DNA of 44,504 nucleotides, taken from IMG/VR virus record IMGVR_UViG_3300013131_000079, positions 1-44,504 of that record; one strand, 5' to 3'. The notes under the pieces were generated by a model that had not been told where the DNA came from, did not search any database, and saw nothing but the letters and a program-made list of their open reading frames with translations. The DNA comes from a virus. This document shows, piece by piece, positions 1 to 44,504 of the stretch (position 1 is its first letter; every line of letters begins with the position of its first letter). The translations under genes and the position numbers were made by a program.

Positions 1-206
1 AATGAGTTGTTAAGGAAATTTAATCTTCCAACTCCAAACCTTGACACTTGACGAGTTTCATAAAGATAAGTAGCTATTTTGTCTCTATCTTCGGATGGGA
101 TCATATGACACTGACTGATTTGGGCGCAGCACAAATTCAGCTCAACTTCAGCACTAAAACGTAAAATTTCGATTAAGAGATCGTCAGGGTTAAAACTTTT
201 TTTCAT
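1..206 (-). CDS. Hypothetical protein, partial (runs off window start)
   Basis: Minus-strand reading frame opening with ATG at 206-204 and staying open to the window edge, giving 68 residues of an incomplete protein that begins MKKSFNPDDLLIEILRFSAE. It contains a Cys pair (CC) near residue 26 and a mixed-charge C-terminal part. I recognise no family. It lies 52 nt downstream of the minus gene ending at 259, in the same direction, so it is probably the second gene of that transcript. The true end is outside the window. Confidence 0.6.
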   Translation of the reverse strand, partial: MKKSFNPDDLLIEILRFSAEVELNLCCAQISQCHMIPSEDRDKIATYLYETRQVSRFGVGRLNFLNNS

Positions 207-258
207 AGCAGAATCATAATTTTGTTTATTTGTGAGGAAAGTTAGAAAATCGATCTTT

Positions 259-747
259 TTAGAGATAAGTGCCGCGAGCAGCTTTCGTGAATTCTTCAGA
301 AAGCTGTTTAATGTTGCATCGGTCGGCGTTATTTTGCGGGTAGTCATTGAATGTATGCTCTATATCTATAGAGCTTATTAAAAAATAAATTTTTTTCGGA
401 AAATTAACAAAAAACTTTAGAGTAGCGGGGCACAGCCAACCTGTTTTTGCTTTTAAATCTATTTCTTCGTCAATAATTTGTTTTGAATACCACGCTCCAC
501 CATATTCTTCAAAAAGAAAACGTAAGTAATTTAGTGCTCCTGGAAATTGTTTTTCACTAAATGTGATTCGATAAGACTTATTTAATTTTTGTTCGTCCTT
601 CTGTGGGTTTATTTGTTCAATGCATTCGTCAATTAATTCAGGAATTCCAGAAATAAATGGTTCATTGATTAAATTTCGTTTTTTATCTGTAAAGCACCAA
701 GTTCCAGCAAATCGATAAATTTTAATCGTAAATAAAGAGTTTGACAT
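259..747 (-). CDS. Small uncharacterised phage protein (DUF6717-like)
   Basis: 162 residues. The layout matches a small family of unknown function that I believe is Pfam DUF6717: an N-terminal strand with W and F ('YRFAGTWCFTDKKRNLINEP'), then 'EPFISGIPELIDECI', a central 'FPGALNYLRFLFEEYGGAWY', and 'GWLCPATLKFFVNFPKKIY'. No catalytic motif is visible. The family call rests on remembered pattern, not a search. The ATG at 747 sits about 18 nt below the expected transcription start of the consensus minus promoter at 772-800. It is the first gene of a short leftward unit. Confidence 0.75.
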   Translation of the reverse strand: MSNSLFTIKIYRFAGTWCFTDKKRNLINEPFISGIPELIDECIEQINPQKDEQKLNKSYRITFSEKQFPGALNYLRFLFEEYGGAWYSKQIIDEEIDLKAKTGWLCPATLKFFVNFPKKIYFLISSIDIEHTFNDYPQNNADRCNIKQLSEEFTKAARGTYL

Positions 748-771
748 TTAGTGTTATTGGATGTCTTGTAC

Positions 772-800
772 AGCATACCATGCCGCACGGTGCTTGTCAA
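772..800 (-). promoter_or_regulatory. Consensus sigma70-type promoter, leftward
   Basis: On the minus strand TTGACA (800-795), a spacer of exactly 17 nt and TATGCT (777-772). Transcription would start near 765, just before the ATG at 747. The same two hexamers with the same spacing recur at 5986-6014 on the plus strand. Confidence 0.75.
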
Positions 801-827
801 GTTGTTTTTATTTTTGTGTTTTATAAT
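799..827 (+). promoter_or_regulatory. Probable rightward promoter
   Basis: Perfect TATAAT at 822-827. The -35 is weak: AAGTTG at 799-804 with 17-nt spacing, or TTGTTT at 802-807 with only 14 nt. It lies 25 nt upstream of the ATG at 852 and is back to back with the leftward promoter, so the two share DNA between about 795 and 800. Confidence 0.5.
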
Positions 828-851
828 TGATGTACGACTTTCTATTTGACT

Positions 852-3800
852 ATGCCGAAGCCATATTCGGTGGATGACCTTAATCGCGTTATTCAAGAAT
901 TTAGAGACTATAACGAACAAAATATTTACAGTGAGGATGATGCTCGCAACTATCTTTTTGAGCGTGCGTTAGAGACTGGTGAGTTAGATGAAGATGTTAT
1001 ACGTGCAATGGAGGATAGGTACTCAAATGATTATGATTTAGTTGTAGACGATCGCCCTGAATTTGATTTAAGTGAAGCTCGGTTTAACAGAAATCTTCTT
1101 GACGTTAGTGATTACGGTGGTCGAATACCTTACAGAGGGTTAGATATTGATACTGATTATGAGGATTACAGAGCTTATAACTTTTTGAATGCTGATCCTA
1201 AATACCGTGCTTTTTTAGAACAACAAATTCTTGAGTTACCTGATCGTTCAGCCGCGCAAGAAGAAGTTTTAAACGCTCTAAGAACTGGTGCTATAGATTC
1301 TGAAGATTTAAATTCATTAAGAACAACAGGTTACTCTGAGATTTTGGAGAATGTACCTGAAAATAGTGATAATTTTGCTTATGAACTTGCAGATGAGTTA
1401 AACCGTGCTGCAACTTCAAATGAACAAACACCCTCTTTTAGAAATATTTATAGTAATGCTGCTGAAAGTTTAAATAATTTAGATCCTATTACTACTCTTC
1501 CTCAGCAAATACAAGGTATAGAAGCTCAACGACGAGCTGTTGAGCGTGCTATTCGAACTGCTCAATCTGGTCGGGTTATTCAAGGTAATTTTCCTGGTAC
1601 ACGAGAACAGTTAGAACTTGATTTACAACAAGAAGATCCTAGGGATGCTTTAATTAGACGTGCTCAGCAAGCTATTAATGAGTCACAAGAACCTCTTTCT
1701 TCCTCCGACATTGCACAACAACGCAATGTTCTTTATGAACTACAACGTGACTTAAATTCTTTAGCATCCAATAGAGCCATTCGACAAGCAGCACGTCGTA
1801 ACTTAGTCCTTCCCGCTGTGGCGGATGTTCTTTCTGATCGAGATATAGATAATGCTATTCAAAATGATATAGAAAATTACGAAATACAACAACGTATTTC
1901 TACTCCAGATCCTTATGTTGAGCGAGCTCGTGAAAGTGATGAGGTTTTACGGGCTGTAAATGCAGATCGTTCGCGAATGGTTGGTGTTGCACCTTCTTTT
2001 TCAGTAGATCGTAATGCTCCAAGACAGTTAGTTATTCCGGGTCTAAATGAAGAAATTAGTAACATAGCTCGCCAAGCTCTACTTGAAGAACAAAAAATTC
2101 CAATTGAAACGCTCAGACAAGTTGTTAGCCAGTATCCAGAAGTTGAAACTTTATTAAATACAGAGCTAAGCACTTCTGATAGACCTCGTTTGCGTGGTTC
2201 AGAGGCTAAGCAGTATTTAAAATATGTTGATACAGCTCAAGTAATAACTTCTCCAGAAGATAGAGCTGACTTGTACCGCAAGATATTGTCCACACGCAAT
2301 GTAAGCGATGATCTTATTAAGCAGTTAAATAATACTGAACAACTTTTTACATCAGGTGACCCGGATAAACAAAGATTTGCTATTCAATCTTTAAATGATT
2401 TAGGGGTTGGTAGGGATTTAAATATAATTGCTGACTCCGCTACTAGTAGTGTTTTACCTATTGTTGGCGGCGGTGGGTATATTCGACCTCGTCAAAAGGC
2501 GCTTGAGTTTCTTGATGATCGCTCTCAAGCTTTACGTAGAGCTTTTCGTGATGTTGATTTAAAGGTTTTAACAGAACTTTATCCTGGTATTTCATCAAAT
2601 CCTCAAAAAATATATAAACAAGAGTTTACTTACGACCCTAAAACTGAATCTGTTCAACCTTTAACGCCTGGTTTAAGAGGTGATCTACCTATTTATGGAA
2701 TTGATATGCGAGTTTCTCAAAATCCAGGGATAGATCCTGCAAGTTCAGCTGTTATGCCTAGTCAAGTGTCTGCAAATGTTTTTCGTTTTTTACAAGACAA
2801 TCCAATTTTAAATCGAGCGAATATTACTTTTACTACTAAAGCTCCTGGCACTGGATATAATATGGACGAAAAAAATCTTCCGACTGCAGTTTCGCGGGCT
2901 TTTGCTCAATTTGCTCAGCAGAATGCCCTTAAAGATTTAAAACCCGGAACTCTTGTTACTAATAGTCCTCTTGGTTCAATGGGTTTGTATCGATTAAAGG
3001 TTCGTGAAGGTGAAACTCCTCAGACAAGTTCAACTTTACGTAAATTGCAACCTTTTGTTGAAGAAGGCTATTCGATACCTAATCTCCGTGGAGCGGCATA
3101 TCAAAGTGTTGGTTTCGGTCCTACGGACGAAACCGGCATTCAGTATACATATATCGATCAACGTGGTAATGCTGTTCCTTTACAAATGCAACCTGCTGAA
3201 CAAGGTTTAAGTGGAAAAGTACGTATAAGCCCAGAAGGAACTGTTGTTGTTAAACAAGGTCGCTTACCCAAAACGACAAAAGCTTATTATTCGCTTGATC
3301 CTACTACTCCTGTTGTTGAAGCTATCCGTCAAAATCCACGTGGAGCTGCTGCTGGTGCTGCTTTAAGTTTATTAAATGATGAAGTTGCTAGAGCAATTGA
3401 AAAAGATGATGTTGCTGGTGCTGCAAAAGCTTTTGGTGTTGATGTCGGTACGGGAGTTTTAAGTGAAGCTGCTATTAAAGGTGCAGGAAATATCTTGACT
3501 CGAGTTGCCCCTCAAGTTGCAGCAACTGTAAATCCCGCCGTTGCAGGAGCTGCATCTATTGCTCTTCCTGCAGTAATCGGTGCTGGATTGATTGGGCAGG
3601 GTCGTGACGATAGCGCGTTGAATGTTCTAACTCGTAAAGCTGCTGATGTGAATGCTAAAGTTCTGCCTTTTACACGTACTGATCCTCAAACTGACATTGG
3701 TCGGCGTCTGGGACAACAAATAGTTAATGAAGGTCGATACATCTTTAATCGTCTTCGTCGAAATCAAATTCCTTATTTATCAGGGCAGCGTTCTAGATAA
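852..3800 (+). CDS. Large virion-type protein, 982 aa
   Basis: The reading frame can open at a TTG at 846, but the ATG at 852 (MPKPYSVDDLNRVIQEFRDY) is the natural start. The N-terminal half is rich in acidic and Arg residues with long helical stretches. The middle (about residues 400-750) is mixed. The C-terminal part (about 845-925) is Ala/Gly-rich and hydrophobic ('GAAAGAALSLLNDEVARAIE', 'IALPAVIGAGLIGQG'), compatible with membrane or bilayer contact. Size, Ala/Gln/Arg composition and hydrophobic tail resemble internal (ejected) virion proteins of short-tailed phages, but I recognise no domain. First gene of a rightward run; the next gene follows after 42 nt. Confidence 0.85.
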   Translation: MPKPYSVDDLNRVIQEFRDYNEQNIYSEDDARNYLFERALETGELDEDVIRAMEDRYSNDYDLVVDDRPEFDLSEARFNRNLLDVSDYGGRIPYRGLDIDTDYEDYRAYNFLNADPKYRAFLEQQILELPDRSAAQEEVLNALRTGAIDSEDLNSLRTTGYSEILENVPENSDNFAYELADELNRAATSNEQTPSFRNIYSNAAESLNNLDPITTLPQQIQGIEAQRRAVERAIRTAQSGRVIQGNFPGTREQLELDLQQEDPRDALIRRAQQAINESQEPLSSSDIAQQRNVLYELQRDLNSLASNRAIRQAARRNLVLPAVADVLSDRDIDNAIQNDIENYEIQQRISTPDPYVERARESDEVLRAVNADRSRMVGVAPSFSVDRNAPRQLVIPGLNEEISNIARQALLEEQKIPIETLRQVVSQYPEVETLLNTELSTSDRPRLRGSEAKQYLKYVDTAQVITSPEDRADLYRKILSTRNVSDDLIKQLNNTEQLFTSGDPDKQRFAIQSLNDLGVGRDLNIIADSATSSVLPIVGGGGYIRPRQKALEFLDDRSQALRRAFRDVDLKVLTELYPGISSNPQKIYKQEFTYDPKTESVQPLTPGLRGDLPIYGIDMRVSQNPGIDPASSAVMPSQVSANVFRFLQDNPILNRANITFTTKAPGTGYNMDEKNLPTAVSRAFAQFAQQNALKDLKPGTLVTNSPLGSMGLYRLKVREGETPQTSSTLRKLQPFVEEGYSIPNLRGAAYQSVGFGPTDETGIQYTYIDQRGNAVPLQMQPAEQGLSGKVRISPEGTVVVKQGRLPKTTKAYYSLDPTTPVVEAIRQNPRGAAAGAALSLLNDEVARAIEKDDVAGAAKAFGVDVGTGVLSEAAIKGAGNILTRVAPQVAATVNPAVAGAASIALPAVIGAGLIGQGRDDSALNVLTRKAADVNAKVLPFTRTDPQTDIGRRLGQQIVNEGRYIFNRLRRNQIPYLSGQRSR

Positions 3801-3842
3801 ATAAAATGCCAAAGTTATAATTGATTCAATGGTTAATATCTG

Positions 3843-4499
3843 ATGCCTAGGGTTCCGGTTGCTTTAAATCCTTTTAGAACTCGTGTTCCGACGACACGAT
3901 TGGGTGCTATTGGCAAGGCTTTGAATCCTTTAAATCCTTTTAATGCTGCTGCAATTGTTTTAGAAGAAACAATTCGCGCTGTTACTGAGAAGACTTTTGG
4001 TCCGGAAGCGGCTGATAGAGTTGGTTATTTTTCGATGGGGCCTAAAGTTGGACTTTTTTTAAATATTCTTGATGCTGGTGCTGTTAATGCAAAAGATGAT
4101 CGTCGTTTGATCGAAGAGTCTAATCGATATTTTGCAGCACAAAAAGCAAAGAATGAACCTGTTCGTTCGGGTATAGTTCCTGGTGTACCTAGATCTTCAT
4201 CATTTGTGTCTTCGGCGCCAGTAGCGCAAGCTTCAACTCAAGCTGTGGCGCCGCGAAGTGAACCTCGTTCGATTCCTGTTCCTTCCACGCCGACACCATC
4301 AACTGAAGAAAAAAATGCTTTAGCGACTGAATATATGAAGCATGAACTTTTGGGTCGCAGCATGGCTGAGGGCGGAGAGCTTCAACGTCGATTATGGGAG
4401 GCTGGTGGTGGTGCTGGTATGACTGCTGATAATTTTATGACTTGGGTGGAAAGCCATCCTGATATTGCTTATCGTGAGTTGTTAAAGCGCGGCGGTTAA
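3843..4499 (+). CDS. Hypothetical virion-type protein
   Basis: 218 residues. The N-terminus has Pro-spaced repeats ('ALNPFRTRVP', 'GKALNPLNPFNAAAIVLEE'), then a hydrophobic segment 'GYFSMGPKVGLFLNILDAGA'. A Ser/Pro/Ala-rich linker (about 105-155) follows, then a C-terminal helical domain ('EYMKHELLGRSMAEGGELQRR' region). The linker between two ordered parts is typical of structural proteins, but no family is recognised. It follows the 982-residue gene at 42 nt and is probably cotranscribed with it. Confidence 0.7.
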   Translation: MPRVPVALNPFRTRVPTTRLGAIGKALNPLNPFNAAAIVLEETIRAVTEKTFGPEAADRVGYFSMGPKVGLFLNILDAGAVNAKDDRRLIEESNRYFAAQKAKNEPVRSGIVPGVPRSSSFVSSAPVAQASTQAVAPRSEPRSIPVPSTPTPSTEEKNALATEYMKHELLGRSMAEGGELQRRLWEAGGGAGMTADNFMTWVESHPDIAYRELLKRGG

Positions 4500-4526
4500 T
4501 TTTTGATTAACCATTGTGGCTGGGAC

Positions 4527-4554
4527 TTGCTTGTTGTCTATGACTGCTTATACT
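4527..4554 (+). promoter_or_regulatory. Probable promoter (TTGCTT-16-TATACT)
   Basis: TTGCTT at 4527-4532, a 16-nt spacer and TATACT at 4549-4554, 22 nt before the ATG at 4577. TATACT also occurs as the likely -10 at 26439 and 39238. Confidence 0.45.
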
Positions 4555-4576
4555 CTGACTAGTTGAGTTTTTTTTT

Positions 4577-4828
4577 ATGTCTGCGTCAACTAACGAAATT
4601 TCTGACTGGGACATCTTTAACAAATTTAAATTTTCCGCAGATTCTTATATAGATTCTGCAAAAAAAAGGTTTAAAGATATAGTTTTTGAGTACACTTCTG
4701 AAGACGATTTACTTGATAAGTTATCTGAACATCTTAAAGATATTTTGATGGAAGAATATTATTATTATTTCGACAAAGCAAATCATATTAAGTCTGTTGC
4801 TAAAGTTCTTTTTCCTGAAATACCGTAA
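4577..4828 (+). CDS. Small hypothetical acidic protein
   Basis: 83 residues, ATG at 4577. Rich in Asp, Glu, Lys, Tyr and Phe, with an almost entirely helical pattern ('FSADSYIDSAKKRFKDIVFE', 'DDLLDKLSEHLKDILMEEYY'). There is no Cys, signal peptide or membrane segment. I do not recognise it. A probable promoter lies just upstream, and the next small gene starts 17 nt after the stop, so the two likely form a pair. Confidence 0.65.
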   Translation: MSASTNEISDWDIFNKFKFSADSYIDSAKKRFKDIVFEYTSEDDLLDKLSEHLKDILMEEYYYYFDKANHIKSVAKVLFPEIP

Positions 4829-4845
4829 TTTATTTATTTTTAATA

Positions 4846-5139
4846 ATGCAAACTTACAGAATGTCGTGGTTTAATTATTTTTTTAGCCATGTAGTTTATA
4901 GAGGACTACAGAGTGTACGTAGTTCTTTTAACATATGGTCTGATTTAATGTGTGGGAATTACAAAGATTATGCGTTGTTACCGGATGACGATCCTTGTGA
5001 CGAATGTGCGTTTGCATTTTGGAGTTCGTTAGGAGAAGATACTGTTTATTCAAAAGAAGTCCTTGAGGATCTTTTAACTCTGTTTCATTCTTATGTGGGT
5101 CAAGCTGAGGATTGCACACCTTTTAATTCTTGGAATTAA
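4846..5139 (+). CDS. Small hypothetical protein
   Basis: 97 residues, ATG at 4846 immediately after an AT-rich 17-nt gap. The N-terminus is aromatic and basic ('MSWFNYFFSHVVYRGLQSVR'). The rest is acidic with four Cys, including 'DPCDECAFAFW', which could bind a metal with a later Cys. No family is recognised. It is the last plus-strand gene before the convergent methyltransferase. The minus antisense reading frame over this gene lacks any recognisable pattern. Confidence 0.6.
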   Translation: MQTYRMSWFNYFFSHVVYRGLQSVRSSFNIWSDLMCGNYKDYALLPDDDPCDECAFAFWSSLGEDTVYSKEVLEDLLTLFHSYVGQAEDCTPFNSWN

Positions 5140-5174
5140 GGTTAAGGGTTGACCCTGTTAGGTAGACGCGCACA

Positions 5175-5220
5175 GAAAAAACTTCTTCCACGCAAGCCGT
5201 TATTAGAAAAGCGTGGAAGA
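5175..5220 (-). terminator. Rho-independent terminator of the leftward methyltransferase gene
   Basis: Perfect 10-bp inverted repeat, TCTTCCACGC at 5184-5193 and GCGTGGAAGA at 5211-5220, with a 17-nt loop. Read on the minus strand it starts 14 nt after the methyltransferase stop and is followed by AGTTTTTTCTG (six T at about 5180-5175). There is no T run on the plus side, so it acts leftward. Confidence 0.7.
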
Positions 5221-5233
5221 GTGCGGTCTGGCC

Positions 5234-5947
5234 TCATTTGATCTTGCAAGCCAGTTGCCATCCAGTAAATACAGCAAAATGTATAAGCCCCGTGGCGGCT
5301 AAAACTCCTTCGACACCTTGTTTTACGTCTGGATGCGCAAAATCATCAAAAATACAAATACCGTCTGACTTAACCATCGGTAGATACAGAGCCGTGTCTC
5401 TTGCAACAGAAACAGAATCATGAGCTCCGTCAATATACAAAAGATCAATCCACGGTGTTCCATTAAATCGACGATTTAATTCTGGAAATACATCCCAACT
5501 GCAGCCTTTTATTACTTCAATTTTGGCCGCATTATTAGATTTGGCGATGTTTCCTCGTGCAGTTATCTCGATATTGTTGAGTTCTGGATATCTGTCAGGA
5601 TCTTCGTGATGTTCTTGACTTCCCGTAAAAGGATCGATTGAAATTAACCTAGATTCAGGGTGATTTAAGTAAAAATCAGACCAAAAAACAGTAGAAGCAC
5701 CCTCATAAACACCAATTTCAACAATTTGGCGCTGTTTATCAGGATCTAATCTCAAATCAGAAGCCTGTGGATCTGAGCTCAACACCATATCGGTGTTTAG
5801 CAGAGCGTCATACCAACCCTGATTCAGAGTATAACGATCATCTAATTTTTTCTTGCTGTTCTGAATCGAGATTACTGGAGCTGTTTGTGTTTTTTCTTTC
5901 ATTTGAGACATCAGCTCTTTGAAAGAGGGTTTAGGGCTGGCGACCAT
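5234..5947 (-). CDS. Class I SAM-dependent methyltransferase
   Basis: 237 residues from the ATG at 5947. The frame extends upstream to a GTG at 5992, but that would put the likely leftward promoter inside the gene, so the ATG is preferred. SAM-binding motif I is 'VEIGVYEGAST'. An acidic strand-2 end ('SRLISIDPF'), 'LLYIDGAHDS' and 'GICIFDDFAHPDVKQG' follow, the pattern of Methyltransf_24-type enzymes often found with sugar or glycopeptide modification genes. The acceptor is unknown. It is a lone minus-strand gene with its own promoter region and terminator, and one of two such methyltransferases here (see 7931-8602). Confidence 0.85.
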   Translation of the reverse strand: MVASPKPSFKELMSQMKEKTQTAPVISIQNSKKKLDDRYTLNQGWYDALLNTDMVLSSDPQASDLRLDPDKQRQIVEIGVYEGASTVFWSDFYLNHPESRLISIDPFTGSQEHHEDPDRYPELNNIEITARGNIAKSNNAAKIEVIKGCSWDVFPELNRRFNGTPWIDLLYIDGAHDSVSVARDTALYLPMVKSDGICIFDDFAHPDVKQGVEGVLAATGLIHFAVFTGWQLACKIK

Positions 5948-5968
5948 TGGTTTTGTGCCTTTTTCAGC

Positions 5969-5999
5969 ATAGTAGCACTTATTTATTGACACGCTACAA
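5969..5999 (-). promoter_or_regulatory. Possible leftward extended -10 promoter
   Basis: Minus strand TGC followed by TACTAT (5974-5969) forms an extended -10. TTGTAG at 5999-5994 is a possible -35 with 19-nt spacing. Start would be near 5962, 15 nt before the ATG at 5947. It interlocks with the rightward promoter at 5986-6014. Confidence 0.4.
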
Positions 6000-6014
6000 G
6001 TAGGCTGCTATGCT
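5986..6014 (+). promoter_or_regulatory. Consensus sigma70-type promoter, rightward
   Basis: TTGACA at 5986-5991, 17-nt spacer, TATGCT at 6009-6014. Start near 6021, ATG at 6038. Hexamers and spacing are identical to the leftward promoter at 772-800, which suggests a class read by the host housekeeping sigma factor. Confidence 0.75.
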
Positions 6015-6037
6015 CTTGGTGTTACTAGGTAACAACC

Positions 6038-6352
6038 ATGACCTCCAAAACCGACATCACAACCCAAGTCCCGCAAATTGTCCCTGCGACATTGATCTGG
6101 AAGGCACCTGAACTTGTTATTTCTTTTATTGTTCTTATAGGGTTTTTTAGTTTTGTTTTACTCATGAATATTGAAGGTCGTAATTACACAAATTTTGTCT
6201 TATCTAAATTCAAACAAGATCAAGAAAAAGTAGCATTGTTTAATGATCTTGTGCGCCAATGTACTGAAAAACAAATGTATGTGTATGGTACTTACGATAA
6301 TAATACATGTAAACGTTGGGTAAATACCAAGATTCGTCTTTATGATATGTGA
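6038..6352 (+). CDS. Small single-pass membrane protein
   Basis: 104 residues. After a polar N-terminus there is one clear membrane segment at about residues 28-46 ('LVISFIVLIGFFSFVLLMNI'), then a charged C-terminal domain of about 55 residues with two Cys (in 'VRQCTEK' and 'NNTCKRW'). A single anchor with a polar domain could fit a spanin- or holin-accessory role, but nothing specific supports that. First gene after the consensus promoter; the next gene overlaps or abuts its end. Confidence 0.65.
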   Translation: MTSKTDITTQVPQIVPATLIWKAPELVISFIVLIGFFSFVLLMNIEGRNYTNFVLSKFKQDQEKVALFNDLVRQCTEKQMYVYGTYDNNTCKRWVNTKIRLYDM

Positions 6353-6368
6353 GTGTCTTAGTTGCTGT

Positions 6369-6575
6369 ATGGACGACTTAACTGAGGAAGAGCAGCAGCT
6401 TCTTAATGAGGCCCTGGCTAATTTGACTTCATTTATTAAACAGGAAACTACGCACTATGTGTTTGTGGAGGATGATCCTCGTAACGATGAGGACTACGAT
6501 ACGTATGACTACGGGACAGAGCCCTTACCCGGTGACGAAACCTGGGTAAAATCTGAAGACACTCAGGCCGACTGA
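6369..6575 (+). CDS. Small acidic hypothetical protein
   Basis: 68 residues from the ATG at 6369 (MDDLTEEEQQLLNEALANLT), a natural-looking N-terminus. The frame is also open from an ATG at 6342, overlapping the previous gene and adding a Cys-rich leader ICECLSCC. The C-terminal half is very acidic and Tyr-rich ('EDDPRNDEDYDTYDYG'). No family is recognised. Acidic small proteins of this kind are often inhibitors or nucleic-acid mimics in phages, but that is only a thought. Followed by the tRNA gene after 26 nt. Confidence 0.55.
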   Translation: MDDLTEEEQQLLNEALANLTSFIKQETTHYVFVEDDPRNDEDYDTYDYGTEPLPGDETWVKSEDTQAD

Positions 6576-6601
6576 CACTAAGCTGTTAGTATCTGTCGGT
6601 C

Positions 6602-6683
6602 GCTGCAGTGGCGGAAAGGTAGACGCTACGCACTTAAAATGCGTTGAGCTTTGCTCGTGTGGGTTCAAGTCCCACCTGCAGTA
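6602..6683 (+). tRNA. tRNA-Leu (anticodon UAA)
   Basis: 82 nt cloverleaf. Acceptor GCTGCAG (6602-6608) pairs with CTGCAGT (6676-6682), with one G-T pair at the end and discriminator A at 6683. The anticodon stem is ACGCA/TGCGT (6628-6632, 6640-6644) with loop CTTAAAA and anticodon TAA at 6635-6637. A long variable arm with GAGC/GCTC marks the Leu class. The T arm is GTGGG-TTCAAGT-CCCAC. No CCA is encoded. It reads UUA, a codon used heavily by this genome. Confidence 0.93.
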
Positions 6684-6692
6684 TTACAAACA

Positions 6693-7124
6693 ATGGCTGC
6701 TCAAAAAAAACCACATAGTCCAAACCAACTACAAAACCTGGCAAACAAACGCAAATGCTCTAGTTGTGGTTTTGCCTCTTATCGGGTTTTAGAGTCTCGC
6801 AAGATTTCTGATGGTGTCCGTCGAAGATATATTTGTGAGCGTTGTACTCATCGCGAGACTTTATATGAGATTAATTCTGATGCTTATTCAGATTTAATTA
6901 CTCTAAGATTTAAATTTAATGAACTTTTAAGTGTTTTTAGTGGTGTGAAATTTGAAAGTCAATCTGGAGATTCTGGAAACGTTTTAGAAACTAGTAAGTG
7001 TCCGTGCGAGGATTGTTATTTTTACCACGACACTCTTACTGATGAGGGATTTAAATGTTCTTATGAGCTGCCGGAAGCTGGAACCTTGAATGCTGTCGGC
7101 TGCAACCTTTTTGAAAATTTTTAA
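6693..7124 (+). CDS. NrdR-like zinc-ribbon protein
   Basis: 143 residues from the ATG at 6693 (MAAQKKPHSPNQ). The frame is open further upstream, but that part lies inside the tRNA and is rejected. Residues about 20-55 form a zinc ribbon like the N-terminal domain of NrdR: 'KCSSCGFASYRVLESRKI' then 'RRRYICERCTHRETLYEI'. The NrdR ATP-cone is absent. Instead there is a second Cys group, 'KCPCEDCYFYHDT' and 'FKCSYELPEAG', with a late 'GCNLF'. Probably DNA binding, possibly regulatory; the target is unknown. It sits 9 nt after the tRNA, and the promoter for the next unit overlaps its 3' end. Confidence 0.75.
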   Translation: MAAQKKPHSPNQLQNLANKRKCSSCGFASYRVLESRKISDGVRRRYICERCTHRETLYEINSDAYSDLITLRFKFNELLSVFSGVKFESQSGDSGNVLETSKCPCEDCYFYHDTLTDEGFKCSYELPEAGTLNAVGCNLFENF

Positions 7125-7139
7125 TTCTGATACTATATT
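7111..7139 (+). promoter_or_regulatory. Probable promoter (TTGAAA-17-TATATT)
   Basis: TTGAAA at 7111-7116, 17-nt spacer, TATATT at 7134-7139, overlapping the last codons of the zinc-ribbon gene. Start near 7146, 12 nt before the ATG at 7158, so it can drive the glycosyltransferase/methyltransferase unit separately. Confidence 0.6.
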
Positions 7140-7157
7140 GATATAAAACTAATTTTT

Positions 7158-7928
7158 ATGTCTGGTTCTATTCCCGTTATAGGTACTGCAATTGTTAATG
7201 CTCCTTATTGGCTTCATCGCCTTTATATGAGCATAGATTATCCTGTTGACGATTTTGTTGTTTTTAATAACAACGGTAGAGGTCAAATTACGGACGCTGT
7301 AGAAAATGTTCGTAAGTTGTCTAATCCATTCGTAAAAAATGTGCATGTTACAAACATGCCATCAAATATTGGGTGTTCTGGGGCTTGGAATTTAATTATC
7401 AAATCTTTTATGCACGCTCCTTACTGGGTTATTAGTAATCATGATGTGATGTTTGAGCCCGGTTTTTTAGAAGAAATGAACAATAAAGCACAGGATGAAG
7501 AAGTTGGCTTGGTACACGGTAGTAATGGAGGATGGGATATTTTTCTTTTAAAAGACTGGATTGTTAAAAAATACGGGTTATTTGATGAGAATTTATATCC
7601 TGGTTATTGCGAAGATATGGACTATGGAATGCGATTTATTCACGATGATATTAAAAGAGTTTTATCACTTGAAGCAGGTTACTACCACGGAAGTAAAAAA
7701 GATTACTCAGACGGATCGCAAACCTGGCGTTCCGAGCCTCGTTTACAACAAGCAGTTCATGTGGCACATGAACTGAACAAACGTTATCTTCACGCTAAGT
7801 GGGGCGAAGCGTGGCAAGCTCACGTTGAGGGTGAGACTTATAAAACTCCGTTTAATATCCCGGAACTTCCTATTGACTTTGTGACATATGATCTAGAATT
7901 CGTCCGCCGTAAATATTTGGGATTTTGA
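7158..7928 (+). CDS. GT-A fold glycosyltransferase (GT2-like)
   Basis: 256 residues. It has the layout of a nucleotide-sugar glycosyltransferase: N-terminal 'TAIVNAPYWLHRLYMSID' and 'DDFVVFNNNGRGQ', then 'NIGCSGAWNLIIKS', a DxD-like 'VISNHDVMFEPGF' (about 92-104), and a catalytic-type acidic loop 'YCEDMDYGMRFIHD' (about 150-163). Donor and acceptor are unknown. The stop (7926-7928) is followed at once by the methyltransferase ATG at 7931, so the two are cotranslated and may act on the same glycan. Confidence 0.85.
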   Translation: MSGSIPVIGTAIVNAPYWLHRLYMSIDYPVDDFVVFNNNGRGQITDAVENVRKLSNPFVKNVHVTNMPSNIGCSGAWNLIIKSFMHAPYWVISNHDVMFEPGFLEEMNNKAQDEEVGLVHGSNGGWDIFLLKDWIVKKYGLFDENLYPGYCEDMDYGMRFIHDDIKRVLSLEAGYYHGSKKDYSDGSQTWRSEPRLQQAVHVAHELNKRYLHAKWGEAWQAHVEGETYKTPFNIPELPIDFVTYDLEFVRRKYLGF

Positions 7929-7930
7929 AC

Positions 7931-8602
7931 ATGGTTCAAGTACGACACGCTATCGATAGTCACTGTTTATCAGTAGATGACGATTCTGCAGCACAAGCTT
8001 TTTCAGATTATTTACTTATTTGTGGGGCTGTTCTTTTTGCCTCTAATAACAAGATTGATTGTTCATATGAATTTGCGAATGCTTTTCCTGGGGATCACTA
8101 TCGATTATTAGCCGGTTTACTTAACCAAACCAAGCCTCGTTGTGTGGTAGATATTGGAACTTGGCTGGGAGTTGGTACTCGTGTTATGTGTGATTATGCT
8201 CCTTACGCAGAAATTCATACATTCGATTTACAAGCTTGGGATAAATTTCCAACAAGTTGGTTAAAAACTGAAGATTTTAAAAAAAATGGAGGTCGTGTTA
8301 CTCAATATTTAGAAGACTTAAGTAGAGATTCGATTTTTGAAAAACATAAAAATTTGCTAAACAAAGCAGATTTTATTATGTGTGATGCACCTAAAGATGG
8401 TTATTTTGAGAATAAATTTTATACACTTTTATCTAGTTTAAAAATGGATGTAAAACCTAGGTGGTTGTTTTTAGATGATATTCGTTTTCCTAGTGAGGAA
8501 ATAAGTTGGCGTATGATTAAAAACCCAAAAATTGATTTAACTTCTTTTGGTCATTTTTCTGGGACTGGTTTAGTAGATATATCAAAAGGTTTAGACTTTT
8601 AA
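7931..8602 (+). CDS. Class I SAM-dependent methyltransferase
   Basis: 223 residues from the ATG at 7931. An upstream TTG at 7925 overlaps the previous stop and is less likely. SAM motif I is 'CVVDIGTWLGVGTRVM'. 'EIHTFDLQAWDKF' supplies the acidic strand-2 residue, 'ADFIMCDAPKDGYF' the motif around strand 4, and 'RWLFLDDIRFPSEE' strand 5. It resembles the methyltransferase at 5234-5947 in plan but not closely in sequence. The acceptor is unknown. Coupling to the glycosyltransferase suggests sugar O-methylation; this is inference. Confidence 0.8.
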   Translation: MVQVRHAIDSHCLSVDDDSAAQAFSDYLLICGAVLFASNNKIDCSYEFANAFPGDHYRLLAGLLNQTKPRCVVDIGTWLGVGTRVMCDYAPYAEIHTFDLQAWDKFPTSWLKTEDFKKNGGRVTQYLEDLSRDSIFEKHKNLLNKADFIMCDAPKDGYFENKFYTLLSSLKMDVKPRWLFLDDIRFPSEEISWRMIKNPKIDLTSFGHFSGTGLVDISKGLDF

Positions 8603-8622
8603 TAAGATATTAAATTTTTTTT

Positions 8623-8973
8623 ATGGAAGATTTTCCTTGTACAGGTTGTTCACTTTGTTGTCGTTCATTGGGTTCAATTGTTCGAACTGCTAAACAAGGT
8701 GATCCTGAGTCTGTTTTTTATAAAGCAGCGGAGGCTTTTCCTTACTCTTGGGATGAGTCCGGTTGCTGCACTATGTTAGAAAATAATTTATGTAGTGTTT
8801 ATGATAACAGACCTTTATTATGTAATGTAAAAGAATTAGGTTCTGTGTATGCTGTTGAGGCCGGTGTAACTCTTAATGATGTGTATTCACTAAACGCACG
8901 GATTTGTAACTCGTTGATTGGTAACGCTAATTTAAATAAAAGTTTTATGATTGACCCAGATCAATTTAAGTAA
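8623..8973 (+). CDS. YkgJ-type CxxCxxCC cysteine-cluster protein
   Basis: 116 residues. It begins 'FPCTGCSLCCRSLGS', the CxxCxxCC signature of the YkgJ family, followed by 'ESGCCTMLENNLCSVYDNRP' and 'LLCNVKEL', the other conserved Cys block (YDNRPLLC). The family is thought to bind zinc or an Fe-S cluster; its activity is poorly defined. It follows a methyltransferase by 20 nt and is followed 1 nt later by an HTH gene. The complete Cys set suggests a functional protein. Confidence 0.8.
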   Translation: MEDFPCTGCSLCCRSLGSIVRTAKQGDPESVFYKAAEAFPYSWDESGCCTMLENNLCSVYDNRPLLCNVKELGSVYAVEAGVTLNDVYSLNARICNSLIGNANLNKSFMIDPDQFK

Positions 8974-8974
8974 A

Positions 8975-9244
8975 GTGCCTTTTTATTCTTCTTATCCGTC
9001 AGCGGGTTGTTTAATAAATAATTTAAAAAATATTTTAGATTCTAAAAATTTATCTTCTTTTGCGCTGAGCAAATTAGCTGATCTCTCCCCTACTACCACA
9101 CGTAAAATTTATGTAGATAAAAATTATATTCCGTCTCCAGATGTTCTCGAAAAGTTGTGCTTAACACTTTCTTGTAATCCTGGCGATTTACTAGGTATTA
9201 ACAGTACAATGAATTTATCTGAAGCGGTTTGTTCCGGTGTTTAG
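8975..9244 (+). CDS. Helix-turn-helix (XRE/Cro-type) protein
   Basis: 89 residues from the GTG at 8975, 1 nt after the previous stop. A TTG at 8951 would overlap that gene and is less likely. The core 'SSFALSKLADLSPTTTRKIY' followed by 'PSPDVLEKLCLTLSCNPGDL' is the XRE pattern: helix 2, turn, recognition helix, then the 'LEKLCxxLxCxPGDLL' helix. Likely a DNA-binding regulator, perhaps of early genes or of the palindromic sites at 38865 or 39246, although no link is shown. The next gene's GTG (9237) overlaps its stop. Confidence 0.8.
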   Translation: MPFYSSYPSAGCLINNLKNILDSKNLSSFALSKLADLSPTTTRKIYVDKNYIPSPDVLEKLCLTLSCNPGDLLGINSTMNLSEAVCSGV

Positions 9245-9734
9245 TCAGGCAGATTACGAATTAGCTGCTCGGGTTTTAGGTCTTCCTATGCCTCAGACAC
9301 CGGCTGAGATGGCTGCCGCTACTCCAATAACGGCTCGTGTAGTCCGTGAATTTGCCCGTGGTCTCCCCTCTATTCCTGGTCGCGAAGGAGAGGGTATTTA
9401 TACAGGCCCTACCCGATCTTTAAATAGTTACCCAGATAATAATAAACCTATGCTGCACGCTCAGTTAGCGTCTCGTTTGCGCACTGAACCTGAGCGTCCT
9501 CATGAAGATGTTTATTTAATGCAGCTTCTTTCGGAGCTTGAGCCTGATGAAGTTAATTTAATTCTGCAATTAATTGAAGCTTTATCGGATCAGTCGGACG
9601 AACACATGGATCAGTTATCAAGTCAACGACCTCTTGAGTACGACACTCCGAATTTAGGAGCTAATTATTCTGTTTTAAATGCTCCATCTTCAAGTCATAT
9701 TCCGCCCTCGCAGGAATATCAAGAGTTAGGCTGA
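9237..9734 (+). CDS. Hypothetical virion-type protein
   Basis: 165 residues, GTG start at 9237 overlapping the previous stop. Helical N-terminus with Pro/Ala ('AARVLGLPMPQTPAEMAAAT'), a central polar part and an acidic helix 'LLSELEPDEVNLILQLIEAL' (about 110-130), then a disordered Ser/Pro tail. I recognise no family. First of six overlapping or touching genes (9237-12390) that look like small head or internal proteins. Confidence 0.65.
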   Translation: MFSQADYELAARVLGLPMPQTPAEMAAATPITARVVREFARGLPSIPGREGEGIYTGPTRSLNSYPDNNKPMLHAQLASRLRTEPERPHEDVYLMQLLSELEPDEVNLILQLIEALSDQSDEHMDQLSSQRPLEYDTPNLGANYSVLNAPSSSHIPPSQEYQELG

Positions 9735-9973
9735 TGAGTTTAACCCCTAGGCAACAACAATTACGTGAACGTGATGTTCGCAAATTGGCTCCTGCTTTGG
9801 ATCCTAATAATTTTATGCATATGTACATAGAAAGTAATTTTCCTCAAACTGTCGCATTCCCTTCACAACAACAACTTTCTGTGGGATTAGGCAATATAAA
9901 AGCAGAAGATCCTTTAAAATTAGCTAAGAAACCGCTAAGCGGAACTAAGTACGACAACCCTGGAGGAGTTTGA
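9734..9973 (+). CDS. Small hypothetical protein
   Basis: 79 residues. The ATG at 9734 overlaps the last base of the previous stop. N-terminus 'MSLTPRQQQLRERDVRKLAP' is basic and helical; the rest is polar with Gln runs. No domain is recognised. Its stop overlaps the ATG of the next gene (TGATG), a sign of translational coupling. Confidence 0.65.
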   Translation: MSLTPRQQQLRERDVRKLAPALDPNNFMHMYIESNFPQTVAFPSQQQLSVGLGNIKAEDPLKLAKKPLSGTKYDNPGGV

Positions 9974-10521
9974 TGGCCGCGCCTGTTGCTGCTGTTGGAG
10001 GAGGAGGAGTTGCTGCTGCTGGAGGAGGTGGGATGGCGAGCCGTCTTGGGATGAACTTATTGAACGAAATTATTGCTGAACTTATTTCTGGCGCTATAGG
10101 CTCCGCTGTTTCTAAGGGAGGTATTACACCTTCTAGTGCCATGCGGGGATCTGATGAAAAATATATGGTTTCTTTAGGCGATATTCGGGAAATAGAACGT
10201 TACGTTAGCGAAGAAAATTATCGTCGTTCGGTACTTAATAAAACAGGTGGAGATTATAAATATTTAGATGCTGATCAAATTATTAAAGATACTATCGCTA
10301 CTAATCGAGTTTTAGCTCAAGAAGCTGGAGCTAGAGAACGAGCTCTTGAACAAGTTCGTCAGCAAGGTAATGTTCAGTCTGCTTTAGCTCAATCTCTGGG
10401 AGCAGCAATTGGTCAGGGTTTGAGTAGTACCGGTGGTATCTATCAACAAGGCATTGCCACGGGATCTCAACGTTTTCCTGGTGAGGAAGCTCAAATTGTT
10501 GAATTAGGGAGGGCTTACTGA
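9973..10521 (+). CDS. Gly/Ala-rich virion-type protein
   Basis: 182 residues from the ATG at 9973, preceded by an excellent GGAGGAG at 9962-9968. A TTG at 9970 is rejected. The first 25 residues are Ala/Gly/Val only, then 'LLNEIIAELISGAIGSAV' could be an amphipathic or membrane-active helix. The C-terminal 100 residues form a long charged helix and a Gln/Gly-rich end. This resembles internal or ejection proteins in composition, but no family is recognised. Confidence 0.7.
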   Translation: MAAPVAAVGGGGVAAAGGGGMASRLGMNLLNEIIAELISGAIGSAVSKGGITPSSAMRGSDEKYMVSLGDIREIERYVSEENYRRSVLNKTGGDYKYLDADQIIKDTIATNRVLAQEAGARERALEQVRQQGNVQSALAQSLGAAIGQGLSSTGGIYQQGIATGSQRFPGEEAQIVELGRAY

Positions 10522-11144
10522 TGGCTACGAACACTCTGGATGCAGCTCTTTTTTCAAATCCATTTACAGGGTTACCTTATTTAATTTATAAAGGAGTTCA
10601 AGGAGCTCTTCAAGAACCTAAAAAACCTGCAGCTTCCAGGCCGACACCACGGCAGCAACCTGCTGCTGGCGATACCATGCCGCCCCCACCGCCCGAACCG
10701 GGTTGGTTTGAAGATGGTCAAGGTGGTTCAATTCAACTTCCTCCTCCTATAAATCCTCCGCCGGGTAATTCTCAGGTTGGTAGCTTAGGGGGTATTCTTG
10801 AGCGGATTATCCAGAAACAAGAAAAGGAAGCAAAAGAAGCTAGAGAGTTTTATCCTGAGCGGTCCAAGATTGATTATGAATATTGGAAGAAACGCGAGCA
10901 AATTGCGCTTCAAAATGCGTTGGCTCGCATGGAAGAAAAAACTTATCGAGATACTGAGCTACAGACAATTCTAGCGTGGCAAGGAATCACTCAAACTCAG
11001 ATTCAAAAAGATACCGCTCTTGCCTTAGGTATGCTCAATTTAAGTGCGACTATGGGTATGCCTAACGCTAATGTTCTTGCTTCTTTAGCAGGTCCTACTC
11101 AACAAGCCATAGAGGCATTCCAACCGGGTAAGCCCGTTTTTTAA
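10521..11144 (+). CDS. Pro-rich plus coiled-coil virion-type protein
   Basis: 207 residues, ATG at 10521 overlapping the previous stop base. Residues about 35-85 are Pro/Gly-rich ('MPPPPPEPGW', 'LPPPINPPPG'). About 90-155 form a charged coiled-coil-like helix ('ILERIIQKQEKEAKEAREFY', 'KKREQIALQNALARMEEKTY'). The C-terminus is Ala/Gly-rich. This arrangement fits an elongated structural or assembly protein. No family is recognised. Confidence 0.7.
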   Translation: MATNTLDAALFSNPFTGLPYLIYKGVQGALQEPKKPAASRPTPRQQPAAGDTMPPPPPEPGWFEDGQGGSIQLPPPINPPPGNSQVGSLGGILERIIQKQEKEAKEAREFYPERSKIDYEYWKKREQIALQNALARMEEKTYRDTELQTILAWQGITQTQIQKDTALALGMLNLSATMGMPNANVLASLAGPTQQAIEAFQPGKPVF

Positions 11145-11146
11145 TT

Positions 11147-11863
11147 ATGGCTCTTCCTGCGATTCTTGGTACCTTAGCTGCTGGCATTGGTGGCAGTTTA
11201 TTTGGTGGCGGTAGCAAAAGTAGTAGTGCTTCGGCTCCTGTTGATTATTATGCGTTATATGGAGCACAAGCAGCTGCTGCAAACAACCCTTTAACTGCAG
11301 CGATGCAGGGTCTTGCAGTTTTACAAGGTTCTTTTGGCGGTGCTTTAGGTCTTCAGGGTCAAACAATCGCATCGAGTCAACTTTCTGTTTTAAAAGAAGC
11401 GTTAGATCAAGCTCAGAAACAAACAGCAACGCAAGCTTCAGTTACTGCGGCTTCAGCTGGAGCTGGTTTAGATGTTAAAAAACAAGAAGCTTTATCCAAA
11501 CTTGCAGTAGAGCTTGCAGCTCCTCAGTTATTAGGACAAGCAGGCTCCTCTGCTCTGGCCGGAGAAAATCAACTTGCTGGTACGCTTGCTTCTACAAATA
11601 TTGGATTAAAAACTTTCCAAGAGCAAACAAGATCAGCTGTTGCTCAAAAACAAGCTGATACCCTTGCTGATGTTTTTAGGACTCGAGCTGAAACGGAAGG
11701 GCGATTAGCTCTTGGAGCTCAAGCACGAGAAACTGGTTTACAGTTGTCTCAGGCTAATGCTCTTGGTGATATAACAAAAATTAAAGCTCAGACAAAAGCT
11801 AATTTAGCTTTAAAACAATTTGGTGCTAATCAAGCATTTGCTGGGCAGCGCTTTTTTGCATGA
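11147..11863 (+). CDS. Ala/Gln-rich helical virion-type protein
   Basis: 238 residues, ATG at 11147, 2 nt after the previous stop. It starts with a Gly/Ala-rich hydrophobic stretch ('ILGTLAAGIGGSLFGGG') like the gene at 9973. About 150 residues of Ala/Gln/Lys helix follow ('LKEALDQAQKQTATQASVTA', 'RTRAETEGRLALGAQARETG'). The plan (short hydrophobic N-terminus, long helix) is that of internal virion proteins which cross membranes during injection, but this is inference from composition. The next ATG overlaps its stop by 4 nt (ATGA). Confidence 0.7.
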   Translation: MALPAILGTLAAGIGGSLFGGGSKSSSASAPVDYYALYGAQAAAANNPLTAAMQGLAVLQGSFGGALGLQGQTIASSQLSVLKEALDQAQKQTATQASVTAASAGAGLDVKKQEALSKLAVELAAPQLLGQAGSSALAGENQLAGTLASTNIGLKTFQEQTRSAVAQKQADTLADVFRTRAETEGRLALGAQARETGLQLSQANALGDITKIKAQTKANLALKQFGANQAFAGQRFFA

Positions 11864-12390
11864 TTAAATCAACTATTGGTGATTCAACCACGGTTGCCTC
11901 GTGGTTGAGTTCGCTTGATAAATCTCAACGTGATTCATTTACGTATTATGCAAAAAACAGTACAAGTGATATTGAAGCTTTTTTATACGCCAGGTTTTTA
12001 AAACCTGGTTACAGCGGTTCCATATCGGACCTTACAGCTTGGGTACAAGAGAAATACCCTAAAAGTGATCTTCGTAAAGATTTACTGACTGAAATTGACT
12101 CACTTAAAATTGATTTAAATAATGTTCGTCAGATGACCTTAACTGGCATGTTGGATCATGCCACAGCAGCAACAAAAATTGCTGTTCTTCAAAAAGAACT
12201 TCGCAGTCACATTCAAGCTGTACGACAACTTACCGATGGTCTTGATCGCCGTGGACTTTTACTAGCTGGTGCAGATCGTTGTTTACGTGAACTTATAAAT
12301 AGTTTTGAAGATCAGCCAACTATGAGTTCCTTGATTGAAGACGCTTCTATCGTCGTTTGGAGCACAATGGAACGCGAAGAAAAAAGTTAA
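11860..12390 (+). CDS. Candidate terminase small subunit
   Basis: 176 residues, ATG overlapping the previous stop. N-terminal part 'VASWLSSLDKSQRDSFTYYA' then 'DLTAWVQEKYPKSDLRKDLL' could be a helical DNA-binding unit. The rest is a long helix ('LTEIDSLKIDLNNVRQMTLT', 'IAVLQKELRSHIQAVRQLTD') suited to oligomerisation, ending in an acidic tail. This plan and the position before the large terminase (after an inserted minus-strand pair) fit a small terminase, but there is no diagnostic motif. It could be another head protein. Confidence 0.5.
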   Translation: MIKSTIGDSTTVASWLSSLDKSQRDSFTYYAKNSTSDIEAFLYARFLKPGYSGSISDLTAWVQEKYPKSDLRKDLLTEIDSLKIDLNNVRQMTLTGMLDHATAATKIAVLQKELRSHIQAVRQLTDGLDRRGLLLAGADRCLRELINSFEDQPTMSSLIEDASIVVWSTMEREEKS

Positions 12391-12406
12391 AAATTATTAT
12401 TTACAT

Positions 12407-13492
12407 TCATACAGTATCCATTAAACACAGTACGTTGACTAAAGGTGTTCTAAAAATACCCATAAAATAATCATTTACTCCTAAAGACATAACTAACTCA
12501 TCATATTCATCAACAAAACAACCAAAAGGTAAGATGCAAGCAGGTTGATTCGAAATATCATTCCCGACTGCATCAGTCCAAGTAATTAAATCATCACGAG
12601 TTGAACCTACAAACAAAGGTTCCTTCATCATTCGAATAATTTTTGTTTGCTCTTTATTTAAGGTATATGCACCTAATGAGTAAAGTAAGTAGGGTCTACT
12701 ATCTAGCTGGTAAACCATATATTTCCAGTGATAAAAAACTAGCCATTCGTCATCTATTTGAATAGGTGCTGTTGAATTAAATGTCGGGAATTCTCCTGTT
12801 ATCTGTTTCAAACAAGAAGAATCTACAACAGAATCGTTTTGTCTCGGGGATTTAAAAACTAAAGGTTGTGTTGTATAGAGCAGCTTAAGTTGATCGTCAT
12901 GGCTAAAGAAACACCAATTTTTTTCCGTGCCTCCGTCTTTCAGATTTTCACCTATATCCGGAAATATGCAATCTGTTAACCGGCCAAATTCATCAATGCT
13001 TCCTACACAAATCTTGGGCGTTTTAATAAGTTTGTGATTAGTTGTGTCCCACTTACTCGCATACGTACTAGTCACAAACTGACAATGCAATTTGTCATCA
13101 GGACTCAGAAAGAGTCTAGGATCCTCGTAACTTAATCGATGTTTACCTTCTTTAAGTTTTCTAGGTGCGACAATCGTGTCGTCTCCAATTAGTTCACCAA
13201 TATATAAATCTGTAGGAGTGTTGTTGTAGTAAAAATATTTCATGTCGTGTCGGAAAACAAATGGTTCCGGTTGAGATCGCCACGCGATTAAAGTTGATCC
13301 GCGATGCTTGAGCACACAGGGGCTAAAGTTCGCAACATTGGTTTCTGGTAAACCAGTCGTAATCCGTGTAAAAGTGCCGCCGATATTTTCGGCTTGCTCG
13401 TACACAGAAGGGAAACCTTTTTTAGAGGGTGTAAAAACTGTTTTTACAGCCCTGTTGTGGTATGTCCGATAGCGATGAAATTGCAGGCTCAT
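12407..13492 (-). CDS. GH130-like five-bladed propeller (glycoside phosphorylase/hydrolase fold)
   Basis: 361 residues from the ATG at 13492, which overlaps the stop of the upstream glycosyltransferase (ATGA). The frame is open further upstream, but that part is a shadow of the neighbour. Propeller-type motifs 'NFSPCVLKHRGSTLIAWRS', 'SYEDPRLFLSPDDKLHCQF', 'EKNWCFFSHDDQLKLLYTTQ' and 'FNSTAPIQIDDEWLVFYHWK' match the blade pattern of GH130 beta-mannoside phosphorylases and relatives. The 'YEDPRLF' and 'E(K)NW' segments are where those enzymes bind sugar. The substrate is unknown, and it may be a glycan-binding or trimming enzyme. It forms an operon with the GT4 gene. Confidence 0.7.
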   Translation of the reverse strand: MSLQFHRYRTYHNRAVKTVFTPSKKGFPSVYEQAENIGGTFTRITTGLPETNVANFSPCVLKHRGSTLIAWRSQPEPFVFRHDMKYFYYNNTPTDLYIGELIGDDTIVAPRKLKEGKHRLSYEDPRLFLSPDDKLHCQFVTSTYASKWDTTNHKLIKTPKICVGSIDEFGRLTDCIFPDIGENLKDGGTEKNWCFFSHDDQLKLLYTTQPLVFKSPRQNDSVVDSSCLKQITGEFPTFNSTAPIQIDDEWLVFYHWKYMVYQLDSRPYLLYSLGAYTLNKEQTKIIRMMKEPLFVGSTRDDLITWTDAVGNDISNQPACILPFGCFVDEYDELVMSLGVNDYFMGIFRTPLVNVLCLMDTV

Positions 13493-14661
13493 TTTGAAAC
13501 TTCCTCCATGGCTTTCTCGAAACCTTCTGCAATCTTGTCCCAACGATATGAAGGATTTAAGGTCACAGAGTAACACTCTTCTGCTATTAATTTATAGAAT
13601 TCCTTATCTTCATAGAGTTTTGTAAGTTTTGTAGCGGCGTCCAGGATATCTACGATTCCCCGTTCGACACCTAAATCTTTGTCATAGATCCACGCGGCGA
13701 CATCAGCTAATAAAGCTTTGTTTTTCCAAACTTCAGCAAATGAGGTGTGGTTTGGCAGCACTTGCGGTTTTTTACATGCTGCGTGTTCAAAAGGAACGAG
13801 TCCCCAGCCTTCACCGTTTGCTGTGTTGATGCCTACATCGCAAGCATTATAGACGTAATTTAAAATTTCATCCGGTGGTGCGTTCAAATAATCAATATTT
13901 GCTGTTGTCATTAAAAGTCGTTGGTCTGAATTAAGACCTCGACGTTTCATTTCTGTTTCGAAAATAGCTCGAATATCCCAGCCAAGATCCTTTTCGCTCA
14001 TGTGTAGGTAAAGCATCGTATCTTCTTTACCCACCGCAAACTCAGCAAACGCCTTGATCGTCAGGTCGATCTGTTTACGTGGTTGGTTTCGGTTTGCATT
14101 CAAAACAATAAATTTATCTTTAGAAATTCCAAGTTGTTTTTTCGCTTCTGTTTGATCGATGGGGAAAAACTTCGAGACCTCAACTCCGTGTGGGATAACG
14201 CCAAGCATTTTGGGTTTGACACCAAGCTGCATAACTCGCTGAGCTTGTTCAATGGTAAATGTGATTGCAAAATCCCAATCTTTTATGAATCGCATGTGGC
14301 TTTCGGTATACCACTGCGAATCGAGCGGGAAGTAAGCTATGAATTTAAAATTATTTTGTGTTTTTAGTAAATGAATTCGTTCCCAAACCTGGTTAACAAT
14401 CCAAATATCGTTTAAACAGATAAAGAAATCTGGTTTTTCTGCTTCAACAATTTCAGGCAGTCGGCCAATACCAAAACGATCACCAGGATTCCTTGCTGCT
14501 GCCGGATAAACTTTAAAAGGAAGATCATGAGGATCTCCATTGTAGTTAATGCCTACAGCAACGATTTCGTGATTTTTTTGTAAATGATCCAGCACACTGT
14601 GTGTGACTCTAGCAAAACCAGTGTTTGAGAGGATATCTCCGTACCAGAGAATTTTGGCCAT
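13489..14661 (-). CDS. GT4-family (GT-B fold) glycosyltransferase
   Basis: 390 residues, ATG at 14661. N-terminal 'KILWYGDILSNTGFARVTHS' is the Gly-rich acceptor-side loop. The C-terminal half has 'FIVLNANRNQPRKQIDLTIK' (donor-phosphate Arg/Lys) and 'NTANGEGWGLVPFEHAACKK', which carries the E-x7-E motif (Glu284 and Glu292) of retaining GT4 enzymes. The sugar is unknown. It is the promoter-proximal gene of a two-gene minus unit inserted between the candidate small terminase and the large terminase; the 46-bp divergent gap to terL must hold promoters for both directions. Confidence 0.88.
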   Translation of the reverse strand: MAKILWYGDILSNTGFARVTHSVLDHLQKNHEIVAVGINYNGDPHDLPFKVYPAAARNPGDRFGIGRLPEIVEAEKPDFFICLNDIWIVNQVWERIHLLKTQNNFKFIAYFPLDSQWYTESHMRFIKDWDFAITFTIEQAQRVMQLGVKPKMLGVIPHGVEVSKFFPIDQTEAKKQLGISKDKFIVLNANRNQPRKQIDLTIKAFAEFAVGKEDTMLYLHMSEKDLGWDIRAIFETEMKRRGLNSDQRLLMTTANIDYLNAPPDEILNYVYNACDVGINTANGEGWGLVPFEHAACKKPQVLPNHTSFAEVWKNKALLADVAAWIYDKDLGVERGIVDILDAATKLTKLYEDKEFYKLIAEECYSVTLNPSYRWDKIAEGFEKAMEEVSK

Positions 14662-14707
14662 TTAGAGTTAGAATCTTGATACCAGTATACAGACAGTTTT
14701 AATTTAT

Positions 14708-16231
14708 ATGCCTAGTCGTGAAACTTTTGCCTACAGACGCGCACTCAAATTACGAGCTGCTAAAGCTATAGATAGTGAAACTCCTGAGTTAGAAACTATA
14801 TTTACCAGAGCAGCAGAGGATTTTCATACGTTCTGTACAATTATGGATAAAGCCCCAGCACAGCATATGCTGGTGTGGCATAAACATTTAATAACGGGAA
14901 ACAGTAATAAATATTTATTAGATATTGCTGGTCCGAATTTAGATATCTTGGCCCCCCGTGGTTCTGCAAAATCCACCGTTTTAAATTTATTTACTGCTTG
15001 GATTATCGGTCGTCATACCACGGCTGGGCTCCCATTACAAATTATTTATTGTTCTTACAACATCGCTACGGCTATTCCAAAAAGCCGAATTATTAAACAA
15101 ATTATCGAGTCTTCAAATTTTAAAAAAATTTTTCCTAAAGTTCAGTTGCGATCTGGTATGCAGTCAGATATTGGTTGGTCTATCGATTTTGACTATGCTG
15201 GCATAAGTCGTCTTGGTGACGAAGAATTTACATTACGTGCTGCAGGACTTAGAGGTTCTATTACATCAAAACGAGCTCATTTAGTTATTGTAGATGACCC
15301 TATAAAATCCAGCACTGATATTAAAAATCCTGCTATTAGAGAAGAGATGAATAATAATTGGAGTTCTGTTATTGCTCCTATTATTTTTGAAGGTGGTCGT
15401 TCAATTTGCTTAGGCACTCGATTTCATCCACTAGACATTCATAAAACAATGTTTGTGCCTAATAAAGGATGGAAACAAGTAACTCAAGAAGCTTTGACTT
15501 ATGACAATAACGGAGAACCAGAAAGTTATTGGCCTGAACAATGGAGTGTTGATTATTTGCTAGGTCAAAAAGAATTAGATCCTGTTGCTTTTGCTTTCCA
15601 GTATCAGCAACAGCCTGTTATGACATCAGATCTAGTTCTTTCTCCAGATTTGTTGATTAAAGGTGATGTAGTTACAGAGTTTGATTCATTAGCTGTAGGT
15701 GTTGATTTATCTGCTAGTAAAAATGAAACTTCTGATTACACTGCGTTTGTACTCGGAGGACGATTGCAAGATAAGTACTATATAGTTGATGCTCATCAAG
15801 TTCGTTCTATAGGTAATCTTGAGAAAATAGACTTACTGTGTAAGATGCTGGTTGAGTGGGGGATATTATTAGAAGATTCGTCAGGTCAGTTTTTTCCAAC
15901 TTATTCTACATGTACATTAGTAGTTGAGTCTGTGGCTTACCAAGCTTCTTTAGCGGCTGATTTACGTAGAATTCTTTTAAATGATCGCGGCTTAGGTAAC
16001 ATTCACATCCACGAAGTTAAAGGATTTAGAGGCGACAAAATTGCGCGTTTTCGTGGAACTTTAGGATTATTAGAAAATAAAAAAGTAATTTTTAACAGAT
16101 ACCGGAAGTTTGATATGTTATTTGATCAATTAGTAAATATCGGCGCTACATCGCATGACGATTTACTTGATGCGTATACACATTTAATGTGTTTTTTACA
16201 GCGTCGCGGTAATTTTCAAATGGAGTACTGA
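14708..16231 (+). CDS. terL: Terminase large subunit (packaging ATPase/nuclease)
   Basis: 507 residues, ATG at 14708. The ATPase has a Walker A variant 'LAPRGSAKST' (81-90), Walker B 'HLVIVDDPIK' (191-200) and a coupling segment 'ICLGTRFHPLDIH' (233-245). The C-terminal RNase H-like nuclease shows 'AVGVDLSASKNETSDYTAFV' (Asp333, Asp343), a mid acidic strand 'CTLVVESVAYQ', and the final 'SHDDLLDAYTHLM' Asp pair. Length and motif order are normal for the family. Its stop TGA overlaps the ATG of the following glycosyltransferase, an unusual partner for a terminase. Confidence 0.95.
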   Translation: MPSRETFAYRRALKLRAAKAIDSETPELETIFTRAAEDFHTFCTIMDKAPAQHMLVWHKHLITGNSNKYLLDIAGPNLDILAPRGSAKSTVLNLFTAWIIGRHTTAGLPLQIIYCSYNIATAIPKSRIIKQIIESSNFKKIFPKVQLRSGMQSDIGWSIDFDYAGISRLGDEEFTLRAAGLRGSITSKRAHLVIVDDPIKSSTDIKNPAIREEMNNNWSSVIAPIIFEGGRSICLGTRFHPLDIHKTMFVPNKGWKQVTQEALTYDNNGEPESYWPEQWSVDYLLGQKELDPVAFAFQYQQQPVMTSDLVLSPDLLIKGDVVTEFDSLAVGVDLSASKNETSDYTAFVLGGRLQDKYYIVDAHQVRSIGNLEKIDLLCKMLVEWGILLEDSSGQFFPTYSTCTLVVESVAYQASLAADLRRILLNDRGLGNIHIHEVKGFRGDKIARFRGTLGLLENKKVIFNRYRKFDMLFDQLVNIGATSHDDLLDAYTHLMCFLQRRGNFQMEY

Positions 16232-17160
16232 TGATGACCGACTCAAATTTCTCAGATAACTGGAAATTTTCTCACGGACTACTTCTTTCGTATAAGTTTT
16301 TTATTGCTGTGACTGCATTTGATCCTCTATCTCGTTTTGATGCCCTTTTAAAAACGTTGCAGGGATATACGAAGATTCCTGGAACACAAGATTTTTACAT
16401 TTTTATTGATTACGAGCACCGCGAGGATAAAGAAGTTTTAAAAGAACTGCTGGAGCCCAATCTTGATGACTGTGACATCGAGATTCTTGTGGCTGATCCT
16501 CAATATGTGGGTTTTAGTTTAACCTGGAGCCACAAAAAGTTATTGTCTGCGGCTGTTTCTGCTAAAGCTTACGATTTTTACATATATACCGAAAATGATA
16601 TGCACTTCACAGAGGATAATTTTTATTATTGGTGGTTCTGGAAGGAAAAACTAAGCTATTTGAACTTGGAACCTGGGTTTTGTAGGTACGAAAATTTAAA
16701 TGGCCAATTAATTCCATTTGATAACCATAAAAAATGGCGACTTACCGGTACAACACCAAACGTTTGGGGTGATCGCGGCTATGACGTTCAGACTTATTTG
16801 ACTCCTGACAAAGATTTTGTGTGTTTTGCTTCTTTAGGTAATCCTTATATGGGCATGATGATTCTTGATCAGAAGATGGCTGAGAAATATGTTACTTCTG
16901 AGAGCTGTGACCCTATAAAAAGTTTTGAACTGACGAAATTTAGGTGTTGGCCTATCGCTGACCGCAGTTCTATGGGGCTTGCGTTTGAAAATCTGAGTGA
17001 AAAGCAGGAACACCGCCGTGCGATTCCGTTAATTAAGAAAGATGGTCGTATTCAGATTGCTGAATGCGGTTTAATCGAGCACTTGGACACTAAATACAGC
17101 CAACAAATGTTGACAAGTAATGAGATTCTGTTAGAACTATCCGAAATGTTTGAGCTCTAA
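16231..17160 (+). CDS. Putative GT-A fold glycosyltransferase
   Basis: 309 residues, ATG at 16231 overlapping the terL stop. 'KFFIAVTAFDPLSRFDALLK' and 'DFYIFIDYEHREDKEVLKEL' form the N-terminal nucleotide-binding half. 'VGFSLTWSHKKLLSAAVS' is followed by 'DFYIYTENDMHFTEDNFYYW', where the acidic END (121-123) stands in place of DxD. The C-terminal half has 'LGNPYMGMMILDQKM', likely acceptor side. The fold call is good; specificity is unknown. Translational coupling to terL means it is made with packaging proteins. Confidence 0.72.
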   Translation: MMTDSNFSDNWKFSHGLLLSYKFFIAVTAFDPLSRFDALLKTLQGYTKIPGTQDFYIFIDYEHREDKEVLKELLEPNLDDCDIEILVADPQYVGFSLTWSHKKLLSAAVSAKAYDFYIYTENDMHFTEDNFYYWWFWKEKLSYLNLEPGFCRYENLNGQLIPFDNHKKWRLTGTTPNVWGDRGYDVQTYLTPDKDFVCFASLGNPYMGMMILDQKMAEKYVTSESCDPIKSFELTKFRCWPIADRSSMGLAFENLSEKQEHRRAIPLIKKDGRIQIAECGLIEHLDTKYSQQMLTSNEILLELSEMFEL

Positions 17161-17163
17161 ACC

Positions 17164-17424
17164 ATGGTTAGCGCCGATAATTTTTTTCTTGATAAATTCG
17201 ATAAAAAAAATTCTATAGATCATCCAAATCACTATACGCAAGGTCCTATTGAGTGTATTGATGCACTTGAATCAGCCCTAGGTATAGAAGGAGTTAAAGC
17301 ATATTGTAGAGGTGCTTGCTTGAAGTATTTATGGAGAACAGAACATAAAAATGGTATTGAAGATTTAAAAAAATGTGAATGGTACTTAAAACGGCTGATC
17401 GAAATTAGCGAAAAGACCAGTTAA
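17164..17424 (+). CDS. DUF3310 family small protein
   Basis: 86 residues. It carries the family pattern 'DHPNHYTQGPIECIDALES', 'VKAYCRGACLKYLWRTEHKN' and 'GIEDLKKCEWYLKRLIE', as found in many phages. The domain is a helical unit sometimes called SaV-like; its function is not established, although it often lies near nucleotide-metabolism or DNA genes. Here it starts 3 nt after a glycosyltransferase in the packaging operon. The full domain is present. Confidence 0.88.
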   Translation: MVSADNFFLDKFDKKNSIDHPNHYTQGPIECIDALESALGIEGVKAYCRGACLKYLWRTEHKNGIEDLKKCEWYLKRLIEISEKTS

Positions 17425-17445
17425 AATTAAAAAAACCGTATTTGT

Positions 17446-17727
17446 ATGGACGTTCGGGCTTTTGGTTCTGTTTATGGGCAGTCGTCAACACTGCCTTATG
17501 CGAGTGGGTTTGCATATATTCCTGCTAGTGGATTAAAAAGATTTTCTGCCGCCCGTGGTTTTTTTATGATGACTGATGCGGGTCAAGATCAGCATCTAAC
17601 AGTAGAAATGACTGATGCTCCGGGTCAACAAATTCCGTTAACTCGAATAAATAATGACACAGTTATGCCTATGTCTATTACAGCCATATACAGCGGCACC
17701 GTTCACAGTGTTATTGTTTATTACTGA
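17446..17727 (+). CDS. Small beta-rich virion-type protein
   Basis: 93 residues. It alternates hydrophobic and polar residues with many Gly, Ser and Thr ('YASGFAYIPASGLKRFSAAR', 'NDTVMPMSITAIYSGTVHSV'), a compact beta-sandwich type pattern seen in head-decoration or spike proteins. No Cys and no signal peptide. The family is not recognised. Its stop overlaps the start of the next gene (ATG at 17727). Confidence 0.65.
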   Translation: MDVRAFGSVYGQSSTLPYASGFAYIPASGLKRFSAARGFFMMTDAGQDQHLTVEMTDAPGQQIPLTRINNDTVMPMSITAIYSGTVHSVIVYY

Positions 17728-18026
17728 TGAATCCTTACAACACTGCTGCTTTTAATTTTTCTCAAGCGTATCAGATGCAAACCGCTGCTGCGGATGCACA
17801 ACGTCGCGCTAACCAAGCATCAGATACTGCTTTTGCGGATATGACGAATGATAACGAAACAGATCTTCGCGGTCAGCCTCAGCCACAGGCTCCAGAAGGA
17901 CCTAGTACCCAGTTAGACGGATATTCACAAAATAATTTAGATGAAGCGACTGATCAAGATTTAAATGTTTTGATGCGGGCTAAACGCCGGGCGGCTAAGT
18001 ATTTAGGTCAAGATCAGCTATCATAG
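17727..18026 (+). CDS. Small polar hypothetical protein
   Basis: 99 residues, ATG at 17727 overlapping the previous stop. Helical Ala/Gln N-terminus ('FNFSQAYQMQTAAADAQRRA'), a Pro/Gln-rich middle likely disordered, and a basic end 'NVLMRAKRRAAKYLG'. It could be a scaffold-type or head-associated protein, but there is no diagnostic feature. Confidence 0.6.
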   Translation: MNPYNTAAFNFSQAYQMQTAAADAQRRANQASDTAFADMTNDNETDLRGQPQPQAPEGPSTQLDGYSQNNLDEATDQDLNVLMRAKRRAAKYLGQDQLS

Positions 18027-18047
18027 TGACACCTGACCAGTGTTTCT

Positions 18048-18860
18048 GTGATCATTGACTGCTTTCCTTACTTTAACGAGAAGGAACTTCTTGAGTTACG
18101 TATCCGGACTCTTGAAGATCACGTCGATGGATTTTTAATTAGTGACGCCGATAGAACTCACCGTGGTGAGCCAAAGCCTTTTACGTGTGTTGAGACTCTA
18201 AGAGAACTTGGTATTAGTGACAAAAAAGTTCAAGTTTTGCATGTCGAGCTACCCTCTGTAGAGGAAATAGCCGACCCGTGGATTCGTGAAAGAGCGCAAC
18301 GTGATGCTCTAGGTGTCGGCTTACATATGCTTCCAGACGATACTGTTTTTATCTGTTCTGACTGTGACGAGATTGTAAATCCAAATCAATTGCCTTTGTT
18401 AGTAAATAAAGTTGAAAAAAATAATGCTCTAATTCGGCCAAGTATGTCCATGCACTATGGCCGCGCTGATCGACAACTAATTACTCCTGAAGGAGCCTTG
18501 TTTGAGTGGCGTAATGCGTTCGTATGTACTGTAGGTTTTTTAAAAAAACAGAATACATTATCTTCTCTCAGGTCTAGCCAAAATAATGTGTTTGTTGGAG
18601 ATCGTGATTATGGTTGGCATTTTAGCTGGATGGGTGACTCTACTCGTCGCCTTAAAAAACTTAAGTCCTATGCCCACTGGGAAACCGATAAACCCGATGT
18701 AGAAAAGATTTGTGAGACTTTTAAAGCGACACCAGGCGACGTAGATATGCTCGGACGTAACGATCATTTAATTACAACTTATCCGTTGGATTTATTACCA
18801 GAAAAGTTGTTTGACCTTGATCGCGTAAAAAATTATCTGCTTCCTGACGATGTTGATTGA
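18048..18860 (+). CDS. GT17-family glycosyltransferase, copy 1
   Basis: 270 residues, GTG at 18048. It starts 'MIIDCFPYFNEKELLELRIR', the typical opening of GT17 (N-acetylglucosaminyltransferase III-type) proteins. 'VDGFLISDADRTHRGEPKPF', 'DPWIRERAQRDAL' and the metal-binding 'FICSDCDEIVNP' (about 101-112) follow. 'YGWHFSWMGD' is the conserved late motif. Sugar and acceptor are unknown. A paralogue follows directly, overlapping by 11 nt. Confidence 0.88.
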   Translation: MIIDCFPYFNEKELLELRIRTLEDHVDGFLISDADRTHRGEPKPFTCVETLRELGISDKKVQVLHVELPSVEEIADPWIRERAQRDALGVGLHMLPDDTVFICSDCDEIVNPNQLPLLVNKVEKNNALIRPSMSMHYGRADRQLITPEGALFEWRNAFVCTVGFLKKQNTLSSLRSSQNNVFVGDRDYGWHFSWMGDSTRRLKKLKSYAHWETDKPDVEKICETFKATPGDVDMLGRNDHLITTYPLDLLPEKLFDLDRVKNYLLPDDVD

Positions 18861-19662
18861 TTGCTTTCCGTATTTCAATGAGCGTGAGCTCCTTGAGCTT
18901 CGTATAAGTGTTTTAAAAGATCACGTTGATGGATTCTTAATCGCAGAAGCTGATCGAACACACAGGGGTGAATCTAAATCATATAAGTGCGAAGAAGTAA
19001 TTAGAGAACTTGGGTTACCCTCTGATTTTATTGAAGTTGTTCACGTTCGTCTCCCATCTGTTGAAGAGGCGAGTGATCCGTGGGTTCGTGAACGCGGTCA
19101 ACGAGATGCTTTAGGACAATATTTAAAGCACTTTCCCGCCGACACTATTTTTATATGTTCTGATTGTGATGAAATACCTAATCCAGATAAATTTAATTTT
19201 TTAATTAAACAACTAAAGGAAAATCCAGATCAAATTTATGGTTTGAAAATGTCCATGCACTATGGTCGTGCTGATTTACAGCTTTGTTCTCCTACAGGGG
19301 AGTTATTTCAGTGGCCTTGTGCAACTGTTTGCTCTGTCGGCAAGCTAAATCAACTAGGTTCTATTACAGCAGTTCGTGCTCAGCCCGACCGTACATTTGT
19401 CGGGATTAGAGATGGTGGTTGGCATTTAAGCTGGATGGGAGATACTCAAACGCGTAAACAAAAATTAAGATCTATTGCCGAGTTTTATATTTGGGATACT
19501 CCAGAAGTGCAGAGTATTTGTGATACTTTTAAACCTCAAGAAGGTATGACTGATATGCTTGGTCGCCAAGATCATATTCTGACACCGTATCCAGTCGAAG
19601 ATTTACCGCAGGAAGCAGTTAAACTGGAAAGAGTCAAAAAGTATTTACTTCCCGATGGCTGA
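18850..19662 (+). CDS. GT17-family glycosyltransferase, copy 2
   Basis: 270 residues, ATG at 18850 inside the last codons of copy 1. Same length and motif order: 'MLIDCFPYFNERELLELRIS', 'GFLIAEADRTHRGESKS', 'IFICSDCDEIPNP', 'GGWHLSWMGDTQ'. The two are clearly paralogous along the whole length but diverged through the acceptor-side middle, so they probably add different sugars or use different acceptors. Copy 2 has the canonical DEIPNP, copy 1 DEIVNP. Confidence 0.88.
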   Translation: MLIDCFPYFNERELLELRISVLKDHVDGFLIAEADRTHRGESKSYKCEEVIRELGLPSDFIEVVHVRLPSVEEASDPWVRERGQRDALGQYLKHFPADTIFICSDCDEIPNPDKFNFLIKQLKENPDQIYGLKMSMHYGRADLQLCSPTGELFQWPCATVCSVGKLNQLGSITAVRAQPDRTFVGIRDGGWHLSWMGDTQTRKQKLRSIAEFYIWDTPEVQSICDTFKPQEGMTDMLGRQDHILTPYPVEDLPQEAVKLERVKKYLLPDG

Positions 19663-19810
19663 CAAAATGCCTCCTGAGCTTTTAGAGAAGTTCAAGAAAA
19701 TGGGGGAGAAAAAAGAAGAAAAATCTGACGATAAAAAGTCAGAGCGAGGAAATACTCGTAAACGCGCTCTGGCAAAAGCACGTAAAGCCAAAGAAATGGC
19801 TAAAAAGTGA
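19655..19810 (+). CDS. Small Lys-rich basic protein, 51 aa
   Basis: ATG at 19655 overlaps the end of GT17 copy 2 (stop 19660-19662); the frame stops with TGA at 19808-19810. The 51 residues begin MADKMPPELLEKFKKMGEKK and end with a run of Lys, Arg and Ala ending in KAKEMAKK. It is one long charged helix. It is likely real because the frame fills the gap to the portal gene almost exactly. Small basic proteins of this type may bind nucleic acid or the capsid interior; no family is recognised. Confidence 0.6.
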   Translation: MADKMPPELLEKFKKMGEKKEEKSDDKKSERGNTRKRALAKARKAKEMAKK

Positions 19811-19839
19811 TTAAGTCCAGCACTTTTGTTTTTAGTTGA

Positions 19840-22074
19840 ATGACTGCGGGCACTGAGACCAGAAAAAGGTTTAACGAGATTCTGGAAGCCTCGCGCACTC
19901 AGGATCGAAGTAACCAATCTGCGACAATGGTTGTTTTAAGCCATTTACAGCAGATGACTCTTCTTATGATTAAGAAGGGTCTGACCTTTTACTGCGATCA
20001 GGATACTTATAAAAGCCGCACTCGATTTTTAGAGGATGTAATTAAATTAAATAAATTAGATATTCGTTTTCCTTCAATTATTCGGAATTTTTTGATCGAT
20101 GGCTGTGGATTGTTTTACTTTCGCCCAGATCCAAAATTAAAATATCAGATTTATTTTTTCAATAAAAATCAATACAGGGTTTACCACGATTTAAACGGTG
20201 AAGTTGACGAAGTAATCATTATTTATAGTTATAAAGTTAAAAACGCTAATTTAGGCTTACCTAGTACTACCACAGGTCAGAACAAACGATATGTTCGTTT
20301 ATCTATTACTGCAGATGAAATAAGTGAAGTTGAAACTGATACTGAACTAAGTTTTGATTTAGAGCCGGGTGCTGTTTTAACACCGGCTAAAAAACGTCCT
20401 AATAATTTAGGTTTTATTCCTGCTGTAGAAGTTTTAAACAAGCCAAACGCTAGTGGGACTGAGGGCGAAGGTGAGTTTGATCCTTTTATGGAGCAAATAG
20501 TGCTTCATGATGCACTTCAACGTAATATTGCAAAAAATATTGAATTTTTTGGTAATCCAACGTTAATTAGTTCACGTCCTCGCAGCGATTTAGTTGAAGC
20601 AAGTGATAGCCAGACTACTTTTAGACCAACTATTAGTAGTCAAAGTGGTTTTGCTGGTGTAGATAGCCCTTCTACACGAGTTAGTGAACCGTTTGGTTCT
20701 TCTATGGGCGGTGGTTTGCGCGTACCTCGGATTATTGCCAACGTCGAGCCTTCGGATCGCGTTGGTTATATGACCCCAGATCCTGTAAATGGAGATATGA
20801 ATCGGTATTCCTTACTTCTTCGTGAAGAAATACGAACTGCTTTAGGCGGTGTTGATGAAATTTCAATTTCAGCTGGTGCTACAGCTACCGAAGTTAAAGG
20901 TTTGATGGGTCGTGCTCAAGCCACGGCTCTTCGAAAAAATAAATCTTTTCTTGATTACGGTTTTAATCGTCTTTTGGAAATGATGATTTATCACCAAGAA
21001 ACTATTTTTAGAGAGTCATTTATAGCCGCAAGCGGTTTAAAACAACCTAAGCCTCCTTTAGAGCAGACACCAGAAACAATTGATAAGTTTCAGACTGCAA
21101 ATTTACGTTTTGAAACAAAACTTAATCAGACAGTTCAGATTGCTCTGACTGAAAATAAAGTTCCTCGTGGAGTTATCGGTTTACCTGAAGATGGAGATAG
21201 GACTGTTTCGTATCGTTTTCAAGGAGATGTTTACGAGGACACAGCTTATGACGTTAACCAGAAATCTATTGTTGTTCGTAATTTACAGGAATTAGGCGTC
21301 GATAGTATTGAAGCATTAAAGTTTTTATTCCCTGAAAAAACTGATTCTGAACGAGCAGAAATGTTGAAGGGATTTCCCTTCCGCATGGTGCAACAAACAC
21401 AATCTGCGATGCAACAATTTCTGGTATTATTAACTCAGATGTTGCAGTCTCCTCATCCGCTTGCGCCTAACCAACCGCTTGCGGCAGACCCTAGACTGAA
21501 TATCACTCCGCTCTTATATAGAACATTCGACCACCTCGCGGAAGAATTAACCTACTCGGGTAGCTATGAGCCAGCAGATCCAAGCTTCAATCCCGAGCCC
21601 GGTCTCCCCGGCGGTAGCCCCGACGGTAACCTCAGACCAGGGCTCAACCGCCTACCCACAGTGGGTGGCGCAAACCTCTACCCCGGCGGTAGCTTCGGTA
21701 CCTACAGCCCAACCGCCATCGCAGGCAACACAGGCTACGGTCCCTTCTACCAACAACCAGTTCAGCCCGTCAACGTCGCAGTTCTCCCCCAACAATCCGT
21801 GGGAAGCAGCGATGGGTTCGCTGGAACGGGTTTTATCCCAGATCAATACTCCGTCCCCCAGCCAGGGTCAACAGTCGCCTTACCAGGCGGCTCAGCAACA
21901 GGTTACTCAACAGAGCAATCTGAGTTCACAGGTCCAACCCTGGGCTTACCAGGCACAGCAGGTAGCGCAGACATTGCCTACCAACGTCTTACAAACCCAG
22001 AATTCCTCGCAGACTTCTACGGACCCGTCCAACGGTCCCCAAGGTCTAAGCGTCGCAACTCAAGCCGTCGTTAA
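19840..22074 (+). CDS. Portal protein
   Basis: 744 residues, ATG at 19840. The body (about 1-570) has the portal pattern: 'LQQMTLLMIKKGLTFYCDQD', 'IIRNFLIDGCGLFYFRPDPK', 'QIYFFNKNQYRVYHDLNGEV', then 'LLREEIRTALGGVDEISISA' with 'TATEVKGLMGRAQATALRKN', and a long stem helix region. The last 170 residues are Gly/Pro/Ser/Asn-rich and basic at the very end ('RSPRSKRRNSSRR'). This tail is encoded by the same DNA as the first 170 residues of the next gene in a different frame. Size and place after terL support the call. Confidence 0.85.
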   Translation: MTAGTETRKRFNEILEASRTQDRSNQSATMVVLSHLQQMTLLMIKKGLTFYCDQDTYKSRTRFLEDVIKLNKLDIRFPSIIRNFLIDGCGLFYFRPDPKLKYQIYFFNKNQYRVYHDLNGEVDEVIIIYSYKVKNANLGLPSTTTGQNKRYVRLSITADEISEVETDTELSFDLEPGAVLTPAKKRPNNLGFIPAVEVLNKPNASGTEGEGEFDPFMEQIVLHDALQRNIAKNIEFFGNPTLISSRPRSDLVEASDSQTTFRPTISSQSGFAGVDSPSTRVSEPFGSSMGGGLRVPRIIANVEPSDRVGYMTPDPVNGDMNRYSLLLREEIRTALGGVDEISISAGATATEVKGLMGRAQATALRKNKSFLDYGFNRLLEMMIYHQETIFRESFIAASGLKQPKPPLEQTPETIDKFQTANLRFETKLNQTVQIALTENKVPRGVIGLPEDGDRTVSYRFQGDVYEDTAYDVNQKSIVVRNLQELGVDSIEALKFLFPEKTDSERAEMLKGFPFRMVQQTQSAMQQFLVLLTQMLQSPHPLAPNQPLAADPRLNITPLLYRTFDHLAEELTYSGSYEPADPSFNPEPGLPGGSPDGNLRPGLNRLPTVGGANLYPGGSFGTYSPTAIAGNTGYGPFYQQPVQPVNVAVLPQQSVGSSDGFAGTGFIPDQYSVPQPGSTVALPGGSATGYSTEQSEFTGPTLGLPGTAGSADIAYQRLTNPEFLADFYGPVQRSPRSKRRNSSRR

Positions 22075-22498
22075 TCACTTCGGTATTGAAGCACCTGGAA
22101 TTTTAAATCAGTATGCATGTGCTCTCGAGGACATGCTGATGGATCAAGCCGGGCGTATGGATTCTCTTACTGAGCGCCATAATGCCATGGAGACCATCCT
22201 CACAAATCCCGATCATCTAGCTAATTACACTGATCGGTTCTTTACTGAGGTCGTCCCTGTAGACATTGATTCTGACGTGCCTGCTGGTAGTCAAACAGCA
22301 GCACAAGCTTATCAACCTCGCTACGACATGCCTGCTCCTCCTGCTAATGCCGGTGGTGCTCAGGGCGTAGTTCCTCAACAACAATGGGAAGCTTTTAGCG
22401 AAGTTATGAATCGTTCTCCCGAAAACGCTTGGCGTTATTTAAGTCAGATGGGTCCGGAGGCGCTTCGCAGTAAGCTCTTATTTATGGACGCTGCTTAA
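21566..22498 (+). CDS. Candidate scaffold protein, overlapping portal by 509 nt
   Basis: 310 residues, ATG at 21566, in the +1 frame relative to portal. An in-frame TAA at 21548-21550 closes the frame upstream, so this is the first possible ATG; there is no good ribosome-binding site. Residues 1-170 are Gln/Ser/Pro/Thr-rich and disordered. About 171-230 are helical and acidic ('EAPGILNQYACALEDMLMDQ'), and the C-terminus is a short helical module 'QQQWEAFSEVMNRSPENAWR'. Disordered, helical and acidic composition between portal and capsid genes fits a scaffold. A terminator follows at 22519. Confidence 0.72.
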   Translation: MSQQIQASIPSPVSPAVAPTVTSDQGSTAYPQWVAQTSTPAVASVPTAQPPSQATQATVPSTNNQFSPSTSQFSPNNPWEAAMGSLERVLSQINTPSPSQGQQSPYQAAQQQVTQQSNLSSQVQPWAYQAQQVAQTLPTNVLQTQNSSQTSTDPSNGPQGLSVATQAVVNHFGIEAPGILNQYACALEDMLMDQAGRMDSLTERHNAMETILTNPDHLANYTDRFFTEVVPVDIDSDVPAGSQTAAQAYQPRYDMPAPPANAGGAQGVVPQQQWEAFSEVMNRSPENAWRYLSQMGPEALRSKLLFMDAA

Positions 22499-22518
22499 TT
22501 TAGTCAAGATTTAATAAG

Positions 22519-22547
22519 CTCCCTCGGAAACGGGGGAGATTTTTTTT
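22519..22547 (+). terminator. Rho-independent terminator after the portal/scaffold operon
   Basis: CTCCCTC (22519-22525) pairs with GGGGGAG (22532-22538), one G-T pair, loop GGAAAC, followed by ATTTTTTTT (eight T, 22540-22547). It begins about 20 nt after the scaffold stop. Confidence 0.85.
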
Positions 22548-22576
22548 GCTAATCTACATGTAATAGCAAACTAATT

Positions 22577-22723
22577 ATGCGTGCTTTAGGTTATTTACGT
22601 CGCAAACCTAATTTAAACGACAGTCAGCAAGAACCTGTTATTGAAAAACCTGTTGAAGTTTCTACAGCAGATTCTCAAACTGAATTGTCCGAGGAGTTTG
22701 AAGAATCAGTTGATCTAACTTGA
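22577..22723 (+). CDS. Small acidic hypothetical protein, 48 aa
   Basis: ATG at 22577, TGA at 22721-22723. The sequence opens MRALGYLRRKPNLNDSQQEP (basic) and ends very acidic (SEEFEESVDLT). It lies just beyond the terminator, and its last 49 nt overlap the end of the convergent candidate holin gene. Codon use resembles the neighbours. No family is recognised; it may be a genuine small gene or a fortuitous frame. Confidence 0.4.
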   Translation: MRALGYLRRKPNLNDSQQEPVIEKPVEVSTADSQTELSEEFEESVDLT

Positions 22724-23034
22724 TTTTTACTGATTCGTCTTTTAATCTCTGCTTCTAATAATTTTTCTGCAGAGTTTAATAATTTTATGCCTGCGTATCC
22801 GCAAATAAATGAGGTTGCTATGGCCTCATTTCTTGTGAGTTTAAATTTTTCTGCTATCGCTGGACTTATAAAAGTCGCAAGAAACAATCCAACAATTGTT
22901 GTTTTAAATAGATAAGTTGCTAGTTTTGAACGTTTTTGTGGGTGAACGATAGAATCTGTTAGAGAGCCAGACATACAGGCTATCGAAGTCTCAAGATCTT
23001 CAAAAAAAACCGAAACTAACTTGTCGGCACTCAA
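22675..23034 (-). CDS. Candidate holin (two-helix membrane protein)
   Basis: 119 residues, ATG at 23034. Residues about 38-60 ('LATYLFKTTIVGLFLATFIS') and 70-90 ('EAIATSFICGYAGIKLLNSA') are hydrophobic, separated by a short charged loop. A charged helix 'EKLLEAEIKRRISK' and a Ser-rich tail follow. This resembles LydA-like holins, whose second helix has a Gly-rich 'GxxG' step. The endolysin is far away at 34162. A lone minus gene between the scaffold and head genes; it overlaps the 48-residue plus frame at its 3' end. Confidence 0.55.
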   Translation of the reverse strand: MSADKLVSVFFEDLETSIACMSGSLTDSIVHPQKRSKLATYLFKTTIVGLFLATFISPAIAEKFKLTRNEAIATSFICGYAGIKLLNSAEKLLEAEIKRRISKNQVRSTDSSNSSDNSV

Positions 23035-23096
23035 GTTGTTAGTTGCGGTTCTTTAAAATTTTAACGCAGTAAAATTTATTTAGATGCTTATTTTTT

Positions 23097-23918
23097 ATGG
23101 TCTATACACCATTTACAAATTGGAGATATGACAAAAATTTGTATCATCGTGTGCAGTCTGGTCCACAACGAACTAGTGATGATTTAAATCTCACTGACAC
23201 TTATGCTGTTGTTGGTAGTGGATATACTTACCCTAGTGGGACTCAGCAAACTTGGTTTGGTGTAAATTATCAAGGTGCTGATTTTGGTTTAATTCCTGTT
23301 GGACCTGTAAATATAAGTGGCTATTTAAATACTGATTGGCGTGCTGTACCTCCTGCTGTTTCTGGTTATTGGTCAAACTATGAAAATGTTTTACCTCATG
23401 CTTCTGGTCTTCTTGATACTTATTTAGGTTATAGAGCTCAAGGTTTATATAGCGTAGCTGGTCGTACTGTACAAACAGCACTTAGTCCTCAACCAGGTTT
23501 ACGTAATTTTGGGGTTTATACATGGTTTGGTGCTGGTATTCCTGACAATCAAAATTACGCACCTTTTAAAACACCTTCGAGTAACGAGCCATACCGGTAT
23601 GACGAAGATACTGGTGACTTTGTAGGTGAGGGTATTACAGGTGGTCCGGGGTCTTTCCAGCGAGTTCGTTATCCATCCTTAACAAATCCCACAAACGATA
23701 CTTCTGGATCTCGTGCAGCATGGATTTACAATTATCCGGTTTATTGTCAAGTTTTTACTGAAGCTGTTCGTAGCACGGCACCAGGTCAAATGTCCGTAGT
23801 TACACGTACTAATTACAGAGGCAAATCAACTCGCTACGTGCCTAATTACGGTTCTGTGTACGGTGTTTTGGGTGAGGGCGTTCGAAATATGATTCGACGT
23901 GTAGGCCCTAGTAGTTAA
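23097..23918 (+). CDS. Structural-type protein of unknown role
   Basis: 273 residues, ATG at 23097. Rich in Tyr, Gly, Pro and Asn with little charge, a beta-rich pattern ('SGLLDTYLGYRAQGLYSVAG', 'GVYTWFGAGIPDNQNYAPF'). The C-terminus 'NYGSVYGVLGEGVRNMIRR' is basic. This composition is typical of virion surface or head-completion proteins, and it directly precedes the capsid gene. No family is recognised, and no signal peptide or Cys pair is seen. Confidence 0.68.
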   Translation: MVYTPFTNWRYDKNLYHRVQSGPQRTSDDLNLTDTYAVVGSGYTYPSGTQQTWFGVNYQGADFGLIPVGPVNISGYLNTDWRAVPPAVSGYWSNYENVLPHASGLLDTYLGYRAQGLYSVAGRTVQTALSPQPGLRNFGVYTWFGAGIPDNQNYAPFKTPSSNEPYRYDEDTGDFVGEGITGGPGSFQRVRYPSLTNPTNDTSGSRAAWIYNYPVYCQVFTEAVRSTAPGQMSVVTRTNYRGKSTRYVPNYGSVYGVLGEGVRNMIRRVGPSS

Positions 23919-24006
23919 ATTAACCACTAAAATTGCGACACTAAAACATAACTGTATGGTTGTTTAAGAGTTAGGATAATTTTGTAGTTTCTTCGAGAAC
24001 TTATCG

Positions 24007-25122
24007 ATGTTTATCGATAATGATTTTCCGAAGATTCTTGGTGCCGAGCTGTACCGTCCGCACCCCGCATACATCGTTGAGATGGCTGCGGAGCCCGTGG
24101 TTGTCCATGATTTTTCTAAGCAACCTGGTCAGACTGTACAACTGGATCGTTACCGTTTCTTCGGTAATCCTGGCTCCAAAGAATCTCGCGAGCGCACTGC
24201 TGAGCAGACCATCGGTACTGCTAACAGCCGCAACATTGTGAAAGATAAGGTGCTGGTTACTCTTAAGGAGTACACCGGACCTGCCGATCCTGCTGATCCG
24301 ACTCAGCCGAGCACCTTTAAGATTGCTCGCGAGACTCTGATCACTGCACAACGCTTACTGCTGGATACGGGTAACCTCACCACCTTCCACCAGTCGATCG
24401 GTAGCCTCACCCTATTAGATGACTATCGCCGTTGGCGCGATCGGGTGTTCATCAACGAACTCCTGAAAGCTGTTTCCAAAGGTGAGTCTTCTGACACCCA
24501 AGGTGGTTACTACTTCCCTGGTGACCTGGCCACCGGTTCGCTGACCTACACCAACGCCGAGCAAGCTAAGTTCGACGTTAAGGATGACTTGCTGCGTGTG
24601 GTGAAGAGCCTGCGTAAGCGGAACACTCCTACCTTCCAGGATGGTTTCTATCGCTGCGTTTGCGATCCCACCTTCCTGATGCACCTGCGTCAGAACAGCG
24701 ACTTCCGCGAAGTTGCTCGTTACCCTGGCAACGGTCAGATCAACCCTCTTATGTCCGGGATGCAGCCTAACGCTGCCCTGTACATGGGTCAAGGGTTCGG
24801 CCAAGCCACCTTTGTGGCCGGTGAGCCGATTATGCCCACGGGCTTTGTGTTTGAAGGCGTGCGCTTCTTCGAAAGCACCAACATGCCTACTCAGACTCAG
24901 ACCGCGACCATCGCATCTACCGCCGCTTCTTACAACGCAGCTATCGGTATCTTCTTTGGTCCTCAGTCCACCGGCGTTGGCATCGGCGGTAACAACGCTC
25001 AGGTGCTGCTCAACAACAACGACGACTTCAGCCGTTTCATCATGATGATTTGGAGCCTGTACGCAGGTTTTGAACTTCTGAACGCTGACTTCGTTACCGT
25101 TGCCTACTCTTTCGACGCCTGA
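24007..25122 (+). CDS. Major capsid protein (N4 gp56-like)
   Basis: 371 residues, ATG at 24007. An N-terminal arm ('HPAYIVEMAAEPVVVHDFSK') leads to 'RYRFFGNPGSKESRERTAEQ' and a strand 'KVLVTLKEYTGPADP'. A helix 'DDYRRWRDRVFINELLKAVS' resembles the spine helix of HK97-fold capsids of the N4 gp56 type. 'FYRCVCDPTFLMHLRQNSDF' and a hydrophobic C-terminal domain follow. Codon use is rich in NNC and CTG, unlike the AT-rich neighbours, as expected of the most highly expressed gene. A partner gene follows 14 nt later with a strong ribosome-binding site. Confidence 0.85.
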   Translation: MFIDNDFPKILGAELYRPHPAYIVEMAAEPVVVHDFSKQPGQTVQLDRYRFFGNPGSKESRERTAEQTIGTANSRNIVKDKVLVTLKEYTGPADPADPTQPSTFKIARETLITAQRLLLDTGNLTTFHQSIGSLTLLDDYRRWRDRVFINELLKAVSKGESSDTQGGYYFPGDLATGSLTYTNAEQAKFDVKDDLLRVVKSLRKRNTPTFQDGFYRCVCDPTFLMHLRQNSDFREVARYPGNGQINPLMSGMQPNAALYMGQGFGQATFVAGEPIMPTGFVFEGVRFFESTNMPTQTQTATIASTAASYNAAIGIFFGPQSTGVGIGGNNAQVLLNNNDDFSRFIMMIWSLYAGFELLNADFVTVAYSFDA

Positions 25123-25136
25123 GGAGGTAACTAACG

Positions 25137-26015
25137 ATGACTATTAATCCTAATCAGCTGTCCGTTACCAAGATTTATCCTGGTAACTACACCAACGTTC
25201 TTCGTTATTGGAACGAAGAAAAAACCGTTCAGTACAACAATGCGAACGGTGTTTCTCAAAACCTGACTGGTCAACCCGTCGGTGGTCCCGTCGGCGTGAT
25301 CTTCCAGCCGGGCTGGATCGCTCAGCAAGCTATTGGTTATGTTGACCTTAGCTATCAAGCTTTAGGTACTTCTAACCAGCTTGATTACTACACCTTGCCT
25401 TATGGCTCTGGTCAGAATGGTGCTGAGCAACCCTTCCTGAACGCCTCTGTTATCATTCCGTCTCCGGATTTCCATAAGGATATCCGCGCTGACATCACCA
25501 ATGGTATCCAGGCTCCTTCGGGCGTGTACGTCTATCGCACCTCCCTCCGTGTTGATGGCGGTGATGTAGTGAGCTCCGGCGTCGCTGGTGGCGCTGCTGC
25601 CCCTCGTCTGACCCTGATCCCCGCCGTGGCCCAAGGCCTGCGTGATTCTGCAACCGTTGTGTCCGGTCAGTTTGGTACTACCATCACTGGCTCTAACTCT
25701 CGGATTGCTAACGGTAGCACTGCTTCCACTAACATCTTCAATTCGAGCAGCTGGTCTGCTCTGACTGCACAGACTCAGTGGAAACTGTTTACCACCGCAA
25801 ACCTGGGTGGCGCTGCTGCTTCTGGTGTTGCTCAAGGTTCGGGTGTTTACGATCCCCGTGCTGGTGCGGGCAAGCTGTCCGGTCAGAATAAAGCTCTGGC
25901 AATCTGTGAAGTTTGCTGGATCCTGCCCGATCAACCGCCCGAGCGTTCGGATCTTGCTCTGCAGCCCGGCGGTGTTATCGAGTCCAGCATCTACACCTCT
26001 ACCTCTCCTTCCTGA
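25137..26015 (+). CDS. Abundant virion protein, capsid partner or decoration candidate
   Basis: 292 residues, ATG at 25137 preceded by GAGGAGGT, the best ribosome-binding site in the window. Beta-rich and low in charge, with Gly/Ser/Ala loops ('GGDVVSSGVAGGAAAPRLTL', 'GSNSRIANGSTASTNIFNSS'). Shares the C-rich codon style of the capsid gene, so high expression is likely. Position and translation signal fit a head decoration or minor capsid protein; the family is not recognised. It ends 28 nt before a strong terminator. Confidence 0.75.
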   Translation: MTINPNQLSVTKIYPGNYTNVLRYWNEEKTVQYNNANGVSQNLTGQPVGGPVGVIFQPGWIAQQAIGYVDLSYQALGTSNQLDYYTLPYGSGQNGAEQPFLNASVIIPSPDFHKDIRADITNGIQAPSGVYVYRTSLRVDGGDVVSSGVAGGAAAPRLTLIPAVAQGLRDSATVVSGQFGTTITGSNSRIANGSTASTNIFNSSSWSALTAQTQWKLFTTANLGGAAASGVAQGSGVYDPRAGAGKLSGQNKALAICEVCWILPDQPPERSDLALQPGGVIESSIYTSTSPS

Positions 26016-26042
26016 TAAAATCAGAAAGGGAGAAAAAAACTT

Positions 26043-26069
26043 AAACCCCTCCTACGGGAGGGGTTTTTT
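26043..26069 (+). terminator. Strong rho-independent terminator of the capsid operon
   Basis: CCCCTCC (26046-26052) pairs with GGAGGGG (26057-26063). The loop is TACG closed by C-G, a stable UNCG tetraloop. Flanking AAA pairs with TTT, and six T follow (26064-26069). Confidence 0.93.
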
Positions 26070-26086
26070 AATTAAATTTTTATATT

Positions 26087-26115
26087 TTATTATTTATTTA
26101 CTGCTTTACTATGCT
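26087..26115 (+). promoter_or_regulatory. Possible promoter (TTATTA-17-TATGCT)
   Basis: TATGCT at 26110-26115, the same -10 as at 772 and 5986. Only a weak -35 (TTATTA at 26087-26092) lies 17 nt upstream. It comes directly after the terminator and 24 nt before the next ATG, where a new promoter is needed. Confidence 0.4.
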
Positions 26116-26139
26116 TGAAACACTGTACTTGTGTTGATT

Positions 26140-26400
26140 ATGAACGATCGTAAGTTGTCAGATTTTCATTTAGAACGAAAAGAGTGTAAAAAGTGTGGTG
26201 CTATATGGTTAAACGGCACTCATCATTGGGGAACTGGTAAAAAAGGAAACGAATTAGATCTTGCAGGTTTAGTTTGTAATACTATTGACTCTACAGACTG
26301 TATAAATCCTAAAAAAAACTGCACAGGAGGAGATACTTGGGAAAAAAGAGCTGAATTTTTAAAAAAATTAGAAAGTGAGATGAAAAATTATGATTGTTAA
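26140..26400 (+). CDS. Small zinc-binding protein of a cyanophage-type family
   Basis: 86 residues from the ATG at 26140; a GTG at 26131 in the same frame is less likely. 'ERKECKKCGAIWLNGTHHWG' gives a CxxC with nearby His. 'KKGNELDLAGLVCNTI' and 'DCINPKKNCTGGDTWEKRAE' supply further Cys. I recall very similar small proteins in cyanophage genomes, without known function. Four to six Cys/His suggest one zinc site. First gene after the capsid terminator. Confidence 0.75.
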   Translation: MNDRKLSDFHLERKECKKCGAIWLNGTHHWGTGKKGNELDLAGLVCNTIDSTDCINPKKNCTGGDTWEKRAEFLKKLESEMKNYDC

Positions 26401-26454
26401 TCTCCGATTTTTTCAGTTTTAGCTTAAACTACTGCACATATACTGACTTAAGTT

Positions 26455-26910
26455 ATGACTGCCAGTGTTTACAAACCCAGTGGTGTCAAAATCGAAGTAA
26501 TTTCGTCACATGATGAGGGCGAGTACTTAATGGTTCGTTCAAACACCACCGGTAAAGTGTTTTTTGCTCATAAAGATCAAATTGGTGAGTTAAATGAAGA
26601 ACCTGAGGCTAAAACAAACCCGAATCACGTTTCAACCCGTCGAAATAGGCGACCTTTAAAAGCACAGGAAGAGAAAACTCCAATTGTTAAACCTTTACCC
26701 CCCGTAGATAACCGTATTAACTTAAATACTTTGACTCCGGAAGGTTTATCCCAATGTTTACCTGGTGTTGGTCTGAAAACTGCTAAAGAAATTATCGAAT
26801 TGCGTCAATCGCTACCTGGTGAAAAATTTACAAAATTAGATCAACTGCAATCTATTAAACGAGTTGATTGGGATGAGGTATTTGCTACCGGGAGTGTATA
26901 CGTAGAATAA
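26455..26910 (+). CDS. Helix-hairpin-helix (ComEA-type) protein
   Basis: 151 residues, ATG at 26455. The N-terminal 45 residues look like a small beta-barrel ('EGEYLMVRSNTTGKVFFAHK'). A basic Pro-rich linker follows. Residues about 85-145 carry a ComEA-type HhH unit, 'INLNTLTPEGLSQCLPGVGL', 'KTAKEIIELRQSL' and 'FTKLDQLQSIKRVDWDEV'. HhH units bind DNA without sequence preference, or bind other proteins. Among structural genes it may bind genome ends near the connector, or simply be a nucleic-acid protein; unknown. Confidence 0.8.
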   Translation: MTASVYKPSGVKIEVISSHDEGEYLMVRSNTTGKVFFAHKDQIGELNEEPEAKTNPNHVSTRRNRRPLKAQEEKTPIVKPLPPVDNRINLNTLTPEGLSQCLPGVGLKTAKEIIELRQSLPGEKFTKLDQLQSIKRVDWDEVFATGSVYVE

Positions 26911-26911
26911 A

Positions 26912-26927
26912 AGAACATAAATGTTCT
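26912..26927. repeat. Short perfect inverted repeat between genes
   Basis: AGAACAT, AA, ATGTTCT: a 7-bp perfect inverted repeat filling the 21-nt gap between the HhH gene and the next GTG (26932). No T run follows. It could be an mRNA hairpin or a protein site. Confidence 0.4.
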
Positions 26928-26931
26928 AGTC

Positions 26932-27552
26932 GTGGCTCAACTTACTACTTCTGAACTTGAGCAGATTCAATCTTATTTAGCTCAACAAGGGGTTGTTTTT
27001 CAACCCACTACGACTGATGCAACAAAACGCGAAGTTATATATGCAGCAGTTAATCAACTAACTCGAAATCCTGCACAGGTTTTTGGGTATGCGTTAGATG
27101 ACTTTAACTTTAGTCGTGTAGCGTATCACCTTGGGTATAATATAGCGACTGTTCCTGCAGGTGACTACGCTCGTTTATTAGAAGCGAGTAATAGTATTCC
27201 TAGTGAATTTTATTACGATAAAATTGTTCAACAAATTGAACGTTGTGAAGAAGCAGAGCGATTAACTGAGCTTGCTACTGGACGTGCAACAAGTAGGCAA
27301 GAGACAATTTTAGGTGACGTCTCACGTTCTATTAATATCCAAGATAAACGAGAAACTGCTCGTATTTGGCGAGAAAATTATTTATACGAATGTGATCGTT
27401 TAGCACAAATGTTATATGTTCCTAATTATCGAGATCCTGTTGCAGCTAGATACAGATTTGAAAGATCTGGAGGTGAGTTTATTCAAGCTATTCCTGGACC
27501 TCCTGATGTTTCTAGAGCAGACAGACTCTATTTTTATGCTAATTGGCGATAG
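26932..27552 (+). CDS. Virion-type protein, possible connector component
   Basis: 206 residues, GTG at 26932. Mostly helical ('TTSELEQIQSYLAQQGVVFQ', 'IVQQIERCEEAERLTELATG'), with a C-terminal 'YVPNYRDPVAARYRFERSGG' and 'IPGPPDVSRADRLYFYANWR'. The helical body of about 200 residues and the place after the head genes suit a head-tail connector (adaptor) protein, but no family is recognised. It starts just after a hairpin-like inverted repeat. Confidence 0.65.
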   Translation: MAQLTTSELEQIQSYLAQQGVVFQPTTTDATKREVIYAAVNQLTRNPAQVFGYALDDFNFSRVAYHLGYNIATVPAGDYARLLEASNSIPSEFYYDKIVQQIERCEEAERLTELATGRATSRQETILGDVSRSINIQDKRETARIWRENYLYECDRLAQMLYVPNYRDPVAARYRFERSGGEFIQAIPGPPDVSRADRLYFYANWR

Positions 27553-27570
27553 ACTGTCAATAACTATAGT
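27543..27570 (+). promoter_or_regulatory. Possible promoter (TTGGCG-16-TATAGT)
   Basis: TTGGCG at 27543-27548, 16-nt spacer, TATAGT at 27565-27570, overlapping the end of the preceding gene and 13 nt before the ATG at 27584. Confidence 0.35.
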
Positions 27571-27583
27571 TGCTTTATAGGGC

Positions 27584-29251
27584 ATGAGTAGTCTGCCTCG
27601 CTGGTTCTACCAACAAGTTCGTCAACAAGTAACAGATCCTGCTCGAGTTCAATTTTTACTCGAAAAAGTTGGTCCTGCACTTATGCAACGGAGCCGTAAG
27701 GCTTCTGAAGCTGTTCGTCAAACTTTGAGTGAAGCTGGGCTTATGGGGATTCGTCCCCAAGCTCCACGTCCCGCTCCTTCGCAACTGCCTGAAAATATTA
27801 AAGGTTTTCTGGGTCGTCCGGACAGCACAAAATTACGTCCCGGTTTACAACAAATAGTTGATACAGCTATTCAGCGTCGAGCGGCAGAAGCAGCACAACC
27901 CCCCGCTCCGGGAATTCGTGGTCTATCTCCGTTAGTTCAAAATCGTCCTCCAGTTCAAGGTCCTTATACTCGTACTGGCAAATTTGTTCCCGATGCCAAC
28001 GAGGTAGCTGCGCCGATTGTTCCAGCCGCAGCGCCAAGGCCCCAAGAAACTTATCTTCAAAAAACATTTTTAACTCCTGGTGAAGGTGAAGTTGGAAGTT
28101 TTAATCGTTTACGTTTTCCGCCTGGGACTGTTGATGTAACTGGTCGCAAACTTGGTAATGTTACTTATCAACCGGGATTAGAAGCTGGCTTACTTCAAGG
28201 TCCTGCGCTCCCTCCCACTGGAGGTAGTGTTGCTGATTTAATACAGGAAAGATTAACTCGCCCCCGTGGGCCTTTTCCCGGAGAAGAGTTAGGAGGTTCT
28301 TTATTTGATCAAGCTGATTCGGCTCCTGTTAGTGCGTTAGTAAATGAAGCTGCTGAACTGCGCAATGCCGCAGGTGGCGTTCGAATGACAGATTTAACTG
28401 GTATTTTTCGTTTTCTAACAGAAATGCCAATGGCTGCAAGGCTTGCTGGAGTTGGTGTTGTTGGCGGTGGTGCGGGATTAGGGTTAGCTTCCATGTTCTC
28501 ACGGCCAAATGAAGGTTCTGCCCCCGTGGGCGAGTATCCTTCTACGGCTATGAGTCCTCCTGGTAATCCTCCTGTTTCTCCTGGTGGACTTAATTCACCA
28601 GACGTTATGTTCCGTGAACCTGATGGAACTCCTTTAGGATCCCAACCTGTTGTTCCTGGATATAGCTATCAATCTACCCGTGTAGATCCCACTGCTCCTG
28701 CTCCTGTCCTTACGCCAGGTGCTGATCGAGACAGTACACGTCGCGCTCAGTTGAGTCAATATGATCCATCTGCAGCTGCAATTGAACGGGCAATGGAGCC
28801 ACGTAGCCCAGAAATGTATAAAAATATTGGTGAATATTATGCAGCTCGTGAGGCTTATGCTACGCAAGCTCCTGTACGTCAAGCTTTAATGAAGTTCGCA
28901 GGTGGTTTTAGTTACGATCCTGCTCAAGCAGCGCAGCTTGAAAAGTGGGCCGCGCAATACCCCATGTTGGCTTATGAGCTTCAACGCCGCAGTTTAACAA
29001 ACCCTGCAGCAAATCAACAAACATCTGAGTCTGTTACTACGACAACTGTGACTACTCCAATGGGTTCACAAATCGATGCGAATGCCGTGGGTAACGCAGA
29101 AGCAACTGCCGAAGCTGCCGTTAATCCGACTCAAGGTAACACCGATCTTCGTGCTGTTACGACCCCCCAAGAGCAACCTCAGCTTCGTCGAACAAGAGAT
29201 TTTCTTGAGGAGCAAATGAATCCTCGCTCTCGTATGTACGCTGGTTATTGA
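27584..29251 (+). CDS. Large Pro/Ala-rich virion-type protein
   Basis: 555 residues, ATG at 27584. Helical N-terminus ('WFYQQVRQQVTDPARVQFLL'). A long Pro/Gln/Arg-rich middle is probably disordered. A hydrophobic Gly-rich segment at about 284-306 ('LAGVGVVGGGAGLGLASMFS') could insert in a membrane. A helical Ala-rich C-terminal part follows ('AAAIERAMEPRSPEMYKNIG'). The same plan (hydrophobic segment within disordered and helical parts) is seen at 852-3800, so an internal or ejected protein is possible. No family is recognised. Confidence 0.7.
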   Translation: MSSLPRWFYQQVRQQVTDPARVQFLLEKVGPALMQRSRKASEAVRQTLSEAGLMGIRPQAPRPAPSQLPENIKGFLGRPDSTKLRPGLQQIVDTAIQRRAAEAAQPPAPGIRGLSPLVQNRPPVQGPYTRTGKFVPDANEVAAPIVPAAAPRPQETYLQKTFLTPGEGEVGSFNRLRFPPGTVDVTGRKLGNVTYQPGLEAGLLQGPALPPTGGSVADLIQERLTRPRGPFPGEELGGSLFDQADSAPVSALVNEAAELRNAAGGVRMTDLTGIFRFLTEMPMAARLAGVGVVGGGAGLGLASMFSRPNEGSAPVGEYPSTAMSPPGNPPVSPGGLNSPDVMFREPDGTPLGSQPVVPGYSYQSTRVDPTAPAPVLTPGADRDSTRRAQLSQYDPSAAAIERAMEPRSPEMYKNIGEYYAAREAYATQAPVRQALMKFAGGFSYDPAQAAQLEKWAAQYPMLAYELQRRSLTNPAANQQTSESVTTTTVTTPMGSQIDANAVGNAEATAEAAVNPTQGNTDLRAVTTPQEQPQLRRTRDFLEEQMNPRSRMYAGY

Positions 29252-29285
29252 TTAATTGTAAAATTTATTTATTGAGAATTCAATT

Positions 29286-29885
29286 ATGGCCTTTGCTGGA
29301 TTTAATCAGATTCCTGGATATCAAAATGTTAGTTATGGGGAGCCATCTATAAGTATTCCTGTAACTGACTGGGGTGCCATAGCCCAGTCTTCACAAATTC
29401 CAGTTGATCCCTACGGAAGTTTTGGCGTCGATACTGCTGGTATTTATGGTTCTGTTGGCGATAATCTTGCTCGAAATCCTCTCGGACAGAAACAACCTGG
29501 ATTTGTTGATTATTTAAATCAAATTAGTAATATTCTTGAGCAGGGAGCAGATGCCTATCGAGCAGTTAAAGGTATTCCTGCTCGTTTTGGTCCTGAAAAA
29601 GAACAACGTTTAGCGGGCGAACAGTTTGGAAAATATTTAGAAGATCGTCGTGCTGATCGTGAAAAACGTCGCCGTGAAGATAAAAGCAATAAAATTGTTC
29701 CTCAAGACGAAAAATCTTTTAATTTAAGTATTCTTCGTAAAGCATTGTCTGATCCCTCTTCAATAGCACAATTATTTGGTAATACTGCTGTTACTCCAAG
29801 TATCGATCCTGCTTCTCTCGGAGTAGAGATGGATACAACTCCAGCTCGTCAGTGGCGTCCTCAAGCGCCTGCCCTTCCGCAGTAA
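29286..29885 (+). CDS. Hypothetical virion-type protein
   Basis: 199 residues, ATG at 29286. The N-terminal 75 residues are Gly/Tyr/Pro/Asn-rich ('GFNQIPGYQNVSYGEPSISI'). A basic/acidic helix follows ('QFGKYLEDRRADREKRRRED', about 118-138), then a polar C-terminus. A charged helix after a flexible arm suggests an interaction or assembly role. No family is recognised. It follows the 555-residue gene at 34 nt. Confidence 0.65.
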   Translation: MAFAGFNQIPGYQNVSYGEPSISIPVTDWGAIAQSSQIPVDPYGSFGVDTAGIYGSVGDNLARNPLGQKQPGFVDYLNQISNILEQGADAYRAVKGIPARFGPEKEQRLAGEQFGKYLEDRRADREKRRREDKSNKIVPQDEKSFNLSILRKALSDPSSIAQLFGNTAVTPSIDPASLGVEMDTTPARQWRPQAPALPQ

Positions 29886-29906
29886 ATTAATTTTTAAGGA
29901 ACCATC

Positions 29907-30464
29907 ATGAGCTCTACTAGCACAAACAAACAACCTTTGATGGTTGACCGCCCGTTTTTACGTGGCGCCAAAATTAATAATGGTACTACTGTTGTTACTA
30001 ATGCCAGTAGTCCTGATTTTGGTGATCTTATTCAACTTGTTCGTGTTGGTGATGTACCTTCTGAAGACGGTGCGTTAGTCGAAGATATATTTGTTGTTTC
30101 AAATGAAGGTTACCCGAATACATCGGGTCGTCGTTCAGCTGCCTTTGGTGTTTATATATATGCGCCTAATCAAGCGGCCCCCTCAACATCTACGTCTCTC
30201 CTTATTAGTAAATTTGAAGTTGGGTTATCTGGCGATACAGAAGGTTTAATTCAACGTGTTGAATTACCGGCCACGGTCGCCCCAACGCCTCAGACTGGTG
30301 ATACGAATCTCGCTCGTCCTATTGAAGTGGGTAAATCTGAAGCTTTGTATTTAGAGAAAGGTTACATTTTATGTGTAGGTTATTTGGGTAATGGTCCTGC
30401 ATCTGTTTCTGGTGGTTTAAGTCCTTCAGGTATATCAATTTTCGCTCAGGGGGGTTTTTATTAA
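29907..30464 (+). CDS. Beta-rich virion-type protein
   Basis: 185 residues, ATG at 29907 with an AAGGA ribosome-binding site at proper distance. Alternating beta pattern ('GDLIQLVRVGDVPSEDGALV', 'EALYLEKGYILCVGYLGNGP'), ending 'GISIFAQGGFY'. The GG-aromatic C-terminus recalls the end of the next protein (NGGVY). Such compact beta proteins form tail-tip or decoration parts in phages; the role here is unknown. Confidence 0.68.
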   Translation: MSSTSTNKQPLMVDRPFLRGAKINNGTTVVTNASSPDFGDLIQLVRVGDVPSEDGALVEDIFVVSNEGYPNTSGRRSAAFGVYIYAPNQAAPSTSTSLLISKFEVGLSGDTEGLIQRVELPATVAPTPQTGDTNLARPIEVGKSEALYLEKGYILCVGYLGNGPASVSGGLSPSGISIFAQGGFY

Positions 30465-30483
30465 ATTTTGAGACTCTTTATTA

Positions 30484-32025
30484 GTGACTCGTAAAAAAGG
30501 ATCAGATGATTTTAGTTGGAAGACACATCAACCAAAATCATCAAAATTTACTTTTAAAAATTTTCAAGGAATTAGTTCTAGTCACGAACTTTCCACGTCA
30601 ATGCCGTGGAAAAGAAAATTTCGCCCTGACTTTAATTTAAAAGATTTTAGTATTTTACTTGATTATAACTACGCCTCTATGTGGACTAGATGGCGTAGAG
30701 GTTATGAGCTTTACATGTATGCTAATCAAGCATATGTAGGTTTAAATTATTCGTTTGCTTATTTTGTTGGTGGAGTACCGGGAGTAGGTGCGGGTTTGCC
30801 TGGCCTGTGCTTTATGTACCCTTCTACTTCACAAGACATGGCTATGCGAATGACAGCCATTCGCCCTGAAGGTAGTTTTAACTTTTTGGATTTTGGATAC
30901 TCAATAAAAAGTATTTTTCAATATCAACCTGAGATTTATGGAGTTCAGTTATCTAGTAACTTTGGTGCTCCTATATCGTTTTTTACTGGTGAAGTTTTAT
31001 CTAATAAATATGCCGCTGATGGCACTACAAAAACTACATATGGAAACTATACCGTTGTAGGTGTAGGTACACTTGCCGGACCACAAACTCCTAGCTTTTT
31101 GCCTTTATTTGATACTTTATTTATTACGACTGGAGCTAGTAATAGTTGGTCTGTGCTAGATAACAACACTTTAGTTTCTCCTGCTTCTTCCTTACCCATA
31201 GTTGGAGAATTTTTTACAACCGCAATGCGTTTTGGTTGTAATTGTCCTGATTATCTAGCGCGACAAGATTTTAATTTATATGAGTATGACACAAAAAGAA
31301 AATATCCTTATACTCTTCCACAAGATTTAAAGCCTGGTGAGTATGACGCTGGTAATTTTGGTCCTAACCGTACATTTAATACTCGTGACTATCCTGGATT
31401 TTCTAGAGATTTTGGATTTTTATACACAAAAAATGTTTTAAATTTTCCACGTTACGGTGATAGTCCTTCAACTTATTCAGATCCAAACGTTTATTTTTAT
31501 CTACCTAGATTTTGTAAACATATTTATGCGTCTTTTTGGCAACTTTATAAACGCTTCGGTCAAGACTATATGGCTCCGTGGCTTGCTCAGCCCACAGATG
31601 AACCTATGGACGAAAAATACCGAGAATACTTTGATATAAATTTATCTAAAGAAACAACTTTTAATAAAAGGCAAGAGAATCTTCGTTGGTGGGAAAAATA
31701 TTCGCCAAGTAAAGACACAGTACCTACACACATGATGTACCCTGACATGGTTCCGACCATGGTAAAAGTATTAAATTTTGATACTTTAGCTTCTGGTATT
31801 TCTAGTCCAATGGTGGCTAGTGGATTTCAGATGTTTACGATAGATCAATATAATCCGTTTGATCCCGTTCAAGCTGCATTAAGAACTTTTGATGGGGGTA
31901 TTTATAGTAGTGGTGTAAATATAAGTCCTACGGTTTCTTTTATTTTTGACGGCGGTCAGTATTCAGCTGGTGTTTTAATTCCACCTAGCAGTTATCCTAC
32001 TTTATTAAATGGAGGTGTTTACTAA
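30484..32025 (+). CDS. Tail/structural protein of unknown family, 513 aa
   Basis: GTG at 30484. Strongly aromatic (Tyr/Phe/Trp) and conserved-looking through about residue 450: 'WTRWRRGYELYMYANQAYVG', 'MRFGCNCPDYLARQDFNLYE' with a CxC motif, and 'YFYLPRFCKHIYASFWQLYK'. The last 45 residues contain three copies of a short motif, 'FDGGIYSSGV', 'FDGGQYSAGV' and 'LNGGVY', probably the attachment end. Aromatic-rich composition and neighbouring fibre genes suggest a tail or nozzle component. No family is recognised. Confidence 0.7.
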   Translation: MTRKKGSDDFSWKTHQPKSSKFTFKNFQGISSSHELSTSMPWKRKFRPDFNLKDFSILLDYNYASMWTRWRRGYELYMYANQAYVGLNYSFAYFVGGVPGVGAGLPGLCFMYPSTSQDMAMRMTAIRPEGSFNFLDFGYSIKSIFQYQPEIYGVQLSSNFGAPISFFTGEVLSNKYAADGTTKTTYGNYTVVGVGTLAGPQTPSFLPLFDTLFITTGASNSWSVLDNNTLVSPASSLPIVGEFFTTAMRFGCNCPDYLARQDFNLYEYDTKRKYPYTLPQDLKPGEYDAGNFGPNRTFNTRDYPGFSRDFGFLYTKNVLNFPRYGDSPSTYSDPNVYFYLPRFCKHIYASFWQLYKRFGQDYMAPWLAQPTDEPMDEKYREYFDINLSKETTFNKRQENLRWWEKYSPSKDTVPTHMMYPDMVPTMVKVLNFDTLASGISSPMVASGFQMFTIDQYNPFDPVQAALRTFDGGIYSSGVNISPTVSFIFDGGQYSAGVLIPPSSYPTLLNGGVY

Positions 32026-32027
32026 AC

Positions 32028-32705
32028 ATGACTACTACTCCAGTTATTTTAGTAACTAAACGTTCTGGTAACTCTGCAGATAGACCAGCCACATCTACTG
32101 TCCAAGCTGGTGAGGCGGCATTGTGTTTCGGCGCTGCGGAACCGGGTCTTTATTTCAAAGATTCGGCTAGTGCAATAAGAAAAGTTGGTCCGACACATTA
32201 TGGTGTCACGGCTCCAAACTCAGCACCAGTTGGTGCTGCTGGAAACGCCATAGGTGAGTTATGGGTTGATTCTTCTGCAACATCATATTATTTAAAAATT
32301 TGGAACGGATCTTCTTGGTTAAAAGTTGGTGCTGGTTTTGCTGATAGTGCAGCTAGTGCAATTGTAACAATTGCTTCAGGTGCTATTGTTGCAAATTCAG
32401 CGATTGTAGCTTCTGGTGCTCTAGGAGCAGTTTTAGCTTCAGGTTCTTTAGGAGCAATATTAGCTTCAGGTTCTTTAGGAGCAATATTAGCTTCAGGTTC
32501 TTTGGGAGCAATATTAGCTTCAGGTTCTTTGGGGGCAGTTTTAGCTTCAGGTGTTATAACAGCAACTGGAATTTCGTGTGCTGATATTTATAGTGGTTCT
32601 CTTACTGGCACCGCTACATCCGGTGCGCTACGTTATAAATATGACGATACAGGCAGTCCCAGCGGTTTATACGTTGCGTTTGCCGGTGGTTGGGCTTTAG
32701 TTTAA
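32028..32705 (+). CDS. Tail-fibre type protein with 9-residue repeats
   Basis: 225 residues. The N-terminal half carries phage-fibre motifs ('QAGEAALCFGAAEPGLYFKD', 'IGELWVDSSATSYYLKIWNG'). The second has the LW-D...WNG pattern repeated in the fibre protein at 39286. Residues 128-172 are five 9-residue repeats of the type ASGSLGAIL, then a C-terminal beta region 'ALRYKYDDTGSPSGLYVAFA'. The ASG repeats recall the ASGNAAL repeats of 41804 and 43317 but with a 9- rather than 14-residue period. Stop codons overlap those of the convergent Dps-like gene. Confidence 0.8.
   Translation: MTTTPVILVTKRSGNSADRPATSTVQAGEAALCFGAAEPGLYFKDSASAIRKVGPTHYGVTAPNSAPVGAAGNAIGELWVDSSATSYYLKIWNGSSWLKVGAGFADSAASAIVTIASGAIVANSAIVASGALGAVLASGSLGAILASGSLGAILASGSLGAILASGSLGAVLASGVITATGISCADIYSGSLTGTATSGALRYKYDDTGSPSGLYVAFAGGWALV
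32409..32543 (+). repeat. 27-bp tandem repeat (five units) inside a fibre gene
   Basis: Five 27-bp units encoding ASG(A/S)LGA(V/I)L. Units 2-4 are nearly identical at DNA level (TAGCTTCAGGTTCTTTAGG and one A/G variant), so copy number is likely to vary. Confidence 0.85.
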
Positions 32706-33241
32706 GCGTTACGTAAAGTCGCTTTTAACATCCAAGCTGATTTAAACATATTGTTTACGATTTCTGCTGCAAAATTCTCTACATCGGGGGCTTCCACTTC
32801 CTTTGCCATATCAACAATAGTTTTTCCCATCATGCCTCCTTGTTCAAGATTTTTTAAATAAATAAATAACGATTCTTTTGCATCATAAGTTTTTACGCTT
32901 TTAAATTTTTTATAAGCATCAAAAAGTCCGCACTGACACATAGGCATTAAATAATCCATACTCCGCACTAACTCAGCCATAGTGTCAAAATCAATTACAT
33001 GTTGTTCATATTGTTTTTTTAAAAACTTATGGAGAGGCAAAAATAAAGGATGTTCAATATTTAAATGAAGTAGATGCGCTTGAACATTTAACTGATATAA
33101 ATATGAAGCAAAGGAGACCATATTGTAAATAAGGTTATCTACATTGGTCTCCTTAGTTATAACAATTTCCTCGATTATTTTTTCTTGTTTGGGAGCTTCG
33201 AGAGCCGCTTGAAGAATATTAGGAATAGCCGAGGAAATCAT
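32702..33241 (-). CDS. Dps-like mini-ferritin
   Basis: 179 residues, ATG at 33241. The central 'LHLNIEHPLFLPLHKFLKKQ' and 'YEQHVIDFDTMAELVRSMDY' match the Dps ferroxidase helix pair. His59, His71, Asp86 and Glu90 are spaced 12, 15 and 4 residues apart, exactly as in E. coli Dps (H51, H63, D78, E82). The usual Trp after the first His is Leu. A 45-residue N-terminal extension and a helical C-terminus complete a four-helix length. Dps proteins oxidise and store iron and some bind DNA; both possibilities stand here. It follows an HTH gene by 10 nt and is probably cotranscribed. Confidence 0.78.
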   Translation of the reverse strand: MISSAIPNILQAALEAPKQEKIIEEIVITKETNVDNLIYNMVSFASYLYQLNVQAHLLHLNIEHPLFLPLHKFLKKQYEQHVIDFDTMAELVRSMDYLMPMCQCGLFDAYKKFKSVKTYDAKESLFIYLKNLEQGGMMGKTIVDMAKEVEAPDVENFAAEIVNNMFKSAWMLKATLRNA

Positions 33242-33251
33242 CTTTTAAGGC

Positions 33252-33590
33252 TCAGAGAGTGCAAGCTGTGCTTACTTCTACTTTAGCTTCTTCGGGAGAT
33301 GCTTCTACATCACTCTTGAGATAATCTTGCAGAGCATCTTGATTGATGCGATACAACGATTTTGCTCCGTTTGGTTGGAGGTTTACAAAGATTCCTTTAG
33401 GCCAACCACCGGGCTGGTTGGATTCGGTGAGAGCGATGCGCTTGCGTACAAAGCCTGCAGAACAATTAAGCAGCTCTGCGGTCTGAGCGATAGTCAGGAG
33501 CCGTGCAGTCTCCATTGGAGTTGGGGAATTGAATGCCGTGGACGTGATGACGTTAGCAAGAATTTGTTGTAAATAACTGAGTGCTAACAT
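33252..33590 (-). CDS. Excisionase/MerR-type winged HTH protein
   Basis: 112 residues, ATG at 33590. An N-terminal helix (about 1-25) precedes 'LLTIAQTAELLNCSAGFVRK', the HTH of excisionase-like (HTH_17) domains. The wing region 'WPKGIFVNLQPNGAKSLYRI' and closing 'NQDALQDYL' follow. The tail is acidic. Likely a DNA-binding regulator or architectural protein. It is the first gene of a two-gene minus unit with the Dps-like protein, so it may control that unit; 59 bp separate it from the divergent gene at 33650. Confidence 0.8.
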   Translation of the reverse strand: MLALSYLQQILANVITSTAFNSPTPMETARLLTIAQTAELLNCSAGFVRKRIALTESNQPGGWPKGIFVNLQPNGAKSLYRINQDALQDYLKSDVEASPEEAKVEVSTACTL

Positions 33591-33649
33591 ATTTAATAAT
33601 ATTTTCAGATTTAAAACAAGTTAGACTACATTGGATAACCAATTAAAAA

Positions 33650-33898
33650 ATGACCATACGACTTGCCGGAGAAATTTTTAAAGGATACAATCAACCTCGT
33701 CGCGATTCTGATGGAGGTAAAAAATTTGCTGTTGCTGCGAAAGAAGGAAATACTGTTCGATTAGTGCGATTTGGTGATCCCAATATGACCATTAAAAAAC
33801 ATATACCTGAACGTCGAGCTAACTTTAGAGCACGACATAATTGTGATGAGCCCGGTAGTAAATTAAAAGCTCGGTACTGGGCTTGTAAATCTTGGTAG
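33650..33898 (+). CDS. Conserved small phage protein (DUF5754-like)
   Basis: 82 residues, ATG at 33650. 'GKKFAVAAKEGNTVRLVRFG' runs into 'DPNMTIKKHIPERRANFRAR', then 'HNCDEPGSKLKARYWACKSW'. This is the pattern of a small phage family I believe is DUF5754, with unknown function, typical of dsDNA phages that have structural genes nearby. The two late Cys and the His could bind metal. First plus gene after the divergent region. Confidence 0.8.
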   Translation: MTIRLAGEIFKGYNQPRRDSDGGKKFAVAAKEGNTVRLVRFGDPNMTIKKHIPERRANFRARHNCDEPGSKLKARYWACKSW

Positions 33899-33935
33899 CT
33901 GATCGGTTTAGAATTTAAAAAGTCGCTAACAGATC

Positions 33936-34169
33936 ATGCACTCTCAAGATGGTCAATTAGTTGTCGGCTTAACTTTAGAAGACGATCTCGTTCTCACGCG
34001 ATTAAAAAATAAAGCTCGCAACTTAAAAGGTAATGCTAGGGATCAGTATTTATGGAAAACTATTTATCGTTTTGTCTGCCGTGAGCGAGCATATAAGTCT
34101 GTAATGGGCGAATACGGAGTGGCTATAGATATTAATATTGATATATTTGAAGAGGAGTGTGATGAGTAA
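33936..34169 (+). CDS. Small hypothetical protein
   Basis: 77 residues, ATG at 33936. 'LVLTRLKNKARNLKGNARDQ' and 'YLWKTIYRFVCRERAYKSVM' form a basic helical core; the ends are acidic. No family is recognised. Its last 8 nt overlap the lysozyme ATG, so expression is coupled. Confidence 0.65.
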   Translation: MHSQDGQLVVGLTLEDDLVLTRLKNKARNLKGNARDQYLWKTIYRFVCRERAYKSVMGEYGVAIDINIDIFEEECDE

Positions 34170-35004
34170 AAAAGATTTTATATCGCCAAATGCTCGCCGT
34201 TGGCTAAATCTTATTTCTTATGCTGAAGGCACTTGGGGTGGGAGAGGCCCTAGATACGATATTACTTTTGGGTATACACCAATAACAAATTTCTCTCAAC
34301 ATCCAAATAGGGTTGTGAGGTCCGGTAGCCGTGCAAGTGCTGCTGCAGGTGCTTACCAATTTATGCCCACTACTTGGCAACGCGCCGCTGCAGCAGCCAA
34401 AGTTGGTGATTTTGGGCCTCAATCTCAAGATCGAGCAGCCCTTCAGCTTATACGTTGGCGTGGGGTAGATCCGGATCGCTCTCCAATAACCCCTGAGAAT
34501 ATTGCGCGTTTATCTGGTGAGTGGGCTTCATTTCCTACGATGAAGGGCGTAAGTGCTTATAACCAACCAAGTAAGTCTTTTCAACAATTGTTGAAATTTG
34601 CTCAATCGCAAGGAACTCAACCTGTATCTTATGATCCGACAGCTAGATATGTTTCTGGAGATTCGACCGTAAATCAAGTAGATGATGCCTTAGCGCAGTC
34701 TATATTAAGTGGTTATATTGGTTCTTTATTAAGTAAATCACAAGGTGATCTTTCATTAGATAAATCTACAATGCCTGATGTTCCTCATTCAAAATACGAA
34801 GATGAAGAAACTGACGAACTTTTAGAAGATAAATTATTTAGTGCTTTTGCTGAAACAGAAAATTTAAAACAAAAAAATACACAAGCTGTAGAACAACAAA
34901 TTTTAAAACAAAGTGAGTCTCAAATGAATTTAGTTAGAGACAAAATGAATCAGTTGATTGCTAATGCACAACAAAGTTTTAGACCAGCTTCATCTGTTAT
35001 TTAA
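34162..35004 (+). CDS. GH104-like lysozyme with C-terminal helical extension
   Basis: 280 residues from the ATG at 34162, preceded by GAGGAG at 34151-34156. A TTG at 34138 in frame is rejected. Residues about 5-150 resemble GH104 muramidases (lambda R type): 'RRWLNLISYAEGTWGGRGPR' with the likely catalytic Glu in YAEGT, 'YDITFGYTPI', then 'AAAGAYQFMPTTWQRAA'. Residues about 165-280 are a polar, coiled-coil-like extension ('LEDKLFSAFAETENLKQKNT') not found in simple endolysins. The extension suggests a virion-associated peptidoglycan hydrolase or an oligomeric endolysin. It lies between small genes and virion-type genes, away from the candidate holin. Confidence 0.82.
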   Translation: MSKKDFISPNARRWLNLISYAEGTWGGRGPRYDITFGYTPITNFSQHPNRVVRSGSRASAAAGAYQFMPTTWQRAAAAAKVGDFGPQSQDRAALQLIRWRGVDPDRSPITPENIARLSGEWASFPTMKGVSAYNQPSKSFQQLLKFAQSQGTQPVSYDPTARYVSGDSTVNQVDDALAQSILSGYIGSLLSKSQGDLSLDKSTMPDVPHSKYEDEETDELLEDKLFSAFAETENLKQKNTQAVEQQILKQSESQMNLVRDKMNQLIANAQQSFRPASSVI

Positions 35005-35034
35005 GGTTTATACTTAAATTACAGATTAAATACC

Positions 35035-35655
35035 ATGGCTAAAGGAATTCTCGAAACAATAACAGCTGCGTTACCTGCTGTTACCAAAGGTATTAGTGCC
35101 GTTCGTGATATTTATGATGTCTCTACTGCGGCCCCTGGTGGTGCTGGCTTTTTAAATAGTGAGTTTGTTAGACAGTCAACAAGAGAACTTAAAGAAGAAC
35201 AAGATCGAGTTTATGGACAGATTCAAAATATTTTTACAGAACTCGCTAATTTAACTGGTGTTTCCACAGAAAATGCTGTTCAAAATTACTATAAACAATT
35301 TTCAAATTATATGGATAAAGCTTACGCCGAAGGTCGTTCCGATCTTGCCGCTGATCCAAACATAAGTAAACAGTATCAACAATTTGGTAATCGTGTTAAA
35401 GATATTCAAAATCAATATAGTCTTTTAAGTAATCCTCGTTTTGCTCAAGCGTATAAGGCACCTGATGCCATTAGTCCGATCGACGTGGATGCTATTAAAG
35501 GGACGATGACTCTCGGACCTTCTTATCGAGAACAATATAGTTATCAAGATCCTCAAACTCAAAAATTTATCTTTGGTCGTCCTGACGCTGTGCGTGATAT
35601 TGCTTCCTTCTATGCAAATAACCCTAATGTCGGTGATTTAATGAATTATGGTTGA
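35035..35655 (+). CDS. Helical virion-type protein
   Basis: 206 residues, ATG at 35035. The N-terminus is amphipathic ('ILETITAALPAVTKGISAVR'). Helical segments 'STRELKEEQDRVYGQIQNIF' and 'AVQNYYKQFSNYMDKAYAEG' and a polar C-terminus follow. No family is recognised. It follows the lysozyme at 30 nt and is coupled to the next gene (ATG at 35655 on the last base of its stop), so a virion or lysis-linked role is possible. Confidence 0.65.
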   Translation: MAKGILETITAALPAVTKGISAVRDIYDVSTAAPGGAGFLNSEFVRQSTRELKEEQDRVYGQIQNIFTELANLTGVSTENAVQNYYKQFSNYMDKAYAEGRSDLAADPNISKQYQQFGNRVKDIQNQYSLLSNPRFAQAYKAPDAISPIDVDAIKGTMTLGPSYREQYSYQDPQTQKFIFGRPDAVRDIASFYANNPNVGDLMNYG

Positions 35656-35933
35656 TGGCTTCCTTAAGACGATCTAGTGCAGAAAAACGAGTCGATAGTT
35701 ATGGCAATCGACGACTTTTTCATGCCGAAAAAACTCCTAAATTTTTTCGTTTTGCTGGAGAGTTATTTGGTCTGGACGATAAAAAAACAAAAAATAAATT
35801 CAATGCTCTTCAGTTAACTCGTCCAGTTGGACTTGGTTTTGGTGAAAAAGATTTATTTGGGCCAGATAATTCTTGGGAGACACAGGACTCACTCATGTAT
35901 ACACCCTTCCCAGAGTACTATAAAACTCAGTAA
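35655..35933 (+). CDS. Small basic hypothetical protein
   Basis: 92 residues from the ATG at 35655, overlapping the previous stop. Basic N-terminus ('MASLRRSSAEKRVDSYGNRR'), aromatic middle ('KFFRFAGELFGLDDKKTK'), and an acidic aromatic tail 'YTPFPEYYKTQ'. No family is recognised. Its last 41 nt overlap the end of the convergent methyltransferase-like gene. Confidence 0.6.
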   Translation: MASLRRSSAEKRVDSYGNRRLFHAEKTPKFFRFAGELFGLDDKKTKNKFNALQLTRPVGLGFGEKDLFGPDNSWETQDSLMYTPFPEYYKTQ

Positions 35934-36471
35934 ATTTATTTATTGATTGATTAAAATTATTAATTGGAGGCAGCAAATACAAAAAACCTAAAACTTTACA
36001 ATTTTTTAAAGGTTCTAGTTTTTCGTTATCAATAAATAATTTTGGTTTATCTTTCATTACACAAAGAGGAAAATCAAATTTGATTCGTTGTGTAGAAAGT
36101 AACGCCACTTCTATTGAAGTTAAAAATATGATTGCTTGCTCAAATTCTTTTCGAAGCCATTTTTTATAAGCTTGCTCCAGCCAAATTCTTTGATTTGATT
36201 TTTTAAATTGTGGAGATTTAGTAAAAATTGTTGTTTGTTTTGGTTGTTCGTGCTTAAAACAAATATCCCGTGGGGGGTATAAATAAACGTTTTTACTTTT
36301 CCAACTTTGATTTAAACCATTTTGTTCCCACGTGAAGTATCTATGAGCTTGCACAAGTGTATTAGCGCAATCACTTGAAGCTGGATCTAAATTAATTTCT
36401 CCATCAAAAAATGCAGTTGTAGTAGCAATTACTTCAATAGGAGAAACAAAATCTTTAGATGATAATGCCAC
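35893..36471 (-). CDS. Dam-like N6-adenine methyltransferase homologue with altered catalytic motif
   Basis: 192 residues, ATG at 36471. The N-terminal half matches phage Dam-type methyltransferases (PF05869 type): 'FVSPIEVIATTTAFFDGEIN', 'LDPASSDCANTLVQAHRYFT' and 'GLNQSWKSKNVYLYPPRDI'. In active members the last segment reads NPPY; here it is YPPR (65-68), losing the Asn and the aromatic Tyr that position adenine. A later 'FEQAIIFLTSIEVALLSTQR' matches the family's following strand. Either inactive and DNA-binding only, or a divergent enzyme. Its start overlaps the upstream gene by 17 nt. Confidence 0.7.
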   Translation of the reverse strand: MALSSKDFVSPIEVIATTTAFFDGEINLDPASSDCANTLVQAHRYFTWEQNGLNQSWKSKNVYLYPPRDICFKHEQPKQTTIFTKSPQFKKSNQRIWLEQAYKKWLRKEFEQAIIFLTSIEVALLSTQRIKFDFPLCVMKDKPKLFIDNEKLEPLKNCKVLGFLYLLPPINNFNQSINKFTEFYSTLGRVYT

Positions 36472-36874
36472 GAGTAAATTCTTTTATTCGTTTGTCTACT
36501 TCTTTGGGATCTACGATATGTAGTGCTACGCCATCCAGTTGTATCATAGCAACTAGAGCTAAATCTAAACTATTTTTACTCTCTATAAACTCAATGATTT
36601 TTTTAAACATACTGCAGTTATGTTCGTGCATCATTTCTTCTGCTAGTGCTAAATCTTGATCTAAATCTTTTACGGTTAAGTATCTACTTTTTTGTGGATT
36701 TTCTGGATTAAAAACTAATATACCCTTACCTTTAATTTCTTTGTTTTCAAAATATAATCTAGTTATATCTGATAATATTGTACGCATAACACCAGCAGCA
36801 ATCATATTTTCCGTTTCACTACCGCCAAACATTTGTTTGACTAAACCGGATGCTTTTTTAGAAAGATCAAACAT
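36455..36874 (-). CDS. Hypothetical protein in the leftward regulatory block
   Basis: 139 residues from the ATG at 36874 (MFDLSKKASGLVKQMFGGSE), 8 nt inside the upstream gene; longer frames reach upstream but are shadows. Helical ('ENMIAAGVMRTILSDITRLY', 'LALAEEMMHEHNCSMFKKII') with a short beta segment 'KGKGILVFNPENPQKSRYLT'. No family is recognised. Third-from-last position and tight overlap show cotranscription with the genes on both sides. Confidence 0.65.
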   Translation of the reverse strand: MFDLSKKASGLVKQMFGGSETENMIAAGVMRTILSDITRLYFENKEIKGKGILVFNPENPQKSRYLTVKDLDQDLALAEEMMHEHNCSMFKKIIEFIESKNSLDLALVAMIQLDGVALHIVDPKEVDKRIKEFTRGIII

Positions 36875-37196
36875 TGTTTTGAAAATTAAACCAAGCTGAA
36901 TGGATGACCGCCTGTGGGTCGTAAAGAAATTTAGAGCTATTTTGCTCTGTAGGGTCAATCTTACAAAAATGTAGACCCTCTACAAGGCCAGATTTTCCTC
37001 CAGAGGTTATCCCTTGATAAATTAATTTATCGAGAGCAATTCCTGGAATATTTAAACGTTGACATATAATTTTTTTTGAAACAAAAGCTGTAGTTCGTCG
37101 ATTGTTTGTGTTGTCGGAAGCGATGATTTGTAGTGATGTGTCGATACTTTGTAAAGCATCTCTAATTTCTTTAATTTCCCTAAGTGTTGAGTCCAT
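36867..37196 (-). CDS. Probable DNA-binding protein (excisionase-like wing)
   Basis: 109 residues from the ATG at 37196 (MDSTLREIKEIRDALQSIDT). The frame extends to a GTG at 37238, but a terminator-like hairpin lies in that stretch, so the ATG is preferred. After a helical N-terminus, 'FVSKKIICQRLNIPGIALDK' followed by 'GLHFCKIDPTEQNSSKFLYD' and 'PQAVI' resembles a HTH with a wing, like the domain at 33252-33590. Likely DNA binding. First gene after the structured leader 37197-37339. Confidence 0.6.
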   Translation of the reverse strand: MDSTLREIKEIRDALQSIDTSLQIIASDNTNNRRTTAFVSKKIICQRLNIPGIALDKLIYQGITSGGKSGLVEGLHFCKIDPTEQNSSKFLYDPQAVIHSAWFNFQNNV

Positions 37197-37208
37197 CTGA
37201 AAATTTTT

Positions 37209-37232
37209 AAAAAAGTAAGAGGGGCTCCTCTT
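37209..37232 (-). terminator. Leftward intrinsic terminator or attenuator
   Basis: On the minus strand AAGAGG (37232-37227), loop AGCC, CCTCTT (37222-37217), then ACTTTTTT (37216-37209). It lies 12 nt before the ATG at 37196, where it could end the upstream transcript or attenuate the downstream genes. Confidence 0.6.
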
Positions 37233-37237
37233 GGCCA

Positions 37238-37335
37238 CCTAGTACTAGGCAACCAAAGCGAATTACTGCGGAGCGGAAAGGGCGAAAACGCTTACCGCAC
37301 CCCTCATATCAACGTGGCCCTTGTTACACGTTGAT
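37238..37335 (-). other. Hairpin-dense noncoding leader, 37197-37339
   Basis: Between two minus genes. In minus-strand order it contains a 9-bp hairpin ATCAACGTG/CACGTTGAT (37308-37316 and 37327-37335). A second stem follows, GCGGAGCG against CGCT and CCGC with a 2-nt bulge (37268-37275 and 37289-37298). Then comes a 12-bp palindrome CCTAGTACTAGG (37238-37249). The terminator hairpin is next. GAGGGG (37305-37300 on the minus strand) can pair with CCCCTC (37224-37219), the loop and 3' arm of the terminator, giving an alternative fold. The stretch is more GC-rich than its surroundings. Confidence 0.5.
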
Positions 37336-37339
37336 TTAT

Positions 37340-37807
37340 TTAGTCTAAAAGAGATTCTATTTGTTTTACAAAATCAGAAGGTTCGTCAGCTAGTAGCCTG
37401 ATTAGTTTACGGAATTTTTCAGCGATGTCAAGCTTTTCTGGTGTATGCTTTATTAACCAATAATTGTAAGCATTTAAAAGATAGTAATGTGTTTGTTTTG
37501 CTTTTAAAGCTTGGATTTTCCATTTTTCGTAATCAAAACTGTTGTTGTGGCGTGAACTACCTGCGTGTAGTTCTAATTCTCTAATTTGAATTTGTAAGTC
37601 AATGTCTTGAATAGTATAATTTAATGCGCTAATTTTTGCTTTACAGTCTTTGACTGATAAGGGTGGTTCGTTATCTGTATAAATCCAAGGAGGTAAATTT
37701 AAAATTCTATTTTCTTCCTCCCATAAAAAAAATTGATTAGCAGTTTGATTATCTGCTGTATTCGAGGAATTGAAGGACCTCGGTGACGAATAAGTTGAAA
37801 TGGCCAT
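37340..37807 (-). CDS. Hypothetical protein in the leftward block
   Basis: 155 residues, ATG at 37807, the only Met in the frame. Polar N-terminus, then 'FFLWEEENRILNLPPWIYTD' and a coiled-coil-like region 'KDCKAKISALNYTIQDIDLQ' and 'IQIRELELHAG'. A helical C-terminus follows ('KLDIAEKFRKLIRLLADEPS'). No family is recognised. Its first 59 nt overlap the end of the winged-helix gene, and its stop directly abuts the structured leader. Confidence 0.65.
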   Translation of the reverse strand: MAISTYSSPRSFNSSNTADNQTANQFFLWEEENRILNLPPWIYTDNEPPLSVKDCKAKISALNYTIQDIDLQIQIRELELHAGSSRHNNSFDYEKWKIQALKAKQTHYYLLNAYNYWLIKHTPEKLDIAEKFRKLIRLLADEPSDFVKQIESLLD

Positions 37808-37967
37808 TTAAACAATAAAGAGAATGATGTTCGAAACTCGTTTTTACAACGAGATCGAGTTTTTGTAGCTTTTTAAGTTGAGACCGTGTTGTATTTAGAG
37901 ATTGTCCGAGAGCATCAGAAATCTCAATAATACTTACAGGTTGAAGATACTGTAACTCCTCAATCAA
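37749..37967 (-). CDS. Small winged-helix protein
   Basis: 72 residues if started at TTG 37967, whose bases overlap the TGA of the upstream gene (TTGA). The frame is also open to an ATG at 38177, but that would overlap the HNH-like gene by 214 nt and add a sequence without structure. The short form is a compact winged helix: 'IEELQYLQPVSIIEISDALG', 'QSLNTTRSQLKKLQKLDLVV' and the wing 'KTSFEHHSLYCLNGH'. It resembles ArsR/MarR-type DNA-binding folds. Translationally coupled to the HNH-like gene, it may act with it. Confidence 0.6.
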   Translation of the reverse strand: MIEELQYLQPVSIIEISDALGQSLNTTRSQLKKLQKLDLVVKTSFEHHSLYCLNGHFNLFVTEVLQFLEYSR

Positions 37968-38656
37968 ACAACTAAGTTTTCCGATTTCTCGGCGTCTGAT
38001 CTTATTAACTGTATTGATCTCAGTGACAGCTCTAGCGAGAGCTGATCTCGCAATAGAAGCTGTGTGGTTTTTGCTGAAACACCTTGAGTCATTAATTTTT
38101 GAATATAAAATCGAATCGGTTTCGTTATTTTCGCTGCTGGAGTGTCTGTTAAACATAAATGATGCGGGTTGATACAAGACTCATCTGAACACATACTGCG
38201 TACAAATTGATTGGATTTTAATTTTTTCTTCCAGTACACTTCATAAACAAATCGTTTTGTTTTAATACTTCTATCGTTATCCCGATCTCGGCAATATCCA
38301 AGATCAGAAGGTAAATACAAATGTTGATTTTTATCAATAATGAATCGATATCTTTCAAGCCAAGCTTGTAAGTGTCCTGTTTTTCCGCGTGCAAATTCAA
38401 ATTCTTTGCGACAAATTTCACAAGCCTTAATTAAATCATTTGGCAACCTAATTTTTTTTAAATCTTTTTTAGGGATAACAATAGAATCTGAACGTCCGCA
38501 CATACAACGCCAGACTGCTACTTCTTCATGATGTTCTACTAACCAATGATTATTTTGTTCAATCTTTAAAGGTTGTTTGGTTGGTGTTTTTAAAATTGTA
38601 TCGTTGGAAAGCTCTAGTATTCCTAAGAGTACTACAGCTCGTTCGGAAAACGCCAT
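37964..38656 (-). CDS. HNH-like zinc protein with missing first His
   Basis: 230 residues, ATG at 38656. A CxC...CxxC zinc site at 51-83 ('WRCMCGRS', 'ACEICRKEF') is followed by 'KRFVYEVYWKKKLKSNQFV' and 'RSMCSDESCINPHHLCLTDT', the HNH_3-type metal finger. In active phage HNH proteins this reads VxHxCxNPxCxNPxHL; the leading catalytic His is Ser154 here. A C-terminal helix-turn-helix-like stretch ('SAKTTQLLLRDQLSLELSLR') follows. It is probably a DNA-binding protein derived from a homing-type nuclease, or a nuclease with a shifted His. First gene of the leftward unit. Confidence 0.7.
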   Translation of the reverse strand: MAFSERAVVLLGILELSNDTILKTPTKQPLKIEQNNHWLVEHHEEVAVWRCMCGRSDSIVIPKKDLKKIRLPNDLIKACEICRKEFEFARGKTGHLQAWLERYRFIIDKNQHLYLPSDLGYCRDRDNDRSIKTKRFVYEVYWKKKLKSNQFVRSMCSDESCINPHHLCLTDTPAAKITKPIRFYIQKLMTQGVSAKTTQLLLRDQLSLELSLRSIQLIRSDAEKSENLVV

Positions 38657-38677
38657 AGCTTAGGTGCGTTCTTGGAC

Positions 38678-38706
38678 AATATAGCACACAGAGCTTACAA
38701 GGTGTA
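38678..38706 (-). promoter_or_regulatory. Leftward extended -10 promoter
   Basis: Minus strand TGC followed by TATATT (38683-38678). The -35 position is weak (TACACC), as is common with an extended -10. Start near 38671, 15 nt before the ATG at 38656. Confidence 0.5.
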
Positions 38707-38858
38707 TTTGTTTACATTTAAAAATGTTTAAGCTGTGGGTTGGCATCAACGTCCATTAAGTTCAAAAATACATCAATATTCAATTTTTAATTATTAAGAG
38801 ATTTCAGCAGACGTTCTTCGTCTTAATAAGTATTTTTAAATTTTTTTAAAACTGGGAA

Positions 38859-38887
38859 TTGAGTATTACTTATAAGTAATTTTATAT
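38859..38887 (+). promoter_or_regulatory. Rightward promoter with perfect palindrome in its spacer
   Basis: TTGAGT at 38859-38864 and TTATAT at 38882-38887 are 17 nt apart. Sixteen of those 17 nt (38865-38880) are the perfect palindrome ATTACTTATAAGTAAT. An operator in this place would block RNA polymerase directly. It faces the small gene at 39045 and the fibre module. Confidence 0.6.
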
Positions 38888-38941
38888 AACACTATTAAGA
38901 AAATTTAAAAATAACGACCTTTGTGAAATTTAACCACCAAA

Positions 38942-38998
38942 AGCAGTCTAAAAAAGAGTTTTAGATGCGAGAGCACGTGAAAAGAAGCGTGGACTGCT
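38942..38998 (+). ncRNA. Possible structured leader RNA (three-way junction)
   Basis: Outer stem AGCAGTC (38942-38948) with GACTGCT (38992-38998). Inside are a hairpin TCTAAAA/TTTTAGA (38947-38953, 38959-38965), which competes for two bases of the outer stem, and a second hairpin CACG/CGTG (38974-38977, 38988-38991). It would lie in the leader of the transcript from 38859. It is too short and lacks the arms for a tRNA. Confidence 0.3.
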
Positions 38999-39044
38999 GA
39001 AATTTAATACTGGTGTTACAATTTAGAAAATATTACAAGTAATC

Positions 39045-39203
39045 ATGCTTAAAACACGTGACAAGTCTTCAGAAATTGTTTCCTGGGAAGATATACGGAT
39101 TAGAGCTTCTCGTCTAGGTATACCAGCTTGGCAACTAGCTGAAGAGTTAGTTGTACACGATGCTGAAGGTAGACTAACTTTAAAAATTTTGAGTACTAAA
39201 TAA
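39045..39203 (+). CDS. Small hypothetical protein, 52 aa
   Basis: ATG at 39045, TAA at 39201-39203. The sequence 'MLKTRDKSSEIVSWEDIRIR', 'ASRLGIPAWQLAEELVVHDA', ending in LKILSTK, looks like a folded alpha/beta or HTH-like mini domain, with 'ASRLGIPAWQLAEELV' resembling a HTH pair. It is the first frame after the palindrome promoter, so it could be an autoregulator. No family is recognised. Confidence 0.55.
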   Translation: MLKTRDKSSEIVSWEDIRIRASRLGIPAWQLAEELVVHDAEGRLTLKILSTK

Positions 39204-39216
39204 TAGTAAAATCGAG

Positions 39217-39260
39217 TTGTTTGAGACTTTTAATTTTTATACTGGCTCAGTTAAACTGAG
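39217..39260 (+). promoter_or_regulatory. Probable fibre-module promoter with downstream inverted repeat
   Basis: TATACT at 39238-39243. The -35 is TTGTTT at 39217-39222 with 15-nt spacing, or AGTTGT at 39215 with 17 nt. Directly after the -10 is CTCAGTT-A-AACTGAG (39246-39260), an inverted repeat covering the expected start site: an operator or 5' hairpin. GGGAGG at about 39268-39273 lies rather far from the ATG at 39286. Confidence 0.45.
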
Positions 39261-39285
39261 AGATACGGGAGGGCTACGTTTGTAA

Positions 39286-40674
39286 ATGACTGAAATAAAC
39301 GTACCTTCGTGTCCTACTCACGGTTCTTTGCCTCGGGCTCTTCATAGTGAATCTTTCGAAGGCATTGTCCAAGTAGTTACAGAACTCATTGAAACGGTAA
39401 GCGGCGTGGGAACCATCAGCTATTCTCGTTGCCCTTACGGCTACAGCTATAACTTTGAGGGCGTTGTAAGAGCGTTAGAAGACTTAAATACTTCTATTAG
39501 TGGCATCAATGTTGGGTCGCCTGATCCAGCCGGTAGTGGTTTGATTGCTGGTTCTGGTATTTTTGTTTCTTTTAGCGGCGGCTACGGGATCATACAGAGC
39601 CAGATTACTCAGGTTTATCCTGGTTCTGGTATTACACCTGGTTACAGCGGTGAAGGTTCAATATTCAATGTAAATGTTCTTGGTGTGCAGGGTGTTGATG
39701 TTCTGTACAGCGGAACGTACATCACAGTTTCTGGAACTAAAGATCAAGCAGTTGCTGTTGTTAGTGGTTTGGTTGGTGGTGATGGTATTACCGTTGTCGC
39801 TAGTGGTAATACTGCTGTTATTTCGACTGATTTGATTGGTCAAGGATCTGTCAACTTCTCGTATAACGGCGCCCGTCAGGGTGTTATTTCTGGTCAAGCT
39901 CAACAATTATTAGTTGCTGGATCTGGTACAAGTGTTCGATCTAGTGGTGATTATCAAATTATTGACATTGGTGCTCTTGCGGGTAATTTTGCCAGTGTCG
40001 CTTATTCTGGTTCGTTCATTACATTTGGCGGTTCGCCTATTGCTGCTGGTTCTGGTACAAGTGTCCGCACAAGTGGTATAACTCAAATCATAGATGTTGG
40101 TGCGCTTGAAGGTGCTAACACTACAATTGTTTATTCAGGTCAGTTCTTCTCGATTGCTAGTACTGCCAGCGCCGGTGCCGCTGTGGTTACGGTTTCCGGT
40201 GATCCTGGTAATGATTTTATTGGCGGTTCCCTTTGGTTCGATCTTAATGAAGGTCGTTTATTTGTTTACGCTTCTGGTAACGGCATAACTGAACCTGATT
40301 GGTATATTGCCAACGCTGAAGCTCTTGCGATTAAGAGTGAGGTGCCTCCATCTGGTGCTGGATTAAATGCACCACCTCTCGATGGCACTATTTGGTTTAA
40401 TACTTTAATGGGTTCATTGTTTGTATACGATGCAGCAACGAGCGGATGGTATGAGTCTGCACCCTCCCGCACTCCTGTTTACGGTAATACTGCTCCTGTT
40501 GCTGCTATTGATGGCACTCTGTGGACAGATTCTACTAATAATCTTATACGTGTTTGGAATGGTACTCAATGGTCTGATGTTATTGCAAGCGGCAACCCGC
40601 CATCTCCGCCTCCGTCAGGCTTAGATAATGAAGCTGAAGGTGAGGTTATTGGCCTAATCATGGGTCTAAGCTAA
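39286..40674 (+). CDS. Tail-fibre/receptor-binding type protein
   Basis: 462 residues, ATG at 39286. A short globular N-terminus (about 1-75, with Cys in 'VPSCPTHGS' and 'SRCPYGYS') may attach to the tail. Gly/Ser-rich beta repeats follow, including a direct duplication, 'AGSGTSVRSSGDYQIIDIGA' and 'AGSGTSVRTSGITQIIDVGA'. Three LW-D-type units come next ('GGSLWFDLNEGRLFVY', 'DGTIWFNTLMGSLFVYD', 'DGTLWTDSTNNLIRVWNG'). The extreme C-terminus GEVIGLIMGLS recurs as GDAIGLIIALS at the end of the repeat fibre at 41804. It is probably an adhesion fibre or connector for it. Confidence 0.8.
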   Translation: MTEINVPSCPTHGSLPRALHSESFEGIVQVVTELIETVSGVGTISYSRCPYGYSYNFEGVVRALEDLNTSISGINVGSPDPAGSGLIAGSGIFVSFSGGYGIIQSQITQVYPGSGITPGYSGEGSIFNVNVLGVQGVDVLYSGTYITVSGTKDQAVAVVSGLVGGDGITVVASGNTAVISTDLIGQGSVNFSYNGARQGVISGQAQQLLVAGSGTSVRSSGDYQIIDIGALAGNFASVAYSGSFITFGGSPIAAGSGTSVRTSGITQIIDVGALEGANTTIVYSGQFFSIASTASAGAAVVTVSGDPGNDFIGGSLWFDLNEGRLFVYASGNGITEPDWYIANAEALAIKSEVPPSGAGLNAPPLDGTIWFNTLMGSLFVYDAATSGWYESAPSRTPVYGNTAPVAAIDGTLWTDSTNNLIRVWNGTQWSDVIASGNPPSPPPSGLDNEAEGEVIGLIMGLS

Positions 40675-40698
40675 CCTTGGGTGCCTTCTTGCTTACCC

Positions 40699-40818
40699 AT
40701 GGTCAAACCTAAAACCGCTGACTTAATTGTAAAAAAGTTAAAGAAAACGCATCAAGGGCAAGGACGTCACTCAAAACCTTCTCATGGCCGTAAACTCAGC
40801 CGTGGCCAAGGGCGCTAA
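40699..40818 (+). CDS. Small Arg/Lys/His-rich basic protein, 39 aa
   Basis: ATG at 40699, TAA at 40816-40818. The sequence 'MVKPKTADLIVKKLKKTHQG', then QGRHSKPSHGRKLSRGQGR, is strikingly basic with the GQGR motif twice (QGQGRH and RGQGR). It fills the gap between two fibre-module genes. I do not recognise it for certain. Such peptides can bind nucleic acid. A second small basic protein is at 19655. Confidence 0.55.
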   Translation: MVKPKTADLIVKKLKKTHQGQGRHSKPSHGRKLSRGQGR

Positions 40819-40845
40819 AGTTAGTAAATAGGTATAGGGTTAGCT

Positions 40846-41238
40846 GTGCTTTTATCTTTTATTGCAAAACAACCTATTAATTTAGGTAACGCAGTAACCA
40901 TTAGTACGGTTACATCTGGTCAGATAATTCCAGCTAACCCTTCCGGTTTAACTTCTGCGAGTGTTATTGGAATTTCTGTAGATACTGTAAGTTCAGGCGC
41001 TCTTTGTCGAGTTGTTACCGATGCTTCGGCTTCTGTTTATACAAATTTAATTTCAGGCACTCGTTATTTTCTCAGCCCCAGTGGTGGTTATATTGTTGAT
41101 TATCCTTCATATGTGAATGAGTTTAATCAACTTGGTTTAGCTCAAAACTATTTAACTCAACTAGGTGTCGCTATAAATTCAACATCTTTGCGAGTAAACC
41201 CAACTGAGCCAAAATTAGTTGTTAGTGGTTATCTGTAA
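40846..41238 (+). CDS. Small beta-rich fibre-associated protein
   Basis: 130 residues, GTG at 40846. 'GNAVTISTVTSGQIIPANPS', 'ASVIGISVDTVSSGALCRVV' and 'LISGTRYFLSPSGGYIVDYP' show a beta-sandwich type pattern. The 'G-x-x-Y-(Y/F)-LS-x-x-G-x-I' segment also occurs in the next gene (PGEYYYLSKFQGEIV), so the two are distant relatives. Such proteins commonly accompany fibre genes in phages as head-like or carrier domains. No family name can be given. Confidence 0.7.
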   Translation: MLLSFIAKQPINLGNAVTISTVTSGQIIPANPSGLTSASVIGISVDTVSSGALCRVVTDASASVYTNLISGTRYFLSPSGGYIVDYPSYVNEFNQLGLAQNYLTQLGVAINSTSLRVNPTEPKLVVSGYL

Positions 41239-41276
41239 GACGTTGTAGAATTAGAATCAAAGTAGGGTTGTCGTCG

Positions 41277-41792
41277 GTGACAAACAGGTCGATCTTCAAC
41301 CGTAATTACACCAGTTATCAGTCGGATGGTACGACTGTATATCTGGCAAACGGTCAAGGTGTTGTTACTAATCCTGCTCCCGAAGCAACTCTTACTGCAG
41401 GAGGAGCTTTGATTGCTGGTATGTGTGTTGCCGCCAGCGGTAATTTTGTTGTTCCTGCAATCGCTTTGAGTGGGGTTACTGCTGCTCAATTTTCTCCCGT
41501 TGGGTTTGCCTCTACAGCTGCCAGCACTGGTCAGTCTGTAGTTATAAATTTAGATGGCGTTGTGACTGTTTCAGATATAAACATAACGGCTGAGTCTGCG
41601 TTAGTTCCTGGCGAATACTATTATTTATCAAAATTTCAAGGAGAAATTGTTCGTTATTCGACTGCTTCTGGAGTTATTTCTGGTTCTGGATCGAATGCTT
41701 ATGCTGCATCTTCTCCTGTTGGTTTAGCTCTTACTGCGACTCAACTAAGCGTTGAGATTTCACCTCCTGTTCTTCTTTATACTGGAGGCTAA
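41277..41792 (+). CDS. Beta-rich fibre-associated protein, relative of the preceding one
   Basis: 171 residues from the GTG at 41277, with AGGG 9 nt upstream. A TTG at 41268 adds three residues and is less likely. 'YQSDGTTVYLANGQGVVTNP', 'LTAGGALIAGMCVAASGNFV', 'VGFASTAASTGQSVVINLDG' and 'LVPGEYYYLSKFQGEIVRYS' match the same domain plan as 40846-41238. Followed by the repeat fibre after 11 nt, so probably assembled with it. Confidence 0.7.
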   Translation: MTNRSIFNRNYTSYQSDGTTVYLANGQGVVTNPAPEATLTAGGALIAGMCVAASGNFVVPAIALSGVTAAQFSPVGFASTAASTGQSVVINLDGVVTVSDINITAESALVPGEYYYLSKFQGEIVRYSTASGVISGSGSNAYAASSPVGLALTATQLSVEISPPVLLYTGG

Positions 41793-41803
41793 GCGATAAA
41801 ATC

Positions 41804-43315
41804 ATGGCAGTACGTAGGCCGATTGTTCTTGTAAGTGGAGCTGTATCTGAGCTTCCACTTGGCGATAGCATCGTCACAACTGCTTCTGGTGGCGTTTTAA
41901 CAGCAGGCAGTGGTTTAGTTGGCGGTGGGGATACTACTCAAACTATTAGGTTAGATGTTGCATTAGCTTCTTCTGCTAGTGGCCTTATTTTTGCGGGAAC
42001 TACTCTTGCCGTAGATGGTGTCGCTTTAAAAAGATCTGCTGACGCTTTAGCCTCAGGTAATTTTGCTTTATCTGATTCAGCCACTGCTTTAGCTTCTGGT
42101 AATGCAGCACTTGTTCTTGGTTCTACGGCTTTAGCTTCTGGTAACGCCGGTCTTTCGGTTGGCGCTATTGCAGAGGCATCTGGTAACGCAGCGTTATTGG
42201 TAGCTTCCTCCGCTTTAAGTTCTGGTAATGCTGCCTTAATCATTGCCGACAGCGCTCTTGCATCTGGTAATGCTGCGGTTACCGATTCTGCTCGGGCTCT
42301 CGCATCTGGTAACGCAGCTTTATCTTTATCTAGTACCGCACTTGCCTCTGGTAATGCCGGTCTAGCTGATGCTGTTGTTGCGCTCGCTTCGGGTAATGCT
42401 GCTTTAGACCTTAGTAGTATTGCACTTGCTTCAGGTAATGCCGGGCTGAGTGTTGCTGTAACAGCTTTAAGTTCTGGCAATGCTGGACTTTCGAATGCTG
42501 TTCAAGCTCTTGCTTCTGGTAATGCTGCTTTAGTCGATTCTCAAGTTGCTCTTGCTTCTGGTATTGCGGCAGTATCGGTTTCTGTATCTGCCCTAGCTTC
42601 GGGTAATGCTGGTTTAGTTTTATCTTCTCAAGCTCTTGCTTCTGGCAATGCTGCTCTTGCAGATGCAAGCCGAGCTCTTGCTTCGGGTAATGCTGCTGTT
42701 GTTCTTTCTAATACTGCTGTTGCTTCTGGCGCAGCCGCTATTGCTCTTTCAGACATTGCCCTCGCCTCTGGTTTAGCAGCTCAGGCAGTTGCCGATAAAG
42801 CTTTAGCTTCTGGTAATGCTGCAATATCAATTTCTTTAAATGCTCTGGCTTCTGGTAACGCAGGTCTTTCTGTTGCTTCAACAGCACTTGCTTCTGGCAA
42901 TGCAGCAGTATTAGTTGGTGTTAGTGCTTTAGCTTCTGGAAATGCTGGTATTTCTATCGGTTTAGCAGCTCTTGCCTCTGGTAATGCTGCTGGTGCTGCT
43001 GCAAGTGTCGCCTTATCCTCTGGTAACGCTGGTATTTCTTTGGGGCTGACGGCTCTTGTTTCCGGAAATGCCGCTCTCATTACGGCGGCAACGGCACAAG
43101 CTTCTGGTGATGCAGGTCTTTCGGTCGGTGCCGTCGCTTTGAGTTCGGGTAACGCCGCGATCAGCGTGGCGAACACCGCTCTTGCTTCTGGCAACGCAGC
43201 TTTGACTATTGTTCCAGCTGCTCAAGCATCCGGTAACGCCGCATTGGCGCTTTATTTTGCTAACCCCGGTTTATCTCAGGGTGATGCCATAGGTTTAATT
43301 ATCGCCCTTTCGTAA
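41804..43315 (+). CDS. Tail-fibre protein with 29 exact 14-residue repeats
   Basis: 503 residues, ATG at 41804. Residues 1-80 form an N-terminal head with 'GGVLTAGSGLVGGGDTTQTI', a motif of phage fibres. Residues 81-486 are 29 consecutive 14-residue repeats of the type ALASGNAALVLGST, with no insertion or deletion. Residues 487-503 end in GDAIGLIIALS, shared with the fibre protein at 39286. A period of 14 (two heptads) fits a trimeric coiled coil; the S-G-N turn would also fit a beta-solenoid like YadA heads. Likely an extended fibre shaft; the receptor is unknown. Followed 1 nt later by a paralogue. Confidence 0.85.
   Translation: MAVRRPIVLVSGAVSELPLGDSIVTTASGGVLTAGSGLVGGGDTTQTIRLDVALASSASGLIFAGTTLAVDGVALKRSADALASGNFALSDSATALASGNAALVLGSTALASGNAGLSVGAIAEASGNAALLVASSALSSGNAALIIADSALASGNAAVTDSARALASGNAALSLSSTALASGNAGLADAVVALASGNAALDLSSIALASGNAGLSVAVTALSSGNAGLSNAVQALASGNAALVDSQVALASGIAAVSVSVSALASGNAGLVLSSQALASGNAALADASRALASGNAAVVLSNTAVASGAAAIALSDIALASGLAAQAVADKALASGNAAISISLNALASGNAGLSVASTALASGNAAVLVGVSALASGNAGISIGLAALASGNAAGAAASVALSSGNAGISLGLTALVSGNAALITAATAQASGDAGLSVGAVALSSGNAAISVANTALASGNAALTIVPAAQASGNAALALYFANPGLSQGDAIGLIIALS
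42044..43261 (+). repeat. 42-bp coding repeat array, 29 units
   Basis: Each 42-bp unit encodes one ALASGNAAxxxxxx repeat. The DNA varies by synonymous and variable-position changes between units, so the array is old or under selection rather than a recent expansion. Reading frames on the other strand are a by-product of this repeat. Confidence 0.9.
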
Positions 43316-43316
43316 G

Positions 43317-44504
43317 ATGGCAACCTACCGCAGCCTTATATTCTCCGGTGGATTTATTTCTGAAGCAACTAATGCTGATGAAGTATCTGTTTTAGGTGAT
43401 TTACTTGCGGGTAGTGGTTTAGGCAATCAAGTTTTACCTTTAGGTGTTAATAATTTTATAGCTACAAGTGTAAGCTCTGTATCTGTTTCTAGTGGTTTAG
43501 TTATTAATTCTGCTGGAAAATTAAGTTTAGATGGTAAAGATTTAGCAGATTCTCAGACCGCTTTAAATTCCGGCGTGGCCGCAAGTGCCGCAGCTGCTGT
43601 TGCTCTGGCCTCTGGTGTTTTCGCCTCAAACTTATCTGTATCTGCTTTAGCTTCTGGTAACTCAGCAATTAGTGTATCCTTATCTTCATTAAGTACAGCT
43701 AATAATGCTATAAGTTCAGGTTTATACGCGGCTTCATCAGGGAATTTAGCTGTATCTACTGCTTTTACAGCTTTAAACTCTGGTAATGCAGCTTTAGTAG
43801 ATAGTTCGCAAGCTTTAGCTTCAGGTTTATCTAGTGTAACTTTAGCTAATACAGCTTCAGCTTCTGGCTACGCTGCTTCTTTTATTGCCGGCTTAGCATT
43901 GAGTTCAGGTAACGCCGCTTTATTTGATTTAAATTCAACGGTCTTATCTGGAACACAAGCGGTTATTTTATCTCAAGCTGCTATAGCTTCAGGTTATCAA
44001 GCTCAGCAGATAAGTGTTTCTTCTATCGCTTCTGGTTCAGCAGCAACTACATCTTCTGCGTTAGCCCTTGCGTCGGGTAACGCTGCTCTTGCAGACGCCA
44101 CCGTAGCGTTTGCTTCTGGCACTGCTGCTGTTACCGCTGCAAATGTAGCGTTTGCTTCTGGTACTGCTGCTGTAACGCTTGCCAGTACAGCACTTGCTTC
44201 TGGTAACGCAGCATTAGCTAATTCTGTAGATGCTCTTCAAGATTGTGAAGATGCTGTTTTAGGTAATCAATTTGTTCAGGTTTTATGTCGAGATGCGGTT
44301 TTAACCAGTAATCGAGCGATTGCTTCTGGGAGCGCTGCGATAGTTATTGCTCCCACTGCTATTGCATCAGGTCAAGCCTGTTTTGCGCCCGCTGCGATTG
44401 CCCAAGCATCAGGTAACGCCGCTCTGAGTGCAGCCGTCCCCGCCGTGGCATCAGGAAATGCGGCAATTAGTGTTGGTTTAACAGCGTTATCGTCCGGTAA
44501 TTCA
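43317..44504 (+). CDS. Second repeat fibre protein, partial (runs off window end)
   Basis: 396 residues without a stop, ATG at 43317, 1 nt after the previous stop. N-terminus 'MATYRSLIFSGGFISEATNA' parallels the plan of the 41804 protein (a head of about 80 residues with LLAGSGL and 'SAGKLSLDGKDLADSQT'). From residue 82 on it has 14-residue repeats, 22 complete units before the edge, more divergent than in the neighbour. Two adjacent units are replaced by 'ALQDCEDAVLGNQF' and 'VQVLCRDAVLTSNR', with a Cys in each and none of the SGN motif, perhaps a knob or crosslink. The C-terminus is outside the window. Confidence 0.85.
   Translation, partial: MATYRSLIFSGGFISEATNADEVSVLGDLLAGSGLGNQVLPLGVNNFIATSVSSVSVSSGLVINSAGKLSLDGKDLADSQTALNSGVAASAAAAVALASGVFASNLSVSALASGNSAISVSLSSLSTANNAISSGLYAASSGNLAVSTAFTALNSGNAALVDSSQALASGLSSVTLANTASASGYAASFIAGLALSSGNAALFDLNSTVLSGTQAVILSQAAIASGYQAQQISVSSIASGSAATTSSALALASGNAALADATVAFASGTAAVTAANVAFASGTAAVTLASTALASGNAALANSVDALQDCEDAVLGNQFVQVLCRDAVLTSNRAIASGSAAIVIAPTAIASGQACFAPAAIAQASGNAALSAAVPAVASGNAAISVGLTALSSGNS
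43560..44504 (+). repeat. 42-bp coding repeat array, 22 full units and continuing
   Basis: Same 14-residue phase as the upstream array, ending at the window edge in mid-unit (ALSSGNS). Units are more degenerate than in the first array, with one Cys-containing interruption of exactly two units. Confidence 0.8.

What the first reader, a model, noticed from the sequence alone, without database searches (positions are those of the whole stretch)
21566..22074. Portal and scaffold-like genes overlap by 509 nt in different frames
The portal frame runs to 22074 while the next gene opens at 21566 in the +1 frame. Both frames stay open for 169 codons. The portal side becomes Gly/Pro/Ser-rich; the other side is Gln/Ser/Pro/Thr-rich. 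In the downstream frame I looked at codons before Asn, Asp, Glu and AGY-Ser (about twenty sites). None ends in T, which would create a stop in the portal frame, although T-ending codons are common in this genome. The frame breaks at the first GTT-AAT. The DNA is also notably C-rich here. This looks like real overprinting, and one tail was probably created de novo over the other.
Basis: partly seen in the sequence, partly recalled or inferred. Interest (0 to 1): 0.75.

Follow-up and report, generated by a model that had tools for sequence, protein, structure and literature searches.

The report
Portal and scaffold-like genes share DNA
In a widespread family of cyanobacterial viruses, the same roughly 500 to 680 letters of DNA encode both the end of the DNA-entry (portal) protein and the start of a probable shell-building (scaffold) protein, and both readings have been kept by selection across very divergent relatives, although the reference genome annotation misses it.

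Summary
The window is an IMG/VR contig of the Synechococcus phage S-EIV1 lineage. Its portal gene (19840-22074) and the next gene, ORF2 (21566-22498), share 509 nt in different frames. Of 195 relatives holding both genes complete, with portals down to about 42% identity, 194 have the same +1 overlap (476-677 nt, always 2 mod 3). The exception carries a deletion or assembly fault that truncates both proteins.

Selection acts on both frames. In two clades, portal-synonymous sites inside the overlap evolve at 0.12-0.38 of the portal-core rate; ORF2-synonymous sites there evolve at 0.20-0.74 of the rate downstream. Both proteins keep family-wide motifs in the shared DNA, and the portal keeps a basic C-terminus although its stop codon moves. 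Most relatives outside the window's clade carry an SD-like motif before the ORF2 start.

Predicted structures: a portal with a disordered tail, and an ORF2 with a disordered N-terminal arm plus C-terminal helices. Scaffold function is inferred from position and helical character, not shown. GenBank S-EIV1 starts ORF2 after the portal stop. The portal tail may be the newer reading, but direction is unsettled. Unexplained: synonymous sites 60-90 codons upstream of ORF2 are also constrained.

The parts
19840..22074 (+). Portal protein gene, 744 aa; residues 1-571 hold nearly all predicted structure, 566-712 disordered tail
   Evidence: phrog_20475, phrog_64, phrog_104; AlphaFold model matches solved portals, best E 3e-10
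21566..22498 (+). ORF2, scaffold-like protein, 310 aa
   Evidence: Open frame; family-wide alignment; AF2 model disordered arm plus C-terminal helices; lies between portal and major capsid genes
21566..22074 (+). Dual-coding overlap: portal tail and ORF2 residues 1-169, +1 phase
   Evidence: Conserved in 194 of 195 relatives; synonymous sites suppressed in both frames
21556..21580 (+). Nearly invariant ORF2 start region TCGGGTAGCT-ATG in the window clade; most eiv-group relatives have AGGAG here instead
21386..21565 (+). Stretch of the portal gene upstream of ORF2 with slow synonymous sites and no second open frame family-wide; function unknown
   Evidence: weak RNA-structure signal in the window clade only
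21797..21844 (+). ORF2 residues 78-93, the one predicted helix in the overlap, with the conserved NPW..A motif (77-82)
21856..21873 (+). Portal-frame motif PxPGST (residues 673-678), kept family-wide
21961..21975 (+). Portal-frame motif GSAD(L/I) (residues 708-712), G708 and D711 kept family-wide
22012..22071 (+). Basic last 20 residues of the portal (net +6 here)
   Evidence: All 156 distinct tails have net charge of at least +3, mean +5.7; null +2.2
22052..22492 (+). ORF2 C-terminal helical part, residues 163-309, almost all outside the overlap
24007..25122 (+). Major capsid protein gene (context)
   Evidence: phrog_1357, E 1e-22; 69.5% to S-EIV1

Best explanation
The overlap is a genuine, old, dual-coding segment. 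One ribosome reads the portal through a long Gly/Pro/Ser-rich disordered tail with a basic end. Another initiates inside the portal gene at a conserved ATG (or GTG) and makes the scaffold-like ORF2, whose first 169 residues (a Q/S/P/T/A-rich flexible arm with one short helix) come from the same DNA in the +1 frame. Both shared segments are predicted disordered, so each tolerates the other's constraint. By analogy with other tailed phages the portal tail would face the capsid interior and the ORF2 arm would lie in the scaffold core of the procapsid, where the two may touch. The most economical origin is that the portal gene lost its original stop and extended over the leader and 5' part of the scaffold gene. 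SHOWN by computation: both frames open and selected; start site and overlap conserved; portal fold. INFERRED: translation of both, scaffold function, location inside the procapsid, direction of origin. The confidence below is for dual coding under selection in both frames; for ORF2 being the scaffold I put about 0.7, and for the portal tail being the newer reading about 0.6.
For: Overlap in 194 of 195 complete relatives, portal identity down to about 42%, length always 2 mod 3. 4-fold sites: portal frame 11.2 steps in core against 3.4 in overlap (win) and 12.2 against 2.1 (eiv); ORF2 frame 10.0 beyond the overlap against 2.8 in it (win) and 7.9 against 4.6 (eiv); p from 8e-6 to 2e-34. Motifs kept in both frames. 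Basic portal C-terminus kept while the stop moves. Conserved start with an SD-like motif in most eiv-group and about half of tmed-group sequences. Both shared segments are mostly disordered in AF2. Outgroup A-HIS1 portal has 460 aa and only a 4-nt overlap with its next gene. In the eiv clade the last third of the portal tail is freer than ORF2 (portal pos1 5.2, pos3 2.1).
Against: No protein or ribosome data. ORF2 matches no scaffold family or fold. The window clade has no clear SD before ORF2. Codon usage departs from the genome in both shared frames (CAI 0.38 and 0.40), so it does not say which is older. The A-HIS1 comparison is remote: hhalign probability 96 over residues 30-384 only, and the C-terminal alignment is about at the 1-in-100 level. 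A-HIS1's next gene is not an ORF2 homologue as far as PHROGs show, so the outgroup says little about ORF2.
Confidence: 0.9

Rival explanations
1. Only one of the two frames is really coding in the overlap. Either ORF2 starts after the portal stop, as GenBank annotates S-EIV1, or the portal ends earlier and the tail is a meaningless read-through; the other frame is open by chance or because of the C-rich composition.
For: C-rich codons lower the stop rate; own-codon permutation leaves a frame open in 8.7% (ORF2) or 1.3% (portal) of trials in the window. GenBank annotation of S-EIV1.
Against: 194 of 195 relatives keep both frames open. Synonymous sites of each frame are suppressed. Motifs conserved in both frames. 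SD-like motif before the upstream ORF2 start. The +2 control frame averages 4-6 stops.
Confidence: 0.04
2. The slow synonymous change in the overlap reflects an RNA or DNA element (promoter, packaging or regulatory structure), not a second protein.
For: The 60-90 codons before ORF2 are also constrained with no second frame; RNAalifold z values of -3 to -4.5 in parts of the overlap.
Against: In the overlap the constraint follows codon positions of both frames: portal pos1 (ORF2 pos3) is faster than in the core while portal pos3 (ORF2 pos2) is slow. Indels keep both frames. ORF2 stays open and its protein motifs are kept. An element may exist in addition.
Confidence: 0.03
3. ORF2 is made as a portal-ORF2 fusion by programmed +1 frameshifting within the overlap, not by fresh initiation.
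For: ORF2 is in the +1 frame and the window clade has no clear SD.
Against: Start codon conserved as ATG or GTG at one place with an SD-like motif in other clades, and a +1-frame stop just upstream in most. No systematic search for slippery sites was made.
Confidence: 0.04
4. The dual coding is real but the direction is opposite: the ORF2 arm is the newer reading, made by moving the ORF2 start upstream into a pre-existing portal tail.
For: The ORF2 conserved core lies almost entirely beyond the overlap; in the window clade the two frames are about equally constrained.
Against: The outgroup portal lacks a tail; in the eiv clade the end of the portal runs over conserved ORF2 sequence and is the freer reading there.
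Confidence: 0.3

Closest known systems
Synechococcus phage S-EIV1 (KJ410740), same gene pair
   Same: Same portal family (47% identity) and the same +1 overlap, 554 nt, with ORF2 homologous at 34.6% over its C-terminal half
   Different: GenBank annotates ORF2 only after the portal stop (about 133 aa instead of 325), so the overlap is not recognised there
phiX174 gene B, internal scaffolding protein encoded within gene A in another frame (general knowledge, not tested here)
   Same: A scaffolding protein encoded in an alternative frame of another gene
   Different: Small ssDNA virus; fully nested; the other gene is a replication protein, not a portal; unrelated proteins
Lambda Nu3 scaffold nested in gene C (general knowledge, not tested here)
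   Same: Scaffold made from an internal start inside another head gene
   Different: Same reading frame, so not a second reading of the DNA
Ordinary same-strand overlaps of viruses (surveys PMC8903798, PMC7017920)
   Same: +1 same-strand overlap
   Different: Median +1 overlap is 14 nt (PMC8903798) and 84% of viral overlaps are under 50 nt (PMC7017920); here 476-677 nt kept across a divergent family
Acaryochloris phage A-HIS1 ORF063 portal (FN436268)
   Same: Same PHROG 20475; hhalign probability 96
   Different: 460 aa, no long tail, only a 4-nt overlap with an unrelated next gene

Membership tests
Same-strand dual-coding overlapping genes | Two long frames open over the same DNA in related genomes | tested here: met
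   194 of 195 complete relatives
Same-strand dual-coding overlapping genes | Synonymous sites of each frame constrained by the other | tested here: met
   Both clades, both frames
Same-strand dual-coding overlapping genes | Both products are made | not testable with these tools
   Needs proteomics or ribosome profiling
Portal protein of tailed phages | Sequence family match | tested here: met
   phrog_20475 (E 3.5e-163, itself labelled virion structural protein), phrog_64 and phrog_104 portal protein
Portal protein of tailed phages | Portal fold | tested here: met
   Foldseek to SU10, 80alpha, T7, SPP1 and other portals, best E 3e-10
Portal protein of tailed phages | Ring of about 12 subunits at one vertex | not testable with these tools
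   Experiment needed
Scaffolding protein of tailed phages | Gene between portal and major capsid genes | tested here: met
   Portal 19840, ORF2 21566, capsid 24007
Scaffolding protein of tailed phages | Elongated, mainly helical, with flexible parts | tested here: inconclusive
   AF2 mean pLDDT only 54.7; helices 163-227 and 270-309
Scaffolding protein of tailed phages | Match to a known scaffold family or fold | tested here: not met
   No usable PHROG, Pfam or PDB match. Not all scaffolds share a family, so this is not strictly defining; ORF2 is filed as scaffold-like only
Scaffolding protein of tailed phages | Present in procapsids, absent from virions | not testable with these tools
   Experiment needed

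The most novel reading that the evidence does not exclude
The overlap is kept because the two co-encoded disordered arms work together: the portal's basic tail and the scaffold's N-terminal arm, made from the same stretch of mRNA, bind each other and help seed the procapsid at the portal. The overlap would then be a device for coupled production and co-evolution of portal and scaffold, not merely a relic of how the genes met.
Probability: 0.15. Interest if true: 0.8.

Novelty: new variant of a known kind. Interest (0 to 1): 0.6.

Why it matters
Long out-of-frame overlaps are usually associated with small viral genomes. Here phages with genomes of roughly 80 kb (S-EIV1 is 79 kb) keep 476-677 nt of dual coding between two head genes across a widely sampled family. 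It offers a natural experiment, with hundreds of alignable sequences, for methods that estimate selection on overlapping frames. It also shows that the reference annotation cuts off more than half of ORF2, and it raises a testable question about portal-scaffold co-evolution.

Tried and rejected
Composition artefact: rejected by the comparative data. Sequencing frameshift: rejected, since many contigs agree and all overlap lengths are 2 mod 3. Programmed frameshift fusion: judged unlikely, but no systematic search for slippery sites was made. Codon-usage dating of the two frames: uninformative. Scaffold identification through PHROGs, Pfam, PDB sequences and Foldseek: nothing usable. RNA structure in the upstream constrained stretch: weak signal in the window clade (z -3.1; 9 compensatory pairs against shuffled mean 2.1, maximum 7); none in the eiv clade; in the small eiv2 group 9 such pairs against shuffled mean 3.1, maximum 7, but z only -1.1. 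Outgroup search with A-HIS1 found nothing in viral contigs and only itself in phage records. The original S-EIV1 paper, looked up by a DOI recalled from memory, is not held.

Full report
WHAT WAS CHECKED. The window carries a portal frame 19840-22074 (744 aa) and a second frame 21566-22498 (310 aa, ORF2), same strand, +1 phase, 509 nt shared. The missing T is the same fact as the open portal frame, so it is not extra evidence. In a single genome the openness is only moderately unlikely once the C-rich codons are allowed for: 8.7% for the ORF2 frame and 1.3% for the portal frame with own codons permuted; 0 of 300 and 0 of 2000 with core or genome usage.

WHAT IT IS. The window is a 44.5-kb virus record. 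Among phage records only Synechococcus phage S-EIV1 matches well: portal 47%, major capsid 69.5%, ORF2 34.6% over its C-terminal half. The portal matches phrog_20475 and, weakly, general portal families. The AlphaFold model of the whole protein (mean pLDDT 61.6) finds portals of SU10, 80alpha, T7, SPP1 and others; its residues 566-712 are below pLDDT 50. ORF2 is predicted disordered to residue 77, helical 78-93, disordered to 162, then helical 163-227 and 270-309, at low overall confidence (54.7). It lies between portal and major capsid genes, which together with the helical prediction is why I call it scaffold-like; no family or fold search supports the name.

CONSERVATION OF THE OVERLAP. Two protein-seeded scans of viral contigs, one genome-contig scan and one DNA-pattern scan gave relatives in several sub-lineages: the window clade, the S-EIV1 clade, a group about 56% identical to S-EIV1, and further, partly marine, groups around L164 and L240. 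In this report 'win', 'eiv', 'eiv2' and 'tmed' are working names for these. Portal identity to the window goes down to about 42%. Of 195 with both genes complete, 194 show at least 470 nt of open +1 frame. From the chosen start codon the range is 476-677 nt and every one is 2 mod 3, so indels have kept both frames. The exception, L236, has an internal out-of-frame loss that truncates both proteins, a mutant or an assembly fault. S-EIV1 itself has a 554-nt overlap, but GenBank starts ORF2 after the portal stop. The loci are related, not independent, so the count is not a probability.

SELECTION ON BOTH FRAMES. Parsimony steps on trees built from the non-overlapping parts show third-position change in the portal frame falling from 9.2 per site in the core to 3.2 in the overlap (window clade, 47 sequences) and from 10.1 to 2.2 (S-EIV1 clade, 53). 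ORF2 third positions fall from 8.6 beyond the overlap to 2.7 within it, and from 7.3 to 4.1. At 4-fold sites the portal-frame ratio overlap/core is 0.23-0.38 and 0.12-0.22 (95% bootstrap), and the ORF2-frame ratio overlap/rest is 0.20-0.37 and 0.44-0.74. The +2 frame, a control, averages 4-6 stops in the same stretch. Across 32 diverse phages both proteins keep residues in the shared DNA: portal G574, Y576, P585, P615, PxPG (673-676), G708 and D711; ORF2 P15, P60, NPW (77-79), A82, Q100, S104. The last 20 portal residues are basic in all 156 distinct tails (mean +5.7), although the stop codon moves; holding ORF2 and redrawing its codons gives +2.2.

START OF ORF2. The chosen start is ATG in 188 and GTG in 6. 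AGGAG occurs within 20 nt upstream in 92 of 107 eiv-group sequences and 6 of 13 tmed-group ones, GAGG in 12 more eiv-group ones; the window clade has none of the SD words tested (74 of 74) but a nearly invariant start region. A stop in the +1 frame sits just upstream in most relatives, arguing for fresh initiation rather than a fusion.

ORIGIN. The nearest outgroup found, Acaryochloris phage A-HIS1, belongs to the same PHROG; its portal is 460 aa with a 4-nt overlap to an unrelated next gene. Profile comparison aligns residues 30-384. The C-terminal comparison is suggestive only: mean score 37 against 29.5 plus or minus 2.3 for shuffles, the best of 100 shuffles reaching 37.5. In some family members, not the window itself, it places the A-HIS1 end near the LxG about 60 codons before the ORF2 start. 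In the S-EIV1 clade the portal end runs over conserved ORF2 sequence, and there the portal reading is the freer one. This favours extension of the portal over the scaffold gene, but codon usage cannot tell, and I keep the opposite direction open.

UNEXPLAINED. Portal synonymous sites are also slow in the 60 codons before ORF2 (3.1 against 11.2, and 3.8 against 12.2; p<1e-12), and out to about 90 codons in the S-EIV1 clade, where no second frame is open family-wide. First and second positions are slow there too, so the protein is conserved as well. RNA structure tests give a weak signal in one clade. A promoter, a leader or an RNA element are possible.

SETTING. Surveys put the median +1 viral overlap at 14 nt (PMC8903798) and 84% of viral overlaps below 50 nt (PMC7017920). 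In P22 the scaffold forms a dome on the portal and contacts neighbouring portal subunits (PMC12005531), which makes a portal-tail / scaffold-arm contact here conceivable but untested. I found no description of this overlap in the papers held; the original S-EIV1 paper could not be read.

Noticed in passing
L002:9317-10468 (S-EIV1 KJ410740 about 60859-62010): The S-EIV1 major capsid gene (383-aa open frame on +, matching the window capsid at 69.5%) is annotated in GenBank as an antisense hypothetical ORF plus a C-terminal piece.
   Followed up: partly
window:21386-21565: Synonymous sites of the portal gene are strongly constrained upstream of ORF2 in two clades without a second open frame family-wide.
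   Followed up: partly
window:21366-21381: Palindrome GAAGGG-ATTT-CCCTTC inside the portal gene, near the start of the constrained stretch; predicted as a conserved hairpin in the window clade.
   Followed up: partly
window:6602-6683: tRNA-Leu with anticodon TAA encoded by the phage.
   Followed up: no
window:24007-25122: The major capsid gene has a C-rich third position (0.39) unlike the T-rich genome (C 0.14), perhaps codon bias of a highly expressed gene.
   Followed up: no
L236: One relative carries an out-of-frame loss inside the overlap that truncates both proteins; mutant or misassembly.
   Followed up: partly
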